Source: an uncultured Clostridia bacterium
Lineage (GTDB): Bacteria > Bacillota > Clostridia > Oscillospirales > Oscillospiraceae
NCBI GenBank assembly: GCA_945864305.1
Contig: CAMBAJ010000001.1
Span: 1 to 64,000, forward strand
Reading direction: 5' to 3'
DNA length: 64,000 nt
The notes under the pieces are model-generated. The model ran no database searches, had not been told where the DNA came from, and was given only the letters and a program-made list of their open reading frames with translations. Each line of letters begins with the position of its first letter. The stretch's first letter is position 1. Positions 1 through 64,000 of this stretch are shown one piece after another. Both the position numbers and the translations under genes were made by a program.

Positions 1-680
1 AGATCATGCCCCGCGCCAAGTGGTGCGAGACCCTGATCTGTGTCCCCGCCTGCAACATCTCCACCGCCGCCAAGGTCTTCAAGGACCTGCGCATCTCCGT
101 GGGTGCCGAGAACGTGTACTTCGAGGAGAAGGGCGCCTACACCGGCGAGGTCTCCGCTGACATGCTGAAGGACCTGGGCGTCAAGTACGTCATCGTCGGC
201 CACAGCGAGCGCCGCCAGTACTTCTGCGAGACCGATCAGACCGTCAACAAGAAGGTCCACGCCGTCCTGAACGCCGGCATGAACCCCATCATCTGCGTGG
301 GCGAGAGCCTGGAGCAGCGTGAGACCGGCATCACCAACGAGTGGATCGCCCTGCAGGTCAAGAGTGCCCTGTACGGCGTGCCCGCCGACAAGCTGCGCCG
401 CTGCATCATCGCCTATGAACCCATCTGGGCCATCGGCACCGGCAAGACTGCCACTGCCGAGCAGGCTGGCGAGGTCTGCTCCAACATCCGCGCCACCATC
501 CGCGCCCTGTATGGTGCCCGCGTGGCCCGTTCCGTTACCATCCAGTACGGCGGCTCCATGAATCCCAAGAACGCCGCCGAGCTGCTGGCTCAGCCCGACA
601 TCGACGGTGGTCTCATCGGCGGTGCCGCCCTGAAGCCTGAGCAGTTCGTGGAGATCATCAACGCCGCCAATCAGGAGTAA
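1..680 (+). CDS. tpiA: Triosephosphate isomerase (5' end truncated by window edge)
   Basis: TIM motifs VIVGHSERR, AYEPIWAIGTGKTA, IQYGGSMNPKNAAEL; the N-terminal part lies before the window. Confidence 0.97.
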   Translation, partial: IMPRAKWCETLICVPACNISTAAKVFKDLRISVGAENVYFEEKGAYTGEVSADMLKDLGVKYVIVGHSERRQYFCETDQTVNKKVHAVLNAGMNPIICVGESLEQRETGITNEWIALQVKSALYGVPADKLRRCIIAYEPIWAIGTGKTATAEQAGEVCSNIRATIRALYGARVARSVTIQYGGSMNPKNAAELLAQPDIDGGLIGGAALKPEQFVEIINAANQE

Positions 681-854
681 TCGTTCGAGGGGGAGCCTGC
701 TCCCCCTCGCTTTCCCCCGGTGCGGTTTGGCAAGTAAGGAACGTTCTTGATTTCCCGAACGCAAATCAGCCGGAGGATACCAGGTTTTTCCCGCACTCTC
801 CTTAGGAGCCGCGAAGGACTGGCGCATGCCAGCGAAATGAGGAATCGATTTTTT

Positions 855-2372
855 ATGAACAAAACACCAACTACCCTGATTATCATGGACGGCTTCGGCA
901 TGTCCGGCGGCACTGTCGGCAACGCTGTCCGCGCCGCCCAGACGCCCCGTCTGGACCAGTTTTTCCAGGAATTCGCCCACACGGAGCTGTCCGCGTCCGG
1001 CTTGGACGTGGGCCTGCCCGACGGGCAGATGGGCAACAGCGAGGTGGGCCACACCAACATCGGCGCAGGCCGTGTGGTGTTCCAGGACCTGCCCCGCATC
1101 ACCAAGTCCATCGCCGACGGTGACTTTTTCCAGAACCCGGCCTACAACCATGCCATGGACGCCTGCAAGGAAAAGGGCACGTCCCTGCACCTGATGGGCC
1201 TGCTGTCCGACGGCGGCGTGCACTCTCATATCCAGCACCTGTTCGCCCTGCTGAAGATGGCCAAGGACAAGGGCCTGGAAAAGGTCTATATCCACGCCTT
1301 CCTGGACGGCCGCGACGTGTCTCCCACCTCCGGCGCCGACTTTGTGGCCCAGACCGTGGAGAAGTGCCGGGAGCTGGGCGTGGGCAAGATCGCCACAGTC
1401 ATGGGCCGCTACTACGCCATGGACCGCGACAAGCGCTGGGACCGTGTGGAGCAGGCCTATGATGCCATGGTCTACGGTGAGAGCGCCGCGTTCAATCCCG
1501 TGCCCGTGGCCGCCGTGAAGGACTCCTACGCCGCCGGCATCACCGACGAGTTCGTGGAGCCGGTGGTCTGCGACCAGGAGGGCACCATCTCCGACAACGA
1601 CAGCGTCATTTTCTTCAACTACCGTCCCGACCGGGCCCGGGAGATCACCCGGACTCTGGTGGACCCCGACTTTGACGGCTTCACCCGTCAGTTCTTCCCC
1701 GTCACCTTTGTGTGCAACACGGAGTACGACGCCACCATGCCCAACGTGGAGGTGGCCTTCCCCCGCAACACCGTCCGCAACGGCCTGGGCGAGTACCTCA
1801 GCCAGATGGGCATGACCCAGCTGCGCATCGCCGAGACCGAGAAGTACGCCCATGTGACCTTCTTCTTCAACGGCGGCTCCGAGACCGTGTTCCCCGGCGA
1901 GGACCGCTGCCTGGTGGCCTCTCCCAAGGTGGCCACCTATGACCTCCAGCCGGAGATGAGCGCCTACGAGGTGTGCGACAAGTGCGTGGAACGCATTGAG
2001 TCCGGCGCCTACGACGTCATCATCCTGAACTTCGCCAACTGCGACATGGTGGGCCACACCGGCGTGTTTGACGCCGCCGTGAAGGCCTTGGAGACCGTGG
2101 ATGAGTGCGTAGGCCGCGTAGTGGACACCACCCTGAAAATGGGCGGCATCGCCATGATCACCGCCGACCACGGCAACGCCGAGCAGATGGAAGAGGCCGA
2201 CGGCTCTCCCATGACCGCCCACACCACCAATCCGGTGCCCTTCATTCTCTGCGGCGCCGGCACGGAGCTGCGGAGCGGCGGCCGTCTAGCGGACATCGCC
2301 CCCACCATGCTGGATGTGATGGGTCTGGCCTGTCCCGAGGAGATGGACGGCAAAACGCTGATCGTAAAATAA
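855..2372 (+). CDS. gpmI: 2,3-bisphosphoglycerate-independent phosphoglycerate mutase
   Basis: MNKTPTTLIIMDGFG start, MGNSEVGHTNIGAGRVVFQDL and ITADHGNAEQM motifs; the upstream ATG in the ORF track is an extension. Confidence 0.97.
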   Translation: MNKTPTTLIIMDGFGMSGGTVGNAVRAAQTPRLDQFFQEFAHTELSASGLDVGLPDGQMGNSEVGHTNIGAGRVVFQDLPRITKSIADGDFFQNPAYNHAMDACKEKGTSLHLMGLLSDGGVHSHIQHLFALLKMAKDKGLEKVYIHAFLDGRDVSPTSGADFVAQTVEKCRELGVGKIATVMGRYYAMDRDKRWDRVEQAYDAMVYGESAAFNPVPVAAVKDSYAAGITDEFVEPVVCDQEGTISDNDSVIFFNYRPDRAREITRTLVDPDFDGFTRQFFPVTFVCNTEYDATMPNVEVAFPRNTVRNGLGEYLSQMGMTQLRIAETEKYAHVTFFFNGGSETVFPGEDRCLVASPKVATYDLQPEMSAYEVCDKCVERIESGAYDVIILNFANCDMVGHTGVFDAAVKALETVDECVGRVVDTTLKMGGIAMITADHGNAEQMEEADGSPMTAHTTNPVPFILCGAGTELRSGGRLADIAPTMLDVMGLACPEEMDGKTLIVK

Positions 2373-2386
2373 CAAAAATCCTTACC

Positions 2387-2419
2387 GTCCGGACGGCCGT
2401 TGGCCGTCCGGACTTTTTT
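2387..2419 (+). terminator. Intrinsic terminator after gpmI
   Basis: Perfect 12-bp stem GTCCGGACGGCC-GTT-GGCCGTCCGGAC followed by TTTTTT. Confidence 0.9.
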
Positions 2420-2483
2420 GTATAAATCCAGGAAATTCCGTCCATACTTCCCTCAGACCCAAAATTTGAGGGAGGGACCTTAC

Positions 2484-3194
2484 ATGGCAAACAAAAAATG
2501 GGACGCCTTCATGGGCAGCGCCGGCTTCTATGTGACACTGGCAGTCTGTCTGCTGGTGGTAGGCGTCAGCGGCTATTTCCTGCTGTTCGATTCTAAAGAC
2601 GCGGAGCCCGCCGCGGAGGAGACCTCGCAGGTTCCGGAGACAGAGTCCGCCGCCCCGGCGGAAGACCTGGAGGAACCGGAGGCGCCCGCGGTGGTGGAGA
2701 CCATCTCGCCGGACCCTGTGGAGACCCAGACCTCGTCCATGCCGGAAATAGAAATCGATGATACCCCTGTAACGGCGGAGGCTCCCCGGACGGTGGTGTC
2801 GCCGTTGGATGGACAGGTAGTGACGGCGTTCTCCGTGGATCAGTTGGTGTACAGTGAGACCCTGGGAGACTGGCGGACCCACGACGGCGTGGATATCTCC
2901 GCCAGTGCCGGGACCGCCGTGCTGGCTGCCTGCGCCGGGACGGTGGCCGGCATAGAGGACGATCCGCTGATGGGCACCACCGTGACCATCAGCCACGCCG
3001 GCGGCTATCAGACCGTCTACGCCAGTCTCCAGGAGCACCCCAGTGTGGAGATCGGTGACAGCGTATCCGCCGGGCAGACCATCGGCGCCGTAGGCGACAC
3101 GGCAGCGGCAGAGGCCGCACAGGGGCCGCATTTACACTTCTCCGTCACCAAGGACGGGGATGTCGTGGACCCGGACGATTTTCTGAACCAATAA
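2484..3194 (+). CDS. Membrane-anchored M23-family metallopeptidase (SpoIIQ-like)
   Basis: N-terminal TM, THDGVDISASAGTAVLAACAGTV and GPHLHFSVTKDG M23 motifs; the first conserved motif has HDGVD. Confidence 0.8.
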   Translation: MANKKWDAFMGSAGFYVTLAVCLLVVGVSGYFLLFDSKDAEPAAEETSQVPETESAAPAEDLEEPEAPAVVETISPDPVETQTSSMPEIEIDDTPVTAEAPRTVVSPLDGQVVTAFSVDQLVYSETLGDWRTHDGVDISASAGTAVLAACAGTVAGIEDDPLMGTTVTISHAGGYQTVYASLQEHPSVEIGDSVSAGQTIGAVGDTAAAEAAQGPHLHFSVTKDGDVVDPDDFLNQ

Positions 3195-3285
3195 AACGTG
3201 AGCCGGACAGCGGAAAATTTCCGCCGTCCGGCTCGTTGTATAGTCGGAGTGATTTTGTATTCGGACGCCCCACCGGGCCCGCAGG

Positions 3286-4680
3286 TCAGCTCTTCCCCTC
3301 ACGCATATTGGCATTGGCACTGCGGACGGTCCGGCGCAGGAAAATCGCGCTGAGAGTCACGGAGGCGATCTCCGCAATGGGGAAAGACCACCACACCAAC
3401 TCCAGCCGGCCCGTCTGGGCCAGCAGCCATGCCACCGGCAGCAGCACCACCAGCTGGCGGCACACGGAGACCACCATGCTGTACATGGGGTTGCCCACAG
3501 CCTGACACACGGAGCCGGAAATAATGCAGAAGCCCGCCAGCAGGAAGGAAATGCTGATAGTCCTCAGTGCAGGGACACCGATGGCTGTCATCTCGGCGGA
3601 GGCGTCGAACAGAGCCAGCAGCATTGCCGGGAACGTCTGGAAAGCCAGAAAACCCAGGAACATAATGGAGACAGCGGTAAAGATTGTCAGCCGGACGGTT
3701 TTCCACACCCGCTCCGGCTTGGCGGCACCGTAGTTATAGGAGATGATGGGCACCATGCCGTTATTCAGACCGAAGACCGGCATGAAGATAAAGCTCTGAA
3801 TCTTGAAATAAGCACCGAATACAGCTGTTGCCGTGGGGGTGAAGACAAAGAGAATCTTGTTCATGCCAAAAGTCATCACAGAACCGATGGACTGCATGAC
3901 GATAGAGGGCACGCCCACCCGGTAGATATCCCGGGCCACCATCTTGTCCCAGCAGATCAGGCGGGGCCGGATATGGATTTCGGGATTGCGCTTCAGATTC
4001 AGAAAAATGGCGATGATCCCCGCCGTGATCTGGCCCGCCACTGTCGCCACCGCCGCACCGGTCACTCCCAGCCGGGGCATCCCGCACAGGCCGAAGATGA
4101 AGATGGGGTCCAGAACGATGTTGATGACGGCACCGATGAGCTGGGTGGTCATGGCCAGGACGGTCCGGCCGGTGGATTGCAGCAGCCGCTCGAAACAGAA
4201 CTGGCAGAACAGGCCCACGGACAGGCCCAGGCAAATGCGGGTATACGCGGTGCCCATCTCCACAATCTCCGGCACGCTTTTGGCCTGGGCCATGAAGAAC
4301 GCCCGGGAGAGGAAGACACCGATGAAGGCAAATACCACGGCGTTGCACAATGACAGGAAGATACCGGTACCGGCGGCCCGGTCGGCCATGTCCTGCCGCT
4401 TCTCGCCCAAGGACCGGGACAGCAGGGCATTGATGCCCACGGCGGTACCGGCGCCCACGGCGATCATCAGGTTCTGGAGGGGGAAGGCCAGACTGACGGC
4501 GTTGAGGGCGTTCTCGCTGATACGGGAGACAAACACACTGTCCACCACGTTGTACATGGCCTGGACCAGCATGGAGATCATCATGGGGACCGCCATGCCC
4601 GCCAGCAGCTTGCCCACCGGCATGACGCCCATTTTATTTTCCCGAGGTGCCGCACCCGCGGCGGGAGTTCTATCGTTCAT
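3286..4680 (-). CDS. MATE family efflux transporter
   Basis: About 460 aa, 12-TM pattern, GTAVGINALLSRSLGEKR motif. Confidence 0.92.
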   Translation of the reverse strand: MNDRTPAAGAAPRENKMGVMPVGKLLAGMAVPMMISMLVQAMYNVVDSVFVSRISENALNAVSLAFPLQNLMIAVGAGTAVGINALLSRSLGEKRQDMADRAAGTGIFLSLCNAVVFAFIGVFLSRAFFMAQAKSVPEIVEMGTAYTRICLGLSVGLFCQFCFERLLQSTGRTVLAMTTQLIGAVINIVLDPIFIFGLCGMPRLGVTGAAVATVAGQITAGIIAIFLNLKRNPEIHIRPRLICWDKMVARDIYRVGVPSIVMQSIGSVMTFGMNKILFVFTPTATAVFGAYFKIQSFIFMPVFGLNNGMVPIISYNYGAAKPERVWKTVRLTIFTAVSIMFLGFLAFQTFPAMLLALFDASAEMTAIGVPALRTISISFLLAGFCIISGSVCQAVGNPMYSMVVSVCRQLVVLLPVAWLLAQTGRLELVWWSFPIAEIASVTLSAIFLRRTVRSANANMREGKS

Positions 4681-4838
4681 CTCTGATGTTCCTTTCCGTT
4701 TCTCTATCTGTTCCTCTGTTTCTCATATTCCTTATGTTTTACAGAAAAAGGACGCGGCTCTTGCAGCCGCGCCTTCTTCCGCAGGGGCGCCGCCCCTGCA
4801 CCCCGCCCGCTTTTAGAAAAAAGCGGGGCAAAAACCTT

Positions 4839-5963
4839 TTACTTTTTCAGTTCACCGGTGGCCAGCTGGGTCAGATAGGCGTTCAGGAAGCCATCCAGGT
4901 CGCCGTCCATCACGGCGTCGATATTGCTGGTCTCATAGCTGGTGCGGGTGTCCTTCACCATCTGGTAGGGCATGAACACGTAGGAACGAATCTGGCTGCC
5001 CCACTCGATCTTCATCTGGACGCCCTTGATATCCGAGATTTTCTCCGCGTGCTGCTGCGCCTTCAGCTCCAACAGCTTGGCCCGCAGCATCTTCATACAG
5101 TTGTCCTTGTTCTGGAACTGGCTGCGCTCCTGCTGGCTGGCCACCACAATGCCGGTGGGCTTGTGGATCAGGCGGACAGCGGAGGATGTCTTGTTGACGT
5201 GCTGGCCGCCGGCGCCGGAGGCGCGGTAAACCTGCATCTCGATGTCCTCTTCCCGAATCTCAACAGAGTCATCGTTCTCCAACTCCGGCATGACCTCCAC
5301 AGCGGCAAAGGAGGTCTGGCGGCGGGCGTTGGCGTCAAAGGGGGAGACGCGGACCAGCCGGTGGACGCCGTTCTCGCTCTTCAAAAGGCCGTAGGCGTTC
5401 TCGCCCTCAATGGAGATGGCGGCGGACTTGATGCCCGCCTCGTCGCCGTCTTCGTAGTCCAGAATCTTGTAGACGAAGCCGTGGCGCTCGGCCCAGCGGG
5501 TGTACATGCGGTAGAGCATCTGGGCCCAGTCCTGGGCCTCGGTGCCGCCGGCGCCGGCGTGGAACTGCAAAATGGCGTTGGAGTTGTCGTACTCGCCGGA
5601 GAGCAGGGTGGTCATCCGGGTCTCCTCCACCTTCTCCTCCAGGTCCGCGTACTCGCTCTTCAGCTCCTCCAGGATCTCGGGGTCGTCCTCCTCCTGGCCC
5701 ATCTCGCAGAGGGTGGTCAGGTCCTCCCAGCTGGAGATCAGCTTCTCCTGCCGGGCGATTTTATTTTGCAGCTGCTTCAGGCGCATCTGCACCTTCTGGG
5801 ACCGCTCCAGATCGTTCCAGAAGCCGTCCTGGGCCGTCTCGTCCTCCAGACGGGCGGCCTCCTGCTTCGCGCTCTCGATATCCAGAGCGGCGGACAGCTT
5901 GTCCAGCTCGGGCTCCAGCTCCCGCAATTTTTGTTTGTAGACGTCATATTCGATCAAAGCCAT
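4839..5963 (-). CDS. prfB: Peptide chain release factor 2
   Basis: GGQHVNKTSSAVRLIHKPTGIVV (GGQ motif) and SPFDANARRQTSFA; single uninterrupted frame. Confidence 0.96.
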   Translation of the reverse strand: MALIEYDVYKQKLRELEPELDKLSAALDIESAKQEAARLEDETAQDGFWNDLERSQKVQMRLKQLQNKIARQEKLISSWEDLTTLCEMGQEEDDPEILEELKSEYADLEEKVEETRMTTLLSGEYDNSNAILQFHAGAGGTEAQDWAQMLYRMYTRWAERHGFVYKILDYEDGDEAGIKSAAISIEGENAYGLLKSENGVHRLVRVSPFDANARRQTSFAAVEVMPELENDDSVEIREEDIEMQVYRASGAGGQHVNKTSSAVRLIHKPTGIVVASQQERSQFQNKDNCMKMLRAKLLELKAQQHAEKISDIKGVQMKIEWGSQIRSYVFMPYQMVKDTRTSYETSNIDAVMDGDLDGFLNAYLTQLATGELKK

Positions 5964-6185
5964 GATTTTCTCTCCATTTTCCGAATTTCATTAGCTGTAA
6001 TATTATATAGGAGCGGAATTTATTTGTAAAGGGGAACCTGTTTTTTCATGGAGTACATTGGTTGTTCATAGTTTGTTCATGACTGTATCCTTTGTTTCGG
6101 CTATGTTATAGGCAGGAAAGTATTATGTAACCATCCATCATTGATTTGTACCTGTTAAATGCGACGATTTATGGAGGGAAAAACG

Positions 6186-9100
6186 ATGAAGAGATTTTTC
6201 AGAAAACAATTGCCGGCCATTCTGCTGGCGCTGACCATGATGGTCAGTCTGGTGCCTGCCGCCATGGCGGATAATGAAAATACGCCGCCAAGTCAAAACA
6301 CCTGTGAACATGTATGGAGCGGCTGGGTCGAAACGGTAGCGCCAAAGTGCAATGCAGAAGGTACAAAGGTCCGCTCCTGCACTCTCTGCGAAAAAACAGA
6401 AACGGAAACAGTTTCCCCAACCGGTGCCCATTCTTATGAGCAAATCAGCAATACAGCCACTTGCGGCAAAGATGGCATTATTACCGAGCGATGCACCGTC
6501 TGCGGTAATGAGGTCACACGGGCAAGTTATGCAACCAACGCTCATACGTGGGTCAACGATGGTGCACCGAATCCAAGTGCCACTTGCGGTACAGCAGGCA
6601 GTCAGCCTCAGAAGTGTTCTGACTGCGGTGCTACACAAACAGTAACGATTCCCGCGACTGAACAGCATACCTGGGGAACATGGCAAACTACGAAAGCTGC
6701 CACCTGTACGGTGGCCGGTACTCAGACCGCTACCTGCTCAGTCTGCCATCAAACCAAAATTCAAACGCTTGACGCCCTGGGCCACGTGGACAGCAACAGC
6801 GATGGCAAGTGCGACCGCTGCGGTGCCAATATGGGCACCTATTACACCGTGACCTTCCAGTATCTGAACTCCAGCCTGAGTACCACCTACAGTGAAAAGT
6901 CTGTGGCCGCCAACAGCTATGCCTCCGCGCCGTCCGTCACCAACAAGATCACCTCCGGCGGAAAGACCTACACCTTCGCGGGCTGGACCACCACTTTCAG
7001 TGGGAGCAGCAGCTGGTATCTCTACAAGAGCCAGAGTCTGGTCAATCCGTCCAGCTACCGCATTACCGGCAATACCACCTTCTACGCCGTCTACTCCACC
7101 GCCAGCGATTCCACCATCACCTACACCGTCGCTCCCGGCAAGGAGGAGTCCTTCTCCGCCAGCGACTTCAACTCCGCCTACAGGGGCGAGTGCAGCGGTA
7201 CGTTCCGCTACGTCACCTTCAGCGTGACCAGCAGCGCCTACAACAGCTTTGAGGGCGATATCTACTGCGGCAGCACCAAGCTCAGCCGCTCGCAGCTGAC
7301 TTCCTCTGAATTCTACTACAGCAGCTCCTCCTACGGCGATTACGCCCTCAGCGACCTGTCCCTGGTGGCGCCTTCTTCCGCTGATAAGGATACTCTGACG
7401 CTGTCCTTCACCGCGTACGGCAGCAGCGGCTACAGCATGGAGGGCACCGTGAAACTGGTCATCGACGGCAAGGGCTCCGGCGACATTACCTACAAAGTGG
7501 CTGCTGGAAAGGAAGTCGCCTTTGATGAGGATGATTTCAACGATGTCTTCCAGGAGGAGTATCCCAACTACAACATGAAATATGTGACCTTCTCCACCTC
7601 CGACACCCTGAGCACCTCCGAAGGCACCATCTACTATGACTACGGTTACAGCGATCAAAAATCCTTCACCAAGAGTACCATTGACGACTATACCTTCTAT
7701 TACGGCAACAATTCCAGCTATGATTATCCGCTGGACGAATTGTCCTTCGTGGCCGGCAAGAACGCCTCTGACCACACCGTGGAACTGTCCTTCCGAGCTT
7801 ACTACAACTCTTCTAGATATGTGGACGGCACCCTGACCATTGAAGTTGGCGACGGCGGCTCTTCCAGCGACATCACCTATAAGGTGGCCGCCGGCAAGGA
7901 AGCGGCCTTTGACGAGGACGATTTCAACAAGGTCTTCCAGAAAGAGTATTCCAGCTACGACATCAAATACGTCACCTTCTCCACCTCCGCCACCCTGAGC
8001 ACTTCTGAGGGCACCGTCTACTACGATTACGGGTACAGTGACGAGAAGTCCTTCACCAAGAACACCATTGACGACTACAAATTCTATTACGGCAAAAATA
8101 CCAGCTCCGGTGATTACGCCCTGGACGACCTGTCCTTCGTAGCCGGCAAAAACGCCTCCAAGCGCACCGTGGAGCTGTCCTTCCGGGCTTACTACAACTC
8201 TTCCAAATATGTGGACGGCACCCTGACCATTGAGGTTGGTGGCAGTTCTTCCGCCGATATCACCTACAAGGTGGCCCCCGGCAAGGAAGTGGCCTTTGAT
8301 GAGGATGACTTCAACAGCGTCTACCGCAAGGAGTACTCCTCCGGTACCATTAAATGGGTGGAGTTCACGGCTCCTTCCACGCTGACCAGCGCCGGCACCA
8401 TCTACTACGACTACGGCCGCAGCGATCAGAAGTCCTTCACCCGTTCCACCCTCAACAGCGCCAAGTTCTACTACGGCACCTCCAGCAGCTACGGCGATTA
8501 CGCTCTGGACGATCTTTCCTTCGTGGCCTCCAGCAGCTTCAATGCCGCCGTAGAGCTGTCTTTCCGGGCCTATTACAGTGATTCCAAGTATGTGGACGGC
8601 ACGGTGGTCCTCCAGCCGGACGGCACTGCCGCCTCCTCCAACTATATCGGCAATATCCGGTATTCCACCACCACCGGCACCAAGGTCCAGATCAACGCCA
8701 ACGACATCTCCCGGTTCTTCTCCAAGGTCTGCCCCGGCTACACCATGCAGTATGTGATGCTCACCGGCGTGCCCTCTACCGGCAGCCTGTATTACAACTA
8801 CTATGGAACCAGCAAGTACGGCACCACCGCCAAGGCCCAGATCACCGCCTCCAATTGCGGCGGTCAGGCGTTCTACGCCAGCCCCACCTCCACCAGCCAG
8901 TTTGCGCTGACGGAGCTGACTTACGTGCCCAGCGGCTCCAACTATTGCGCCTCCATTCCCTTCACCGCCTACAGCGGCTCCCGCTCTGCATCCGGTGCCA
9001 TTCTCATCAGCGTCAGCAACTCCACTGTGGCGGAGGTCTACGGCGCAACGCCCAAGAACACCGCTGTCACCTTCCCCGCCAGTTCCATCTACAACGCGGT

Positions 9101-9866
9101 CCTCAACGCCACCGGTTCCGCCCTCAGCAGCATCCAGCTGCTGAGCCTGCCCTCCTATACCACCGGTACGGTCTATGTGGGCACCGGCACCTCTACCGCC
9201 GCCAACACCACCACCCAATACACCTACGGCGGCACCATGAACCAGCTTCGGTTCGTCCCCGCCACCGGCTACACCGGTTCTGTTGAGATCCCCTACGTGG
9301 CGCTGAACAGCAATGGCACCGCCATTGCCTCCGGCACCTTCTCCCTGGGCGTGGTGAACAGCGTGAAGAAGTTCTCCGACGTGACCACCTCCACCTGGTG
9401 CTACAAGTATGTGGCGGAGCTGTCCGACGCCAGCGTCATCGCCGGCTACAACGACGGCACCTTCAAGCCCAACAGCACTGTCACCTACGGTGCGGCGCTG
9501 AAGCTCATCATGCTGGCCGCCGGTTATCCCGAGCAAAAGCCTGTCAACAGCAATGTCTTCAGCGGATATCTGGCCAAGGCCCGGGCCGAGGGCATCATCA
9601 CCCGCAGCAACGTGGACCTGACCAAGCCCATCACCCGCCTGCAGGTGGCCCAACTGGCCGCCGGCGCTCTGAAGCTGAACACCAGCAACCTGTCCAGCGT
9701 GAAGCCCTTCACCGACACCAATGACGCCAGCGTCCAGGCCCTGAACGCCGCGGGCATTGTGGAAGGCTACTTCTCCAACGGCACCAGCACCTACAAGCCC
9801 AACAACACCCTGACCCGCGGCCAGGTCTCCGCCATCGTCTGGCGCATGCAGAATTACAGAAAATAA
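6186..9866 (+). CDS. Large secreted surface protein with Cys-rich N-terminal repeats, tandem approx. 125-aa repeats and C-terminal SLH domains
   Basis: Signal peptide MKRFFRKQLPAILLALTMMVSLVPAAMA; repeated ITYKVAAGKEVAFDEDDFN...YVDGTLTIEVG blocks; C-terminal SLH-like FSDVTTSTWCYKYVAELSDASVIAGYNDGTFKPNSTVTYGAALKLI. Confidence 0.85.
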   Translation: MKRFFRKQLPAILLALTMMVSLVPAAMADNENTPPSQNTCEHVWSGWVETVAPKCNAEGTKVRSCTLCEKTETETVSPTGAHSYEQISNTATCGKDGIITERCTVCGNEVTRASYATNAHTWVNDGAPNPSATCGTAGSQPQKCSDCGATQTVTIPATEQHTWGTWQTTKAATCTVAGTQTATCSVCHQTKIQTLDALGHVDSNSDGKCDRCGANMGTYYTVTFQYLNSSLSTTYSEKSVAANSYASAPSVTNKITSGGKTYTFAGWTTTFSGSSSWYLYKSQSLVNPSSYRITGNTTFYAVYSTASDSTITYTVAPGKEESFSASDFNSAYRGECSGTFRYVTFSVTSSAYNSFEGDIYCGSTKLSRSQLTSSEFYYSSSSYGDYALSDLSLVAPSSADKDTLTLSFTAYGSSGYSMEGTVKLVIDGKGSGDITYKVAAGKEVAFDEDDFNDVFQEEYPNYNMKYVTFSTSDTLSTSEGTIYYDYGYSDQKSFTKSTIDDYTFYYGNNSSYDYPLDELSFVAGKNASDHTVELSFRAYYNSSRYVDGTLTIEVGDGGSSSDITYKVAAGKEAAFDEDDFNKVFQKEYSSYDIKYVTFSTSATLSTSEGTVYYDYGYSDEKSFTKNTIDDYKFYYGKNTSSGDYALDDLSFVAGKNASKRTVELSFRAYYNSSKYVDGTLTIEVGGSSSADITYKVAPGKEVAFDEDDFNSVYRKEYSSGTIKWVEFTAPSTLTSAGTIYYDYGRSDQKSFTRSTLNSAKFYYGTSSSYGDYALDDLSFVASSSFNAAVELSFRAYYSDSKYVDGTVVLQPDGTAASSNYIGNIRYSTTTGTKVQINANDISRFFSKVCPGYTMQYVMLTGVPSTGSLYYNYYGTSKYGTTAKAQITASNCGGQAFYASPTSTSQFALTELTYVPSGSNYCASIPFTAYSGSRSASGAILISVSNSTVAEVYGATPKNTAVTFPASSIYNAVLNATGSALSSIQLLSLPSYTTGTVYVGTGTSTAANTTTQYTYGGTMNQLRFVPATGYTGSVEIPYVALNSNGTAIASGTFSLGVVNSVKKFSDVTTSTWCYKYVAELSDASVIAGYNDGTFKPNSTVTYGAALKLIMLAAGYPEQKPVNSNVFSGYLAKARAEGIITRSNVDLTKPITRLQVAQLAAGALKLNTSNLSSVKPFTDTNDASVQALNAAGIVEGYFSNGTSTYKPNNTLTRGQVSAIVWRMQNYRK
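7480..8640 (+). repeat. Tandem in-frame approx. 375-bp repeats within the SLH protein gene
   Basis: Three near-identical and one diverged copy of ITYKVA[AP]GKE.AFDEDDFN...SFTK.TIDD..FYYG...LSFVAGKNAS..TVELSFRAYYNSS.YVDGTLTIEVG. Confidence 0.85.
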
Positions 9867-9912
9867 GCTCCCTGAAATGTTGAAGAGGACTGCCTTCCGG
9901 CAGTCCTCTTTC

Positions 9913-10845
9913 TCATATCTCTTCACGCTGCATGCGGCGGCGCTGGGCCAGCAGCCACTCCCGGTCCCGGCGAGCGGCCTCATCTCCGGGGTCTGCCTGG
10001 AGGATATAGCCCACCCGGCCCAACAGATGGTCCAGATAGGCCCGGGGCGTCATTTCACCGCCGGTCCGCCGCAGGTGGTCCTCCACACCGAACCTTTGGC
10101 AGTAGTAGACCGCCTGGCGCACCGCCCGGCGCTCCTCCGCCGGTACGCGGACGCCGCGATTCACCACCAGCCCTGTCACCGTCTGCCGGCGGCCGTCCCG
10201 GCAAAGGCGGGTCTTTCCGGCATGGAGGAAAAAGCCCAGCGCGGCCAGTTCCTCCTCCGCCTTCTCCCGGACACCGTCCAAATGCTGTCCGGAGAACACC
10301 AGGTCGTCGCAGTAGCGGGAATAGGTGACGCCCCGCTCCCGGCACCAGGCCCCCAGGCCCTCGTCAAAGTCCCGCAGGAGAATGTTGACGATGGCAGGGG
10401 AGGTGGGCGCCCCTTGGGGCAGGCCGTCCCGGTAGTAGCAGAGCATGGTCAGCAGGATGCGCAAGGGCTCGGAGAACACCTCCGGCGGGAACACGGTCTC
10501 CTTCACCGCCGTGTAGCGGACGCTGTCAAAGAAATGGCGGATATCCAGGCGGAGCACCTCCCGCTGTCCCGTGTGCCGGGCGGCGTTCCGGACCGCGCCG
10601 GAGCCGCAGCGGTAGGCTGTGGCGTAGTGGGACACTGGCATATAGGCCAGAAGGTTGCGGTAGATGCTGCGCTGGATGCGCTTGAGAATCTCATCCGGCA
10701 CCGCCAGCTGCCGCTCGCCGCCGTTCTTTTTCGGAATCTTCACCGTGTGATAGTGGGACGGCAGACTGTTGCTGACGGCGTACAGCGTCCTGGCGTCGAT
10801 TTTCAGGTCCCGGGCGAGGGTGGAGACCTCCCGATATACAATCAT
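9913..10845 (-). CDS. Retron-type reverse transcriptase
   Basis: 310 aa; NAARH immediately before LRLDIRHFFDSV (region X NAxxH), LPQGAPTSPAIVN, YSRYCDDLVFSG, VTGLVVN (region Y VTG motif); AGGAGG 8 nt before the ATG at 10845. The longer ORF call (to 11016) runs into the ncRNA. Confidence 0.93.
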   Translation of the reverse strand: MIVYREVSTLARDLKIDARTLYAVSNSLPSHYHTVKIPKKNGGERQLAVPDEILKRIQRSIYRNLLAYMPVSHYATAYRCGSGAVRNAARHTGQREVLRLDIRHFFDSVRYTAVKETVFPPEVFSEPLRILLTMLCYYRDGLPQGAPTSPAIVNILLRDFDEGLGAWCRERGVTYSRYCDDLVFSGQHLDGVREKAEEELAALGFFLHAGKTRLCRDGRRQTVTGLVVNRGVRVPAEERRAVRQAVYYCQRFGVEDHLRRTGGEMTPRAYLDHLLGRVGYILQADPGDEAARRDREWLLAQRRRMQREEI

Positions 10846-10871
10846 GTGGAAGCCTCCTTTCCCAGGCCCTC

Positions 10872-11047
10872 CGGAACAAAACCAGTCTGCATGGCGAGAC
10901 GCGCGGCGGTATCGTGAGCACACAGCGTGTGCGGTAATACCGCTGTGCGGCCTCGGCTGAGCGCAGCGAATACGGGGCAGATGCCAGTCCCGGCGGCGAC
11001 TCGCCGCCGGTGCCAATGGGAGCCATTGGACCCTTTCTTTTGTTCCG
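10872..11047 (-). ncRNA. Candidate retron msr-msd non-coding RNA
   Basis: Perfect 10-bp IR (a1 CGGAACAAAA at 11047-11038; a2 TTTTGTTCCG at 10881-10872, minus strand) enclosing hairpins CCAATGG-CTC-CCATTGG (11013-11029), CCGGCGGCGA-G-TCGCCGCCGG (10990-11010) and a longer hairpin with CACAGCG/CGCTGTG arms (about 10909-10973); ends 26 nt before the RT start. Confidence 0.85.
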
Positions 11048-11231
11048 TGCGCCGCCCTTTCGGGTCTGCGTTATGTCCACCATACTCCTTTTTTCCCGCC
11101 GCCGCAAGAGGCGCGGCCGCCCTTTTGAAAAATTCCCCCGCGGAACGGCTTTTATGCGCCCATAATCTGGACGGGAGGGCGTTTCCATGCTATCATGATT
11201 CCATCATATACAAATACGGGAGGATTTCCAT

Positions 11232-12812
11232 ATGTATTTGCAGGATCAGCACAAGGTCTGGCTGGCCACCGGCGACACGCCCATCTATCTGGAGCCCGCC
11301 ATGGCCAACCGCCACGGCCTTATTGCCGGCGCCACCGGCACTGGCAAGACCGTCACACTGAAGGTGCTGGCGGAGTCCTTCAGCGACATGGGTGTGCCGG
11401 TGTTTCTGGCGGACATCAAGGGCGACCTCAGCGGCATGTGCCTGCCGGGACAGGAGAACAAGCACATCCACCGCAGCATCGACACCATGGGCATCACAGG
11501 CTTTGACTACACCGCCTATCCCGTCCGCTTTTTCGACGTCTACGGCCAGAAGAGCCACCCCGTCCGCACCACCATCTCCGAGATGGGGCCGGAGCTGCTG
11601 AGCCGCCTGCTGGGCCTGAACGACACCCAGAGCGGCATTCTGCGCATCGTGTTCCGCATCGCCGACGACCAGGGGCTGCTGCTCATCGACCTGAAGGACC
11701 TGCGGAGCATGGTCCAGTACGTGGGCGACAACGCCAGGGAGTACAAGCTGACCTACGGCAACATCTCCAGCCAGTCCGTGGGCGCCATTCAACGGGCATT
11801 GCTGGCTCTGGAGGACGAGGGCGGCGGCATCTTCTTCGGAGAGCCCGCCCTGGACATCGCCGACTGGATGGACTGGGCGGAGGACGGCCGGGGCGTCATG
11901 AACATTCTGGAGTGCCAGGAGCTGTTCCAGCATCCGCTGCTGTACGCCACCTTCCTGCTGTGGATGCTCTCGGAGCTCTATGAGATGCTGCCTGAGGCCG
12001 GAGACCTGGACAAGCCCAAGCTGGCCTTCTTCTTCGACGAGGCCCACCTCCTGTTCAACGGTGCCCCCAAGGCGCTGGTGGAAAAGGTGGAGCAGGTGGT
12101 GCGGCTGATCCGCTCCAAGGGCGTCAGCGTCTGGTTCATCACTCAGAATCCCTCCGATATCCCGGACAGTGTCCTGGGACAGATCGGCAACCGGGTCCAG
12201 CACGCACTGCGGGCCTACACCCCCAACGACCAGAAGGCCCTGCGGGCCGCCGCCAAATCCTTCCGGGTCAACCCGGCCTTCAACACCGAGGAGGCCTTAC
12301 AGGCCCTGGGTGTCGGCGAGGCTCTGGTGTCCGTTCTGGACGAGAAGGGCGTGCCCTCCATCGTGCAGAAGGCGGGCATCCTGCCGCCCCGCAGCTCCAT
12401 GAGCGCCGCACCGGAGGCAGATGTCCAGCAGGCCATTCAGAAAAGCCCCCTCTATCAGAAATACGCCCAGTCCATGGACCGCCGCTCCGCCTATGAGGTT
12501 CTGGAGGAGGTCCGGGACCAGCAGGCTGCCCAGGAAGAGGCGGCGGCCCGTCAGGCGGCCTGGGAAAAGGAGCAGAAGGCCCGAGAGAAAGAAATGAAAG
12601 CTCAGCAGGCCGCCTGGGAGCGGGAGCAGCGGGAACGGGAGCGGGCATACCGGCAGGCTCCGCCCCGGCGTCCCTCCGCCTCCAGCCGGTCCACCTCCAG
12701 CCGCAGGAAGCAGGACCCTCTGGAAAAGGCCATCAACTCCGCCGCCAACACCGTGGGCCGGGAGGTCGGCAAGCAGATCGTCCGGGGCCTGTTCGGCACC
12801 TTCCGCCGCTGA
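11232..12812 (+). CDS. HerA/VirB4-like DUF853-type P-loop ATPase
   Basis: Walker [17 protein letters not shown], Walker [52 protein letters not shown]. Confidence 0.9.
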
Positions 12813-12892
12813 CGGCACATCGTATCTCATACAAATCATCCCCTGGGAAAGCCGCGCTTTTCCAGGGGATGATTGCTTTTTTCAGGAATGAA

Positions 12893-14263
12893 TCATGGCG
12901 TTTCCACATCCGCCGCAGGCCGGATTCCATCCATCTGCATGCGGTAGCTCCTGACAAAATAGGCCGCCTCCGCCGCTCCGGTGATGGCCCAGGAGAAGAT
13001 ATACAGCAGGTATAGGGACGTGATGGTTCCGAAATAAGTAAAGACGGTGTATATCCAGATCACCCGGAACACGCAGGAACCGCTGATGACGATGATCATG
13101 GGCGCCACGGTCTTTCCAAGTCCCCGGGAGGCGGCGATGGAGCAGTCCATAAAGGCCGAGAACGCATAGGAGCACCCCATGATCACCAGCCGCTTCATAC
13201 CGGCGCCGATAACAGCCTCCTCCGTGGTGAACAGAGAGAGGAACTGCCGGCCGAAGAGGACCAGCACCGCGCTCATGACGGCGGCAACTCCGAAGGAATA
13301 AGCCATGCTGATCAAATAGCTCTTTCGTACCCGGTCTCTTCTCCCGGCGCCGTAATTCTGGCCGATGAAGCTGGCGCACGCCGTGTAAAAGGCCGCCATT
13401 ACATCGTAGACCAGCGCATCGGCGTTGGCGGCGGCGGAATTTCCCTCCACCATAGTGGCGTCAAAGGAGTTGACGGCCGCTTGTATAAAGAGGTTGGCAA
13501 TGGCGAAGATCGCGCTCTGCAGCCCCGCCGGGATGCCCAGCATCAGCAGTTTTCTGGTGCACTTTTTATCCAGGCGGATGGCGGAAAGCCGCAGGGCACA
13601 GGCGTCCCCGCGGCGGAACAGGGCCCCCAGAGTCAGAGCCATGGAAAGATACTGGGACGCCGCACTGGCAGTGGCCACACCCGCCACATCCAGGCGGCAG
13701 ACAATGACGAAAAACAGGTTCAGCAGCACGTTGACAACACCGGCGATGGTCAGATAGAACAGTGGCTTTTTCGTATCCCCCACCGCGCTGAACACCGCGT
13801 TTCCGAAGTTATACAGCGCCAGAGCCGGCATGCCCAGGAAATAGATGCGGAGATAGAGCTCCGCGCCGTCAATCAGTTCCGGCTTAGTATGAAGGAGCTC
13901 CAGAAGTCCCCGGGCAAAGCAGATGCCCGCCGCGGCCAACAGCAGTCCCGCCGCGGCGGAGACGAGGAACGCCGTGTGCACGGTCTTCCGGACCTCCGCT
14001 TCGTTCTTTGCGCCGAAGTGCTGCGCCACCAGCACGTTCACGCCACCACTGAGGCCGATCAGAAATCCGGTAAACAGCGTAACGAGGGTCGTGGTGGAGC
14101 CCACCGCGCCCAGGGCGGCAGTGCCCGCGAACCGGCCTACCACCGCGATATCGGACATGTTGAACAGCACCTGCAGCACGTTGGAGGCGATCAGCGGCAG
14201 GCTGAACAGAAATATCTGTTTTTTCAAAGGGCCGCGCGTCAGGTCCTGTAAGGTTGTATTCAT
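12893..14263 (-). CDS. MATE family efflux transporter
   Basis: About 456 aa, multi-TM; PLKKQIFLFSLPLIASNVLQVLFNMSDIAVVGRF. Confidence 0.92.
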   Translation of the reverse strand: MNTTLQDLTRGPLKKQIFLFSLPLIASNVLQVLFNMSDIAVVGRFAGTAALGAVGSTTTLVTLFTGFLIGLSGGVNVLVAQHFGAKNEAEVRKTVHTAFLVSAAAGLLLAAAGICFARGLLELLHTKPELIDGAELYLRIYFLGMPALALYNFGNAVFSAVGDTKKPLFYLTIAGVVNVLLNLFFVIVCRLDVAGVATASAASQYLSMALTLGALFRRGDACALRLSAIRLDKKCTRKLLMLGIPAGLQSAIFAIANLFIQAAVNSFDATMVEGNSAAANADALVYDVMAAFYTACASFIGQNYGAGRRDRVRKSYLISMAYSFGVAAVMSAVLVLFGRQFLSLFTTEEAVIGAGMKRLVIMGCSYAFSAFMDCSIAASRGLGKTVAPMIIVISGSCVFRVIWIYTVFTYFGTITSLYLLYIFSWAITGAAEAAYFVRSYRMQMDGIRPAADVETP

Positions 14264-14723
14264 TGGTTGTCTCTCCCATTTTCCGGTCTGTCCGGATTCT
14301 TTCCCGCCGTCGGAATCTGCCGGACGGCGCGCAAAACGGCAGGGGAGGCGAATGCCATCCCTGCCGGTAAGAAGTATAGCAGAAGGACTTATATATGCAA
14401 GCCGGATATGACGCTTGCAGCTCGCTGCGCCAATGCGTTAAAAATACGATCTTGCACTGTCTCCCGCCACTCGGACGCGAGTCCAGCGCAGCGGGTCGCA
14501 TCCGAAAGCCAAGAAAGCGCACATCCGGTGTATGAAAAGGCCCTGAGGTCTTTTCTGAGCCGGGAAGTGCGACAGTTTCGCGGTATGCAATTTTAATCCG
14601 TCCCCCAAATCCGAACCGGAATCCAGTGGAGCGAATCCGGTTCGGAAGCGTAGAAATTCCCTGTCCGGCTAAGAAGCCTCGCCGTCAAGACGGGGATTCG
14701 TGCTAAACAGGGAATTTCCGAGC

Positions 14724-14797
14724 TGGAGCGGCTGAGGGGAGTCGAACCCCCCTATGCAGCTTGGGAAGCTGCCGTTCTACCGATGAACTACAGCCGC
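14724..14797 (-). tRNA. tRNA-Gly (anticodon CCC), 3' CCA encoded
   Basis: GCGGCTG...GCAGC-TTCCCAA-GCTGC...GGTTCGACTCC...CAGCCGCTCCA cloverleaf on the minus strand. Confidence 0.95.
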
Positions 14798-14918
14798 GTG
14801 TCTGGAGGGTATGATAGCACATCTTCCGCAAAAATGCAACACGAAAAATGCGGCTCGTCATGAATGTCCTCCTCTGTTCATACAATCTATCAACTGAGGA
14901 TACTGGAGGAGGAGCACC

Positions 14919-16040
14919 ATGAAAAAAATGATCACACTGCTGTGCGCCGTATTGGTATTGTGCACCAGCGCTCGGGCCGTGGAGGTGTCGGCACCGTCGG
15001 CGCTGCTGATGGAGAAGGAGACCGGCCAGGTCCTGTTCGCCAAGGACGAGCACGCCAAGCTGGAGCCAGCCAGCGTCACCAAGGTCATGACTCTGCTTCT
15101 GACCATGGAGGCCATCGGCTCGGGGCAGCTCTCCTACGACACCGTGATCACCGCCTCCGCCCACGCCTGTTCGATGGGCGGCAGCCAGATCTGGCTGAAG
15201 GAAAATGAGCAGATGACGGTCAGCGATATGCTGAAGGCCGTCTGCGTGGTGTCCGCCAACGACTGCGCCGTGGCTCTGGCCGAGCAGATTGCCGGCAGTG
15301 AGGACGCCTTTGTGGAGCGGATGAACCAGCGGGCGGCGGAACTGGGGATGAACGACACCACCTTTAAAAACGCCACCGGCCTGCCGGCGGCGGGCCATGT
15401 CACCTCCGCCTATGACATCGCCCTCATGAGCCGGGAGCTGGTTTTGAACCACCCGGACATCCGCCAGTATACCACCATCTGGATGGACACCCTGCGCAGC
15501 GGCCAGTCCGAGCTGGTGAACACCAACAAGCTCATCCGTTTTTATGAGGGTGCCACCGGGCTGAAAACCGGCTCCACCGACGCCGCCGGCTACTGCCTCT
15601 CCGCCACGGCTGAGCGGGAGGGGATGGAGCTCATCGCCGTCATCATGAAGGGCGCCACCTCCGCCCAGCGGTTTGAGGACGCCAAGACGCTGCTCTCCTA
15701 CGGGTTTTCCGCATACGCGCTGAAAAAGGTCACACCGGAGACGCCGCTGCCGCCGGTAAAGGTGGAGCTGGGGACCCAGGCCACCGTCCAGCCCGTGCTG
15801 GGAGAGGGCGGCTCGCTGCTGCTGGAACGGGCCAGAGCCAGCGATCTTCAGCAGTCCGTCACCCTGGCGGACTCCGTCGCCGCGCCGGTGGAAGCGGGCG
15901 ACTCTCTGGGGACGCTGACCGTCACTTCAGGCGGGGAAACCGTGGCTGAAATCCCCATTCTGGCCGGAGAATCCGTTCCCCGCATCACCTATGGGCAAAT
16001 GTTGCGCCGGCTGCTGCAAACGGCGTTTTTGTCAGATTGA
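14919..16040 (+). CDS. D-alanyl-D-alanine carboxypeptidase (penicillin-binding protein, DacF-like)
   Basis: [19 protein letters not shown] (SxxK), SANDCAV (SxN), [14 protein letters not shown] (KTG). Confidence 0.93.
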
Positions 16041-16174
16041 TGGAAAGTCATTTCCAGATTTCGTCATCATTTCGACGGCTTTCCCTTGCCGTTTTCCCCT
16101 CAAAATGCTATACTTTTGACAGTAGGCAACTCTTGCGCTGCCTGTCCATGAGAAAGGAAAGGACGATACATAAG

Positions 16175-17509
16175 ATGTTGGATGTCAAGTTGTTTGAAAT
16201 GAAGACCTTCCTGCCCATGCCTTACGAGGATGCTCTGGCTCCCCGTCTGAAGCTGGCACACGAGAAGCTGCAAAACGGTTCCGGCGCCGGCGGCGAGTTC
16301 ACCGGCTGGGTCCACCTGCCCCGGGACTACGACAAGGAGGAGTTCGCCCGCATCCAGGCCGCCGCCGCCCGTATCCAGGCCAATTCCCAGGCCCTGGTGG
16401 TCATCGGCATCGGCGGAAGCTACCTGGGCGCCCGGGGCGTCATCGACTGCCTGTGCTCCCCCAACTACAATCTGAAGAAGAAGGACACCCCCAATGTCTA
16501 CTTCGTGGGCAACGGCCTCTCCGCGGACTCCATGCAGGAGGTCCTGGACCTGCTGGACGGCGTGGACTTCTCCGTCAACGTCATCTCCAAGTCCGGCACC
16601 ACCACCGAGCCCGCCGTGGCCTTCCGCTTCTTCCGGGAGGCGCTGGAGAAGAAGTACGGCAAGGAGGGCGCCAGGGAGCGCATCTTCGCCACCACCGACA
16701 AGGCCCGGGGCGCTCTGAAGTCCCTGGCGGACGCCGAGGGCTGGGAGACCTTCGTGGTGCCCGATGAGATCGGCGGACGCTACTCCGTGCTGACCGCCGT
16801 GGGCCTGCTGCCCATCGCCGTCACCGGCGTGGATATCGAGGCCCTGATGCGGGGCGCCGCCCAGATGATGGATATCTGCGCGACTCCCTCCTTCGACTGC
16901 CCCGCCTGGAAGTACGCCGCCATCCGCTATGAGCTGTACCGCTCCGGCCGCTCCATCGAGCTGCTGGCCTGCTACGACCCCGCCTTCCGCTTCATGAGCG
17001 AGTGGTGGAAGCAGCTCTACGGCGAGAGCGAGGGCAAGGACGGCAAGGGCCTGTTCCCCGCCAGCGTGGAATTCACCGCCGACCTGCACTCCATGGGCCA
17101 GTATATCCAGCAGGGCAAGCGGCTCATGTTTGAGACCGTGGTCCGTCTGGGCGCCTCCGGCCACCAGCTGTACGTCCCCAGAGATGAAGATGACGGCGAC
17201 GGATTGAACTTCCTGGCCGGCGAGTCCATGGACTTCATCCGTGACCGGGCCATGGAGGGCACCCTGCTGGCCCACACCGAGGGCGGCGTGCCCAACGTCA
17301 TTGTGGAGGCCGACGGCAAGGGCCCCGAAGCTCTGGGCCAGCTGATCTACTTCTTCGAGTACGCCTGCGGCCTGTCCGGCTATCTGCTGGACGTGAACCC
17401 CTTCGACCAGCCCGGGGTGGAGGCCTACAAGAAAAACATGTTCGCGCTGCTGGGCAAGTCCGGCTACGAGGACCGGAAGGCCGAGCTGGAGGCCAAGCTG
17501 AACAAATAA
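16175..17509 (+). CDS. pgi: Glucose-6-phosphate isomerase
   Basis: [71 protein letters not shown]. Confidence 0.96.
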
Positions 17510-17699
17510 ACCGCCTGCGAAAGCGGCGCCCTGCGGCGCCGCTTTTCCCACAGTCCCGGAGCATTTGCACTGTATATTATAGACAAATATTGAATTTGCT
17601 TTTTTGCATTGTTTTTTGCTTTGCTTTATGCTATCCTTAACATAGCAAAGTCCCCCTTCCAGGCATCCAAGCAATTAAAAATGACAGGAGTGATTTACT

Positions 17700-18110
17700 A
17701 TGGTCAGACTGATTATGGGCGTGAAGGGTTCCGGCAAAACCAAGCAGCTCATCGAACTGATCAACAATGCGGCGAAGGACGAGCCCGGCAACGTGGTTTG
17801 CATTGAGGCCAACCGCAACATGACTTATGATATCCACTATCATATCCGTCTCATTGACGCCCAGGAATATAAGCTGAACAACTACGATCTGTTCCGCGGC
17901 TTCATCAGCGGCCTGTACGCAGGCAACTACGACATCTCTCATGTGTTCATTGACAATCTGTGCAAGACTGTCGGCCGCGAGGTCGACAACGATGCCGAGC
18001 AGTTCCTGCACTGGCTGGACGTGTTTGGCGAGAAGAACAACATCAAGTTCACCGTCACCATCAGCGCCGATACATCCCTCGCCACCGAGGGTATGCAGAA
18101 ATACCTGTAA
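17700..18110 (+). CDS. Small P-loop NTP-binding protein of unknown function
   Basis: 136 aa with Walker A GVKGSGKTKQL; upstream TTGCAT-N17-TATGCT promoter-like sequence. Confidence 0.75.
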   Translation: MVRLIMGVKGSGKTKQLIELINNAAKDEPGNVVCIEANRNMTYDIHYHIRLIDAQEYKLNNYDLFRGFISGLYAGNYDISHVFIDNLCKTVGREVDNDAEQFLHWLDVFGEKNNIKFTVTISADTSLATEGMQKYL

Positions 18111-18212
18111 TTACGAAAATACAAGGGCCTCCATCCTGTGGATGGAGGTCCTTTTTCAGTTGCAAAAGACGCAAAAAAGGGAGACGCGCCGCAAGCGCGT
18201 CTCCCTTCATGT

Positions 18213-19730
18213 TTACCGCAGGCCCAGGGTAAAGTCTGGCGACAGGTTCCGAAGGTCGCTCAAACACACCTGATTGACATTGAAGCAGCGCAGCAGCTGC
18301 GTCCGCTCCGCGGCGGCCTGTCCGTTCAGATACCACACCACCAGGCTTTTATTGTCCGCTGAACTGCCGCTTAGGTAGGCACAGGCATAGCGGTTGGAAT
18401 AGTAAGTCACCGTCTCCTTATCCGCCAGAACCGTCTCGATCTCCGCGCCTGACATGGAGCCGCTCTTCTTTCCGGCAGTCCAGGAGGAGCCCGTGGTGGT
18501 CATCAGCACGGAGAGCTTGCCGCTGTCCACCTTGCCCGCCATCTCCCCCAGCGCGTAATAGAGTTCTTCCAGCGGTTCCACCGGCGCTGTGGGGAAGCTT
18601 CCGCTGGTTTTTTCATAGGACGTGATCCGCAGCACCATCCGGTCCACGGACTTGCCCAGTGTCTCATAATCGTATCCCTTGTAGGTAGTACCCTGCCAGG
18701 ATGGGGCCTCCACCACCAGGTACAGCAGCTTGTCCCCCAGAGCCGGCTTCAGGGCCTTGATAAACTTCGTCAAAGCGGTTTCTTTCTCACCTTTTAACTT
18801 GGCGATGTCCAGAAACACGCCGTCGTAGCCGCCGCTCTCCACAGCCGCCGCCAGAACCGCCGCCGTCTCAGCCGCACTGCCGTTCAGGGCCGTGGGACCG
18901 CCGATGACACGGAGCAGCGCCTTCGCCCCCGCCTGGTGAGTGGCGTCCTGGAGAGAAGCCGCCTCCTCCTGGTCCATCGTGGCGTTGACCGCGGGCTTTC
19001 CCGCGCTGATGAGTCGGCCGGCGGAGATGGCCACAGCCTCATAGCCCTCCAGACTGCCCAGGCCCTCCGCCGAGGAGACGATACCCACCTTGCCGGGGGC
19101 GGCGCTGTGAAGCTTGTCGTACAGCCGTATCAGAATCACCGCCACCTGCTCCCGGGTAGCCGTCTTCTCCGGAGAGAAGGTGGTGCTCGTGGTGCCGCCC
19201 ACCAGCCCCAGGTCATAGGCCATGGTAGTATAGCCCACGTTGGTGGTCACATCCGTGAAGGGCATGGGCAGGTCCTGCACCAGCCCCGCGATGGTGCCGT
19301 AGCCCAGGGCTCGGACCAGCATCACCGCCAGTTCCTCCCGGGTGATGGGATCATCGGGCCGGAAGCTGTCGCTCTGGTCCGTCAACGCCCCGTGGGCGTA
19401 GGCGGCCTCCACGGCGCCGGCATACCAGGCGTCCAGAGGCACGTCTTTATAGGTGGCCTGGGTGGGCGCCGCCGTCTCCCATCCGAAAAACCGGCACAGC
19501 ACCACAGCAAAGGCCGACCGCTTCATCTCATGGCCCATGCCAAAGCGGGTGGCCGTCTCGCCCTGAAAGAACTTCATGTCTACACAGCGTCCGATGGCGT
19601 CCGCCGCCCAACTGGAGGCGAGCACGTCACTGAACTGCGCCGCGGAGGCGGAAAGGGTCAGGCCGCCAGCCAGCACAGCGCACAGCACCAGGCAGGCAAG
19701 GATTTGCTGCAATCGTTTTTTCATGGTCAA
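18213..19730 (-). CDS. SLH-domain protein with C-terminal TIM-barrel (glycoside-hydrolase-like) domain
   Basis: Signal peptide; SLH-like FSDVLASSWAADAIGRCVDMKFFQGE, YKDVPLDAWYAGAVEAAYAHGAL, FTDVTTNVGYTTMAYDLGLVGG; GGYDGVFLDIAKLKGEKETALTKFIKALKPALGDKLLYLVVEAP. Confidence 0.82.
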   Translation of the reverse strand: MTMKKRLQQILACLVLCAVLAGGLTLSASAAQFSDVLASSWAADAIGRCVDMKFFQGETATRFGMGHEMKRSAFAVVLCRFFGWETAAPTQATYKDVPLDAWYAGAVEAAYAHGALTDQSDSFRPDDPITREELAVMLVRALGYGTIAGLVQDLPMPFTDVTTNVGYTTMAYDLGLVGGTTSTTFSPEKTATREQVAVILIRLYDKLHSAAPGKVGIVSSAEGLGSLEGYEAVAISAGRLISAGKPAVNATMDQEEAASLQDATHQAGAKALLRVIGGPTALNGSAAETAAVLAAAVESGGYDGVFLDIAKLKGEKETALTKFIKALKPALGDKLLYLVVEAPSWQGTTYKGYDYETLGKSVDRMVLRITSYEKTSGSFPTAPVEPLEELYYALGEMAGKVDSGKLSVLMTTTGSSWTAGKKSGSMSGAEIETVLADKETVTYYSNRYACAYLSGSSADNKSLVVWYLNGQAAAERTQLLRCFNVNQVCLSDLRNLSPDFTLGLR

Positions 19731-20041
19731 ATTCGCTCCTTTGGGCGTTTCTTTTGGGGAAAGTCACCGGCATTGCCGGCTGGCGGGGCTGCTACTTCGG
19801 AGTCTTCAGAGTGCCATGCGGCAATTTTTCGAAGTCCAAAAGGCGGGCTGTCCATCACCAATTGTTGGCATTGTATCAAAATTTGGCAGTTTCGTCAAAT
19901 GAGAGGTGTCGAATATCGGGCAATACCACTGAAAATCAAGCGATTTTTTCTTTACCTGCGTCCGGTTTTCTGCTATACTAGACTAGTTATCATGTAGTTA
20001 CCATGGAATTTGTATACTCCTTGGAAAGGAGGGGACGTCCT

Positions 20042-22123
20042 GTGAAATTCAAAAAATGGAACATCGGCTCGCCGAAGGCGGAGGACGTGGCTCTCCTGCG
20101 CAGCGCCGGATATCCCTATCTGCTTTCCACGGTCCTGGCCGCCCGGGGCGTCTCCTCGGCAGAGGGGGCCGCAGAATTTCTGGACCGGGAGCGAAAGCTG
20201 ACCATCTCCCCCATGCTGATGCGGGACATGGGCAAGGCCGTCACCCGGATTCAACGGGCCATCGCCAGCGGAGAGACCATCGCGGTCTTTGGTGACTACG
20301 ATGTGGACGGCATCACCTCCACGGTGCTGCTGATGGACTATCTCAAGAGCTGCGGCGTAAACTGCCTGCGGTATATCCCCCGGAGGATTGAGGACGGCTA
20401 CGGCCTGTCCAAAGACGCCATCCAGGGGCTTCACGATCAGGGCGCCACACTGATGATCACCGTGGACTGCGGCATCACCGGCAACGAGGAAGTGGAATTT
20501 GCCAACTCCCTGGGTATGGATGTGGTGGTCACGGACCACCACGAGTGTAAGGAAAATCTTCCTGACGCCGTGGCTGTGGTGGACCCCCACCGGCCAGACT
20601 GCCCCTATCCCTTCAAGCATCTGGCCGGCTGCGGCGTGGCGCTGAAGCTGGTCCTGGCCCTGGGCGGCGAGAACCGGGAGGACGCCCTGTTCGCCCGATA
20701 CTGCACCTTGGCCGCCATCGGCACCATCGCCGATGTCATGCGGATGGAGGGGGAGAACCGGACCATCGTCTCCTGTGGTCTGGAGGCCCTGCCCCACACG
20801 GATTTTGTGGGCGTTCATGCCCTTTTGAAGGAGGCGGGCCTGCTGGGCAAGCCCATCACCTCCATCCAGATCGGTTTCGTGCTCTCCCCCCGCATCAATG
20901 CCGCGGGGCGCATGGGCGCGGCGGACCTGGCCGCCGACCTGCTGGAGACGGACGACCCGGCCCGGGCCGAGGAGATGGCCCGGCAGCTGTGCGATCTGAA
21001 CCGGGAGCGGCAGGCTGTGGAGCAGGCCATCTGCGCCGACGCCATCCACCAGATCGACAAGCTTCGCAGTGAGGACCGGAATGCTTTGGTGCTGTCCAGT
21101 GAAAACTGGCATCAGGGCGTGGTGGGCATCGTGGCCTCCCGGCTCTCTGAAAAATACTCCTGTCCCAGTTTTATGATCCACCTGAAGGATGGCACGGGCA
21201 AGGGCTCCTGCCGCTCCTACGGCGGGTTCAACCTCTTCGCGGCGCTGGAGTCCTGCGCCGACCTGCTGGACGGCTTCGGTGGTCACGAACTGGCGGCGGG
21301 CTTCACCATCCCTGAGGAAAATATCGGTGCCTTCCGCACCCGGATGAACCGTTACGTCCGCTCCGTCTCCGGCGGGGAGCCGCCGGTCTCCTCTCTGGAA
21401 ATCGACGCGCCCATCACCTGTCCCGCAGACGTGACCCTTTCCGAGGTGGAGCATCTGAGCCAACTGGAGCCCTACGGTGCCGGCAACCCCCGCCCCACCT
21501 TCGCCCTCCTGGGCGCCACGGTGGATGCCATCCAGTCCGTGGGTCAGGGCAAGCATTTAAAACTCCGCCTGTCCAAGGGCACCTGCCGGTTTGACGCCAT
21601 CTTCTTCTCCGTGACAGCGGAGGAGTGCGGCATCGCCGCCGGGATGCGGGTGGACGCCGCTTTCTATCTCCAGGCCAACACCTTCCGGGGCAATACGACT
21701 CTGCAATTGCAGCTCATCGACATTCGCCCCTCTTTAACGCCCAGCCGCCACGAGGCGGAGGCCCTGGAGCTGGTACACCGCCTGATGGACGGCCGCCCCA
21801 TCTCCGCTCAGGAAAAAGCCCGTCTCCGGGCTTCCCGGGACCAGTTCGCCGCCTGCTGGGTGGTGCTGGAGCGGCATCTGCGGCAGGGGAAGGTGGAAGA
21901 GGAACTGCTGCCATTCCTCCGGCAGTTGGCCGCCCAGGCCGGCGGCAGTGAGAGCTTCCTCCGCACGGCTCTGGCGCTGCAGGTCTTTCGGGAGCGGGGA
22001 CTGATCTCCCTGTCCCTTCGGGACAGCCGGCTCTCCCTGTGTCTCAACCACACCCAGGGGAAGGTCGATCTGTTCGGCTGTCCCTATCTCGTCCGACTGC
22101 AGGATGCCGTTAATCGGAATTGA
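20042..22123 (+). CDS. recJ: Single-stranded-DNA-specific exonuclease RecJ
   Basis: VFGDYDVDGITSTVLLMDYL, VVVTDHHECKENLPDAVAVVDPHR, GGHELAAGFTI. Confidence 0.95.
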   Translation: MKFKKWNIGSPKAEDVALLRSAGYPYLLSTVLAARGVSSAEGAAEFLDRERKLTISPMLMRDMGKAVTRIQRAIASGETIAVFGDYDVDGITSTVLLMDYLKSCGVNCLRYIPRRIEDGYGLSKDAIQGLHDQGATLMITVDCGITGNEEVEFANSLGMDVVVTDHHECKENLPDAVAVVDPHRPDCPYPFKHLAGCGVALKLVLALGGENREDALFARYCTLAAIGTIADVMRMEGENRTIVSCGLEALPHTDFVGVHALLKEAGLLGKPITSIQIGFVLSPRINAAGRMGAADLAADLLETDDPARAEEMARQLCDLNRERQAVEQAICADAIHQIDKLRSEDRNALVLSSENWHQGVVGIVASRLSEKYSCPSFMIHLKDGTGKGSCRSYGGFNLFAALESCADLLDGFGGHELAAGFTIPEENIGAFRTRMNRYVRSVSGGEPPVSSLEIDAPITCPADVTLSEVEHLSQLEPYGAGNPRPTFALLGATVDAIQSVGQGKHLKLRLSKGTCRFDAIFFSVTAEECGIAAGMRVDAAFYLQANTFRGNTTLQLQLIDIRPSLTPSRHEAEALELVHRLMDGRPISAQEKARLRASRDQFAACWVVLERHLRQGKVEEELLPFLRQLAAQAGGSESFLRTALALQVFRERGLISLSLRDSRLSLCLNHTQGKVDLFGCPYLVRLQDAVNRN

Positions 22124-22135
22124 GGTGATCTGATC

Positions 22136-24352
22136 ATGACAATTCAGGAACAATACGAGCTGCTGGAAAAAACCGTCCGGGGGTATAACCCTGCCGCCGA
22201 CTTTGCCCAGATCCGCGCCGCTTTCGAGTACGCCGACAAGTGCCACGAGGGCCAGAAGCGCAAGAGTGGCGAGCCTTATATCATCCATCCGCTGGCGGTG
22301 GCCCAGATCGTAGCGGAGGAACTGAAGCTGGACTCCGAGTCCATCGAGGCCGCTCTGCTCCACGACGTCATCGAAGATACGCCCGCCACCCACGAGGACG
22401 TAGCCAAGCTCTTCTCTCCCACCATCGCCGACCTGGTGGAGGGCGTCAGCAAGCTGACCCGTATCCAGTACGCCACCAAGGAAGACGAGCAGATGGAGAA
22501 CCTGCGGAAGATGCTCATTGCCATGAGCAAGGACATCCGGGTCATTCTCATCAAGATTTCCGACCGGCTCCACAACATGCGGACCATGGAGTACCAGTCC
22601 CCTGAAAAGCAGAAGCAGAAATCCCTGGAGACCATGGAGATCTATGCCCCCATCTCCCATCGGCTGGGCATGCAGCGCATCAAGTGGGAGCTGGAGGACC
22701 TGTCCTTAAAATATCTGGACCCCATCGGCTATGAGGAAATCGTCTCCAAGCTGGATGCCAAAAAGGCGGAATACGAGGCCTTCATGCTGCGCACCCAGGA
22801 CCAGATTGATCAGCGTCTGAACGAGCTGAACATCCAGCACATCGTCTACGGCCGGATGAAGCATCCCTACTCCATCTACCGGAAGATGTTCAACCAGAAT
22901 AAGTCCCTGGACGAGATTTTCGACCTGTTCGCCTTCCGGGTCATTGTGGAAAACGTGGGCGATTGCTACAACGTGCTGGGCGTTATCCACGACATCTACA
23001 AGCCCATCCTGGGCCGGTTCAAGGACTATATCGGCACCCCTAAGCCCAACGGCTACCAGTCCCTCCACACCACTGTTATGGGCACCGACGGCTATCCCTT
23101 TGAGGTGCAGATCCGCACCCGGGAGATGCACGAGGTCGCCGAATACGGCGTGGCCGCCCACTGGAAATACAAACAAAACGGCCAGGGCGCCGGCACCGAG
23201 GGCCGGTACGAATGGGTCCGGCGCCTGCTGGAAAACCAGGAGGGCGCCGATGCCGAAGAATATATCCACTCTCTGAAAATCGACATGTTCTCCGACCAGG
23301 TGTTCGTGTTCACGCCCAACGGCGACGTGCAGAACCTGCCCGCCGGCGCCACGCCCATTGATTTTGCCTACGCGGTCCACTCCGCCGTGGGCAACCACAT
23401 GGTGGGTGCCAAGGTCAACAACCGCATCGTCACCTTTGACCATGTGCTGAAAAACGGTGACATTGTGGAGATTCTAACCTCCAAGGCCGCCAAGGGCCCC
23501 AGCCGGGACTGGATGAAGATTGCCAAGAGCAGTGAGGCCCGTAGCAAGATCCGTCAGTGGTTCAAGAAGGAGAAGAAAGAGGAGAACATCGCCAACGGCC
23601 GGGCCGCCTTTGAGGCGGAGTTGAAGCACTGCGGCATCGCCATGCGGGATGTCACTGATCCGGAAAATCTGCCGGGGCTTCTGAAAAAGGTCTCCTACGG
23701 CTCTCTGGACGAGATGTACGCCGCTATCGGCTACGGCGGCTTCACCGCTCAGAAGGCTGTCAGTCGGATGCACGGCGAACTGCAGCGCATCGCCAAACAG
23801 CACCAGTTGGAGGCCCAGGCGGCCGAAACCGCTGCCGCCGCCAAGACCAGCAAGCAAGCGGAAGAGCCTCATATCCCCGCCCCCAAGCGGGTCAAGAGCG
23901 AGCAGGGCATCATCGTGGAGGGTCTGGACAACTGCCTCGTAAAGTTCTCCAAGTGCTGCACGCCTGTGCCCGGCGACGACATCGTGGGCTTTATCACCCG
24001 GGGCTACGGCGTCTCCGTCCACCGGGCAGACTGCCCCAACGCCTCCAAGCGGGACGATCCCAGTCAGTCGGGCCGGTGGATCAAGGTCTCCTGGGGCAAT
24101 GACACCAACGACAGCTATCCCACCACGCTGGAGGTGGTCTGCAAGGACCGGAGCAATCTGCTGCTGGATATCTCCGCCGCTCTCTCCACCACCAACACCT
24201 TCGTGCTGGGCATCAACTCCCGCAGCACGGAGGACGAATTCGCCATCTTCCGCATTGAAGTCCGCATGCGGGACTCCCAGCAGCTGAAAGTCCTGATGAA
24301 CAAGCTGCATCAGATTTCCGGCGTTTTGAAAGTTACCCGGCCGGCAGGATAA
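22136..24352 (+). CDS. RelA/SpoT-family (p)ppGpp synthetase/hydrolase
   Basis: HD motif ALLHDVIEDTPAT, synthetase domain, TGS (VFVFTPNGDVQNLPAGATPIDFAYAVHSAVG), C-terminal ACT. Confidence 0.96.
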   Translation: MTIQEQYELLEKTVRGYNPAADFAQIRAAFEYADKCHEGQKRKSGEPYIIHPLAVAQIVAEELKLDSESIEAALLHDVIEDTPATHEDVAKLFSPTIADLVEGVSKLTRIQYATKEDEQMENLRKMLIAMSKDIRVILIKISDRLHNMRTMEYQSPEKQKQKSLETMEIYAPISHRLGMQRIKWELEDLSLKYLDPIGYEEIVSKLDAKKAEYEAFMLRTQDQIDQRLNELNIQHIVYGRMKHPYSIYRKMFNQNKSLDEIFDLFAFRVIVENVGDCYNVLGVIHDIYKPILGRFKDYIGTPKPNGYQSLHTTVMGTDGYPFEVQIRTREMHEVAEYGVAAHWKYKQNGQGAGTEGRYEWVRRLLENQEGADAEEYIHSLKIDMFSDQVFVFTPNGDVQNLPAGATPIDFAYAVHSAVGNHMVGAKVNNRIVTFDHVLKNGDIVEILTSKAAKGPSRDWMKIAKSSEARSKIRQWFKKEKKEENIANGRAAFEAELKHCGIAMRDVTDPENLPGLLKKVSYGSLDEMYAAIGYGGFTAQKAVSRMHGELQRIAKQHQLEAQAAETAAAAKTSKQAEEPHIPAPKRVKSEQGIIVEGLDNCLVKFSKCCTPVPGDDIVGFITRGYGVSVHRADCPNASKRDDPSQSGRWIKVSWGNDTNDSYPTTLEVVCKDRSNLLLDISAALSTTNTFVLGINSRSTEDEFAIFRIEVRMRDSQQLKVLMNKLHQISGVLKVTRPAG

Positions 24353-24370
24353 TACAAAGGAGGATTTCCC

Positions 24371-24814
24371 ATGCGCGCAGTTGTCACCCGCGTGAAACAC
24401 GCCTCCGTCACCATTGACGGCAAGGTCAACGGCCAGATCGGCGAGGGCTTTCTGGTCCTGCTGGGCGTAGGCCCCGCTGATACGGAGGAGACCGCCGACA
24501 AACTGGCGGACAAAATCTGCAATCTCCGCGTCTTTGAAGATGAAAACGATAAGATGAATCTGAATCTGGAGCAGGTGGGAGGCAGCCTCCTGGTGGTCTC
24601 CCAGTTCACCCTGTACGCTGACACCTCCTCCCGCCGTCCCGGCTTCTCCGGCGCGGCGAAGCCGGACCTGGCCATTCCGCTGTACGAGCGGTTCATGGCC
24701 CACTGCCGGGAGCGGGGCTTCACGGTGGAACACGGCGAGTTCGGCGCCAAAATGGAAGTGGATTCCCTGAACCACGGCCCTGTGACCATCCTGTTCGACA
24801 CCGACCGCCCCTGA
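24371..24814 (+). CDS. dtd: D-aminoacyl-tRNA deacylase
   Basis: MRAVVTRVKHASVTIDGK, SQFTLYADTSSRRPGFSGAA, NHGPVTILFDT. Confidence 0.96.
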   Translation: MRAVVTRVKHASVTIDGKVNGQIGEGFLVLLGVGPADTEETADKLADKICNLRVFEDENDKMNLNLEQVGGSLLVVSQFTLYADTSSRRPGFSGAAKPDLAIPLYERFMAHCRERGFTVEHGEFGAKMEVDSLNHGPVTILFDTDRP

Positions 24815-24847
24815 TTTCCCATCAATTCCATCTCTGTGGAGGTCTCT

Positions 24848-25462
24848 ATGGATATCCAAATTTTGCAGGTGGGTCCCATCGGGACCAACTGCTATCTGCT
24901 CTGCGATGAAACGGAAAAGCTGTGTGCCGTGGTGGACCCCGGCGGGGACGCCGCCCGGGTGGCCGCCGCTGTGGTGGACACCGGCTGCGCCCCCTGCGCC
25001 ATCCTGCTGACCCACGGCCACTACGACCACACCGGCGGCGTGGCGGAGCTGCGGGCCAAGTGGCCCGATGTCCCCGTGTACCTGAACCACCGGGACCAGT
25101 ACGAGGGGGACGCCTACCTCCAGCAGCTGTTCCCGCCGGTGCCCGGCGCGAAGGACTACGACGAGGGCGACACCATTCAGGTGGGCGGTCTCACGGTGGA
25201 TGTGATGGCCACGCCCGGCCACTCCGAGGGCAGCGTCACCCTGCTGTGCGGCGACGTGCTGCTGTGCGGCGACACTTTGTTCGCCGGCTCCTGCGGCCGG
25301 ACGGATTTCCCCGGCGGCAGCGTGAAGAAGATCATGGCCTCCCTGAAACGCTTGGGCAGTCTGGAGGGCGATCTCCAGGTGTATCCCGGCCACATGGAGA
25401 CCAGCACCCTGGACCAGGAGCGGTCCTGGAACCCCTATCTCCACCAGGCCATGCAGGAGTAA
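24848..25462 (+). CDS. MBL-fold metallohydrolase (glyoxalase II-like)
   Basis: LLTHGHYDHTGG and TPGHSEGSVTLLCGDVLLCGDTLFAGSCGRTD. Confidence 0.93.
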   Translation: MDIQILQVGPIGTNCYLLCDETEKLCAVVDPGGDAARVAAAVVDTGCAPCAILLTHGHYDHTGGVAELRAKWPDVPVYLNHRDQYEGDAYLQQLFPPVPGAKDYDEGDTIQVGGLTVDVMATPGHSEGSVTLLCGDVLLCGDTLFAGSCGRTDFPGGSVKKIMASLKRLGSLEGDLQVYPGHMETSTLDQERSWNPYLHQAMQE

Positions 25463-25468
25463 CAAAAC

Positions 25469-26941
25469 ATGAAACTGGTATTGAACGGCCACGATGAGCG
25501 GTACGTGGTGGAGCAGAGCCTGATGAACCTGTTCCCCGGCGAGCTGCCCGTCTATGAGCCTGTGCAGCCCGGCGACGAGAGCTGGGCCATCATCACCCTG
25601 CGGGAGTCCGAGGCCGACTGCCGCGTGACGGTGGAGCTGCGCCACGGCGGAAAGACCGCCGCCCAGAGCTGCCGGGCCGTCCTCTCCGGCACGGATTTTG
25701 AAAAAGAGGGCCAGCGGCGCCACGCCATCGCCCGGGGCTTCTTCCTGGCGGCCCGGGCCGTCACCGGCGTCACGCCGCCCTGGGGGATGCTGACCGGCGT
25801 CCGGCCCGACAAGCCCGTCACCTGGGCCCTGGCGGGCGGAAAGACGCCGGAGGAGGCCGCGGCCATGCTGGAGGAGGATTACTTCGTCACCCCCGAGCGG
25901 GCCGCTCTGGCCCTGGAGACCGGCTCCACGGCCCTGACCGCTTCCCGCAAGCTGGGGCCGAAGGACATCGCCGTGTACGTTGGCATCCCCTTCTGCCCCA
26001 CCCGCTGCGCCTACTGCTCCTTTGTCAGCCAGTCGGTGGAGCGGAGCTTCGCCTTGGTGCCGCCCTATGTCGACGCCCTGATCGAGGAGATCAAAGCCGG
26101 TGGGAAGATGGTCCGGGAAGAGATGCTGCGGTGCCGCGCCTTCTACATGGGCGGCGGCACGCCCACGACCCTGACAGCGGAGCAGATGGACCGGGTGCTG
26201 ACGGCCTTTGAGGAGTCCTTTGACCTGTCCCCCTGCGAGGAGATCACGGTGGAGGCGGGCCGTCCAGACACCATCACGGCGGAGAAGCTGGCGGTGCTGA
26301 GGGCCCACGGCGTCACCCGGGTCTCCGTCAACCCCCAGACCATGGAGGACCATGTGCTCCGGGCCATCGGCCGGTGCCACACGGCCGGAGATATCGAGGC
26401 CGCCATGGAGCTGGTGGAAAAATATGAGTTTCCCCATGTGAACATGGACCTGATCGCCGGTCTCCCGGAGGATAGCCCCGAGGGCTTCCGCCGGTCCCTG
26501 GACCGCTGTCTGGCCTTCGGCACGGACAATGTCACGGTCCACACCCTGGCACTGAAAAAGGGCAGCCGCATCCTGCTGGAAGGGCTGTCCATCCCCGGCC
26601 CCGAGGCCGTGGCGGAGATGCTGGACTATGCCGCCCCCACCCTGCGGAGCGCCGGTTACGGACCCTACTACCTGTACCGGCAGAAGTACATGTCCGGCAG
26701 CTTTGAAAACATCGGCTGGTGCCGCCCCGGTGCGGAGTGCTGGTACAACGTCTATATCATGTCGGAACTGTGCTCCATCCTGTCCTTCGGCGCCGGCGGG
26801 TCCACCAAGATGGTGGAGCCCGGCACCAACCACATCGAGCGGGTGTTCAACCTCAAGTACCCCAAGGAGTACACGGAGCGCCCCGAAAAATGCCTTGCCA
26901 ACCAGGCGGCGTTTGCCGCATTCTATCACCAGCTGCCCTAA
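25469..26941 (+). CDS. hemZ: Oxygen-independent coproporphyrinogen dehydrogenase (HemZ-type radical SAM)
   Basis: VGIPFCPTRCAYCSFVS radical-SAM CxxxCxxC, YMGGGTPTTLTAEQ. Confidence 0.9.
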   Translation: MKLVLNGHDERYVVEQSLMNLFPGELPVYEPVQPGDESWAIITLRESEADCRVTVELRHGGKTAAQSCRAVLSGTDFEKEGQRRHAIARGFFLAARAVTGVTPPWGMLTGVRPDKPVTWALAGGKTPEEAAAMLEEDYFVTPERAALALETGSTALTASRKLGPKDIAVYVGIPFCPTRCAYCSFVSQSVERSFALVPPYVDALIEEIKAGGKMVREEMLRCRAFYMGGGTPTTLTAEQMDRVLTAFEESFDLSPCEEITVEAGRPDTITAEKLAVLRAHGVTRVSVNPQTMEDHVLRAIGRCHTAGDIEAAMELVEKYEFPHVNMDLIAGLPEDSPEGFRRSLDRCLAFGTDNVTVHTLALKKGSRILLEGLSIPGPEAVAEMLDYAAPTLRSAGYGPYYLYRQKYMSGSFENIGWCRPGAECWYNVYIMSELCSILSFGAGGSTKMVEPGTNHIERVFNLKYPKEYTERPEKCLANQAAFAAFYHQLP

Positions 26942-26977
26942 GCCGCAGCTGCCACACTTTGAAAGGAGCCAACTGAT

Positions 26978-27913
26978 ATGCCGTATTCTCTGACGCAGAT
27001 CAATGAAGCCATCCGCAGCGATCCTCAGGCGTTTGTCGAAGAATGTGACGCCGCCTTTGCCAAGAAGGTGGAAAACGCAGCGAAAAAGATCGCCGACCAC
27101 CGCACCGAGTCCCATGTCATCCTGCTCTCCGGCCCCTCCGGCTCCGGCAAGACCACCACCGCCCTGAAAATCGAGGAGCAGCTGGAGAAAATGGGCATTG
27201 AGACCCACACCGTCTCCATGGACAACTATTTCAACACCATTGACCCGGAGACCGCTCCCCGGAATCGGGAGGGCGCCATCGACTACGAGTCTCCCTTCTG
27301 CCTGGACATCGACCTGTTGAACCGGCACTTCGCCATGCTGGACCGGGGTGAGACCATTCACGTGCCCAAGTATGAGTTCGCCCGGCAAATGCGCTCCGAT
27401 ATCATGTCCCAGCCCATGCGCCTGGGTCCCGACGAGCTGGCCATCTTTGAGGGCATCCACGCCCTGAACGACATCATCGTGGGCAAGAATCCCCACGCCT
27501 TCAAGCTGTACATCGCCGCCCGCAGCAATCTGGTGGACGACGAAGGGAAGGTCGTGTTCCAGCACGCCTGGCTGCGGCTGTGCCGCCGTATTGTCCGGGA
27601 CTACAAGTTCCGGGGCAGCGACGCCAGCTTCACCCTGAAAATGTGGGCCAACGTCCGCCGGGGCGAAAAGCTGTACATCTCCCCCTACAAGGAGAACGCC
27701 GATTTGATGTTCGACTCCTCGCTGGCCTTTGAGTTCTCCGTGCTCAAGCCCTTTGTGGTGCCTCTGCTGGAGGCCATCCCCGCCGGAAAGTACGACGTGG
27801 TGGATGACATGCTGAAGGGCTTTGAGCAGATCGAGGCTCTGGACGAGAAGTACGTGGCTCCCAACTCCCTGGCAAGAGAATTCATCGGCGGAAGCACCTA
27901 CGACAATCATTGA
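26978..27913 (+). CDS. Uridine kinase-like nucleoside kinase
   Basis: LLSGPSGSGKTTTALKIEEQL, MDNYFNTIDPETAPRNREGAIDYESP. Confidence 0.88.
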   Translation: MPYSLTQINEAIRSDPQAFVEECDAAFAKKVENAAKKIADHRTESHVILLSGPSGSGKTTTALKIEEQLEKMGIETHTVSMDNYFNTIDPETAPRNREGAIDYESPFCLDIDLLNRHFAMLDRGETIHVPKYEFARQMRSDIMSQPMRLGPDELAIFEGIHALNDIIVGKNPHAFKLYIAARSNLVDDEGKVVFQHAWLRLCRRIVRDYKFRGSDASFTLKMWANVRRGEKLYISPYKENADLMFDSSLAFEFSVLKPFVVPLLEAIPAGKYDVVDDMLKGFEQIEALDEKYVAPNSLAREFIGGSTYDNH

Positions 27914-27927
27914 GGGAGGTTTTCCTT

Positions 27928-28320
27928 ATGAACGAAAAGCTGTATGAACTGCTGGACACCATCCAGCGTACCGCCGTCCAGGCCAGCGACGTGGCCGCCG
28001 ATGCCGCCTACGGCGTCAGCAAAAAGGCCGGAGAGCTGCTGTCCGTGGCAAAGCTGAACATCCGGGTGGTGGAGTTGAAAGCCGAGGTCAACACGGCGCT
28101 CCGGGAGCTGGGCGAGATGCTCTACGCCACCCACACCGGCGATCCCACGGATTCCGAGACACTGCTGGCAAAGCTGGAGAGCATTGACGCTCTGAAAACC
28201 CAGATCGCGGACCTGAACGCCCAGATCGGCCGGGAGCAGGCCGCCGCTGCCTGTCCCACCTGCGGCGCCGCCATTCAGGAGGGCGACCAGTTCTGCCGGG
28301 AGTGCGGAGGGAAGCTGTGA
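27928..28320 (+). CDS. Small zinc-ribbon protein
   Basis: C-terminal CPTCGAAIQEGDQFCRECG double CxxC. Confidence 0.8.
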   Translation: MNEKLYELLDTIQRTAVQASDVAADAAYGVSKKAGELLSVAKLNIRVVELKAEVNTALRELGEMLYATHTGDPTDSETLLAKLESIDALKTQIADLNAQIGREQAAAACPTCGAAIQEGDQFCRECGGKL

Positions 28321-29147
28321 TGGAAACCTATACCTACGCGCAGTATCAGGAGAGTGCGGAGGCTCTGCGGGCCCGGCTGGGCGGCTTCACGCCCCGTATC
28401 CTGCTGATTTTGGGCTCCGGCCTGGGCGCTCTGGGCGACGAGGTGGAAGATCCCATCACGGTATCCTATGACGAGGTCCCCCACATGAAGCACTCCACCG
28501 CCCCGGACCACAAGGGCCGCTTTCTCTTTGGACGCCTGTCCGGCCAGGACGTGGCCGTCATGCAGGGCCGTCTCCACACCTATGAGGGCTGGTCCTTCGC
28601 GGATGTCAGCTATCCCGTCCGGGTGCTGCGGCTGCTGGGAGCAGAGACGCTGATCGTCACCAACGCCGCCGGCGCGGTGAACACCGCCTTCTCCGCCGGA
28701 GATATCATGCTCATCACCGACCACATCAAGCTCTTCGGCGTCAGCCCTCTATGCGGCGCCAACATCGACGAGTTCGGCCCCCGCTTCCCGGATATGAGCC
28801 ATGTCTACACCCCTGCTCTCCAGGACGCCGCCCGTCAGGCCGCGAAGGAGCTGGGCATTCCCCTGCGCCAGGGCGTGTACATGTTCTTCCCCGGTCCCCA
28901 GTACGAGACTCCCGCCGAGGTGCGGGCCGCCCGTCTTCTGGGCGCTGACGCGGTGGGCATGTCCACCGTGCCGGAGGCCATCGTGGCCGCTCACTGCGGC
29001 ATGAAGGTGCTGGGCTTCACCCTGTGCACCAACATGGCGGCGGGCGTGCTGGACCAGCCCCTTGACGGCGAGGAGGTCATTGCCGCCGGTTTGGCGGCGG
29101 GGCCGAAATTCACGGCCCTGGTAAAAGCCTGCCTGGAACGGGTATAA
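28320..29147 (+). CDS. Purine-nucleoside phosphorylase
   Basis: ILGSGLGALGDEV, QGRLHTYEGWSFADVSYPVRVLRLLG, TNAAGAVNTAFSAGDIMLITDHI, GADAVGMSTVPEAIVAAH. Confidence 0.95.
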   Translation: METYTYAQYQESAEALRARLGGFTPRILLILGSGLGALGDEVEDPITVSYDEVPHMKHSTAPDHKGRFLFGRLSGQDVAVMQGRLHTYEGWSFADVSYPVRVLRLLGAETLIVTNAAGAVNTAFSAGDIMLITDHIKLFGVSPLCGANIDEFGPRFPDMSHVYTPALQDAARQAAKELGIPLRQGVYMFFPGPQYETPAEVRAARLLGADAVGMSTVPEAIVAAHCGMKVLGFTLCTNMAAGVLDQPLDGEEVIAAGLAAGPKFTALVKACLERV

Positions 29148-29213
29148 TGTGCCGTCTGGCGCAATAGGCTACATAAGAATTTCATGCATTTCTTATTTTG
29201 AGGTAACTTCTTC

Positions 29214-30824
29214 ATGTCGAATCAAAAAAAGCAATCCTTTTTGGGCGGTGCCGCCATTCTGGCGGCGGCTGTCGCCATCGTGAAGGTCATCGGTGCTGTC
29301 TATAAGATTCCCTTCGGCAACATCGTCGGCAGCGAGGGGCAGACGTATTTCAACGTTGCCTACAATATCTATAACGTGCTGCTGACCATCTCCACCGCCG
29401 GTCTGCCGCTGGCCATCTCCAAGCTCACCAGTGAGGCTCACGCCCAGGGGCGGGAAAATCAGAAGCGGAAGATTTTCCGCACCGCCATCTGGCTGTTCTT
29501 TGCGCTGGGTCTGGTAGGTGCACTGCTCATGTACTTCGGCGCTGCCCAGCTGGCGGACTTTATGAATGAGCCCCTGGGCTACTGGCCCATTAAGGCCCTG
29601 GCGCCCGCGGTGTTCTGCGTGTGTCTGCTGGCCTGCATGCGGGGCTATACCCAGGGCCAGAGGAACATGACGCCCACCGCCGTGTCTCAGATCCTGGAGG
29701 CGCTGTGCAAGCTGTTTCTGGGCCTGACGCTGGCCTGGTACTTCCTGAAGCTGGGCATGGGGCTGGATATTGCCGCGGCAGGTGCCATTCTGGGCGTCAC
29801 CGTGGGAACCGTCCTGTCCATGTGCTTCCTGGTCGTCTATCTGCTGACCCACCGGGACCGCGGCGAGTCTCTGGATGTGCCGGACAGGGCCGGAGCGCTG
29901 ATGAAGCGGATCCTCGCCATCGGCATCCCCATCACCCTCAGCAACTCCGCCATGAGCATCATCACGCTGATCGACACGAAAAACGTGCTGGGGCGGCTGC
30001 GGACCATCCCGGAGCTGGCGGATTCCGCCGCCACGCTGTTCGGTCAGTACCAGTTCGGCATGAACCTCATCAATCTGCCGCCGTCCTTCGTCTATCCCGT
30101 CACTATGAGCCTGATCCCCTTCGCGGCGGCGGCTCTCAGCCGGAAGGACCACGCAGGTGCGGGCCGCATCGTCTCCTCCGCCTTCCGCATCATTGCCACT
30201 CTGGCCATTCCCGCCGGTGTGGGCCTCAGTGTGCTGGGCGGTCCGGCTCTGATGATGCTCTATCCCCGCCAGCAGGCGGACGCCATGGCTGCCGGCCCCC
30301 ATATGCGCTGGCTGGGCATCGCCTGCATCTTCATCTGCATCATGACCTTGACCAACGCCATCTTACAGACCTACGGCAAGGAGAGGATTCCCATCTTCAC
30401 CGTCATCGCCGGCGGCATCACGAAAATCGTGATGAACTATATCCTGGTGGGGAATCCTGATATCAACATCCACGGCGCGCCCATCTCCACCCTGTGCTGC
30501 TACATGGTCATCGTGGGGCTGAACCTGTTCTTCGTGTGGAAGTACTCCCCGGAGAAGCCCCACTATATCCAGCTGTTCGCAAAGCCGGTCCTGGCCTCCG
30601 TCCTCATGGGCGGCGCCGCCTGGGCGGTGTACGGCTTCGTGAACCGGGCCCTCGCCGGCAGTCACTCCGCCTACGGCGCCAACGCCATCGCCACGATGGT
30701 GGGCATCTGCGCCGGCGTGGTGGCGTATGCCATTCTGGTCATCGCCCTGCGCATTCTGCGGGCGGAGGACGTCCGCTCCATTCCCCACGGGGAGAAACTT
30801 GTCAAACTTCTGCACCTGAAGTAA
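29214..30824 (+). CDS. Polysaccharide biosynthesis / MVF-family flippase (SpoVB-like)
   Basis: 14-TM-like ORF, GGAAILAAAVAIVKVIGAVYKIPFGNIVG; location upstream of mazG. Confidence 0.88.
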   Translation: MSNQKKQSFLGGAAILAAAVAIVKVIGAVYKIPFGNIVGSEGQTYFNVAYNIYNVLLTISTAGLPLAISKLTSEAHAQGRENQKRKIFRTAIWLFFALGLVGALLMYFGAAQLADFMNEPLGYWPIKALAPAVFCVCLLACMRGYTQGQRNMTPTAVSQILEALCKLFLGLTLAWYFLKLGMGLDIAAAGAILGVTVGTVLSMCFLVVYLLTHRDRGESLDVPDRAGALMKRILAIGIPITLSNSAMSIITLIDTKNVLGRLRTIPELADSAATLFGQYQFGMNLINLPPSFVYPVTMSLIPFAAAALSRKDHAGAGRIVSSAFRIIATLAIPAGVGLSVLGGPALMMLYPRQQADAMAAGPHMRWLGIACIFICIMTLTNAILQTYGKERIPIFTVIAGGITKIVMNYILVGNPDINIHGAPISTLCCYMVIVGLNLFFVWKYSPEKPHYIQLFAKPVLASVLMGGAAWAVYGFVNRALAGSHSAYGANAIATMVGICAGVVAYAILVIALRILRAEDVRSIPHGEKLVKLLHLK

Positions 30825-30881
30825 AAAAGTCCTGAAATTTCAAGGCTTTTCTGCGAATATTCTTGCAAAGGCAGGCAATGT

Positions 30882-31679
30882 ATGGTAGATTTTCAATGTA
30901 AGAGCCGCTATGGCTGGGAGGACTTCCTGGAAATCATGAAGCTCCTCCGCTCCCCCGGCGGCTGTCCCTGGGACGCGGAGCAGACCCACGCGTCCATCCG
31001 CCGGAATTTTCTGGAGGAGACCTATGAGGTCCTGGACGCCCTGGACCGCGACGACCCCCACGCCATGTGCGAGGAACTGGGGGATGTTTTGATGCAGGTG
31101 GTGTTCCACACCCAGATTGAGACCGAGCGGGGCCACTTCACCATGGACGACGTGGTGGACGGCGTGGCCCAAAAGCTGGTGTACCGACACCCCCATGTAT
31201 TTGGCGGCACCATGCAGGCCGACAACAGCGAGCAGGTTCTGGTGAACTGGGAGGTTTTGAAGCGGCAGGAAAAAGGCCAGCGCTCCACCTCCGACGCCAT
31301 CGAGTCCGTGCCCCACACCCTGCCTGCCCTGTGGCGGGCAGAAAAGGTCCAGAGCAAGACCGCCAAGGCCGGCTTTGACTGGAAGGACGCCGTCAGCGCC
31401 CTGACCAAGCTGGAGGAGGAGGTCCGGGAGTTGCGGGAGGCTCTGGAGTCCGGTAAAGACACCGATGCGCCCCACGGCATCCGGGAAGAGGTGGGCGACA
31501 CACTGTTCATGGCCGCCAAGGTGGCCCAGATGACCGGCGTGGACCCGGAGGATGCCCTCCACCGCGCCTGCGACAAATTCGACGCCCGCTTCCGCCAGGT
31601 GGAGGCCGGGGCGGACAAGCCCCTCTCGGAGTGCTCCGGGGAGGAGCTGCTGGCCCTCTGGCGGGCCGCCAAGCAATAG
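30882..31679 (+). CDS. mazG: Nucleoside triphosphate pyrophosphohydrolase MazG
   Basis: LRSPGGCPWDAEQTHASIRRNFLEETYEVLDALD, EELGDVLMQVVFH. Confidence 0.95.
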   Translation: MVDFQCKSRYGWEDFLEIMKLLRSPGGCPWDAEQTHASIRRNFLEETYEVLDALDRDDPHAMCEELGDVLMQVVFHTQIETERGHFTMDDVVDGVAQKLVYRHPHVFGGTMQADNSEQVLVNWEVLKRQEKGQRSTSDAIESVPHTLPALWRAEKVQSKTAKAGFDWKDAVSALTKLEEEVRELREALESGKDTDAPHGIREEVGDTLFMAAKVAQMTGVDPEDALHRACDKFDARFRQVEAGADKPLSECSGEELLALWRAAKQ

Positions 31680-31753
31680 GAGTCTTCAACGCGTGATTCG
31701 CGTTAAGAGAATAAATTGACATCCACAAACGATTTTATAGGAGGATACTATCC

Positions 31754-32029
31754 ATGAACAAAGCTGAACTGATCAACGCCGTCGCCGCTTCCACCGGCTT
31801 CTCCAAGAAGGACGCGGAGACTGTTGTCTCTGCCACTCTGGACGCCATCACCGCCGCTCTGCAGGAGGGTGAGAAGGTCCAGCTGGTCGGCTTCGGTTCC
31901 TTTGAGGTCAAGAAGCGCGCTGCCCGCATCGGCCGCAATCCCAAGACCAAGGAGACCATTGAGATTCCTGCTTCCGTGGTGCCCGTGTTCAAGGCCGGCA
32001 AGGCTCTGAAGGACAGCGTCTCCAAGTAA
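31754..32029 (+). CDS. hup: HU-family DNA-binding protein
   Basis: [48 protein letters not shown]. Confidence 0.97.
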
Positions 32030-32125
32030 TTCGCATTCAGAGTCTCTTTTCCTTGCGAAAAGGCAAACAATCGCCAAAAGCTGCCGGCACCAAGGTGCCG
32101 GCAGTCCTTGTTTGGAGGGTTTTCT

Positions 32126-32371
32126 ATGCGTTTGGACAAATATCTGAAGGTAGCCCGGCTCATCAAGCGGCGGACCGTGGCCAACGAGGCCTGTGACAAC
32201 GGTCTCGTCACCGTCAACGGCAAGCCCGCCCGGGCGTCTTATGACGTCAAAGTGGGGGACCAGATCACCATGCGGTTCGGCGTCCGCACCGTCACGGTGG
32301 AGGTCCTGTCCCTCCAGGAAACAGTGAAACAGGCCGATGCCGCCGCGCTGTACCGGGAAATTGGGTGGTAA
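32126..32371 (+). CDS. rqcP: S4-domain RNA-binding protein RqcP (YabO)
   Basis: MRLDKYLKVARLIKRRTVANEACDNGLVTVNGKPARASYDVKVGD; conserved synteny. Confidence 0.9.
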   Translation: MRLDKYLKVARLIKRRTVANEACDNGLVTVNGKPARASYDVKVGDQITMRFGVRTVTVEVLSLQETVKQADAAALYREIGW

Positions 32372-32424
32372 GGCATATTCGTCCCGCCGTCCCCATATCA
32401 TGGGGACAGGGGAGGGACGAGGAA

Positions 32425-32712
32425 ATGAACGATTACAACACGGTACCCGCGGCCGGACACCGACTGGAACTCATCGGCCGGGAGCATCTGGTCATCTCCG
32501 GCGTGGAAGATGTGGAGCGTTTTGACGAGACCGGCATCGTCATGTCCACCTCCGCCGGGACCCTGGTGGTCACGGGAGAGGACCTGCACATCGGCAAGCT
32601 GTCTCTGGACGGCGGCGAGCTCCACGTGGACGGCCGCATCGACTCCCTGTCCTATGAAGACCAGGGACCTGCCCGGGGCGGATTTTTCAGCCGGCTGTTC
32701 GGCTCTGCATGA
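32425..32712 (+). CDS. yabP: Sporulation protein YabP
   Basis: NRxxLxxxGxxHLxISGVEDVExFDET pattern; between yabO and yabQ homologues. Confidence 0.88.
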   Translation: MNDYNTVPAAGHRLELIGREHLVISGVEDVERFDETGIVMSTSAGTLVVTGEDLHIGKLSLDGGELHVDGRIDSLSYEDQGPARGGFFSRLFGSA

Positions 32713-33362
32713 CGAACGAGATTTCCCACCAGCTACTGGTCTTTGGTCAGTCCATCCTGCTGGGGCTGTCCATAGGCCTGCTGTATGACCTGTTGCGTCC
32801 CTTCCGTCTGCGGCTGCCCCGACTGACTGGATTGCTGGATGGGCTGTACTGCCTGACCGTGGGCTGTGCCGTGTTCCTTTTTCTCCTAGGGCAGGCCGAG
32901 GGGCAGCTCCGGGGCTTTGTGGTCCTGGGGGCCGTGGGCGGAGCCGTGCTGTTTTTCTGCGCCTTCTCCGAATTGCTGCGGCCCGTATGGGCCTTTTGGG
33001 TCGACACACTGGCCTACTTGTTACATCTGTTGTCTTTTCCGTTGCTTTGGGCCAAAAATTTCTGCAAAAAATTGGCCCGCCGCGGAAAAAATCTCTTTTA
33101 TTTTGCGGGAAAATGCTTTACAATAAGAAACACCGGATATGTGTTTTCATCCCGGAAAGGAGGCGGCAGATATGGCAAAAGTGGAAAAAAAGTCCCGGAA
33201 AAAGCAGCGCGTCCGCAGCAGCCTGCTGACCAAGCTTCTGCTGTTGGTCCTTCTGGTCGCCGTGGGATGGCAGCTGTACGATCTCCACGGCCAGGTGGCA
33301 AACGCCCAGGCGGAAAAAGAGCGTCTGGCCGCAGAGGTCGAGACCACCCGGCAGGAGAATGA
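32709..33362 (+). CDS. yabQ: Spore cortex biosynthesis protein YabQ (C-terminus overlaps divIC)
   Basis: Multi-TM, IGLLYDLLRPFRLRLPRLTGLLDGLYCL; ATGA overlap with yabP. Confidence 0.82.
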   Translation: MTNEISHQLLVFGQSILLGLSIGLLYDLLRPFRLRLPRLTGLLDGLYCLTVGCAVFLFLLGQAEGQLRGFVVLGAVGGAVLFFCAFSELLRPVWAFWVDTLAYLLHLLSFPLLWAKNFCKKLARRGKNLFYFAGKCFTIRNTGYVFSSRKGGGRYGKSGKKVPEKAARPQQPADQASAVGPSGRRGMAAVRSPRPGGKRPGGKRASGRRGRDHPAGE

Positions 33363-33480
33363 GGCCCTGGCGGCGGATATTGCCGAGGGCGGCACTGCTG
33401 AGAAAAAGCAGGAGATCGCCCGGGATGAACTGGGCTGGGTCGGTCCCGGCGAGTATGTGTTTTACAATAGGAGCAACTGA
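33172..33480 (+). CDS. divIC: Septum formation initiator (DivIC/FtsB-like)
   Basis: RBS AAAGGAGG, short basic N-terminus, one TM, coiled coil, C-terminal RDELGWVGPGEYVFYN. Confidence 0.85.
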   Translation: MAKVEKKSRKKQRVRSSLLTKLLLLVLLVAVGWQLYDLHGQVANAQAEKERLAAEVETTRQENEALAADIAEGGTAEKKQEIARDELGWVGPGEYVFYNRSN

Positions 33481-33577
33481 TCGGTGTCGGGCGACGAGGG
33501 GGGCGGCCGCTCCCCCCGCTTGTATCCAGCGCCGGTCTTTTTTTGATAAGCTGCGTCCGGATTAGGAGCCGGGTCCA

Positions 33578-34102
33578 GTGAAAATCACGGAAGGAGAAAC
33601 TAAGTACTGTATGGAGCCACAGGTTGGGAGCATTCTGGAAGGCAAGGTGACCACGATCACCAAATTCGGCGCGTTCGTCGCTCTGGAGGGCGGCAAGTCG
33701 GGTTTGGTACATATCTCGGAGATTGCCAACACGTTCGTAAATGATGTACACGATTTTCTGCAGGAGGGGCAAACCGTCAAGGTGTTGGTCCTCTCCACGG
33801 AGAACGGAAAGATCAATCTTTCCATCAAAAAGGCCCTGCCGCCCCAGGAACGGCCCGTTTCCCGCGGTCCCCGGCCCATGGGTTCCCGGCCCGCAGGCCC
33901 CCGTCCCGCCGGTACGGCGGCGCCCCGGCCCGCTCCCCAGAACCGGACGTACAGCCACGCGGCGCAGCAGCCTCTACCGCCCTCCAGCGACCAGTCTTTT
34001 GAGGATAAGCTCAAGCAGTTCCTCTCCTCCTCCGAGGGAAAGATGGCCGATCTGAACCGTAGCATTGACGGCAAGCGTGGCGGCGGACGCAGAAGAAGAT
34101 AA
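33578..34102 (+). CDS. S1 RNA-binding domain protein (YabR-like)
   Basis: VGSILEGKVTTITKFGAFVALEGGKSGLVHISEIANTFVNDVHDFLQEGQTVKVLV. Confidence 0.92.
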   Translation: MKITEGETKYCMEPQVGSILEGKVTTITKFGAFVALEGGKSGLVHISEIANTFVNDVHDFLQEGQTVKVLVLSTENGKINLSIKKALPPQERPVSRGPRPMGSRPAGPRPAGTAAPRPAPQNRTYSHAAQQPLPPSSDQSFEDKLKQFLSSSEGKMADLNRSIDGKRGGGRRRR

Positions 34103-34157
34103 GCATTCCAGAGGACCGCAGACGCGGTCCTCTTTTTTACGCCAATCTGCCGGCAAT

Positions 34158-34220
34158 AAAAAAGGGCCGCCCGGCAATTCTGCCGCGCGGCCCAAACGGG
34201 TGGGATATTGGAAAGCTTCC
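34158..34220 (-). ncRNA. Candidate small RNA (promoter plus intrinsic terminator)
   Basis: Minus-strand TTTACA-N17-TATTAT (34255-34227), then a short segment ending in hairpin GGGCCGCGCGGCA-GAAT-TGCCGGGCGGCCC-type stem (34193-34164) and TTTTTT (34163-34158). Confidence 0.5.
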
Positions 34221-34427
34221 TCTATCATAATAGCATTGCCCTTTGTCCTTGTAAATAGGAGGTTTTGCCGCTTTTCCACTGCTTTTGTCGAAGTTTATCG
34301 CCATTCCGTTCTCTCTTGAACTTTTTATAAATCTCGTACTCTTTCCTCTGGTCAAAGGCAAACATGTGTGTTATACTAAACCAAAGAGAGGACTCCGCCT
34401 CTCTTCCACACGAAAGGAGCGATCTCG

Positions 34428-34976
34428 ATGAAGTATACCTACGCCTGCAAGAAAGTCTCTCTGAATGATTCCATCAAGGAGTATGCCGAGAAGCGGATCT
34501 CCAAGCTGGAGCGCTATTTCCGGGAAGATGACACCAGTGCCTTTGTCACATTTTCTGTTGAGAAAGACCACTTGTGCACCGTTGAGATCACCATCCGAGG
34601 CGGCGGCACGCTTCTCCGCGCCCAGACGGAGGCTCCGGATGGCGACATGCGCGGTGCCATCGATGCCGCTGTGGGCTATATCGAGCGCCAGATTTTGAAG
34701 AACAAGACCCGCTTGGCCAAGCGCCTGCGCAGTGAGGGCTTCCCGCCTGCCGCTCCCGCCGATGACTTCGAGGTGGCTGAGGAAAAGGAGTTCAACATCG
34801 TCCGCACCAAGCGCTTCGCGGTCAAGCCCATGAGCCCCGAGGAGGCCATTTTGCAGATGAATCTGCTGGACCACGACTTCTTCGTGTTCCGCAGCAGCGA
34901 GGATGACAGCCTGTGCATTGTCTATCAGCGCAAAAACGGCGGCTATGGTTTGATCGTCACGGACGAGGAAGAATGA
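34428..34976 (+). CDS. hpf: Ribosome hibernation promoting factor, long form
   Basis: KLERYFREDDTSAFVTFSVEKD; C-terminal IVRTKRFAVKPMSPEEAILQMNLLDHDFFVFRSSEDDSLCIVYQRKNGGYGLI. Confidence 0.95.
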   Translation: MKYTYACKKVSLNDSIKEYAEKRISKLERYFREDDTSAFVTFSVEKDHLCTVEITIRGGGTLLRAQTEAPDGDMRGAIDAAVGYIERQILKNKTRLAKRLRSEGFPPAAPADDFEVAEEKEFNIVRTKRFAVKPMSPEEAILQMNLLDHDFFVFRSSEDDSLCIVYQRKNGGYGLIVTDEEE

Positions 34977-35124
34977 CATACATACAGGGAGGCCGAAAAC
35001 GGCCTCCCTTTTTTGCGAAAAATTGCGGTTTTTCCGCAAATGCTTGCCTTGGAGGCAGTTATTTGTTATACTGACCTGGACTCTCACCGGAGAGTGAAAA
35101 TAAACAAAGGACTGTAACGGATTC

Positions 35125-35718
35125 ATGAAAATGATTTTTTTAGTGGACGGCGACAACAATATCGGCACCGGCTTGGAGGGCATTGACATGCTCTCTGAGC
35201 AGGACACCGTCCTCATCTTCTATCAAAAGACCGGTCTGGCGCTCTCTAAGATTCAGAAGCTCTGCGCCGGCACAAAAGCCAACGTTCAGTACGTGGAAAG
35301 CGTTCGGGGCGGCAAAAACGCCATTGATTTCCAGATCATTACGGAGTTGGGGGTTCTGGTGGGACGGCGGGAAACAGACTACGCCTACGTCATCAGCCAG
35401 GACAAAGGCTATGCGGCGTCTATCGACGCTTTGCGGGCCCGGTATGCCGACGCCTTTCAGGAGGTAGACCTGCGCCCCTCCATTGAGTCCTGCCTCAGCC
35501 TTCCCTTTGTGCTGAAGGCCGCCGACCGTCAGGCCCTGTGCAACGCCCTGGTAAAGGAGTACGGCGCCGCCCAAGGCAGCGCCCTGTACAACCATTTGAA
35601 AGCCATCTTCCAGGCTCCGGAAGCCCCCGCTGAGCCAGAGGAAAAGCCCGCCAAGACATCCCGGCCCCACCGGAACTACCGCAGGAAAAAAGCTGCCGTC
35701 GAAAAGGCAGCGGAATAA
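35125..35718 (+). CDS. PIN-like-domain protein (predicted nuclease)
   Basis: IFLVDGDNNIG, GGKNAIDFQIITELG, YVISQDKGY acidic motifs. Confidence 0.7.
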   Translation: MKMIFLVDGDNNIGTGLEGIDMLSEQDTVLIFYQKTGLALSKIQKLCAGTKANVQYVESVRGGKNAIDFQIITELGVLVGRRETDYAYVISQDKGYAASIDALRARYADAFQEVDLRPSIESCLSLPFVLKAADRQALCNALVKEYGAAQGSALYNHLKAIFQAPEAPAEPEEKPAKTSRPHRNYRRKKAAVEKAAE

Positions 35719-35844
35719 GACAACAACGCCCGGCCTTCCCAGGCCGGGCGTTGTTTGTATAGAATGGTTTCATCGGCATCCATGGCTCCCGGTTAACCGG
35801 GACTGCGCTCTTTCCGATTTTCAGGCTTTTCCACCCAGAGCGTC

Positions 35845-36870
35845 TCAATCCTGATGGTCCACCTCATACATGTGGGCAATGAGGTCCAGCAACTTGTTGG
35901 TATAGCCCCACTCGTTGTCATACCAGGCGATGAGCTTTACAAAGTCGTCGTCCAGCATGATGCCCGCCGTCTCATCGAAGATACAGGTCTGGGAGAAGCC
36001 GGTCAGGTCCGAGGAAACCACCTGGTCCCGGGTGCAGGTGATGATGCCCTTCATGCTGTTCTTGGAGGCGTTCTCCATGGCCACGCACACATCATGATAG
36101 GTGGCGGGCTGGATGAGCCGGGCCGTCAGGTCCACCACAGACACGTCGTTGGTGGGCACCCGGAAGCTCATACCGGTCATCTTGCCCTTCAGCTCCGGGA
36201 TGACCTCGCCCACAGCCTTGGCAGCGCCGGTGGTAGAGGGAATGATATTGCCCAGGACGCTGCGGCCGGTGCGCCAATCCCGGCCGGCCCGGGCGTCCAC
36301 CGCCTTCTGTTTGGCCGTGGCGGCGTGAATGGTGGACATCAGGGCCTGCTTGATGCCGAAGGTATCATGGATAACCTTGGTCATAGGCGCCAGACAGTTG
36401 GTGGTGCAGGAGGCGTTGGACACCACGTCCATATCCGTGGTGTACTTCTTATGGTTCACGCCCATGACGAAAGTGGGCGTGCAGTCGTCCTTGGACGGGG
36501 CAGAGATGATGACCTTCTTCGCGCCATGGGTCAGGTGCACGGACGCCTTTTCCGTGGTGTTGTAAACGCCGGTGGATTCGATGATGTACTCCGCGCCGCA
36601 GTCGTCCCAGTGGAGTTGAGCCGCATCGCTCTCACTGTATACCCGAATTTTCTTCCCGTTGATGATCAGATTTTTGCCGTCATGTTCCACGCTGCCCTGG
36701 AACGTCCGGAACACGGAGTCGTATTTTACCTGGTAGACCATGTAGTCCAGGTCCGCGTTCCGCAGGTTGATACCGCAGATTTGATAGCTGTTGCAGCCCC
36801 GCTCCACCATGATCCGCAGCGCCACACGCCCGATTCGGCCGAAGCCGTTGATACCCACTTTAATAGCCAT
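35845..36870 (-). CDS. gap: Glyceraldehyde-3-phosphate dehydrogenase (type I)
   Basis: MAIKVGINGFGRIGR, SNASCTTNCLAPMTKV, WYDNEWGYTNKLLDL. Confidence 0.97.
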   Translation of the reverse strand: MAIKVGINGFGRIGRVALRIMVERGCNSYQICGINLRNADLDYMVYQVKYDSVFRTFQGSVEHDGKNLIINGKKIRVYSESDAAQLHWDDCGAEYIIESTGVYNTTEKASVHLTHGAKKVIISAPSKDDCTPTFVMGVNHKKYTTDMDVVSNASCTTNCLAPMTKVIHDTFGIKQALMSTIHAATAKQKAVDARAGRDWRTGRSVLGNIIPSTTGAAKAVGEVIPELKGKMTGMSFRVPTNDVSVVDLTARLIQPATYHDVCVAMENASKNSMKGIITCTRDQVVSSDLTGFSQTCIFDETAGIMLDDDFVKLIAWYDNEWGYTNKLLDLIAHMYEVDHQD

Positions 36871-37183
36871 GACTCAGTTCCCTTCCACATCTTTATTCTG
36901 CCGGTGTCCCGGCCTGTGCTCATTTCATTATAATGCAATTTCCGAAAATTTAAATAGTTTTTACGTAATAATTGCGTATTAATTTTTATTATTTCTTATG
37001 AGAATTACACAGTTTTCCAGAGACAGCTTTTTTGCCTGATTCGACAAAATTCGACAAAGTTCTTGTTTTTGCATTTTGTTTTTGCTATTCTGTTGGTGTT
37101 TCAGGCAGGCATTTCCTGGTTTGGCCGGGATTCCTGCCGCAAATGCTACATTCAGCACGCAAAGTGCTTGAAAGGAGCTTTTC

Positions 37184-37993
37184 ATGGAGCCGGATCAGAA
37201 TCCGTTGGCCTCTCTGTTCCCCAATATTTCCGCTCAACTGCGCAGTGCTCTCAGCAACCTGCATCTGGCCGCGGCCCAGCTGGCTCCCGCCAGCGCCCGG
37301 GAGCAGGACCCCGCTCTGGACGCCCGTGCCGCTCTGCTGGACCAGAGCTATTACCAGCTGCTGCGGCTGGTCAACAGCCTCTCCGCCGCGGCCTGTCTCT
37401 CCGATAATACGCCGTTGCGGCTTCAGGACCGGGACATCGTGGCCCTGGTAAGCGATTTATGCGACCGTGCCGGGTCCCTGGCCCCGCTGCTGGGGCTGGA
37501 GCTGCGGTTCGTCTGCGCGTTGGACTGTCATATCTGTGCCATCGCTCCCGACGCCGTGGAGCAGCTGCTCTATCATCTTCTGTCCAACGCCTTCAAGTTC
37601 ACCCCCGCCGGCGGGATCGTCACAGTGGAGCTGCGGGTAAAGGGCAGCTTTGTCCTCCTGTCCGTGGCCGATACTGGCTGCGGCATTTCTGAGGAACATC
37701 TGGTCACGCTGTTTGACCGTTATCTGCATCAGCATCCCATGGACCCGCCCCCCCACGGTGTGGGTCTGGGCTTGCCCCTGTGCAGCCATATCGCAAAGGG
37801 ACACGGCGGAACGCTGATGGCCGAATCCCATCCCGGCAAGGGCAGCTGTTTTACCGTTTCCATCCCTGACCGGCAAGTGGGGGACACTATCTCCGATGTG
37901 CCCTTCGACTACGCGGGTGGATTCAACCGGACTTTGATGGCCCTGTCGGACGCCCTGCCCGCCAAAGCCTTTGTTCTGCGCAGCCAGAAGTGA
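37184..37993 (+). CDS. Histidine-kinase-like ATPase domain protein, no recognisable sensor or TM
   Basis: YHLLSNAFKFTPAGG (N box), VADTGCGISEE (G1), GVGLGLPLCSHIAKGHGG (G2); H-box position reads ISAQLRSAL. Confidence 0.85.
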   Translation: MEPDQNPLASLFPNISAQLRSALSNLHLAAAQLAPASAREQDPALDARAALLDQSYYQLLRLVNSLSAAACLSDNTPLRLQDRDIVALVSDLCDRAGSLAPLLGLELRFVCALDCHICAIAPDAVEQLLYHLLSNAFKFTPAGGIVTVELRVKGSFVLLSVADTGCGISEEHLVTLFDRYLHQHPMDPPPHGVGLGLPLCSHIAKGHGGTLMAESHPGKGSCFTVSIPDRQVGDTISDVPFDYAGGFNRTLMALSDALPAKAFVLRSQK

Positions 37994-38093
37994 CAAACTT
38001 GGTCGTGAGATGACTCACGGCCAAGTTTTTGTTTGCATTTCCCGCGCTATCGGATACAATAGCAATATCGTTTCATTGAGAGGAGAATTTTCC

Positions 38094-39161
38094 ATGTCAC
38101 CCAAGCACGTGTGTGTCGCTATGAGCGGCGGTGTAGACAGCGCCGGCGCCGCCCTGCTGTTGCAGCGGCTGGGCTATAAGGTGTCTGGCGTTACGCTGCG
38201 GCTCCACGCCTATAAGGACCGTCCCGGCCTCTGCGGCTCGGCGGATGACATTGAGACCGCCAGAGCTGTCGCCGCACGCCTGGGTATTTCCCATACCGTG
38301 CTGGATCTGAGCAATCTTTTCCAGACCGCCGTCATGGACCGCTTTGTCTCCGAATACGTCAGCGGCCGCACGCCAAATCCCTGCATCGACTGCAACCGGG
38401 AGATCAAGTTCGGCGCCCTGCTGGACTGGGCGCTGGCCCACGGTGCCGATTTCATCGCAACCGGCCATTACGCCCGGGTGGACTATGACAAATCCACCGG
38501 CCGATGGCTGCTGCTGCGGGGACAGGACCCCAAAAAGGATCAGAGCTATGTGCTCTATCAGCTGACCCAGCGTCAGTTGGCCCACCTGCTGCTGCCCGTC
38601 GGCACCTATGAAAAACCGGCCCTCCGGGCGCTGGCCAGGGAGGCGGGACTGGATAACGCCGACAAGGCTGACAGTCAGGACATCTGCTTCGTTCCCGACG
38701 GGGACTATGTGGCCTTTCTGCGCCGGTACGGCGGCGTGAAACCGGTCCCCGGGGACTTCGTGGACCAGGCGGGGCATGTCCTGGGACGCCACAAGGGCCT
38801 GGAGTGCTACACCACTGGCCAGCGCAAGGGATTGGGTGTCAGCGCTGACACGCCGCTGTACGTACTCCGAAAGGAGCTGGACACAGGCAGAGTCATCCTG
38901 GGCCCCAACAGCGACCTCTTCACCCGGGAGCTGACGGCGGAGCGGATCAATTGGATTTCCATCCCCGAACTGACCGCCCCCATGTCCGTCACCGCCAAAA
39001 CCCGGTACAGCCAGCGGGAGGCCTCCGCCGTGGCGGAGCCTTTGCCGGGCGGGCGCATCCACGTTGTGTTTGAGGAGCCCCAGCGGGCCATTACCGCCGG
39101 TCAGGCTGTGGTGCTGTACGACGGGGAAAGGGTCGTGGGTGGAGGTACTATCTGCGGGTAA
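38094..39161 (+). CDS. mnmA: tRNA-specific 2-thiouridylase
   Basis: VAMSGGVDSAGAALLL PP-loop, NPCIDCNREIKFGALLDWAL, DQSYVLYQLTQRQL, GQRKGLGV. Confidence 0.95.
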   Translation: MSPKHVCVAMSGGVDSAGAALLLQRLGYKVSGVTLRLHAYKDRPGLCGSADDIETARAVAARLGISHTVLDLSNLFQTAVMDRFVSEYVSGRTPNPCIDCNREIKFGALLDWALAHGADFIATGHYARVDYDKSTGRWLLLRGQDPKKDQSYVLYQLTQRQLAHLLLPVGTYEKPALRALAREAGLDNADKADSQDICFVPDGDYVAFLRRYGGVKPVPGDFVDQAGHVLGRHKGLECYTTGQRKGLGVSADTPLYVLRKELDTGRVILGPNSDLFTRELTAERINWISIPELTAPMSVTAKTRYSQREASAVAEPLPGGRIHVVFEEPQRAITAGQAVVLYDGERVVGGGTICG

Positions 39162-39198
39162 AACGCAAAAGGGCGCCGCATTGCGGCGTCCTTCAAAC

Positions 39199-39276
39199 TC
39201 ATCGGTCACTGGTGATCCAGCTGTCCTGGAAAATCAGATCATCCACATCACCGGTATGATTTGTCTGGGGTCTCAT
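39199..39276 (-). CDS. Candidate 25-aa microprotein MRPQTNHTGDVDDLIFQDSWITSDR
   Basis: AAGGAGGA Shine-Dalgarno 7 nt before ATG; stop followed by intrinsic-terminator-like GGACGCCGCAATGCGGCGCCCTTTT. Confidence 0.55.
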   Translation of the reverse strand: MRPQTNHTGDVDDLIFQDSWITSDR

Positions 39277-39412
39277 CTTAATATCCTCCTTCGCGTTTAA
39301 GGTCTTTCTGACAGTATATGCATCACGGTCCGGAAAATTGCACGAAATCATGCATCGCAGAATTTGTCGAGTGATTTTTTATGGGATTTTTTGATTTTTT
39401 GCCCATCCGCCC

Positions 39413-39441
39413 TTGACAGGCACACGGGAACGTGGTATTCT
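39413..39441 (+). promoter_or_regulatory. Sigma-A promoter for the tRNA-Leu/tRNA-fMet unit
   Basis: TTGACA-N17-TATTCT directly upstream of the tRNA-Leu gene. Confidence 0.85.
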
Positions 39442-39459
39442 AATCATTGCCGACAAGCT

Positions 39460-39545
39460 GCCGGTGTGGTGGAATGGTAGACACGGCGGACTTAAAATCC
39501 TCTGGTAGCAATACCGTACCGGTTCGAGTCCGGTCACCGGCACCA
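39460..39545 (+). tRNA. tRNA-Leu (anticodon TAA), CCA encoded
   Basis: Class II tRNA GCCGGTG...GGACTTAAAATCC...GGTTCGAGTCC...CACCGGCACCA. Confidence 0.95.
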
Positions 39546-39558
39546 CAGAATTTCATAT

Positions 39559-39639
<81 letters not shown>

Positions 39640-39640
<1 letters not shown>

Positions 39641-39670
39641 ACCTGATTTCGTATGAAATCAGGTGTTTTT
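39640..39670 (+). terminator. Intrinsic terminator just inside attL
   Basis: CACCTGATTTC-GTAT-GAAATCAGGTG followed by TTTTT. Confidence 0.9.
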
Positions 39671-39798
39671 CTGCACTTTTTGCCTTAAAATAGTTTGGGT
39701 CAAAATTTGGGTCAGAGGTCTGACCCAAGCCGTGACCCAAACGGGAATATGTGAATTTAGTTCTGGGTAGCACAGCTCTCCTTTTATCGAGCCGTTTC

Positions 39799-39827
39799 TT
39801 GATGTTATTTCTAAATGTTGTTATAAT
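39799..39827 (+). promoter_or_regulatory. Sigma-A promoter of the element's membrane-protein gene
   Basis: TTGATG-N17-TATAAT about 40 bp upstream of the ATG at 39869. Confidence 0.75.
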
Positions 39828-39868
39828 TCAGCTATCCCCTTAGTCAAAAAAGAAGGAGCAGTCCAAAA

Positions 39869-41020
39869 ATGAATATGAAACAGCTTGTTATTTGTTTGGG
39901 CGTCGCTGTTATTATCAATCTGGCACTTACGATATTCTTTATAACAAAGGTATTCCGCCTTGAAAAACGCGCAAAAAAACCGTTGCAACATCACAAAAGC
40001 CATTCAACGTCAAATGGCTCAAAAGGGATTTTTATCGGAATATTTCTTTTAATATTCGTAATTCTCATCATTTTGGCTGAAGCCCCTGCTGTTTTTATGG
40101 CGGTATATAAGATTCCTGGAGATGCCCCATTTTCAGACGGGCGATATGCTTTTTGGGGAAGTCTCTTGGGCGGAGCAATTGGCGGAATCGCCGCGCTATT
40201 AACGATATACTACACTATTCGGTATTATAACAAAAAAGATGCTGAACAAAAAAATCTGGAAGTATATCGTCAGCAGGTCACTAAAATCGATAAGATTATT
40301 TCGGCCATTAATAATCGCGATGTCATAAATTATGATTTTACTTACGCCCTCGGTTTTTCAAAAGAGTTGTTGCAAGAAATAATTAACTATAATGGACTTG
40401 TTTGCTGGCTGAAAGGCTTTTTTACCGAATATGGAATGGGGGTTTTAGGTAGTTTTCAGCAAGAATACATTGACCTACAAAAAGTGAAAAAGCCTTATTA
40501 TAAGATTCAAGAAATTCTTAACGATAAAATCCATTTTATCCGTGGGTGTTTTTCTAGAGATTCTCAACTCGAGGAGAATGAGTGGAGGATAAAGCGCCCT
40601 TCTGTCATAGAGTTTCTTAATTTGCAACCAGAGTTACGGCAATGTGCAGAACGAATTGGCCACCTGGGCCTATATGAGAATGCAAACGAACTAATTCATA
40701 GCGACCCAACGCTTTCGTATATACTTGAGATTGAAGGCGGTGGATCGGCAGGATTATGGGCATCGCTAATCCATGACCCCCAAGGCGCGTTTAGTGGTGA
40801 TCCTGATCAATATAATAGATGGAAAGAATTTAATACATGCGTTCAAAATCTATTAATCCATCTGTCCGAGTTTAAGATTACGGAGTATCAAAGAATAGTT
40901 GTTGAAGGCGAGGCCGTTACACTTCCACAATATTATATCAAAAAAGAAGGTTCCTTCATGCACGAAACAACTACTGTTGAAGAGTATCCGCCTAAGGAAG
41001 AAGTGGCTAGTAAACCTTAA
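39869..41020 (+). CDS. Element-borne membrane protein (about 3 TM plus large cytoplasmic domain), unknown function
   Basis: 383 aa; TM segments QLVICLGVAVIINLALTIFFI, GIFIGIFLLIFVILIILAEAPAVF, FWGSLLGGAIGGIAALLTIYYTI. Confidence 0.75.
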   Translation: MNMKQLVICLGVAVIINLALTIFFITKVFRLEKRAKKPLQHHKSHSTSNGSKGIFIGIFLLIFVILIILAEAPAVFMAVYKIPGDAPFSDGRYAFWGSLLGGAIGGIAALLTIYYTIRYYNKKDAEQKNLEVYRQQVTKIDKIISAINNRDVINYDFTYALGFSKELLQEIINYNGLVCWLKGFFTEYGMGVLGSFQQEYIDLQKVKKPYYKIQEILNDKIHFIRGCFSRDSQLEENEWRIKRPSVIEFLNLQPELRQCAERIGHLGLYENANELIHSDPTLSYILEIEGGGSAGLWASLIHDPQGAFSGDPDQYNRWKEFNTCVQNLLIHLSEFKITEYQRIVVEGEAVTLPQYYIKKEGSFMHETTTVEEYPPKEEVASKP

Positions 41021-41109
41021 TGTATACAGAATCATTTCTGACATCTTATGCATTAAGATAAGCGCAAAATGGCGAGAGTCTTTGGCAGATTCTCGCCATT
41101 CTTTCTTTT

Positions 41110-42261
41110 TCAGATTGCGCCGGTTAATACGCTCGCCATCGTATTCGCCGCTTCCTTCTGCGCTGTTGTGGTAACATGGGCGTAGGTGTCCAGGGTGAAT
41201 CCCGCCGAGAAGTGGCCCAGCATCCCGGAGACGGTCTTGATATCTACGCCGTTCTGGAGGGCTAACGTGGCGAAGGTGTGGCGCAGGTCGTGGAAACGGA
41301 CTTTTGGTAGCCCTGCCCGTTTCAGCACTCGGTGGAGCATATGGAGGACACTGTCCGGGGAGATTGGGCCACCCGTGGGGGATGGAAATACGTATTGGCT
41401 GTTGCCGCCTTTTTTCTTCTGTGTTTTCAGAACGTCTATCGCATCCGCCGACAGCGGCAGGGTGCGGTAGGCGTTTTTCGTTTTCAAGGGGGCTTCCACG
41501 ATCTCACCGTCGATGCGGGCGATCTGCCGCTGTACCCGGAGGCTGCCATGCTCCAAATCAATGTCGCTCCATTTCAAGCCAAGCAGCTCTCCCCGGCGCA
41601 GGCCGGTGGCCAGTTCGATGTAGTACATCTCGAACACCCCACTTTCTTTTGCCTCCCGCAGGAAAGAGGTCAACTGCTCGACGGGGAGAGTTTTCATCTC
41701 CCGGTGTTCGAGTTTTGGGAGGGCACAGGCGTCGGCTGGATTGGTCAGGATGAGTCTTTGCTCGATTGCCAGATTCAAGGCAGAGCAGATGATTTGGTTA
41801 ATGTTCCGTACCGTCTTGGCGCTGAGGCCTTTTGGTTGCTTCTTGGATTCGATACGCTCCACTCGCCCATTTCCCAATAGCTTTTTGTAGAGTTTCTGCA
41901 ATTCCAGAGAAGTAAGTTTATTCAACGGGATGCTGCCGATGTTGGGCTTGATGTGGTTCTCGATGTAGCCCCGATAGGTCTGGTGAGAGGATGGGCGGAC
42001 TTTGATTTTGGCGTAGTTTTCAAACCAGACGTCCATCCATTGCCCGACTGTGTACTGGCCCACTTTGCTCATATCCAGTTTGGCAGAGTCCTCGATAGCC
42101 CGTTTCAGCTTTTCTTTGACCTCTGTCTGAGTCTTACCAAGGATATTCTTGTAGATGGTCTTGCCTGTTGCCGGGTCATGTCCTGCCGTGTAGCGGCCCT
42201 CCCAGCGGCCATCCTTTCGTTTGCGGATGCTGCCCTCGCCGTTGGCTCGTTTCTTTGCCAT
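41110..42261 (-). CDS. Tyrosine recombinase / site-specific integrase
   Basis: N-terminal AP2-like GEGSIRKRKDGRWEGRYTAG; TGLRRGELLGLKWSDID; HDLRHTFATLALQNGVDIKTVSGMLGH; DTYAHVT. Confidence 0.96.
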   Translation of the reverse strand: MAKKRANGEGSIRKRKDGRWEGRYTAGHDPATGKTIYKNILGKTQTEVKEKLKRAIEDSAKLDMSKVGQYTVGQWMDVWFENYAKIKVRPSSHQTYRGYIENHIKPNIGSIPLNKLTSLELQKLYKKLLGNGRVERIESKKQPKGLSAKTVRNINQIICSALNLAIEQRLILTNPADACALPKLEHREMKTLPVEQLTSFLREAKESGVFEMYYIELATGLRRGELLGLKWSDIDLEHGSLRVQRQIARIDGEIVEAPLKTKNAYRTLPLSADAIDVLKTQKKKGGNSQYVFPSPTGGPISPDSVLHMLHRVLKRAGLPKVRFHDLRHTFATLALQNGVDIKTVSGMLGHFSAGFTLDTYAHVTTTAQKEAANTMASVLTGAI

Positions 42262-42566
42262 CAGTCATCCCTCCTCTGCTGCTGTCCCATCCGGTGTTCT
42301 TCTTCCTCCGCGAAGGAGTAGGGCGGCTCCATGCTCAGTTCGCTGATAATGCCCCAGGCCAGACGGAAACCTGCGGCGAAACTGGCGAGGGCGGTTTCGT
42401 CCCGCAGCTCTGCTTCCAGGTCCACCAATTTCAGAAGACTGCGGCGTTCCTGTTTGGCCTTGCCCTCAGTCAATGCCTGATGGATTTCGTTAATTTCCTG
42501 CCGCAGTTCCGGGAAATCCGGCTCCTTGAAGAATTGTCGCTGCAGTCCTCTCATGTATTCGTACAT
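42261..42566 (-). CDS. Small helical protein translationally coupled to the integrase
   Basis: 101 aa; stop overlaps the integrase start codon (ATGA). Confidence 0.7.
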   Translation of the reverse strand: MYEYMRGLQRQFFKEPDFPELRQEINEIHQALTEGKAKQERRSLLKLVDLEAELRDETALASFAAGFRLAWGIISELSMEPPYSFAEEEEHRMGQQQRRDD

Positions 42567-42724
42567 CGTATCGCCTCCTTGTCAGCGACACACAATACCA
42601 TCCCCTGACCTTAATAGCCATCCCAACCGGGCAGAGTTATCAGATTGTTATCAATTGCGGTTTGAACTGCGCCGAGGCTTATTCTTTGTTTTGCGACGCA
42701 ATTTTTGAGGGTGTTCGCCTGCCC

Positions 42725-42774
42725 AAAAAGGCATCTTCCGTTCTGGCGTTCGGCAGAGCGGAAGATGCCTTTTT
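42725..42774. repeat. Long perfect inverted repeat, bidirectional-terminator-like
   Basis: AAAAAGGCATCTTCCG (42725-42740) / CGGAAGATGCCTTTTT (42759-42774), 16 bp, extendable by 5 bp with one wobble. Confidence 0.8.
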
Positions 42775-42913
42775 GCTCACGATAGCATATCTTTCGGGGC
42801 ATGCCCCCTACTTTTTTCTTGCGAGAGTAAGTTCTCGGGGGGTGACGACCGCAGAAGCCATATCACCCCTTCGATTTTGTCCCCACTTTGGAACTCCCCG
42901 AAAACCCCCGCAA

Positions 42914-42964
42914 CTGCCCGCACTGCGGGCAGAAGTGACCGAACTAGGCGTCACGCTTGACGCC
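42914..42964. repeat. Pair of adjacent perfect palindromes
   Basis: CTGCCCGCA-C-TGCGGGCAG (42914-42932) and GGCGTCA-CGCT-TGACGCC (42947-42964). Confidence 0.8.
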
Positions 42965-43342
42965 TGTTCTTTATCCTGCCTCAGCTTTCGTCCTCCGTCG
43001 GCTCCCGGAAACCGGCCCAAATCCGTTCTCACAGCCCTGGCCGGTGTCTGTTCCCGATTCTCCCGGCAAAGTCGCACACAACGGCTCACAAGGCCAACCA
43101 AGGTGTGAATGGACACTCATCGTTCCCTCCTGTGCCAATAAGTTCTTCTTTGATTACAGCGGTGAATTTTTTGCACCAGCGTTCCGCTGCGTTCATGCAC
43201 CTTTCTCAGCACTCCGAATCCGAGCTGTACAGACTTTTGTACAAGCCTGTGCTCTATTATGTTTTCGCAAAAGCGATTTAAAATCGTAATCTCAGAAACC
43301 AACGTTGGCCCAAAAACCGCATGAATCGGAGGGAATATTTCC

Positions 43343-44629
43343 ATGGGGGAAGAATTGATGCGCAAAGTCTGGGGCATCTGCGCAGACCGCTATGGTGCTG
43401 CTTTGACGGATATCATTTTCAACAGACTGCAGCAGGAGCTTCAAAATATTACCGTAAATGGCTTTTCCGAAGACTACTTGTCCACAAGCGGCATCTGCCT
43501 GGAGCTCCAGCACCGCAACGCATTACAGATCTGTCTTGGCACGGTTGGCAACTCATTTGTCGCCTACTTGTTAGGTATCACAGAGATCAATCCCCTCCCG
43601 CCACATTACCGCTGTCCTCACTGCAAGCGGGTAACCTTTGTATCGGACGTTTTGGATGGATTTGATTTACCGCCGCAGGATTGCCCTGTCTGCCGCACTC
43701 CCATGGAAGGTGACGGACATCATTTGCATACCGCATGGTTCACCGGGTGGGATGGAACTTGCCCACCAGCCTTTGGGGAGTTTAGGATGACTCCGAAGGG
43801 AATCCAAATAACAGAGCAGGCTTTGAAAAAACATTCTCCTCTGACACCGCTTGTATTCAGCAATGGCCGGTTCGCAGGCTGGTATCTTTGCAATTCAGAA
43901 AACCTGCGTCATGCGGAGTGGATACATCTCGCATATCCCGGACGTCCAAACCATATTGTACCGGGAGTGAAATACGACTGCGATCTGCCTGCGCCGCGTA
44001 TTCTTATCCATGACAGTGTTTTTTTAAGAAAGCTGGAATGGCTATCGGACGTTACCGGCGTTGAGCTATCCTCGATCCCGATGAATAACCCGGCTATATA
44101 TAACGCATTTTGCAGAGCAATTGAGTATGATACCGCTGACGCAGGTAATCTGCTCTGCACAACAGGTCTTTGCGCTTCGGAGGAACTGCTCAGTGACAGA
44201 TTTACTCTTTGGAGACAGGCTTCCAAGAGCGGATTATCTTTTTCCAGACTTGTCTCGCTGTATGGCGTTATGCATATAAGCGTTCGCCATTCGAGTGCAT
44301 TGGATTTGTCCACAGCGTTGACATTCAGTGACCGCGATTCCGTGATGGAGTATCTGATCCGTCAGGGTCTGCCCCCAAAGGACGCTTTCCAAACAGCCGA
44401 CAATATGCGGTACGGGAGATTTGCCCACATGCCAGCAGATGCATACCCCGTTTTTATACAGGGAATAAACGATGACGGCTTCTTTTTTCATGCGGCGCAA
44501 AACACGGAATATCTGTTTCCCAGAGCGCATAATTCAGCTGTCGTTATGAATGCTGTGCGACTGGCCTGGTTTTCCATTTATGAACCAAGTGCTTTTCGGG
44601 AAGTACAGGACATTGCCCACACTCCATGA
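43343..44629 (+). CDS. PolC-core-like protein, predicted catalytically inactive
   Basis: VNGFSEDYLS...GTVGNSFVAYLLGITEINPLPPHYRCPHCKRVTFVSDVLDGFDLPPQDCPVCRTPMEGDGH; LVSLYGVMH; DSVMEYLIRQGLPPKDAF; TEYLFPRAHNSAVVMNAVRLAWFSIYEP, all collinear with PolC; no PDIDLNF equivalent. Confidence 0.85.
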   Translation: MGEELMRKVWGICADRYGAALTDIIFNRLQQELQNITVNGFSEDYLSTSGICLELQHRNALQICLGTVGNSFVAYLLGITEINPLPPHYRCPHCKRVTFVSDVLDGFDLPPQDCPVCRTPMEGDGHHLHTAWFTGWDGTCPPAFGEFRMTPKGIQITEQALKKHSPLTPLVFSNGRFAGWYLCNSENLRHAEWIHLAYPGRPNHIVPGVKYDCDLPAPRILIHDSVFLRKLEWLSDVTGVELSSIPMNNPAIYNAFCRAIEYDTADAGNLLCTTGLCASEELLSDRFTLWRQASKSGLSFSRLVSLYGVMHISVRHSSALDLSTALTFSDRDSVMEYLIRQGLPPKDAFQTADNMRYGRFAHMPADAYPVFIQGINDDGFFFHAAQNTEYLFPRAHNSAVVMNAVRLAWFSIYEPSAFREVQDIAHTP

Positions 44630-44762
44630 GAAATCTTCCGTCCAACTTTGATGCGAAATCATCGGGGCGCTGGTAAACAGTAGCTGCCTATGCTTCTTCG
44701 CTCGCAGGCGTTGGACAAATTTACACATATATGTTAAGATACAGGCAACGATCAGACTGGGA

Positions 44763-45737
44763 GTGGATGTCATGATGACAGATCGGGCCAACGCCATCTG
44801 CCTTCTTCAGATTTTGAAAGAATATTCTGATGAGAATCATATCCTGTCCATGCGGGAGATCATCGGAAAACTGTCTGCTTTGTATGATATGGAACTGGAC
44901 CGCCGCACCGTATACAGCGCCATAGATCTGCTGTGCAATCTGGGGTATGACATTTCTGTTTACGATGAAAACAAGAAGGGCTATTATCTGCGCAGCCGCG
45001 AATTTGAGGCTGCGGAAGTGCGTCTCCTGATGGACGCGGTTTATTCTTTCGATTATATTCCGGCCAAGCAAACGCAATATTTGATTCAAAAGCTGCAAGG
45101 CTTTCTCAGTGTTCATGAACGAAAGCAGTATAAAAATCTGACAGTTGTAAGACAGGAGCGGAAAACGCAGAATGCGGAGGTCTTTTTGAATATTGAGCTT
45201 TTGGACGAGGCCATCTCAAAAAAGCAAAAAGTCTCATTTACATATCTGGAATATGGGCTGGACAAGCAGCTTCACCCCCGGAGGGAAAAGCCCTATATCG
45301 TCAGCCCTTATGGAATGGTATGTGAGAACGAGCATTACTATTTGATCAACATCAAAGATGGTTTTTCAACGCCCAGCCTGTACCGAATCGATTTGATGAG
45401 GGACATCTCCCTTCTGAATGAACCTGTTGCCATAGATGCCAAAAACGCCTGTTTGGACTCCGTACAAAAGGTGACCTATGCGTTTGTAGGAAAGCAGGAA
45501 GAAATCAAACTGCGCTGTGAGAATTTCACACTTCGGTATGTGTTGGACCGGTTTGGGACGGATGTCCGGATCACGGATAACCATGGCGGCACCTTTACCG
45601 CCAGTTTCTCCGCTTCTCCGAATGGCGTCAAGTTTTGGGCGCTGCAGTACCTCCCTTACATAGAGGTTCTGTCCCCTCAGTCCTTGCGGGATTCCATCAT
45701 TGACAGCATCAAAAGCAACAAGTATCTGGAGGTGTAA
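44763..45737 (+). CDS. WYL-domain transcriptional regulator (HTH plus WYL)
   Basis: ILSMREIIGKLSALYDMELDRRTVYSAIDLLCNLGYDI HTH; KQKVSFTYLEYG...PYIVSPYGMVCENEHYYLINI WYL-like. Confidence 0.85.
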   Translation: MDVMMTDRANAICLLQILKEYSDENHILSMREIIGKLSALYDMELDRRTVYSAIDLLCNLGYDISVYDENKKGYYLRSREFEAAEVRLLMDAVYSFDYIPAKQTQYLIQKLQGFLSVHERKQYKNLTVVRQERKTQNAEVFLNIELLDEAISKKQKVSFTYLEYGLDKQLHPRREKPYIVSPYGMVCENEHYYLINIKDGFSTPSLYRIDLMRDISLLNEPVAIDAKNACLDSVQKVTYAFVGKQEEIKLRCENFTLRYVLDRFGTDVRITDNHGGTFTASFSASPNGVKFWALQYLPYIEVLSPQSLRDSIIDSIKSNKYLEV

Positions 45738-45739
45738 CC

Positions 45740-46981
45740 ATGTATAGCGGCAGTCCAAGCACATCAAACGAGATCTCAGATAAAGAGGCGCTGCAGAACT
45801 TGTTGCTGGACATTCAGTGCCTGGATAGATTGTCAAAATGGAGCAATCGCTTTAATCTTTTTGACGTTCTGAAAATATCCGGCACCGAGATCCGCCACAG
45901 CAACGTGCTGGCATGGCTCCTTGATCCTAATGAGAACCACGGTCTCGGGGATGCTGTCCTGCGGAGGCTTTTGCAAACACTGGTGATCAATTCGCCCCAG
46001 GCAGATGTTTTCCATTCCCTCCTGATGGACCTGTATGGATTTACCGTTTTGCGGGAGTGGGAGCATATCGACCTGCTTGCAGTCTCTCATGAAGAAAGAT
46101 TCCTGCTTTGCATAGAAAACAAGGTTTTCTCCGGGGAACACGATCATCAGTTGGCCCGATATCAAGAGCTTCTGGAAAAAGAGTACCCGCAATATCACAA
46201 AATTTTTGCATTTCTCACGCCGGGCGGTACAGAGCCAGAGGAGGAAACCGCCTGTGGCACTTGGCAGGCGATCAGCTATGAGCAGATCATAGAGGTGGTA
46301 GAGGCTGCCAAGTTCGAAAAGACGCTGTCCGCAGAAGTCTCATATTTTATTGACCAATATTTGGATGCAGTCAGGAGGCATATTGTGGGAGACCGTGAGC
46401 TTGAAAAAATTTGCAGAGAGATCTATGCCAAACACCGTCAGGCGCTGGATCTGATTTATGAAAATCGCCCGGATACTGCTTCGCAGATTTCATCCATCGT
46501 GCAGGAATGGTGCGAAGAGAAATCCCACACAGGCGAGATCAGTTTTGATCCCCAATATTCCGGAAAAACGTACATTCGATTCACTACACCGTACATGACG
46601 AAACTCTTGCCTGAATTTGAAGAGGAAAAGAGCGGTTGGAACTCAAAAAGCATGTACTACTATGAGGTAGTCAACTATGGAAATTCTATCAAAGTTGTTT
46701 TGACCGTCGGGCGTGACAATCTCTCCGCACACCAGATGGACTGCTGTGAACAGCTGAGCACACTCTTAAATCAGCCGGACAAAAAAGAGGCGTGGCGTTG
46801 GAAACGGTTGTTTGCTACACGTCGGCACAGCATAAAAGCTGATCCTTTAACGGACGATTTGCATAAGGAACTCTTTCAGGCTATGGATCAATATTGGGAA
46901 CAAATCGCTGATTTTGAGCATAAAACTTGTACAGCGATTGAACAATCTTCCCAAACGCTTGATGGGAACCTTCCCGTTTGA
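45740..46981 (+). CDS. PD-(D/E)XK nuclease superfamily protein (PDDEXK_4-like)
   Basis: EIRHSNVLAWLLDPNENHGLGDAVLRRLL; WEHIDLLAVSHEERFLLCIENKVFSGEHDHQLARYQ (D...ExK). Confidence 0.82.
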   Translation: MYSGSPSTSNEISDKEALQNLLLDIQCLDRLSKWSNRFNLFDVLKISGTEIRHSNVLAWLLDPNENHGLGDAVLRRLLQTLVINSPQADVFHSLLMDLYGFTVLREWEHIDLLAVSHEERFLLCIENKVFSGEHDHQLARYQELLEKEYPQYHKIFAFLTPGGTEPEEETACGTWQAISYEQIIEVVEAAKFEKTLSAEVSYFIDQYLDAVRRHIVGDRELEKICREIYAKHRQALDLIYENRPDTASQISSIVQEWCEEKSHTGEISFDPQYSGKTYIRFTTPYMTKLLPEFEEEKSGWNSKSMYYYEVVNYGNSIKVVLTVGRDNLSAHQMDCCEQLSTLLNQPDKKEAWRWKRLFATRRHSIKADPLTDDLHKELFQAMDQYWEQIADFEHKTCTAIEQSSQTLDGNLPV

Positions 46982-47152
46982 TCATGGGAGATTCCTGTCT
47001 TCACCGCCACTCTATGGCCTGACCCAAACCGTGACCCAGACTGGGATCGGAGCAGGCAGCAGACAACGGAACCAACGGAGCGGACAGCAAACAATTTTGA
47101 CCAAATAGGCCCGGAAAGGTCTCAAAAGCAGTCGACAGCAGCCTCGGCCGCA

Positions 47153-47204
47153 GCTCATAACCCGGAGGTCGTAGGTTCAAGTCCTGCCCCCGCAACCATA
47201 AAAC
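47153..47204 (+). repeat. attR: 52-bp direct repeat of the tRNA-fMet 3' half
   Basis: Identical to 39589-39640; 5' part of the tRNA absent. Confidence 0.95.
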
Positions 47205-47236
47205 CCTGGAATCGCAATGATTCCAGGGTTTTCTTT
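47204..47236 (+). terminator. Intrinsic terminator flanking attR (probably the original tRNA terminator)
   Basis: CCCTGGAATC-GCAAT-GATTCCAGGG then TTTTCTTTTTT. Confidence 0.85.
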
Positions 47237-47429
47237 TTTGCTTTTACAAGGGAAAAAGTAACACTTTTCTAACAACAATTTTTCGCACTCTCTTCGGAGT
47301 CATTTATAACGTATTCTTTCCTGCAAACCCTGTGCAAATACATCCTTGACGAAATGCAAATGGTATTGTACAATAAGTAAAAATTATAAATAATGTGAGT
47401 ATGCATCATAATGCATTATATACCAAAAA

Positions 47430-47640
47430 TGATCGGGTATCTCATGTAATGTAAGATATCCGAATGAGGAAATTCGGTGAGAGACCGAAACGTGCCGGCA
47501 CTGTAAGCGAGAGACTTGGCCTAAACGCCTGATAGGCGCTGAACGTGAGTTCGCCATTGGAGCAATCTGAGAAGGTGGGCAGTAAGTCGCAGAAGATAAT
47601 TTCTTCTTATCGCAAGTCAGGAGACCTATTTTGGGGAATT
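47430..47640 (+). promoter_or_regulatory. Cobalamin riboswitch
   Basis: GAGGAAATTCGGTGAGAGACCGAAACGTGCCGGCACTGTAAGCGAGAGACTT ... GCCATTGG ... GAAGGTGGGCAGTAAGTCGCAGAA ... AAGTCAGGAGACCTA. Confidence 0.92.
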
Positions 47641-47680
47641 TGACAGGGGACGTGGAGTTCCTCTGTTTTGCTGTGGGAAT

Positions 47681-47725
47681 AGCGGCCACGGTAGTCCTTG
47701 CGGGCTGCCGTGGCCGTTTATTTTT
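47681..47725 (+). terminator. Intrinsic terminator, probable riboswitch expression platform
   Basis: CGGCCACGG...CCGTGGCCG followed by TTTATTTTT before the first ORF. Confidence 0.75.
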
Positions 47726-47737
47726 CAACAAGGGGGA

Positions 47738-48037
47738 TTGATTGTGGAGAAGCGGGATGACCGGAAAGGATGCCACTACATGTTTTTCCAGAACAGAGAA
47801 TGCGAGATGTTTCCCTGCCACTCCGGTGTGCCGGAGGAAATGTTTAACTGCCTTTTTTGTTACTGCCCGCTCTATACCCTGGGCGAGGCCTGCGGCGGAG
47901 GTTTCACCTATACGCAAAAAGGGATCAAAAACTGTTCTGCCTGTACATTTCCGCACAGGCGAGAAAACTATGATGCCGTCCTGGCCCGGTTTCCGGAACT
48001 GGCAGAGCTGGCCCGGCGGCATGATCATGCACAATAA
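47738..48037 (+). CDS. Cysteine-rich small-domain protein (first gene of the B12 operon)
   Basis: GCHYMFFQNRECEMFPCHSGVPEEMFNCLFCYCPLYTLGEACGG...NCSACTFPH; TTG start at 47738 or GTG at 47744. Confidence 0.8.
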   Translation: MIVEKRDDRKGCHYMFFQNRECEMFPCHSGVPEEMFNCLFCYCPLYTLGEACGGGFTYTQKGIKNCSACTFPHRRENYDAVLARFPELAELARRHDHAQ

Positions 48038-48061
48038 GAGTTTACTTGGAGGAACAACCAT

Positions 48062-49012
48062 ATGAAACGAATTGCTTGCCTGCTGCTGTGCGGCGTGCTT
48101 TTAACGATGCTTTCCGCCTGTGGCGGAAGTGAACCGTCTCCGGCTGAAACGGAGACGCCGGCGGAGTCCATTACCTTTACTGACGACTTGGGGCGTGAGG
48201 TCACGCTGGCGAAGCCCAGCCGCGTGGCGGCTTTGATCGGCAGCTTTGCCGATGTCTGGTGCCTGGCCGGCGGACAGGATACCCTGGTGGCCACGGCAAA
48301 CGACAGCTGGACCCAGTTTGACCTGGACTTACCGGAGACCGTGAAAAACCTGGGGACTACCACGGAGCCCAATGTGGAACTGCTGCTGGCGGCGGAGCCG
48401 GATTTTGTGATTGGCAGCACCAAGACGGAGGCTGACCTGGAACTGCAGGACCTGCTGGAGCAAAGTGGCATCCCCGTGGCATATTTCAACGTCAGTTCCT
48501 TTGGTGACTATTTGCGGATGCTGGAGATCTGCACCCAGCTCACCGGCTGCCCGGAAAACTATGAGGAGTACGGCACGAAGGTACAGGCGCAGATTGACCA
48601 GGCGAAGACCCGCCCTGACGGCAGCGAACCCAGTGTGCTGTATGTCCGGGCGACGGGCTCCAGCTGCAAGGTGAAAAACAGCAAGGACACCGTGCTGGGC
48701 GAAATGCTGGCGGACCTGGGCTGCGTCAACATAGCGGACAGCGAGAGCAGCCTGCTGGAGAGCCTTAGCCTGGAGACGATTTTGGCGGCCGACCCGGACT
48801 ATATCTTTGTAGTCATTCAGGGGACGGACACGACGAAGGCGGAACGCCTGCTGGAGACGACCCTGCTGTCCAATCCTGCTTGGAACGAGCTGACCGCCGT
48901 TCGGGAAGACCGGTACCACGTGATGGATCAGCGCCTGTATAACGTAAAGCCAAACGCGCGGTGGGGAGAGGCGTATGAAAAACTGGCGGACATCCTGTAT
49001 CCCGAACAATAA
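48062..49012 (+). CDS. ABC transporter substrate-binding lipoprotein (BtuF-like)
   Basis: Lipobox LTMLSACGG; ITFTDDLGREVTLAKPSRVAALIGSFADVWCLAGG. Confidence 0.9.
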   Translation: MKRIACLLLCGVLLTMLSACGGSEPSPAETETPAESITFTDDLGREVTLAKPSRVAALIGSFADVWCLAGGQDTLVATANDSWTQFDLDLPETVKNLGTTTEPNVELLLAAEPDFVIGSTKTEADLELQDLLEQSGIPVAYFNVSSFGDYLRMLEICTQLTGCPENYEEYGTKVQAQIDQAKTRPDGSEPSVLYVRATGSSCKVKNSKDTVLGEMLADLGCVNIADSESSLLESLSLETILAADPDYIFVVIQGTDTTKAERLLETTLLSNPAWNELTAVREDRYHVMDQRLYNVKPNARWGEAYEKLADILYPEQ

Positions 49013-49991
49013 ATACCTGCGGATATACGCGGCACTGGCGGCACTGGTGCTGGCGGTGTCGCTGCTGAACCTGTGCCTTGGGGCGGAAAAGATGCCCTTG
49101 GGGGAGGTGCTCCGGGCGCTGACAGGCGGGGGAAGTGGGACTACGGCGTTCCGCATCGTCCGGTATGTCCGCCTGCCCCGGCTGTGCGCGTGCCTGCTGG
49201 CAGGCGGCGCTCTGGCGGCCTCCGGCGCCATCATCCAGGGCGTTTTGTCCAACGCCTTGGCGGCGCCCAGCACCATCGGTGTCAACGCGGGCGCTGGACT
49301 GGCGGTAGCGCTGTGCTGCGCCATAGCCCCCACCGCAGTGAAGGTGGTTCCGCTGGCAGCTATGGCGGGAGCATTCCTGGGGGTGATGACGGTGTTGATG
49401 ATCGCCCGGCGGACAGGCGCCTCCAAGATCACCCTGGTGCTGGCCGGTGTGGCGGTGTCCAGCATTTTCAGTGCCGGCATCGACGCGGTGGTCACCTTTG
49501 TGCCGGAGGCCCTGAACGGCTATTCAGACTTCCGCATCGGCGGTTTTTCCGGTGTTTCCATGGCCCGGATTCTACCGGCCCTCTGGCCTGCGATCCTCAG
49601 CTTTGTGGCCAGCCTCAGTCTGCATAACGAAATGGATGTGCTTCTCCTGGGAAAGGAGCAGGCCCAGAGCCTGGGCCTGCCGGCGGAGCGTCTGCGGGTG
49701 ACTCTGTTGGGCCTGGCGGCGGTGCTTGCCGGAGCGGCGGTCAGCGTATGCGGCCTTGTAGGGTTTGTGGGCCTGATTGTGCCTCATATCATGCGCACTC
49801 TGGTGGGCGAGGAAAGCGGCCCGTTGCTGGTCTCCTCCGCTCTGGGAGGTGCCGCGCTGCTGGGCGGATGCGATTTGCTGGGCCGAATGCTCTTTGCGCC
49901 CTATGAGATTCCGGTGGGCATCGTCATGTCCCTGGCGGGCGGTCCCTTCTTCATCTGGTTGCTGCAAAGGAGGGGACGGCTTCATGATTGA
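48975..49991 (+). CDS. FecCD/BtuC-family ABC permease
   Basis: RLPRLCACLLAGGALAASGAIIQGVLSNALAAPSTIGVNAGA; GLVGFVGLIVPHIMR. Confidence 0.93.
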   Translation: MKNWRTSCIPNNKYLRIYAALAALVLAVSLLNLCLGAEKMPLGEVLRALTGGGSGTTAFRIVRYVRLPRLCACLLAGGALAASGAIIQGVLSNALAAPSTIGVNAGAGLAVALCCAIAPTAVKVVPLAAMAGAFLGVMTVLMIARRTGASKITLVLAGVAVSSIFSAGIDAVVTFVPEALNGYSDFRIGGFSGVSMARILPALWPAILSFVASLSLHNEMDVLLLGKEQAQSLGLPAERLRVTLLGLAAVLAGAAVSVCGLVGFVGLIVPHIMRTLVGEESGPLLVSSALGGAALLGGCDLLGRMLFAPYEIPVGIVMSLAGGPFFIWLLQRRGRLHD

Positions 49992-50766
49992 GCTGAAAGA
50001 GCTGACCGTGGGCTACGGCGAAAAGCCGGTGCTCCGGGAGGTTTCCATGGTCTTCCCGCCGGGACAGGTGACGGTGCTGCTGGGGCCCAACGGCTGCGGC
50101 AAGAGCACCCTGATGAAAACGGCTCTGGGCCTCCTGCCCCGGCAAGGCGGAGAAATTCTTTACGACGGCGTGGGCCTGGAGCACCTGACGACTCGCCAGG
50201 TGGCCCGTAAAGCGGCCTATCTGGCCCAGTCCCGGGAGATTCCCAGCATCACCGCCCGGCGAATGGTGCTGCACGGACGCTTTCCGTACCTGGGATACCC
50301 TCGCCGCTACCGGGCGGAGGACTATGAGACCGCGCAAAAAGCCCTGGAATGGGCAGGCGCGGGCGACCTGGCCGATTGCCCCATGCAGGAGCTCAGCGGA
50401 GGCCAGCGGCAAAAGGTGTATCTTGCCATGGCGCTGGCCCAGGACACGGAGACGGTCTTTATGGACGAGCCCACCACCTATCTGGATGTGCGGCACCAGC
50501 TGGAAGTCATGACGGTGTCCCGCCGGCTGGCGGACATGGGCAGGGCGGTGGTTCTGGTACTTCACGATCTGTCTATGGCCCTGCGGGAGGCGGACCGGCT
50601 GGCGATGCTGGCAGACGGTGCGCTGCGCCAAATCGGAACGCCGGAGGAGATTTTCGCCGGCGGCGAGCTGGACCGGGCCTTCGGCGTGACGGTGCGGCGG
50701 GTCTGGACGGAGAGCGGCTGGCTGTATTACTGCCAGGAAAAACAGGAACCGAAGGAGACGGAATGA
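49985..50766 (+). CDS. ABC transporter ATP-binding protein (BtuD/FecE-like)
   Basis: LLGPNGCGKSTLMK, ELSGGQRQKVYLAMALAQDTETVFMDEPTTYLD. Confidence 0.95.
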
Positions 50767-51392
50767 TGGCGTATTTTCCGTTTTTTGTGGATTTAAGCGG
50801 CAGAGAGGGATTAATCGTAGGCGGCGGCGCGGTGGCACTGCGGAAAGTGCAAAAGCTGCTGCCCTATGGTCCCCGGCTGACGGTAGTGGCTCCGGAAATC
50901 AGCCCGAAGTTTGAGGAGCTGGAACAGGTGGACCTCTGTCGGCGGCCTTTTGCGGCAGTGGACCTGGACGGCTGCGATTTTGCCGTGGCCGCCACGAATG
51001 ACCGGCAGTTGAACCACTATGTGGCAGAGCTGTGCGGCCAGCGGCGGATTCCGGTGAATGTGGCGGACAGCAAAGAGGACAGCGCCTTCCTCTTTCCCGC
51101 CCTGCTGCGGCGGGGAGAACTGTCCGTAGGCGTTTCCGCCAGCGGCGCGGCGCCTGCCGCGGCGGCCTGGGTGCGGGACCGGTTTGACCAGGTGCTGCCG
51201 GAGCGTCTGGAGGAGATTTTACAGTATTTGGAGGATATCCGGAAGCCGCTCCGGCAGGCTGTGCCGAACGGTGAGCCCCGGCGGCGGCTTCTTGCATCGC
51301 TGGCCGTGGACTGCTTGGAGGCCGGGAGACCTCTCACTGAGACGGAACTACGCCAAAAGCTTGCCGACGCGGAGAAGGGAGAACCAGTATGA
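50766..51392 (+). CDS. Precorrin-2 dehydrogenase/sirohydrochlorin ferrochelatase family
   Basis: YFPFFVDLSGREGLIVGGGAVALRKVQKLLPYGPRLTVVAPEI. Confidence 0.92.
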   Translation: MAYFPFFVDLSGREGLIVGGGAVALRKVQKLLPYGPRLTVVAPEISPKFEELEQVDLCRRPFAAVDLDGCDFAVAATNDRQLNHYVAELCGQRRIPVNVADSKEDSAFLFPALLRRGELSVGVSASGAAPAAAAWVRDRFDQVLPERLEEILQYLEDIRKPLRQAVPNGEPRRRLLASLAVDCLEAGRPLTETELRQKLADAEKGEPV

Positions 51393-52888
51393 CGGAAAAA
51401 ACAGGCTGTGTCTGGCTGATCGGTGCCGGCTGCGGCAGCGCGGATTTGATTACGGTGAGGGGTCTGGAATTGCTGCGGCAGTGTGACGTGGTGGTGTATG
51501 ACGACCTGATCGACAGTGCGCTTTTGTCCGAGGCACCCCGGGAAGCAAAGCGCATCTACATGGGGAAGCGGTGCGGAAAGCACTCGGCTCCGCAGGAGGA
51601 AATTTCTCATGTTCTGGTGGAAGAAGCGCGGGCGGGGCGCAAAGTAGCCCGCCTGAAGGGCGGCGACCCCTATGTGTTCGGCAGGGGCGGCGAGGAGGCC
51701 CAGGCCCTGCGGGCTGCGGGCATCCCCTATGAAGAGGTGCCGGGCATCTCCTCCGCCATTGCCATTCCCGCCGCCGCCGGTATCCCGGTGACCCACCGGG
51801 GCGTCAGCCGGAGCCTGCATATCATCACCGGCCACACCGCCGCAGACGGCTTGCCTGAGAACATCGAACATCTGGCGGCCCTGGAGGGAACATTGGTGTT
51901 CCTTATGGGCCTGAGCCATCTGGAGCAAATCGCCGGGAGCCTGCTGGAGGCGGGAAAGGCGCCGGACACCCCGGCGGCAGTGATCTCCGGCGGAAACGCG
52001 GCCCATCCCATGACCGTGCGGGCCACGCTGGGCACTATTGCCCAGCGGGCCCGGGAGGCGGATGTGCGCCCGCCTGCTGTCATCGTTGTGGGCGGTACGG
52101 CGGCGATGGACCTGTCCGGGACGGTGGAAAAGCCCCTGGCGGGCGTCCGCGCGGGTCTGACCGGAACGGACGAAATGGCCGCCCGGCTGCGCTCCGCCCT
52201 GGAGCCGCTGGGCGCAAGGACCTGGCACGTGGAACGGGCGGAGGTTCAGGAGCTTCCCGTGGAGATAGCCCCGGCGGAGCTGTTCCGGGACCGCCGCTGG
52301 CTGGTGTTTACCAGCGCCAACGGCGTGGAGACCTTTTTCCGCCGCCTGCGGCGGGAACGGGTGGACCTGCGGCGCTTGGCCGGATGCAGGTTCGCAGTGA
52401 TCGGCGCCTCTACCGGCGCGGCGCTGGAGCGGCATGGGATTTTGCCGGACCTGTGTCCGCCTGCCTATACCAGCGAATCCCTGGCCGCCGCTCTGGCGGA
52501 GCGGGTGGCTGCGGGGGAAGACGTGGTGCTGCTGCGTGCCCGGGAGGGGACACCCCAGCTGCCGGAGCTGCTTCGCCAACAAGGCATCCCGGTGCGGGAC
52601 GTGCCTATCTACACGGTGCGCACTGATATGGAGACGGCGGGCGAGGTTCTGGAGACGCTGGACTACCTGGCCTTTTCCAGCGCCGGGGGTGTGGAGCGGT
52701 ATTTCGCGGTTCACGGCGCCGTTCCGGAGAAGACCGTGTGCGTCTGCATCGGCGCCGTCACCGCCGGAGCCCTGAAAGCCCGGTATGAAAAGCCGTTCCT
52801 GACGGCGTCGTCCATCTCCGCCGAGGGCATCGCGAATACGATTCTGGAGCATTGGACCCTGCGTGGCGGGAAAACGCCCATGCCCTGA
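51389..52888 (+). CDS. cobA-hemD: Uroporphyrinogen-III C-methyltransferase / uroporphyrinogen-III synthase fusion
   Basis: VWLIGAGCGSADLITVRGLELLRQCDVVVYDDLID...RLKGGDPYVFGRGGEEAQAL plus C-terminal HemD domain. Confidence 0.94.
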   Translation: MTEKTGCVWLIGAGCGSADLITVRGLELLRQCDVVVYDDLIDSALLSEAPREAKRIYMGKRCGKHSAPQEEISHVLVEEARAGRKVARLKGGDPYVFGRGGEEAQALRAAGIPYEEVPGISSAIAIPAAAGIPVTHRGVSRSLHIITGHTAADGLPENIEHLAALEGTLVFLMGLSHLEQIAGSLLEAGKAPDTPAAVISGGNAAHPMTVRATLGTIAQRAREADVRPPAVIVVGGTAAMDLSGTVEKPLAGVRAGLTGTDEMAARLRSALEPLGARTWHVERAEVQELPVEIAPAELFRDRRWLVFTSANGVETFFRRLRRERVDLRRLAGCRFAVIGASTGAALERHGILPDLCPPAYTSESLAAALAERVAAGEDVVLLRAREGTPQLPELLRQQGIPVRDVPIYTVRTDMETAGEVLETLDYLAFSSAGGVERYFAVHGAVPEKTVCVCIGAVTAGALKARYEKPFLTASSISAEGIANTILEHWTLRGGKTPMP

Positions 52889-52950
52889 AACACGATCACG
52901 CCTTTTTTATAGGAAGAAGCAATAAAATTTATGAGAAATGAGGTCATCAC

Positions 52951-53697
52951 ATGAGCAAACAGGAAAAACAAGCTGTGGTTTTGTCCGCGGTGCTGAGCCT
53001 TGCCCTGTGCGGCGCAACCTCCGCTTCCGCCATGCACATTATGGAGGGCTATCTGCCGCCCTCCTTCTGCGTAATCTGGGGGGTGATCTGCCTGCCGTTT
53101 CTGGTGGCGGGCGTGTTCTCCATCCGCCGCATCGCGAAAGAGCAGCGGAAAGCCATGCTGCTTCTTGCGATGGCGGGCGCGTTTGTCTTTGTGATCTCCT
53201 CTCTGAAAATTCCCTCCGTCACCGGCAGCTGCAGCCATATGACCGGAACGGGCCTTGCGGCCATCCTCTTCGGCGTGCCGGCCACGGCGGTGCTGGGAAT
53301 CATCGTTCTGGTGTTCCAGGCAATCCTGTTGGCCCACGGTGGCCTGACTACCCTGGGTGCCAACACGTTCAGCATGGCGATCGCCGGCCCCCTGGTCAGC
53401 TGGGGCCTTTACCGCGCGGGAAGAAAGCTGAACCTGCCTAAGAAGCTGAACGTATTCCTGGCAGCTGCCATCGGCGACCTGTTCACCTACTGCGTCACCA
53501 GTTTGCAGCTTGCCATGGCATATCCCAGCGACAACGGCGGCGTGGCCGCCAGTGTGGTGGAGTTTCTGGGTGTGTTTGCGCCGACCCAGCTTCCCCTGGC
53601 TGTCATCGAGGGGCTTTTGACGATGCTGGTCATCATGGGCATGGAAGCCTATGCCATGCCGGAGCTGCGGGCCATTGGCTATATGAAGGAGGTTTAA
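52951..53697 (+). CDS. cbiM: Cobalt ECF transporter component CbiM
   Basis: SASAMHIMEGYLPPSFCVIWGVICLPF. Confidence 0.96.
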   Translation: MSKQEKQAVVLSAVLSLALCGATSASAMHIMEGYLPPSFCVIWGVICLPFLVAGVFSIRRIAKEQRKAMLLLAMAGAFVFVISSLKIPSVTGSCSHMTGTGLAAILFGVPATAVLGIIVLVFQAILLAHGGLTTLGANTFSMAIAGPLVSWGLYRAGRKLNLPKKLNVFLAAAIGDLFTYCVTSLQLAMAYPSDNGGVAASVVEFLGVFAPTQLPLAVIEGLLTMLVIMGMEAYAMPELRAIGYMKEV

Positions 53698-53698
53698 C

Positions 53699-54013
53699 AT
53701 GAGCAAGAATCAAAAAATTGCGGTAGCTTCCCTGCTTGCCGTGCTGTTGATTGCACTGGTTCCCCTCTTTGCCCTGAAGGGCGCCGAATTCGGCGGCAGC
53801 GATGACGCCGGGAGCCAGATGGTGGAGACCATCCGGGGCGAGAGCTACGAGCCCTGGTTTACTCCTGTGCTGGAGCAGCTGATCGGCGGCGAGCTGCCCG
53901 GCGAGGTAGAGAGTCTGTTTTTCTGTTTGCAGACGGGCCTGGGCGTGGGCGTGATTGCCTTCGGCTTCGGCTATCTGGTGGCCCGGAAGAAATATTCCGG
54001 GAAAGCGAAGTAA
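53699..54013 (+). CDS. cbiN: Cobalt transport protein CbiN
   Basis: Two-TM small protein with GAEFGGSDD.. between cbiM and cbiQ. Confidence 0.93.
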   Translation: MSKNQKIAVASLLAVLLIALVPLFALKGAEFGGSDDAGSQMVETIRGESYEPWFTPVLEQLIGGELPGEVESLFFCLQTGLGVGVIAFGFGYLVARKKYSGKAK

Positions 54014-54069
54014 GACGGGACCTGCCATAAACATTTGGCGGCAGGATTTGCGCGGAGGAGGAGAACCGT

Positions 54070-54975
54070 ATGATCGTTGCGGTTTTGGCGGGCTTTGTCA
54101 TGTTCAGCCTGTGTGTCGGAACGCTGCCAACGGCAGCCGCCGCGGCGCTCTGCGTCCTGGTGGGCGGCATACTGCTGGCGTTTGGACACCACAGCCACGG
54201 CGGTGTGCTGGTTATCGACGTCTATGCCCGGCGCTCCCGCTATTTTGCGTGGTCCCCGGCGCTAAAAACGGCGTGCTGCGTGCTATTGTTGCTCCTCTGC
54301 GTTGCCTCGGCATCCCCCTGGGTCCCCTTAGTCCTGGCGCTGATACTGGCGCTGCTGACAGTTTGCGGCGGCGGGATCCATCTCCATGATTACCTGGCTC
54401 TGCTCAGCCTGCCGGCGGCCTTTCTGCTGCTCTCCGGGCTGGCGCTGCTGTGGGACTACGCCCCGGCAGCGGACGGGGCCGTGGCCATTCCTTTCTGGAA
54501 CGGCTGGCTGGTGGTCACCGCGGCGGCCCAAGTCCGGGCACGGCTGGTGATGGCCCGGGCGCTGGGTGCGGTGAGCTGCCTGTATTTTCTGAGCCTGTCC
54601 ACCACCATGCCGGAGATCCTCTCCGTGCTGCGGCGGGCCCATGTCCCGTCTGTGATGACGGAGCTGGCGGTTCTGATCTACCGGTATCTCTTTGTGCTGC
54701 TGTCCGTGTATCAGTCTATGAAGGATGCGGCGGCCAGCCGCCTGGGATACAGCGGCTTTGCCCGGAGCATCCGGACCACCGGTTCGGTGTACGGCAATCT
54801 GCTGGCAACCAGCTTCCGGCGCTCCGGGGCCTGCTTTGACGCCATGGAGAGCCGCTGCTATGACGGAGAAATTCGCTTTTTGGAGCGGGAAAAGCCTGTG
54901 ACGCTGCCTGCGGCGCTGCTGTTCGGCGGCCTGCTGGCGGGCACGGTGGCCTGCATGATGATAGGAGGCGCCTGA
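54070..54975 (+). CDS. cbiQ: Cobalt ECF transporter T component CbiQ
   Basis: Multi-TM; RSIRTTGSVYGNLLATSFRRSGACFDAMESRCYDGEI. Confidence 0.92.
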   Translation: MIVAVLAGFVMFSLCVGTLPTAAAAALCVLVGGILLAFGHHSHGGVLVIDVYARRSRYFAWSPALKTACCVLLLLLCVASASPWVPLVLALILALLTVCGGGIHLHDYLALLSLPAAFLLLSGLALLWDYAPAADGAVAIPFWNGWLVVTAAAQVRARLVMARALGAVSCLYFLSLSTTMPEILSVLRRAHVPSVMTELAVLIYRYLFVLLSVYQSMKDAAASRLGYSGFARSIRTTGSVYGNLLATSFRRSGACFDAMESRCYDGEIRFLEREKPVTLPAALLFGGLLAGTVACMMIGGA

Positions 54976-55823
54976 TGGAGGAGCTTTTGCGGTTTGAACA
55001 CGTCTCTTTTGCCTATGAGGACGGCGCGGAGCAGCGGCTGGCGCTGAAGGACTGTTCCGTCTCCATCGGAGCCGGGGAGCGGGTGGCGGTGCTGGGCAGC
55101 AACGGCGCCGGGAAGTCCACCTTTTTCCTGCTGTCCAACGGCGTGCTGTGCCCGAAGGAGGGAACGGTATTTTTCCACGGGGAGCCGGTTGGGAGAAAGA
55201 AGCAGGAGCTGAACCGCCTGCGCCGGGGTGTCGGGCTGGTGTTTCAGGACCCGGACGTCCAGATACTGGGCGGCACCGTGGAGGAGGAGATCAGCTTCGG
55301 CCCCATGAATCTGGGCCTCTCCCGGGAGGAGGTGCGCCGCCGTGTGGACGGTGCGGTGGAGCGGATGCATCTGGAGGACCTGCGGCAGCGGGCGCCCCAG
55401 TATCTCTCCGGCGGTGAGAAAAAGCGGGTCTCCATCGCGGATGCCCTGGCGATGGAGCCGGAGCTGCTGCTGATGGACGAACCGGCGGCCAGCCTGGACC
55501 CGGAGAACTGCCGGATTCTGGAGGAAACGCTGGACATGCTGGGGGAGCAGGGGCTTGCCCTGGCGGTAGCCACCCATGATGTGGACTTTGCGTGGCGCTG
55601 GGCGCAGCGGATTTTGGTTTTTCAACACGGCTGTCTGGCGGCGGACCGGACGCCGGAGGAAATCTTTTCGGACACAGCTCTGCTGGATACCTGCCATCTG
55701 GCGCAGCCCATGCTGTTCCGGGCGGCTAGGGCAATGGGCATTCGGCCCCTGCCCCGCACCATGGAAGACTTTGAGCAGGCGGTTTCCGGAAGACACAGGG
55801 AACAGGGAGGAGAAAGAATATGA
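54975..55823 (+). CDS. cbiO: Cobalt ECF transporter ATPase CbiO
   Basis: VLGSNGAGKSTFF, YLSGGEKKRVSIADALAMEPELLLMDEPAASLDP. Confidence 0.94.
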   Translation: MEELLRFEHVSFAYEDGAEQRLALKDCSVSIGAGERVAVLGSNGAGKSTFFLLSNGVLCPKEGTVFFHGEPVGRKKQELNRLRRGVGLVFQDPDVQILGGTVEEEISFGPMNLGLSREEVRRRVDGAVERMHLEDLRQRAPQYLSGGEKKRVSIADALAMEPELLLMDEPAASLDPENCRILEETLDMLGEQGLALAVATHDVDFAWRWAQRILVFQHGCLAADRTPEEIFSDTALLDTCHLAQPMLFRAARAMGIRPLPRTMEDFEQAVSGRHREQGGERI

Positions 55824-56605
55824 AACAGGCTGTGGTCTGTGTCAGCTTTGGCACCAGCGTGCCCGCCGGCCGGGAGAATATCACGGCGGTGGAAAATGTG
55901 CTGCGGCATTCGGCACAGGACAGAATATTCATCAGCGCCTTTACCAGCGGCGTCATCCGGCGTATCCTGAAGGAGCGGGGCGAGACGGTGTACAGCGTGG
56001 CGGAGGCGCTGGAGGAGCTGTGGAAACAGGGCGTTACGGAAGTTCTGGTGCAGCCCACCCACATTTTGTGTGGACATGAGTATGACAAACTGAAGCGTGA
56101 GGCAGAGCCCTGGCGGGACAAGTTCGATGCCCTGCGCATCGGGCGGCCGCTTCTGACGGATACAGGCGACTTACAGACGCTTGCGGCGGTACTGTCCGCG
56201 GCTTACCCTCATCAAGCTGGCGAAACTCTGGTGCTGTTCGGCCACGGAACGGACCATGCGGCCAATCTGGTATACCCCGCTTTGCAGACGGCGTTTTACC
56301 TGGCGGGACGGCCGGATGTGCTGGTGGGGACCGTGGAGGGCTGGCCCGCCTTTGAGGACGTGCTGGCGCAGCTGAAAGCCCAGGATAGGAAAAGCGTACA
56401 TCTGGTGCCGCTGATGCTGGTGGCCGGAGACCATGCCTTGCATGACATGGCGGGCGACACCCCGGACAGTTGGAAATCCAGACTGGAGGCGGAGGGCTTC
56501 ACCGTCCGCAGTACCCTCCGGGGACTGGGCGTGATGCCGGCGGTCCAGGATATGTACCGGACCCATCTGGAGGAGGACCTGCGGGGAGACGGCCATGGCA
56601 CTTGA
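55820..56605 (+). CDS. cbiK: Sirohydrochlorin cobaltochelatase
   Basis: VSFGTSVPAGRENI..., VQPTHILCGHEYDKL, LFGHGTDHAANLVYPAL. Confidence 0.92.
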   Translation: MKQAVVCVSFGTSVPAGRENITAVENVLRHSAQDRIFISAFTSGVIRRILKERGETVYSVAEALEELWKQGVTEVLVQPTHILCGHEYDKLKREAEPWRDKFDALRIGRPLLTDTGDLQTLAAVLSAAYPHQAGETLVLFGHGTDHAANLVYPALQTAFYLAGRPDVLVGTVEGWPAFEDVLAQLKAQDRKSVHLVPLMLVAGDHALHDMAGDTPDSWKSRLEAEGFTVRSTLRGLGVMPAVQDMYRTHLEEDLRGDGHGT

Positions 56606-57731
56606 GTACTACATCCGAAGCGGGCAGAAAAAGCTGCGTTGCGGCTATACCACCGGCACCTGCGCGGCGCTGGCGTCGGCGGGCGCCGCCCGGCTGCTGC
56701 TGACCGGCACGCTGCCGGAAACGCTGCGGTTGGACACGCCGAAGGGCGTCACCGTGGAGGTGGAGCCGGCGGAATGGGCGGTGGAGGACGGCAAGGCCCG
56801 GTGCGCCGTGCAGAAGGACGGCGGCGACGACGCCGACATCACCACAGGCCATCTCATCGCGGCTGAGGTCACCCGGACCCCGGATGGCATTTCCATTGAC
56901 GGCGGCAAGGGCGTGGGCCGGGTGACGAAGCCGGGGCTGGATCAGCCCGTGGGCGCGGCGGCCATCAACCATGTGCCCCGCCAGATGATCACCGCCGCCG
57001 TGCAGGCGGTATGCGAAGATGTGGGATACGAGGGGGGACTCTCCGTCGTAATCTCCGTCCCGGATGGTGAGGAGCTGGCCCGACGGACCTTCAACCCGTC
57101 GTTGGGCATCGAGGGCGGCATTTCCATCCTCGGCACCTCGGGTATCGTGGAGCCCATGAGCATCCAGGCCATTGTGGATACCATCGGGGTGGAAATCCAC
57201 CAGGCGGCGGTGTCCGGCGCCCGGGACCTGCTGCTGACTCCGGGCAATTACGGCTTGGACTTTTTGAAAGAGACGGCGCTGCTGCCGGAGAAAATTCCCT
57301 GCGTCAAGTTCTCCAACTTCGTGGGGGAGGCGCTGGACATCGCGGTGTCGGAGGGTTTTCAGACCGCGCTGCTGGTAGGCCACATCGGCAAGCTGGTGAA
57401 GCTGGCGGGTGGCGTGATGAACACCCACTCCAAATGGGCGGACTGCCGCATGGAGCTGTTCTGCGCCCATGCCGCCGTCTGCGGCGGGACAACGGCTCTC
57501 TGCCGCGATTTGATGGAGGCGGCCACTACAGATGCCTGCATTGCCCTACTGGATGAGGCGGGCCTGCGGGAACGGGTGCTGGAGAGCCTGCTGGCGGCCA
57601 TTCAGAAGCATCTGAACCACCGGGCGGGGGACAACATGCAGGTGGGTGCGGTCATTTTTTCCAATGAATACGGTTTGCTGGGACAGACAGAAACCGCGAA
57701 AAAAATCATAGAACAGTGGAGAAGAATATGA
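56595..57731 (+). CDS. cbiD: Cobalt-precorrin-5B (C1)-methyltransferase
   Basis: LRCGYTTGTCAALASAGAARLL, GGISILGTSGIVEPMS. Confidence 0.95.
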   Translation: MALEYYIRSGQKKLRCGYTTGTCAALASAGAARLLLTGTLPETLRLDTPKGVTVEVEPAEWAVEDGKARCAVQKDGGDDADITTGHLIAAEVTRTPDGISIDGGKGVGRVTKPGLDQPVGAAAINHVPRQMITAAVQAVCEDVGYEGGLSVVISVPDGEELARRTFNPSLGIEGGISILGTSGIVEPMSIQAIVDTIGVEIHQAAVSGARDLLLTPGNYGLDFLKETALLPEKIPCVKFSNFVGEALDIAVSEGFQTALLVGHIGKLVKLAGGVMNTHSKWADCRMELFCAHAAVCGGTTALCRDLMEAATTDACIALLDEAGLRERVLESLLAAIQKHLNHRAGDNMQVGAVIFSNEYGLLGQTETAKKIIEQWRRI

Positions 57732-58420
57732 AAAAAGGTGTTTTTTATGGCGTAGGTGTCGGCCCGGGCGACCCGGAGCTGATGACGCTGAAAGCGGTGC
57801 GGGTGCTGGAGCGCTGCCCAGTCATTGCGGCGCCCAGGACGAAAAGCGGCGAGATGCTGGCACTGGATATTGCCTCCGCCGCCGTGGACCTGGGAGAGAA
57901 GGCCGTCGTGCCCCTGTATTTCAGCATGGAGCGGGAGAAAGCGGTGCAGCACGCGGCCCATCTGGCGGCAGCGGAAGCGGTGCGGGCCCATCTGGACGAG
58001 GGCCGGGATGTGGCGATGCTGAATCTGGGGGATGTGTCCATTTACGCCACCTATTCCTACCTGATGGAGATTTTAAAGGACCAGGGCTATGAGACGGTGA
58101 TGGTGCCCGGCGTTCCCAGCTTCTGCGCGGTGGCGGCCCGGCTGGGCGTCAGCCTGACGGAGATGAACGGCCCGCTGCATATCGCCCCCGGCAGCATGGC
58201 GCTGGACGAGGTGCTGGACCAGCCCGGAACGAAGGTGCTGATGAAGTCCGGCCGGCAGATGCCCGCCGTCCTGGACGCTCTGGCGGCCCGGGACGCGCTG
58301 GGAAAGAGCATGTTGGTCCAGAACTGCGGCCTGCCGGAGGAGACGGTGTACGCGGACCTCTCCCAGAGCCGGCCGGAGGGCAAGCGCGGATACTTTTCCA
58401 CAGTGATCGTAAAGGAGTGA
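57728..58420 (+). CDS. cbiL: Precorrin-2/cobalt-factor II C20-methyltransferase
   Basis: GVFYGVGVGPGDPELMTLKAVRVLERCPVIAAP. Confidence 0.94.
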   Translation: MKKGVFYGVGVGPGDPELMTLKAVRVLERCPVIAAPRTKSGEMLALDIASAAVDLGEKAVVPLYFSMEREKAVQHAAHLAAAEAVRAHLDEGRDVAMLNLGDVSIYATYSYLMEILKDQGYETVMVPGVPSFCAVAARLGVSLTEMNGPLHIAPGSMALDEVLDQPGTKVLMKSGRQMPAVLDALAARDALGKSMLVQNCGLPEETVYADLSQSRPEGKRGYFSTVIVKE

Positions 58421-58426
58421 GCCACG

Positions 58427-59182
58427 ATGGTACATTTTGTCGGTGCGGGGCCGGGAGCGCCCGACCTCATCACCCTGCGGGGCGCGGAGCTGCTGAAGCA
58501 GGCGGACGTCATCATCTACGCCGGGAGCCTTGTGAACCCGGCGCTGCTGGACATGGCCCGAGAGGACTGCGAGATCCATAACAGCGCGAAAATGACGCTG
58601 GAGCAGGTCATCGACGTGATGAAGCAGGCGGAAGCGGCGGGCAAAACCACGGTGCGGCTGCACACCGGCGACCCCTGTGTCTACGGAGCCATCCGGGAGC
58701 AGATGGACGCCCTGGACGAGCTGGGCATTTCCTATGACGACGTGCCGGGCGTCTCCAGCTTCTGCGGCGCGGCGGCGGCCCTGCGGGCGGAATACACGCT
58801 GCCCGGCGTCAGCCAGAGCGTCATCATCACCCGGCTGGCGGGCCGTACCCCGGTGCCGGATGCGGAGAGTTTATCGTCTATGGCAAGCCACGGCGCGTCC
58901 ATGGCAGTGTTCCTCTCCAGCGGGATGCTGGGCCGGGTTCAGGAGGAACTGCTGAAGGGTGCCTATACGGAGGACACCCCGGCGGCGCTGGTATACAAGG
59001 CTACCTGGCCGGAGGAGAAAACCGTGCGCTGCACGGTAGGGACCCTGGCCCAGGCGGGAGAGGCCCACGGCATCAGCAAAACGGCGCTGGTGCTGGTGGG
59101 GAATTTCCTGGACAGCCCCTATGAAAAGAGTAAGCTGTACGACCCGACGTTTACGACGGAATTCCGGGAGGCCAGCCGGTGA
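58427..59182 (+). CDS. cbiF: Cobalt-precorrin-4 C11-methyltransferase
   Basis: VHFVGAGPGAPDLITLRGAELLKQADVIIYAGSLV, TGDPCVYGAIREQM. Confidence 0.95.
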   Translation: MVHFVGAGPGAPDLITLRGAELLKQADVIIYAGSLVNPALLDMAREDCEIHNSAKMTLEQVIDVMKQAEAAGKTTVRLHTGDPCVYGAIREQMDALDELGISYDDVPGVSSFCGAAAALRAEYTLPGVSQSVIITRLAGRTPVPDAESLSSMASHGASMAVFLSSGMLGRVQEELLKGAYTEDTPAALVYKATWPEEKTVRCTVGTLAQAGEAHGISKTALVLVGNFLDSPYEKSKLYDPTFTTEFREASR

Positions 59183-60186
59183 GCGCCCGGCGGATCGCCT
59201 ACCTGTCCTTCACGGAGCGGGGAGCCGCCTTAGCGGAGCAGCTGCGGGCCGCCTTGGGCGGCACGGCATCGTGCACCCGGCGGATAGAGGGCTTTTCCCT
59301 GCCCCAATGGACGGCTGAAGCCTTTGGCGCTTTTGACGCACTGGTGTTTGTGGGCGCGGTGGGCATCGCGGTCCGGGCGGTGGCGCCGTTTCTGAAAAGC
59401 AAGGCCCGGGACCCGGCGGTGGTGGCGGTGGATGAATGCGGCCGCTTCGCCGTTCCGGTAGTCTCCGGCCATCTGGGCGGCGCCAACGACCTTGCAAGAG
59501 AAATTGCCGCCATTTGCGGCGCGGTGGCCGTCATTACCACCGCCACCGATGCCAACGGACTGTTCGCCGTGGACGAGTGGGCGAAGCACCAGAACTGCGC
59601 GGTGACGGACCCCCACGGCATCAAGGCGGTCTCCGCCAGGATTTTGGCGGGTGAGACCGTCCGTGTCCGCTCGGAGTGGCCGGTGGAGGGCGAGTGCCCG
59701 GTGGGCGTGGCCCTGACGGACGGCCCGGACTGGGATGTCTGGGTGGATGTCCGCCGCCATGAGGGTGGACTGTGCCTGACACCCAGGGCATTGGTGCTGG
59801 GCGTGGGGTGCCGCAGGGGTACGCCCCGGGAGGCGCTGGAGACAGCGTTTCGGGAATTGTACACGGAACAAAACCTCTGGCTGGAGGCGGTGTGCGGTGC
59901 GGCCACCATTGACCTCAAGGCGGAAGAGGCCGGACTGCTGGACTTCTGCGCCGCCCACGGCTGGCCGCTGACCTGCTATTCCGCGGAAGAACTGCGCCGG
60001 GCGGAGGGAACGTTTACGCCCTCGGCCTTTGTGGAGCAGACAACAGGCGTGGACAATGTCTGCGAGCGGAGCGCGGTGCTGGCAGGCGGAGGAGCGCTGC
60101 TGACGGGAAAACACGCCGGAAACGGAGTCACCATGGCGCTGGCCTGGCGGCCGTTCCGGCTGGATTGGAGATGGAAGAATGGGTAA
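59179..60186 (+). CDS. cbiG: Cobalt-precorrin 5A hydrolase
   Basis: VFVGAVGIAVRAVAPFLKSKARDPAVVAVDECGRFAVPVVSGHLGGANDLAREIA. Confidence 0.94.
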   Translation: MSARRIAYLSFTERGAALAEQLRAALGGTASCTRRIEGFSLPQWTAEAFGAFDALVFVGAVGIAVRAVAPFLKSKARDPAVVAVDECGRFAVPVVSGHLGGANDLAREIAAICGAVAVITTATDANGLFAVDEWAKHQNCAVTDPHGIKAVSARILAGETVRVRSEWPVEGECPVGVALTDGPDWDVWVDVRRHEGGLCLTPRALVLGVGCRRGTPREALETAFRELYTEQNLWLEAVCGAATIDLKAEEAGLLDFCAAHGWPLTCYSAEELRRAEGTFTPSAFVEQTTGVDNVCERSAVLAGGGALLTGKHAGNGVTMALAWRPFRLDWRWKNG

Positions 60187-60919
60187 AGTCTATGTGGTGG
60201 GGCTGGGCCCCGGCGGGGAGCAGTACCTGACGGCGGAGGCCCGGGCGGCCCTGGACGCGGCGGAGGTGCTCTGCGGCTATACGGTGTATGTGGACCTGGT
60301 GGCGCCGCTGTACCCGGGCAAGGAAGTCTACACAACGCCGATGAAGAAGGAAATCGACCGCTGCCGCTGGGCGCTGGAGACAGCCAATGATGGCCGGACG
60401 GTGGCTATGGTCTGCAGCGGTGACGCCGGAGTCTACGGCATGGCCGGCCCGGTGCTGGAGCTGGCGGCGGATTATCCTGCAGTAGATGTGGAAGTGGTGC
60501 CCGGCGTCACGGCGGCCCTCTCCGGCGGAGCGGTGCTGGGGGCCCCTCTGGGACACGATTTCTGTGTCATCTCTCTGTCGGACCTGCTGACCCCCTGGGA
60601 GGTCATCGAAAAACGGCTCACTTGCGCGGCGGAGGGCGATTTTGCCGTTTGCCTGTATAACCCCAGCTCCAAAAAGCGGAAGGACTATCTGCAGCGGGCC
60701 TGTGAAATCCTGCTGCGCAGCCGGAGCGGGGACACGGTCTGCGGCTGGGTGCGGAACATCGGCCGGGAGGGCCAGGAGCATCGGATTCTCACCCTGGAGC
60801 AGCTGCAAAACGCGGAAGTGGATATGTTTACAACGGTGTTTATCGGCTCCTCCCGCACCCGCTGTGTGGAGGGGCGGATGGTAACGCCCAGAGGCTACGA
60901 AAAGAAATGCGAATTGTAA
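60179..60919 (+). CDS. cbiH: Precorrin-3B C17-methyltransferase
   Basis: GKVYVVGLGPGGEQYLTAEARAALDAAEVLCGYTVYVDLV, CSGDAGVYGMAGPVLEL. Confidence 0.95.
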   Translation: MGKVYVVGLGPGGEQYLTAEARAALDAAEVLCGYTVYVDLVAPLYPGKEVYTTPMKKEIDRCRWALETANDGRTVAMVCSGDAGVYGMAGPVLELAADYPAVDVEVVPGVTAALSGGAVLGAPLGHDFCVISLSDLLTPWEVIEKRLTCAAEGDFAVCLYNPSSKKRKDYLQRACEILLRSRSGDTVCGWVRNIGREGQEHRILTLEQLQNAEVDMFTTVFIGSSRTRCVEGRMVTPRGYEKKCEL

Positions 60920-61647
60920 TTTTCAGCGGGACTACCGAGGGCCGCCTGCTCTCCCACCTGCTGGCGGAGAAAGGGGCCGCAGTGACGGTCTGCGTAGCCA
61001 CGGAATACGGCTGCGAGGAGCAGGGAGAAGCCCCCGGCGTCACCGTCCTGACGGGACGGAAAACCGTGGAGGAGATGGCGGAGCTGCTGCAGGGCAGCGA
61101 TTTGTGCGTGGACGCCACCCATCCCTACGCCGTAGAGGTGACGAAGAGCGTCCGGCGGGCCTGCAGCGAGGCGGGAGTCCCGTACCGCCGGTTGCTCCGG
61201 GACCGGAGCGCGGACACGGACGCCCTCGTGGTGGACAGCGCGGAAGCGGCGGCGGAGCTGCTGGCGGACCGGGAGGGGAATATCCTCCTGGCTACCGGCA
61301 TGAAGGAACTGCCTGCGTTTGCGGGTATTTCCCCTGCCAGACTGTATCCCAGAGTGCTGCCCACCGGGGACAGCATTGCGGCCTGCGAGCGGGCGGGTAT
61401 CCCCCGCCGCAATGTCATTGCCATGCAGGGGCCGTTTTCCAGAGAACTGAACGAGGCGCTGATCCGTCAGTTCCATATTGTGTATCTGGTGACCAAGGAC
61501 GGCGGAAAGGCCGGAGGCTTTCAGGAGAAAGTCCAGGCGGCTGAGAACACCGGCATTGAGCTGGTGCTCATCCGCCGCCCGGAGGAGACGGGCGAATCCT
61601 TTGATGAGGTAGTCAAAAGCTGCGAGGAGATGATGAAATGCTTGTAA
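60907..61647 (+). CDS. cbiJ: Cobalt-precorrin-6A reductase
   Basis: RIVIFSGTTEGRLLSHLLAEKG, DATHPYAVEVTKSV. Confidence 0.94.
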   Translation: MRIVIFSGTTEGRLLSHLLAEKGAAVTVCVATEYGCEEQGEAPGVTVLTGRKTVEEMAELLQGSDLCVDATHPYAVEVTKSVRRACSEAGVPYRRLLRDRSADTDALVVDSAEAAAELLADREGNILLATGMKELPAFAGISPARLYPRVLPTGDSIAACERAGIPRRNVIAMQGPFSRELNEALIRQFHIVYLVTKDGGKAGGFQEKVQAAENTGIELVLIRRPEETGESFDEVVKSCEEMMKCL

Positions 61648-62852
61648 CACTGGTGGGCCTGGGCTGCGGAACCGCCGCCACCATGACGGCGGAGGGCCTG
61701 GAGGCCTTGCGGCGGGCGGACTGCCTGCTGGGCGCTGGACGTCTGCTGGCGGCAGTGCCGGAAAACGGCGCAGCAAAACGGGTGGAGGCCACCCGTCCCC
61801 GGCAGCTTCTGGACGCACTGCTGGAAAGCGGAGCGGAGCGGCCCTGCGTGGTGTACAGCGGCGACACGGGCTTTTATTCCGGTACCCGGGGGCTGCTGGC
61901 CCTGCTGGCGGAGGCGGGCATCGAGAGCCGGGTGCTGCCCGGCATCTCCAGCGTGCAGCTCCTGGCGGCCCGGCTGGGCCGTCCCTGGCAGGCGTGGAAG
62001 CTGTGTTCCGCCCACGGAACAGACTGTGACCCGGTGACGGCGGTGATGGAGGGCCAGCCTGCCTTTTTCCTCACCGGCGGGGCCCTGGGGCCCGCGGACC
62101 TGTGCCGCCGGCTGGCGGAGGCGGGCCTGGGCAGCCTGGAAGTGACCGTGGGGGAAAATCTCTCCTACGAGACCGAACATATTTTGCGCGGTACGGCGGC
62201 AGAGTTCGCCGGGCGGAGCTTTGCGCCGCTGTCCGTGCTGCTGGCGGAGGCGGCACCGCGCCCCTTCCCGCTCCGGACCGCCGGATTTCCTGACGAGGCC
62301 TTTCTGCGGGGCAAGGTGCCCATGACGAAGCAGGAGGTCCGTGCCGCCATACTGGGCAAGCTGGCCGTCCGGCCGGAGGATACGGTGTGGGACGTGGGCG
62401 CGGGGACCGGCAGCGTCAGCGTGGAACTTGCCCGGGCGGCCTGCCGTGGACGGGTGTTTGCCGTGGAATGCCAGGAGGAGGCCTGTGACCTCATCCGCCG
62501 GAACCGGGAGCGGTTCGGTGCCTGGAACCTGACGCTCATTCAGGGCAAGGCCCCGGAGGCATTGGAGAACCTCCCCGCGCCGGATGCGGTGTTCATCGGT
62601 GGGACAAAGGGAACGCTGGAGCCGGTGCTGGACGTGGTGCTGCGGAAAAACCCCAACGCCCGTATCTGCGTCTCCGCCATCGCGCTGGAGACGCTGTCCG
62701 CCGCCGTATCTGCCCTGACGGCCCGCGGCCTGACGGCGGAGGTGGCGCAAATCGGCGTCAGCAGGACGAAGGCAGCGGGGAAGCTGCACCTGCTGATGGC
62801 CAACAACCCGGTGTTTCTGATTTCCGCAGGACCTTCGGAGGCGGCACTATGA
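61638..62852 (+). CDS. cbiET: Bifunctional precorrin-6Y C5,15-methyltransferase/decarboxylase (CbiE-CbiT fusion)
   Basis: VTLVGLGCGTAATMTAEGLEALRRADCLLGAGRLL; VWDVGAGTGSVSVELARAA. Confidence 0.94.
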   Translation: MLVTLVGLGCGTAATMTAEGLEALRRADCLLGAGRLLAAVPENGAAKRVEATRPRQLLDALLESGAERPCVVYSGDTGFYSGTRGLLALLAEAGIESRVLPGISSVQLLAARLGRPWQAWKLCSAHGTDCDPVTAVMEGQPAFFLTGGALGPADLCRRLAEAGLGSLEVTVGENLSYETEHILRGTAAEFAGRSFAPLSVLLAEAAPRPFPLRTAGFPDEAFLRGKVPMTKQEVRAAILGKLAVRPEDTVWDVGAGTGSVSVELARAACRGRVFAVECQEEACDLIRRNRERFGAWNLTLIQGKAPEALENLPAPDAVFIGGTKGTLEPVLDVVLRKNPNARICVSAIALETLSAAVSALTARGLTAEVAQIGVSRTKAAGKLHLLMANNPVFLISAGPSEAAL

Positions 62853-64000
62853 TTCGGCTGCTGATCGCTGCCCCGGCTTCCGGGAGCGGAAAAACTTCCG
62901 TGACCTGCGCTCTGCTGACGGCGCTGCAAAAAAGAGGGCTGGACCCCTGCGCCTTCAAGTGCGGGCCGGATTACATCGACCCCATGTTCCACCGCAGTGT
63001 CCTGGGCGTGGAGAGCCATAATCTGGACCTCTTCCTCGCGGAGGAGACGGCGGTGCGGCAAAACTTCCGCCGCTGGGCGGCGGGCCACGGCGCCGCTGTG
63101 TGCGAAGGGGTCATGGGATTTTACGACGGCCTGGGCGGTACCACGGACAGGGCCAGCGCCTGGCATGTGGCAAAAACGTTGGAACTGCCGGTGCTCCTGG
63201 TGGTGCGGCCCCGGGGAGCCAGTTTGACGCTGGCTGCCCAGATTCGGGGCCTGCTGGACTTTCGGAAGGGCAGCGGCGTCATGGGAATTCTCCTGAACGA
63301 CTGCGCGCCGTCCCTTTGCCGTTCTTTGACGCCGATGCTGGAGCGGGAGACGGGCCTGCCGGTGCTGGGGTGCCTGCCGCATCTGGAGGAGGCGGCGTTT
63401 TCCAGCCGTCATCTGGGCCTGTATACCGCCGGGGAGATTCAAGACTTGACCCAGCGCATGGACCTGCTGGCCCAAAAACTGGAAGAGCATGCCGACCTGG
63501 ATCGCCTGCTGGAGCTGTGTGGGGACGGTGCGGCCCCGTTTGCCGCAGAGCCGCGCGTGAAGGGATCGGACGGCGTTCCCATTGCGGTTGCCCGGGACGA
63601 GGCGTTTTGCTTCACCTATGCCGAGACGCTGGAGGCGCTGGAGGCCGCCGGGGGGAGCCTGCGCTTTTTCAGCCCGCTGCGGGACAGTGCCCTGCCGTCG
63701 GACGCCGCCGGATTGTATCTGCCGGGCGGCTATCCGGAATTGTATGCGGAAGCACTTTCCCGGAATGACGCTATGCGCCGGGTGGTGAGGCAGGCAGTGG
63801 AGAATGGCCTGCCCACCGTGGCGGAATGCGGCGGCTTCCTGTACTTGGGACAGTCGCTGGAGGATGAAAAGGGCCGCGCTTTTCCCATGGCGGGGGTCCT
63901 TCCCGGACAGGGTATCCGGACCCCGCGGCTGGTGCGCTTTGGCTATGGGGAGCTGACGGCACGGGCGGACAACCTGCTGCTGCAGGCGGGGGAGACTCTG
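62849..64000 (+). CDS. cbiA: Cobyrinate a,c-diamide synthase, 3' end beyond window
   Basis: MIRLLIAAPASGSGKTSVTCALLTALQKRGLDPCAFKCGPDYIDPMFHR; LYLPGGYPELYAEAL; AECGGFLYLGQ; open to window end. Confidence 0.95.
   Translation, partial: MIRLLIAAPASGSGKTSVTCALLTALQKRGLDPCAFKCGPDYIDPMFHRSVLGVESHNLDLFLAEETAVRQNFRRWAAGHGAAVCEGVMGFYDGLGGTTDRASAWHVAKTLELPVLLVVRPRGASLTLAAQIRGLLDFRKGSGVMGILLNDCAPSLCRSLTPMLERETGLPVLGCLPHLEEAAFSSRHLGLYTAGEIQDLTQRMDLLAQKLEEHADLDRLLELCGDGAAPFAAEPRVKGSDGVPIAVARDEAFCFTYAETLEALEAAGGSLRFFSPLRDSALPSDAAGLYLPGGYPELYAEALSRNDAMRRVVRQAVENGLPTVAECGGFLYLGQSLEDEKGRAFPMAGVLPGQGIRTPRLVRFGYGELTARADNLLLQAGETL

Follow-up and report, generated by a model that had tools for sequence, protein, structure and literature searches.

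A retron of the Ec107 (Eco5) family in an Oscillibacter-like gut Firmicute, with two parts and a predicted msDNA product

Retron-Ec107 and a related reverse transcriptase

A retron consists of a reverse transcriptase (RT) and an RNA that the RT copies into a short DNA. Retron-Ec107 (Eco5) of Escherichia coli replaces a palindromic 34-bp intergenic sequence, has an RT noted for its YCDD motif, and shows increased expression in phosphate starvation and in stationary phase (PMC6868368). It is present in 373 out of 5426 complete E. coli genomes, with one copy in each and always on the chromosome. The 34-bp site is presumably the slmA(ttk)-pyrE gap, and the search result agrees: when the K-12 slmA-pyrE region was searched in E. 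coli genomes, genomes with an RT insert exactly at this site were found, and the element in the two loci that were read (L060 and L061) consists of a non-coding RNA (ncRNA) and an RT only.

The window, which denotes the whole 64,000-nt stretch of DNA analysed here, very probably contains a complete Ec107-family retron made up of two parts, hosted by an Oscillibacter-like gut Firmicute and with msDNA as its predicted product (Table 1). The element is assigned to this family because the best PADLOC model for its RT is RT_Ec107-like (E 1.8e-118, 393 bits; the next, type III-A, scores 280 bits), because the RT is 44% identical over 286 aa to the RT at the Ec107 site, and because a covariance model of clostridial ncRNAs finds the Ec107 ncRNA (see below). 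The top PADLOC model of the E. coli Ec107 RT is likewise RT_Ec107-like. Both RTs carry YCDD, as do nearly all Ec107-like RTs compared (L029 is the exception).

The motifs NAARH, LDI, LPQGAPTSP and VTGLVVN, on which the original prediction had relied as retron signatures, are all found in the translation of 10845-9913, together with YCDD (RYCDD, RT residues 177-181). The RT therefore has the NAxxH of region X and the VTG of region Y that serve as general retron criteria, the motifs being as defined in PMC6868368. An AlphaFold model (pLDDT 88) displays a plain retron-RT fold with no extra domain, and the best 18 PDB matches of a Foldseek search with this model are all retron chains (18/18). The RT tree places the window RT among the retron RTs, within an Oscillospirales group that has good support; support for the node that unites Ec107 with the clostridial clades is only moderate. 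Purifying selection acts on the RT, with dN/dS values of 0.15-0.26.

A covarying ncRNA upstream of the RT gene

Table 1. Features of the retron and its surroundings (positions in the window).
Feature	Position	Strand	Details and basis
SLH-domain protein	6159-9866	plus	1235 aa; repetitive; divergent from prfB
Likely bidirectional terminator hairpin	9883..9909	.	Common to the convergent RT and SLH genes; sequence reading
Retron RT	9913..10845	minus	310 aa; Ec107-like; RBS AAAGGAGG at 10860-10853; PADLOC, BLAST, AlphaFold
a2 repeat	10881-10872	minus	TTTTGTTCCG; 3' boundary of ncRNA; perfect complement of a1
Predicted longest msDNA template	10882..10987	minus	Up to ~106 nt; analogy with Ec107
msd stem-loop	10896..10954	minus	Core 10943-10906; helices 4 and 5
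Box between msr and msd stem	10953..10973	minus	GTATTCGCTGCGCTCAGCCGA / GTATTCGCTNCGCTCAGNCGA; ncRNA alignment
msr hairpin 2	10990..11010	minus	CCGGCGGCGAGTCGCCGCCGG; helix 3; core kept from Clostridia to E. coli Ec107
msr hairpin 1	11013..11029	minus	CCAATGG/CCATTGG; helix 2; fold and covariation
Predicted branch G	11037	minus	2'-OH msDNA priming; in invariant A-G after a1; role by analogy with known retrons
a1 repeat	11047-11038	minus	CGGAACAAAA; 5' boundary of ncRNA; perfect complement of a2
Putative sigma-A-type promoter	11079..11107	minus	TTGCGG-N17-TATGGT; sequence reading
HerA-like (HerA_C-type) ATPase	11232-12812	plus	Between retron and MATE gene
Cobalamin riboswitch	47415-47642	plus	Rfam RF00174, 51.6 bits

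Direct reading of the sequence bears out the predicted inverted repeat, which is perfect over 10 bp, spans 176 nt from a1 to a2 and ends 26 nt before the RT's ATG start codon at 10845 on the same strand. The hairpins described between its arms, two compact and one longer, are likewise present; the limits of the longer, msd hairpin had been placed at 10973-10909 and are corrected here to about 10954-10896. Taken alone, the inverted repeat is weak evidence, because, when the 400 nt upstream were dinucleotide-shuffled 2000 times, 5.25% of the shuffles contained a perfect repeat of at least 10 bp with suitable spacing. None of 200 shuffles folds as well as the 180-nt RNA (z -4.0). Moreover, most close relatives have an inverted repeat at the equivalent place, written in different letters with compensating changes (arms such as CGGCTGAAGCCGTA, TTTGAACAATA and ACCAGTTAA).

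Conservation across 20 homologous loci is decisive for the reality of the ncRNA. An alignment of the 20 homologous ncRNAs, Ec107 included, gave an RNAalifold consensus structure of five helices and 34 pairs, 26 of which show double compensatory changes; shuffled alignments gave 12.5 +/- 2.0 such pairs (0/500 reached 26) and slid controls 10-14. The fraction of paired cells was 93.0%, against 78.2% in shuffles and 31-44% in slid controls, and the covariation score of 0.433, attained by no shuffle, compares with 0.177 and 0.07-0.10, respectively. In helix 1, formed by a1 and a2, eight of the ten pairs are doubly changed and 93.8% of cells are paired. Helix 3 has 96.5% of its cells paired and five doubly changed pairs, with an invariant GCG-GTCG, and helices 4 and 5 of the msd stem show double changes in five of six pairs each. 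All 20 aligned ncRNAs, that of Ec107 among them, carry the same A-G immediately 3' of a1. The repeat and hairpins are thus kept with covariation in homologous loci, and the original prediction of a complete retron of standard architecture is supported by both the RT family and the covarying ncRNA, msDNA being predicted. The box at 10953-10973 is strongly kept in most clostridial copies, lies outside any covarying helix, and is either missing or divergent in Ec107 and a small number of other ncRNAs.

A covariance model, R1, was built from the clostridial ncRNAs alone, with no Ec107 sequence. It matched the Ec107 ncRNA at the correct place and on the correct strand in both E. coli loci (E 3.4e-6 in L060 and 8.8e-8 in L061); the retron-free K-12 allele (L059) gave no match, and no ncRNA was found with it in the type III-A loci L062 and L064. 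Covariance modelling against known families had been suggested at the outset as a check; the ncRNA had no match in Rfam at either gathering or relaxed thresholds. As for the flanking signals, the putative promoter falls below the listing threshold of the promoter scanner, and a near-identical TTGCGG-N17-TATCAT stands at the equivalent position in the related locus L001. A hairpin equivalent to the terminator-like one, which lies in the 46 nt between the RT and the convergent SLH gene, is also found 3' of the SLH gene in retron-free congeners.

Genomic context and alternative readings

A related-locus search yielded 11 clostridial loci. The Ec107-like RT profile matched in 24 out of 394 genomes of the order, about 17 of them at full strength; within the genus, an RT match was found in 12 out of 61 genomes and the ncRNA in 10, each of these also with an RT, and no orphan ncRNA (an R1 match without RT) was seen among the relative genomes. 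In one relative, genome G145 (L053; L038), a distance of about 4.5 kb separates two Ec107-like retrons; both have an ncRNA match of their own (L053, 4631-4796 and 9238-9380), and one of the RTs is broken by three stops. No relative was found in the viral contigs searched, and no integrase, phage or plasmid link was found for the window retron. There is no sign that it travels on phages or plasmids, because plasmid and phage records hold only distant retrons with less than 60% identity. The genome of the window also harbors a second RT (L013; G000:C2:77526-78167, plus strand; 511-aa open frame near a contig end), which matches DRT2 (PADLOC Drt2, E 1e-147), a defence RT whose product is a repetitive toxic gene.

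Neighbouring genes were clustered across 31 loci (ORFs of at least 60 aa, E 1e-6), and no conserved neighbour emerged except the SLH gene, shared by the window and the four relatives closest to it. With these limits, a very small or rapidly evolving partner encoded elsewhere in the genome may have escaped the search. The prfB-SLH pair occurs across the genus, and the repeat part of the SLH protein varies strongly. A tripartite anti-phage retron with the HerA-like ATPase or the SLH protein as its effector could be envisaged, since several defence systems include HerA-like ATPases (weak PADLOC matches) and the SLH gene lies next to the RT in these five loci. Both genes, however, are encoded on the strand opposite to the retron. 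The prfB-SLH pair is found in retron-free congeners, so the SLH-prfB pair is a genus feature and a meaningful linkage of SLH to the retron was rejected. The HerA-like gene lies between retron and MATE gene in the window lineage only and sits elsewhere, without a retron, in congeners. In L001 and L104, where the retron occupies the same site, this gene is missing and the arrangement reads MATE-retron-SLH-prfB (in L001, 186 nt separate the MATE stop from a1), and the HerA-like gene is therefore most likely a later arrival in the window lineage, judging from gene order. Synteny thus largely refutes both genes as effectors, and this reading is very unlikely. Type III-A effectors were sought with a profile built from the type III-A phosphoribosyltransferase, which recovered only its own seeds, L055 and L112 (type III-A-like, from the same order) among them, and none of the Ec107-like loci; a type III-A effector near the window retron was thereby rejected. 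The window element is composed of ncRNA and RT only, with no accessory effector gene at the locus, and the Ec107 family seems to have no toxin partner gene. With no effector gene of its own, the window retron is not a usual tripartite defence retron.

Two further alternatives concern the identity of the element itself. If a degenerate or domesticated RT merely happened to lie downstream of fortuitous hairpins, no working retron would exist; this would fit the inverted repeat alone, which reaches only p ~0.05, and is highly improbable in view of the intact catalytic motifs, the dN/dS values and the covariation of the ncRNA. That the gene represents another RT element, namely a group II intron, a DGR or a DRT, is extremely unlikely: the RVT_1 fold is common to all of them, but the motifs are retron-specific, the RT reaches only 66 bits with the group II model, whose cut-off is 300, and the best 18 structural matches are all retrons. 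PADLOC, BLAST to Ec107, the tree and Foldseek all place the RT with retron RTs and not with group II or DGR enzymes, the placement that would have refuted the original prediction. The window element is a real, complete and ordinary newly found member of the known Ec107 family.

Predicted product, function and relation to known retrons

By analogy with known retrons, a single transcript starting at about 11070 would carry both the msr-msd RNA and the RT message. Pairing of a1 with a2 would present G11037, and the RT would bind the msr, with hairpin 2 as the likely recognition element, prime on the 2'-OH of G11037 and copy the msd to approximately the end of hairpin 2. Host RNase H would then trim the template, and the branched RNA-DNA would stay bound to the RT; an RNase H dependence shown for Ec107 is cited in PMC8989520. 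In Ec107, a stretch of 107 nt measured backwards from a2 reaches a point just 3' of hairpin 2; applied to the window retron, this rule would give an msDNA of up to ~106 nt. The predicted product is a branched msDNA of roughly 90-106 nt, and this DNA is predicted to fold into a hairpin of -26.9 kcal/mol, with a z-score of only -1.6.

Since no dedicated effector is encoded with it, the retron would either act by itself or rely on a host protein whose gene lies elsewhere. It is possible that the retron has an effector in trans, a host or distant protein that its RT-msDNA particle holds or senses, as in toxin-antitoxin-like defence retrons; this is a question of function within the retron reading and does not compete with the identity of the element. 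The majority of studied retrons act together with an effector (PMC12548924), and in the nearest effector-bearing relatives, of type III-A (L062, L064, L055 and L112), the phosphoribosyltransferase adjoins the RT, both of which argue for such a partner. Nevertheless, the type III-A phosphoribosyltransferase was not found in the window's own genome, a weak negative, and no conserved RT-adjacent partner exists among the ~30 relatives. It is quite possible, and tentatively proposed here, that the Ec107 family, common to gut Clostridia and E. coli and maintained by purifying selection with ncRNA and RT alone, is an effector-free retron lineage in which the msDNA particle has its own job or a core host protein as partner. 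If so, this lineage would fall outside the toxin-antitoxin model of retrons. The partner gene is missing from both of two insertion contexts that are unrelated to each other and have clear limits, which makes the role of an effector-less retron directly testable. About 20 comparative ncRNA sequences are now at hand for the Ec107 family, and the new RT-ncRNA pairs are candidates for in-cell ssDNA production.

Among the known retrons, retron-Ec86 (Eco1, type II-A) is similar to the window retron in its RT fold (Foldseek E 1e-18), its a1/a2 repeats and its msr-msd order, but the RTs are only ~25% identical and the NDT-like effector belongs to Ec86. Type III-A retrons are closer, providing the second-best RT model and having retron motifs in common with the window RT. 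However, their catalytic tetrad is YADD or YTDD rather than YCDD, and the window locus lacks the phosphoribosyltransferase and the small DNA-binding-type protein upstream. Ec107 differs in host phylum, insertion site and msd loop sequence, and the box ATTCGCTNCGCTCAG of the window retron is not kept in it. The two elements have the same ncRNA plan: the A-G after a1, the GGCGAGTCGC hairpin, the msd stem and the short a2-RT gap are found in both, and each is a single chromosomal copy with one RT and no effector. The covariation shows the Ec107 RNA-RT pair to be an old, stable module common to Firmicutes and Enterobacteria.

Follow-up and report, generated by a model that had tools for sequence, protein, structure and literature searches.

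The locus examined here raises the question of what a polymerase without its catalytic residues is doing on a small mobile element. The window (the whole 64,000-nucleotide stretch of DNA analysed) contains an open reading frame at 43343–44629 for a 428-residue protein, P0001, that resembles the polymerase core of PolC and lies beside a gene pair of a type associated with defence. We tentatively favour the reading that P0001 derives from a PolC paralogue, of which it is a catalytically dead remnant, and that Oscillospirales integrative elements made it into a binding-only accessory protein. This is the most likely of the explanations weighed below, yet a decaying relic is nearly as likely.

The element measures 7.56 kb and resides in a gut Clostridia host. 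It is bounded by identical 52-bp direct repeats at 39589–39640 and 47153–47204, 7,564 bp apart, and these perfect repeats, together with the tRNA-Met gene at 39559–39634 and an integrase, bear out its earlier description as a tRNA-integrated island. No recognisable replication or transfer gene was found on the window element. Its features, with reference to copies and related elements (L004, L005, L006 and L113) that are described below, are the following:

39559–39634, plus strand: tRNA-Met(CAT), the attachment gene of the element (ARAGORN)
39589–39640, plus strand: attL, 52-bp direct repeat formed by the tRNA-Met 3' end and AAAAC; the two copies are identical and the same repeats occur in L005, L006 and L113
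39869–41020, plus strand: membrane protein of 383 aa in the left cargo slot; missing in L005, other genes instead in L006 and L113
41110–42261, minus strand: tyrosine integrase (Pfam Phage_integrase, E=1.7e-30)
42261–42566, minus strand: DUF6809 small protein (Pfam E=5e-7)
43328–43333, plus strand: Shine-Dalgarno sequence GGAGGG, conserved in L004 and L005
43343–44629, plus strand: P0001, PolC-like, 428 aa, polymerase core without catalytic Asp; residues 1–142 and 220–417 PolC-homologous, middle degenerate
44712–44740, plus strand: promoter-like site with an extended -10, 5' of the WYL gene; a consensus match only, with 5 such sites found in the region for 4.6 expected
44763–45737, plus strand: WYL-domain regulator of 324 aa (Pfam WYL 1.5e-7, WCX 2.7e-6; PADLOC WYL 7.9e-25)
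45740–46981, plus strand: PDDEXK_4 nuclease of 413 aa, PADLOC candidate defence family PDC-S26 (Pfam 1.1e-36; PADLOC 2.2e-131), starting 2 bp past the WYL stop codon
47153–47204, plus strand: attR, 52-bp direct repeat identical to attL

The frame and coordinates of the P0001 gene were verified, and the GGAGGG motif lies 9 nt upstream of the ATG at 43343, a spacing that is also kept in L004 and L005. P0001 matches the NCBIfam PolC models (PRK00448, E=1.6e-54; TIGR01405, 2.5e-54), and phmmer aligns it with the PolC structures 3f2b (3.7e-39) and 9qpc (1.6e-37) over two collinear stretches, residues 5–142 and 220–417. The profile comparison with PolC that the first-pass annotation had proposed, carried out with hhalign, returned 100% probability (E=1.4e-43, 398 columns). 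The collinearity that the annotation had noticed by eye is borne out, and sequence comparison leaves us certain that P0001 is homologous to PolC across the palm/thumb/finger core of the C family. The protein starts at the palm and ends just past the FPRAH helix. The NTD, OB, PHP and Exo domains and the C-terminal HhH/clamp-binding region were all missing by Pfam and alignment, in agreement with the reported lack of exonuclease, PHP and OB domains, and the sole Pfam match is DNA_pol3_alpha at residues 4–86. No QxxLF clamp motif was found. Chance similarity or a misframed ORF was rejected on the basis of the PolC profile and structure matches and the conserved ribosome-binding site. We also rejected a fragment of this host's polC, as the host's own PolC is encoded on a separate contig (C40) and matches P0001 at 39% identity in one stretch and 33% in the other, and the P0001 gene occurs in three species. 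An AlphaFold model built from 8 sequences was unusable (pLDDT 45), and a tree of the core left P0001 unplaced on a long branch of ~5 substitutions per site.

The losses in P0001 are concentrated where PolC performs catalysis. In every alignment the PDIDLNF site of PolC, which holds the catalytic residues D972 and D974 in E. faecium PolC (PMC12592400), corresponds to TCPPAFGEF. Since P0001 contains no Asp at all from residue 138 to 211, loss of the palm DxD is independent of gap placement. The third catalytic Asp, that of KLDILGHDD, is R219 in P0001, so that the loss of all three catalytic aspartates is upheld. The extent of the loss had been understated, however: P0001 is also ~45–50 aa shorter than PolC between the two catalytic motifs, and the nucleotide-binding segment (FRAGTIGT, RTTGQHPGG) is unrecognisable. 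Taking as invariant the positions that are at least 95% conserved among 68 PolCs, P0001 keeps 34/55 in residues 1–142, 4/45 in the middle and 24/50 in residues 219–428, that is, 58/105 outside and 4/45 inside the catalytic/nucleotide-binding segment (Fisher p=5.8e-8). The losses are not random: they are confined to the catalytic segment and the scaffold is conserved. The four zinc-type cysteines (Cys91, 94, 114 and 117) are present, as had been described.

The PolC-like gene is carried by three genomes of the genus and by one 4.2-kb contig, at 94–99% identity and with one copy truncated, so it is not the one-off that the first-pass annotation had named as grounds for refutation. The copy on the 4.2-kb contig (L004) is full-length and 99% identical; this contig was binned as Lachnospiraceae, an uncertain assignment. 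The copy in L005 (G816) is full-length and 94% identical, and that in L006 (G211, Oscillibacter valericigenes An890) is 99% identical over residues 194–428 only, residues 1–193 having been lost while the WYL and nuclease genes beside it are intact. The L005 and L006 elements use the same att site as the window element. In L006 (8088–13060), a DEDDh exonuclease/BRCT-like protein (PADLOC PDC-S48), together with a second protein of 176 aa, takes the place of the P0001-like N-terminal half. A single element lineage thus carries P0001, and most sampled genomes of the genus are devoid of it. Apart from these copies and the L087 case described below, no relative nearer than PolC was found in 86 genus, 401 family, 396 order and 392 class genomes, and the plasmid and phage collections held no match nearer than PolC. 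Scans of IMG/VR with P0001, P0002 and P0004 returned zero relatives, the alignment-based scans yielding ordinary PolC and distant C-family matches only. Short PolC frames from the class search (G731, G542 and G530) were rejected as split or contig-end ordinary PolC. The PDDEXK_4 gene is present in 3/9 genus genomes, which are exactly the element carriers, and in 0/14 controls. Its relatives elsewhere (L070–L072) have neither a PolC-like nor a WYL gene alongside.

The comparison of dN/dS across homologues, another proposed check, could be made as one independent comparison. Between the window and L005 the PolC-like gene has 28 nonsynonymous and 21 synonymous differences (49 in total), giving a dN/dS of 0.378, with a neutral P of 0.028 at kappa near 4 (transitions/transversions 288/152). 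Over the same pair, dN/dS is 0.365 for the nuclease and 0.053 for the WYL gene. Values for the PolC-like gene are 0.38–0.73 versus 0.05 for WYL, and the recent pair formed by the window and L004 (5 nonsynonymous, 2 synonymous) reveals no clear constraint. Divergence varies among the gene segments of the element in a mosaic fashion, which makes a test within the gene the safer choice. The gene accumulated 0 stops and 0 indels relative to L005, whereas the 776-bp upstream spacer has 5 indels at 88% identity; the neutral chance of zero stops across 49 changes is ~0.2. The observation that the frame is still open stands. From this one independent comparison, the evidence for weak purifying selection on the PolC-like gene is moderate.

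Outside this element lineage, a second case was found in another family of the same order, on an ICE-like contig (L087; G961:C52, 524–12183). It encodes P0004, an 884-aa PolC paralogue with PHP and without the Exo insertion, which is 28% identical to P0001 and has its C-terminus at the same point (..RLAWFRRYYPDAYKKV..). P0004 retains PDIDLVF and the Asp of the third site; RTTGQHPGG and FRAGTIGT are lost and the finger motifs are degenerate. A WYL gene (33% identity with that of the window over 305 aa, E=4e-55) and a PDDEXK_4/PDC-S26 nuclease gene are present less than 4 kb from P0004, with SNF2 helicase, AAA ATPase and DUF2201 genes after them. A PolC derivative, a WYL gene and a PDC-S26-type nuclease are found together in two element types, that of the window and L087. 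At 86 columns where both proteins differ from PolC, P0001 and P0004 have 14 residues in common for 5.0 expected (P=0.0002), by a shuffle that ignores conservative convergence. G961 has a normal PolC besides P0004. The same stretch of L087 encodes an unassigned 264-aa protein among the PDC-S26/PDDEXK_4, WYL and P0004 genes.

A third case belongs to the family of the window but to another genus (L113; G322:C10:15000-34900, 6475–15521), and sits in the tRNA-Met site that the window element uses, sharing its att repeats. Its integrase is frameshifted and 77% identical to that of the window, and its cargo includes a 917-aa exo-less PolC with intact PDIDLNF and KLDLLGHDD motifs, together with an MBL-fold protein and a PD-T4-6-like kinase. 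The G322 genome, which is 78% complete, yielded no second PolC. We dropped this exo-less PolC as a novelty, because such enzymes are known in Clostridia and Negativicutes and make up 6% of PolCs (PMC3919608). L113 also encodes a 226-aa protein with no Pfam match, in which a nuclease-like VDLL..LELK motif is visible by eye. PolC derivatives recur as element cargo, intact in L113, crippled in P0004 and dead in P0001.

These data bear on four explanations. P0001 could still be an active polymerase with its catalytic acids elsewhere, D212-C-D214 for instance, since a DxD string does exist at 212–214; this string aligns 5–7 residues before the third-Asp position and not with the palm DxD, and the dNTP-binding segment is gone, so we regard residual synthesis as extremely improbable. 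Alternatively, P0001 could maintain the element independently of the defence-type genes, binding primer-template or the host replisome in excision, transfer or copying, and limiting or recruiting host PolC as a form of copy control. Residence on an integrase-bearing element, the exo-less PolC with intact catalytic motifs in the same tRNA-Met element family and the proximity of the L087 PolC derivative to SNF2, AAA and DUF2201 genes would all fit such a factor, but we consider it unlikely given that neither replication nor transfer genes are recognisable on the window element, that P0001 has no clamp motif and that most sampled genus genomes do without the gene. The strongest competitor is a relic: an element-borne PolC paralogue that lost its function and is slowly decaying. 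Recent spread of the element would then explain the open frame, and the residual constraint would be left over from earlier stages. Restriction to one element lineage, a dN/dS well above that of WYL, truncation of 1/4 copies and a neutral P of just ~0.03, with an absence of stops that has a neutral chance of ~0.2, make this a serious possibility, to which we assign a little over one chance in three. Slow decay is harder to reconcile with divergence from PolC on such a large scale with no stop or frameshift, with selective retention of the scaffold and Cys positions, with a conserved ribosome-binding site, with an indel-free gene beside a spacer that has five indels and with a constraint on P0001 similar to that on the nuclease.

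The binding-only reading is favoured, with some hesitation, by the non-random distribution of the retained invariant positions, by the intact frame beside a spacer with indels and a dN/dS equal to that of the nuclease, by the conserved ribosome-binding site and the several copies (three genus genomes and L004), by the shared end point of P0004 with WYL and PDC-S26 genes nearby when PDDEXK_4 is otherwise rare, and by the unusual residues that P0001 and P0004 have in common. It is weakened by the gap to the WYL dN/dS and the unconstrained window–L004 pair, by the L006 element, whose cassette persists without the full gene, by the PDDEXK_4 relatives that have no PolC-like or WYL partner, and by the failed tree placement, the low pLDDT and the missing clamp motif. 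Accordingly, the claim of a retained non-polymerase function survives at a moderate level: the dN/dS, the absence of indels and the confinement of the losses to the catalytic segment speak for it, and the much stronger constraint on WYL, the truncated L006 copy and the single carrier lineage against it. As a binding-only protein, P0001 would fold as the PolC palm/thumb/finger scaffold and may act by contact rather than synthesis, on primer-template DNA, on a replisome partner or on a PolC-targeting or PolC-recruiting phage factor. It might then serve as bait or sensor for the adjoining WYL/PDDEXK_4 defence-type cassette. Phages such as SPP1 use the host PolC for replication (PMC6316719), so that one can conceive of a target for a protein mimicking PolC. 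P0001 may have the decoy, sensor, inhibitor or copy-control role proposed in the first-pass annotation, for which the one supporting context is that two different elements, those of the window and L087, place a PolC derivative next to WYL and PDC-S26-type nuclease genes. A narrower version, in which a WYL–PolC-like–PDDEXK_4 anti-phage system would use the dead C-family core as its dedicated bait or sensor subunit, to monitor the replicase of the host or phage factors that act on this replicase, appears doubtful.

P0001 shares with PolC (TIGR01405/PRK00448; 3f2b, 9qpc) a collinear palm/thumb/finger core (profile alignment gives 33% identity), the four-Cys site and the YxFP(K/R)AH finger motif, but it is element-borne, additional to the host polC, and devoid of the catalytic Asp, of ~45–50 aa, of the NTD, OB, PHP, Exo and HhH regions and of a clamp motif. 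The L113 exo-less PolC resembles it in lying on an element that has a related integrase and is inserted at the same tRNA-Met site, and differs in having PHP, both catalytic motifs and the HhH region. P0004 is alike in its end residue, adjoining WYL and PDC-S26-type genes and degenerate nucleotide-binding segment, and unlike in keeping PHP, the DxD and the third Asp. Inactive polymerase homologues are known, namely the Y-family ImuB and iPolY, and PolX1, whose polymerase site is inactive (PMC12926913). They too are polymerase scaffolds minus catalytic residues, ImuB acting in a multiprotein complex, whereas P0001 is of the C family, with no RecA-NT or clamp motif known. No inactive C-family group is described in the two large surveys of bacterial C-family polymerases that we found, of 2013 (PMC3919608) and 2026; the former excluded fragments lacking an intact active site (PMC3919608) and the latter dropped strongly diverged or truncated sequences ahead of tree building. 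The neighbouring nuclease matches PDC-S26 at 2.2e-131, although PDC-S26 is a single-gene candidate whose definition does not include a PolC-like partner; a search under that name found no paper on its mechanism in the literature covered. WYL regulators control defence operons elsewhere, for example BrxR (PMC9122589). If P0001 works, small defence-carrying elements turned a replicase scaffold into a binding protein, and the PDC-S26 family would gain a possible partner. L113 (intact motifs), P0004 (crippled) and P0001 (dead) constitute a graded series in which such a conversion can be tested.

The elements also vary in their other cargo. The gap between the tRNA-Met and integrase genes (39700–41100 in the window) is a cargo slot that holds a membrane protein in the window, an exonuclease module in L006 and a kinase in L113, and is empty in L005. 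In L006 the integrase sits further to the right. The DUF6809 gene (42261–42566 in the window, 8799–9167 in L005) has 61% DNA identity between the two elements, compared with 90–98% for their other genes, a divergence that suggests mosaic exchange.
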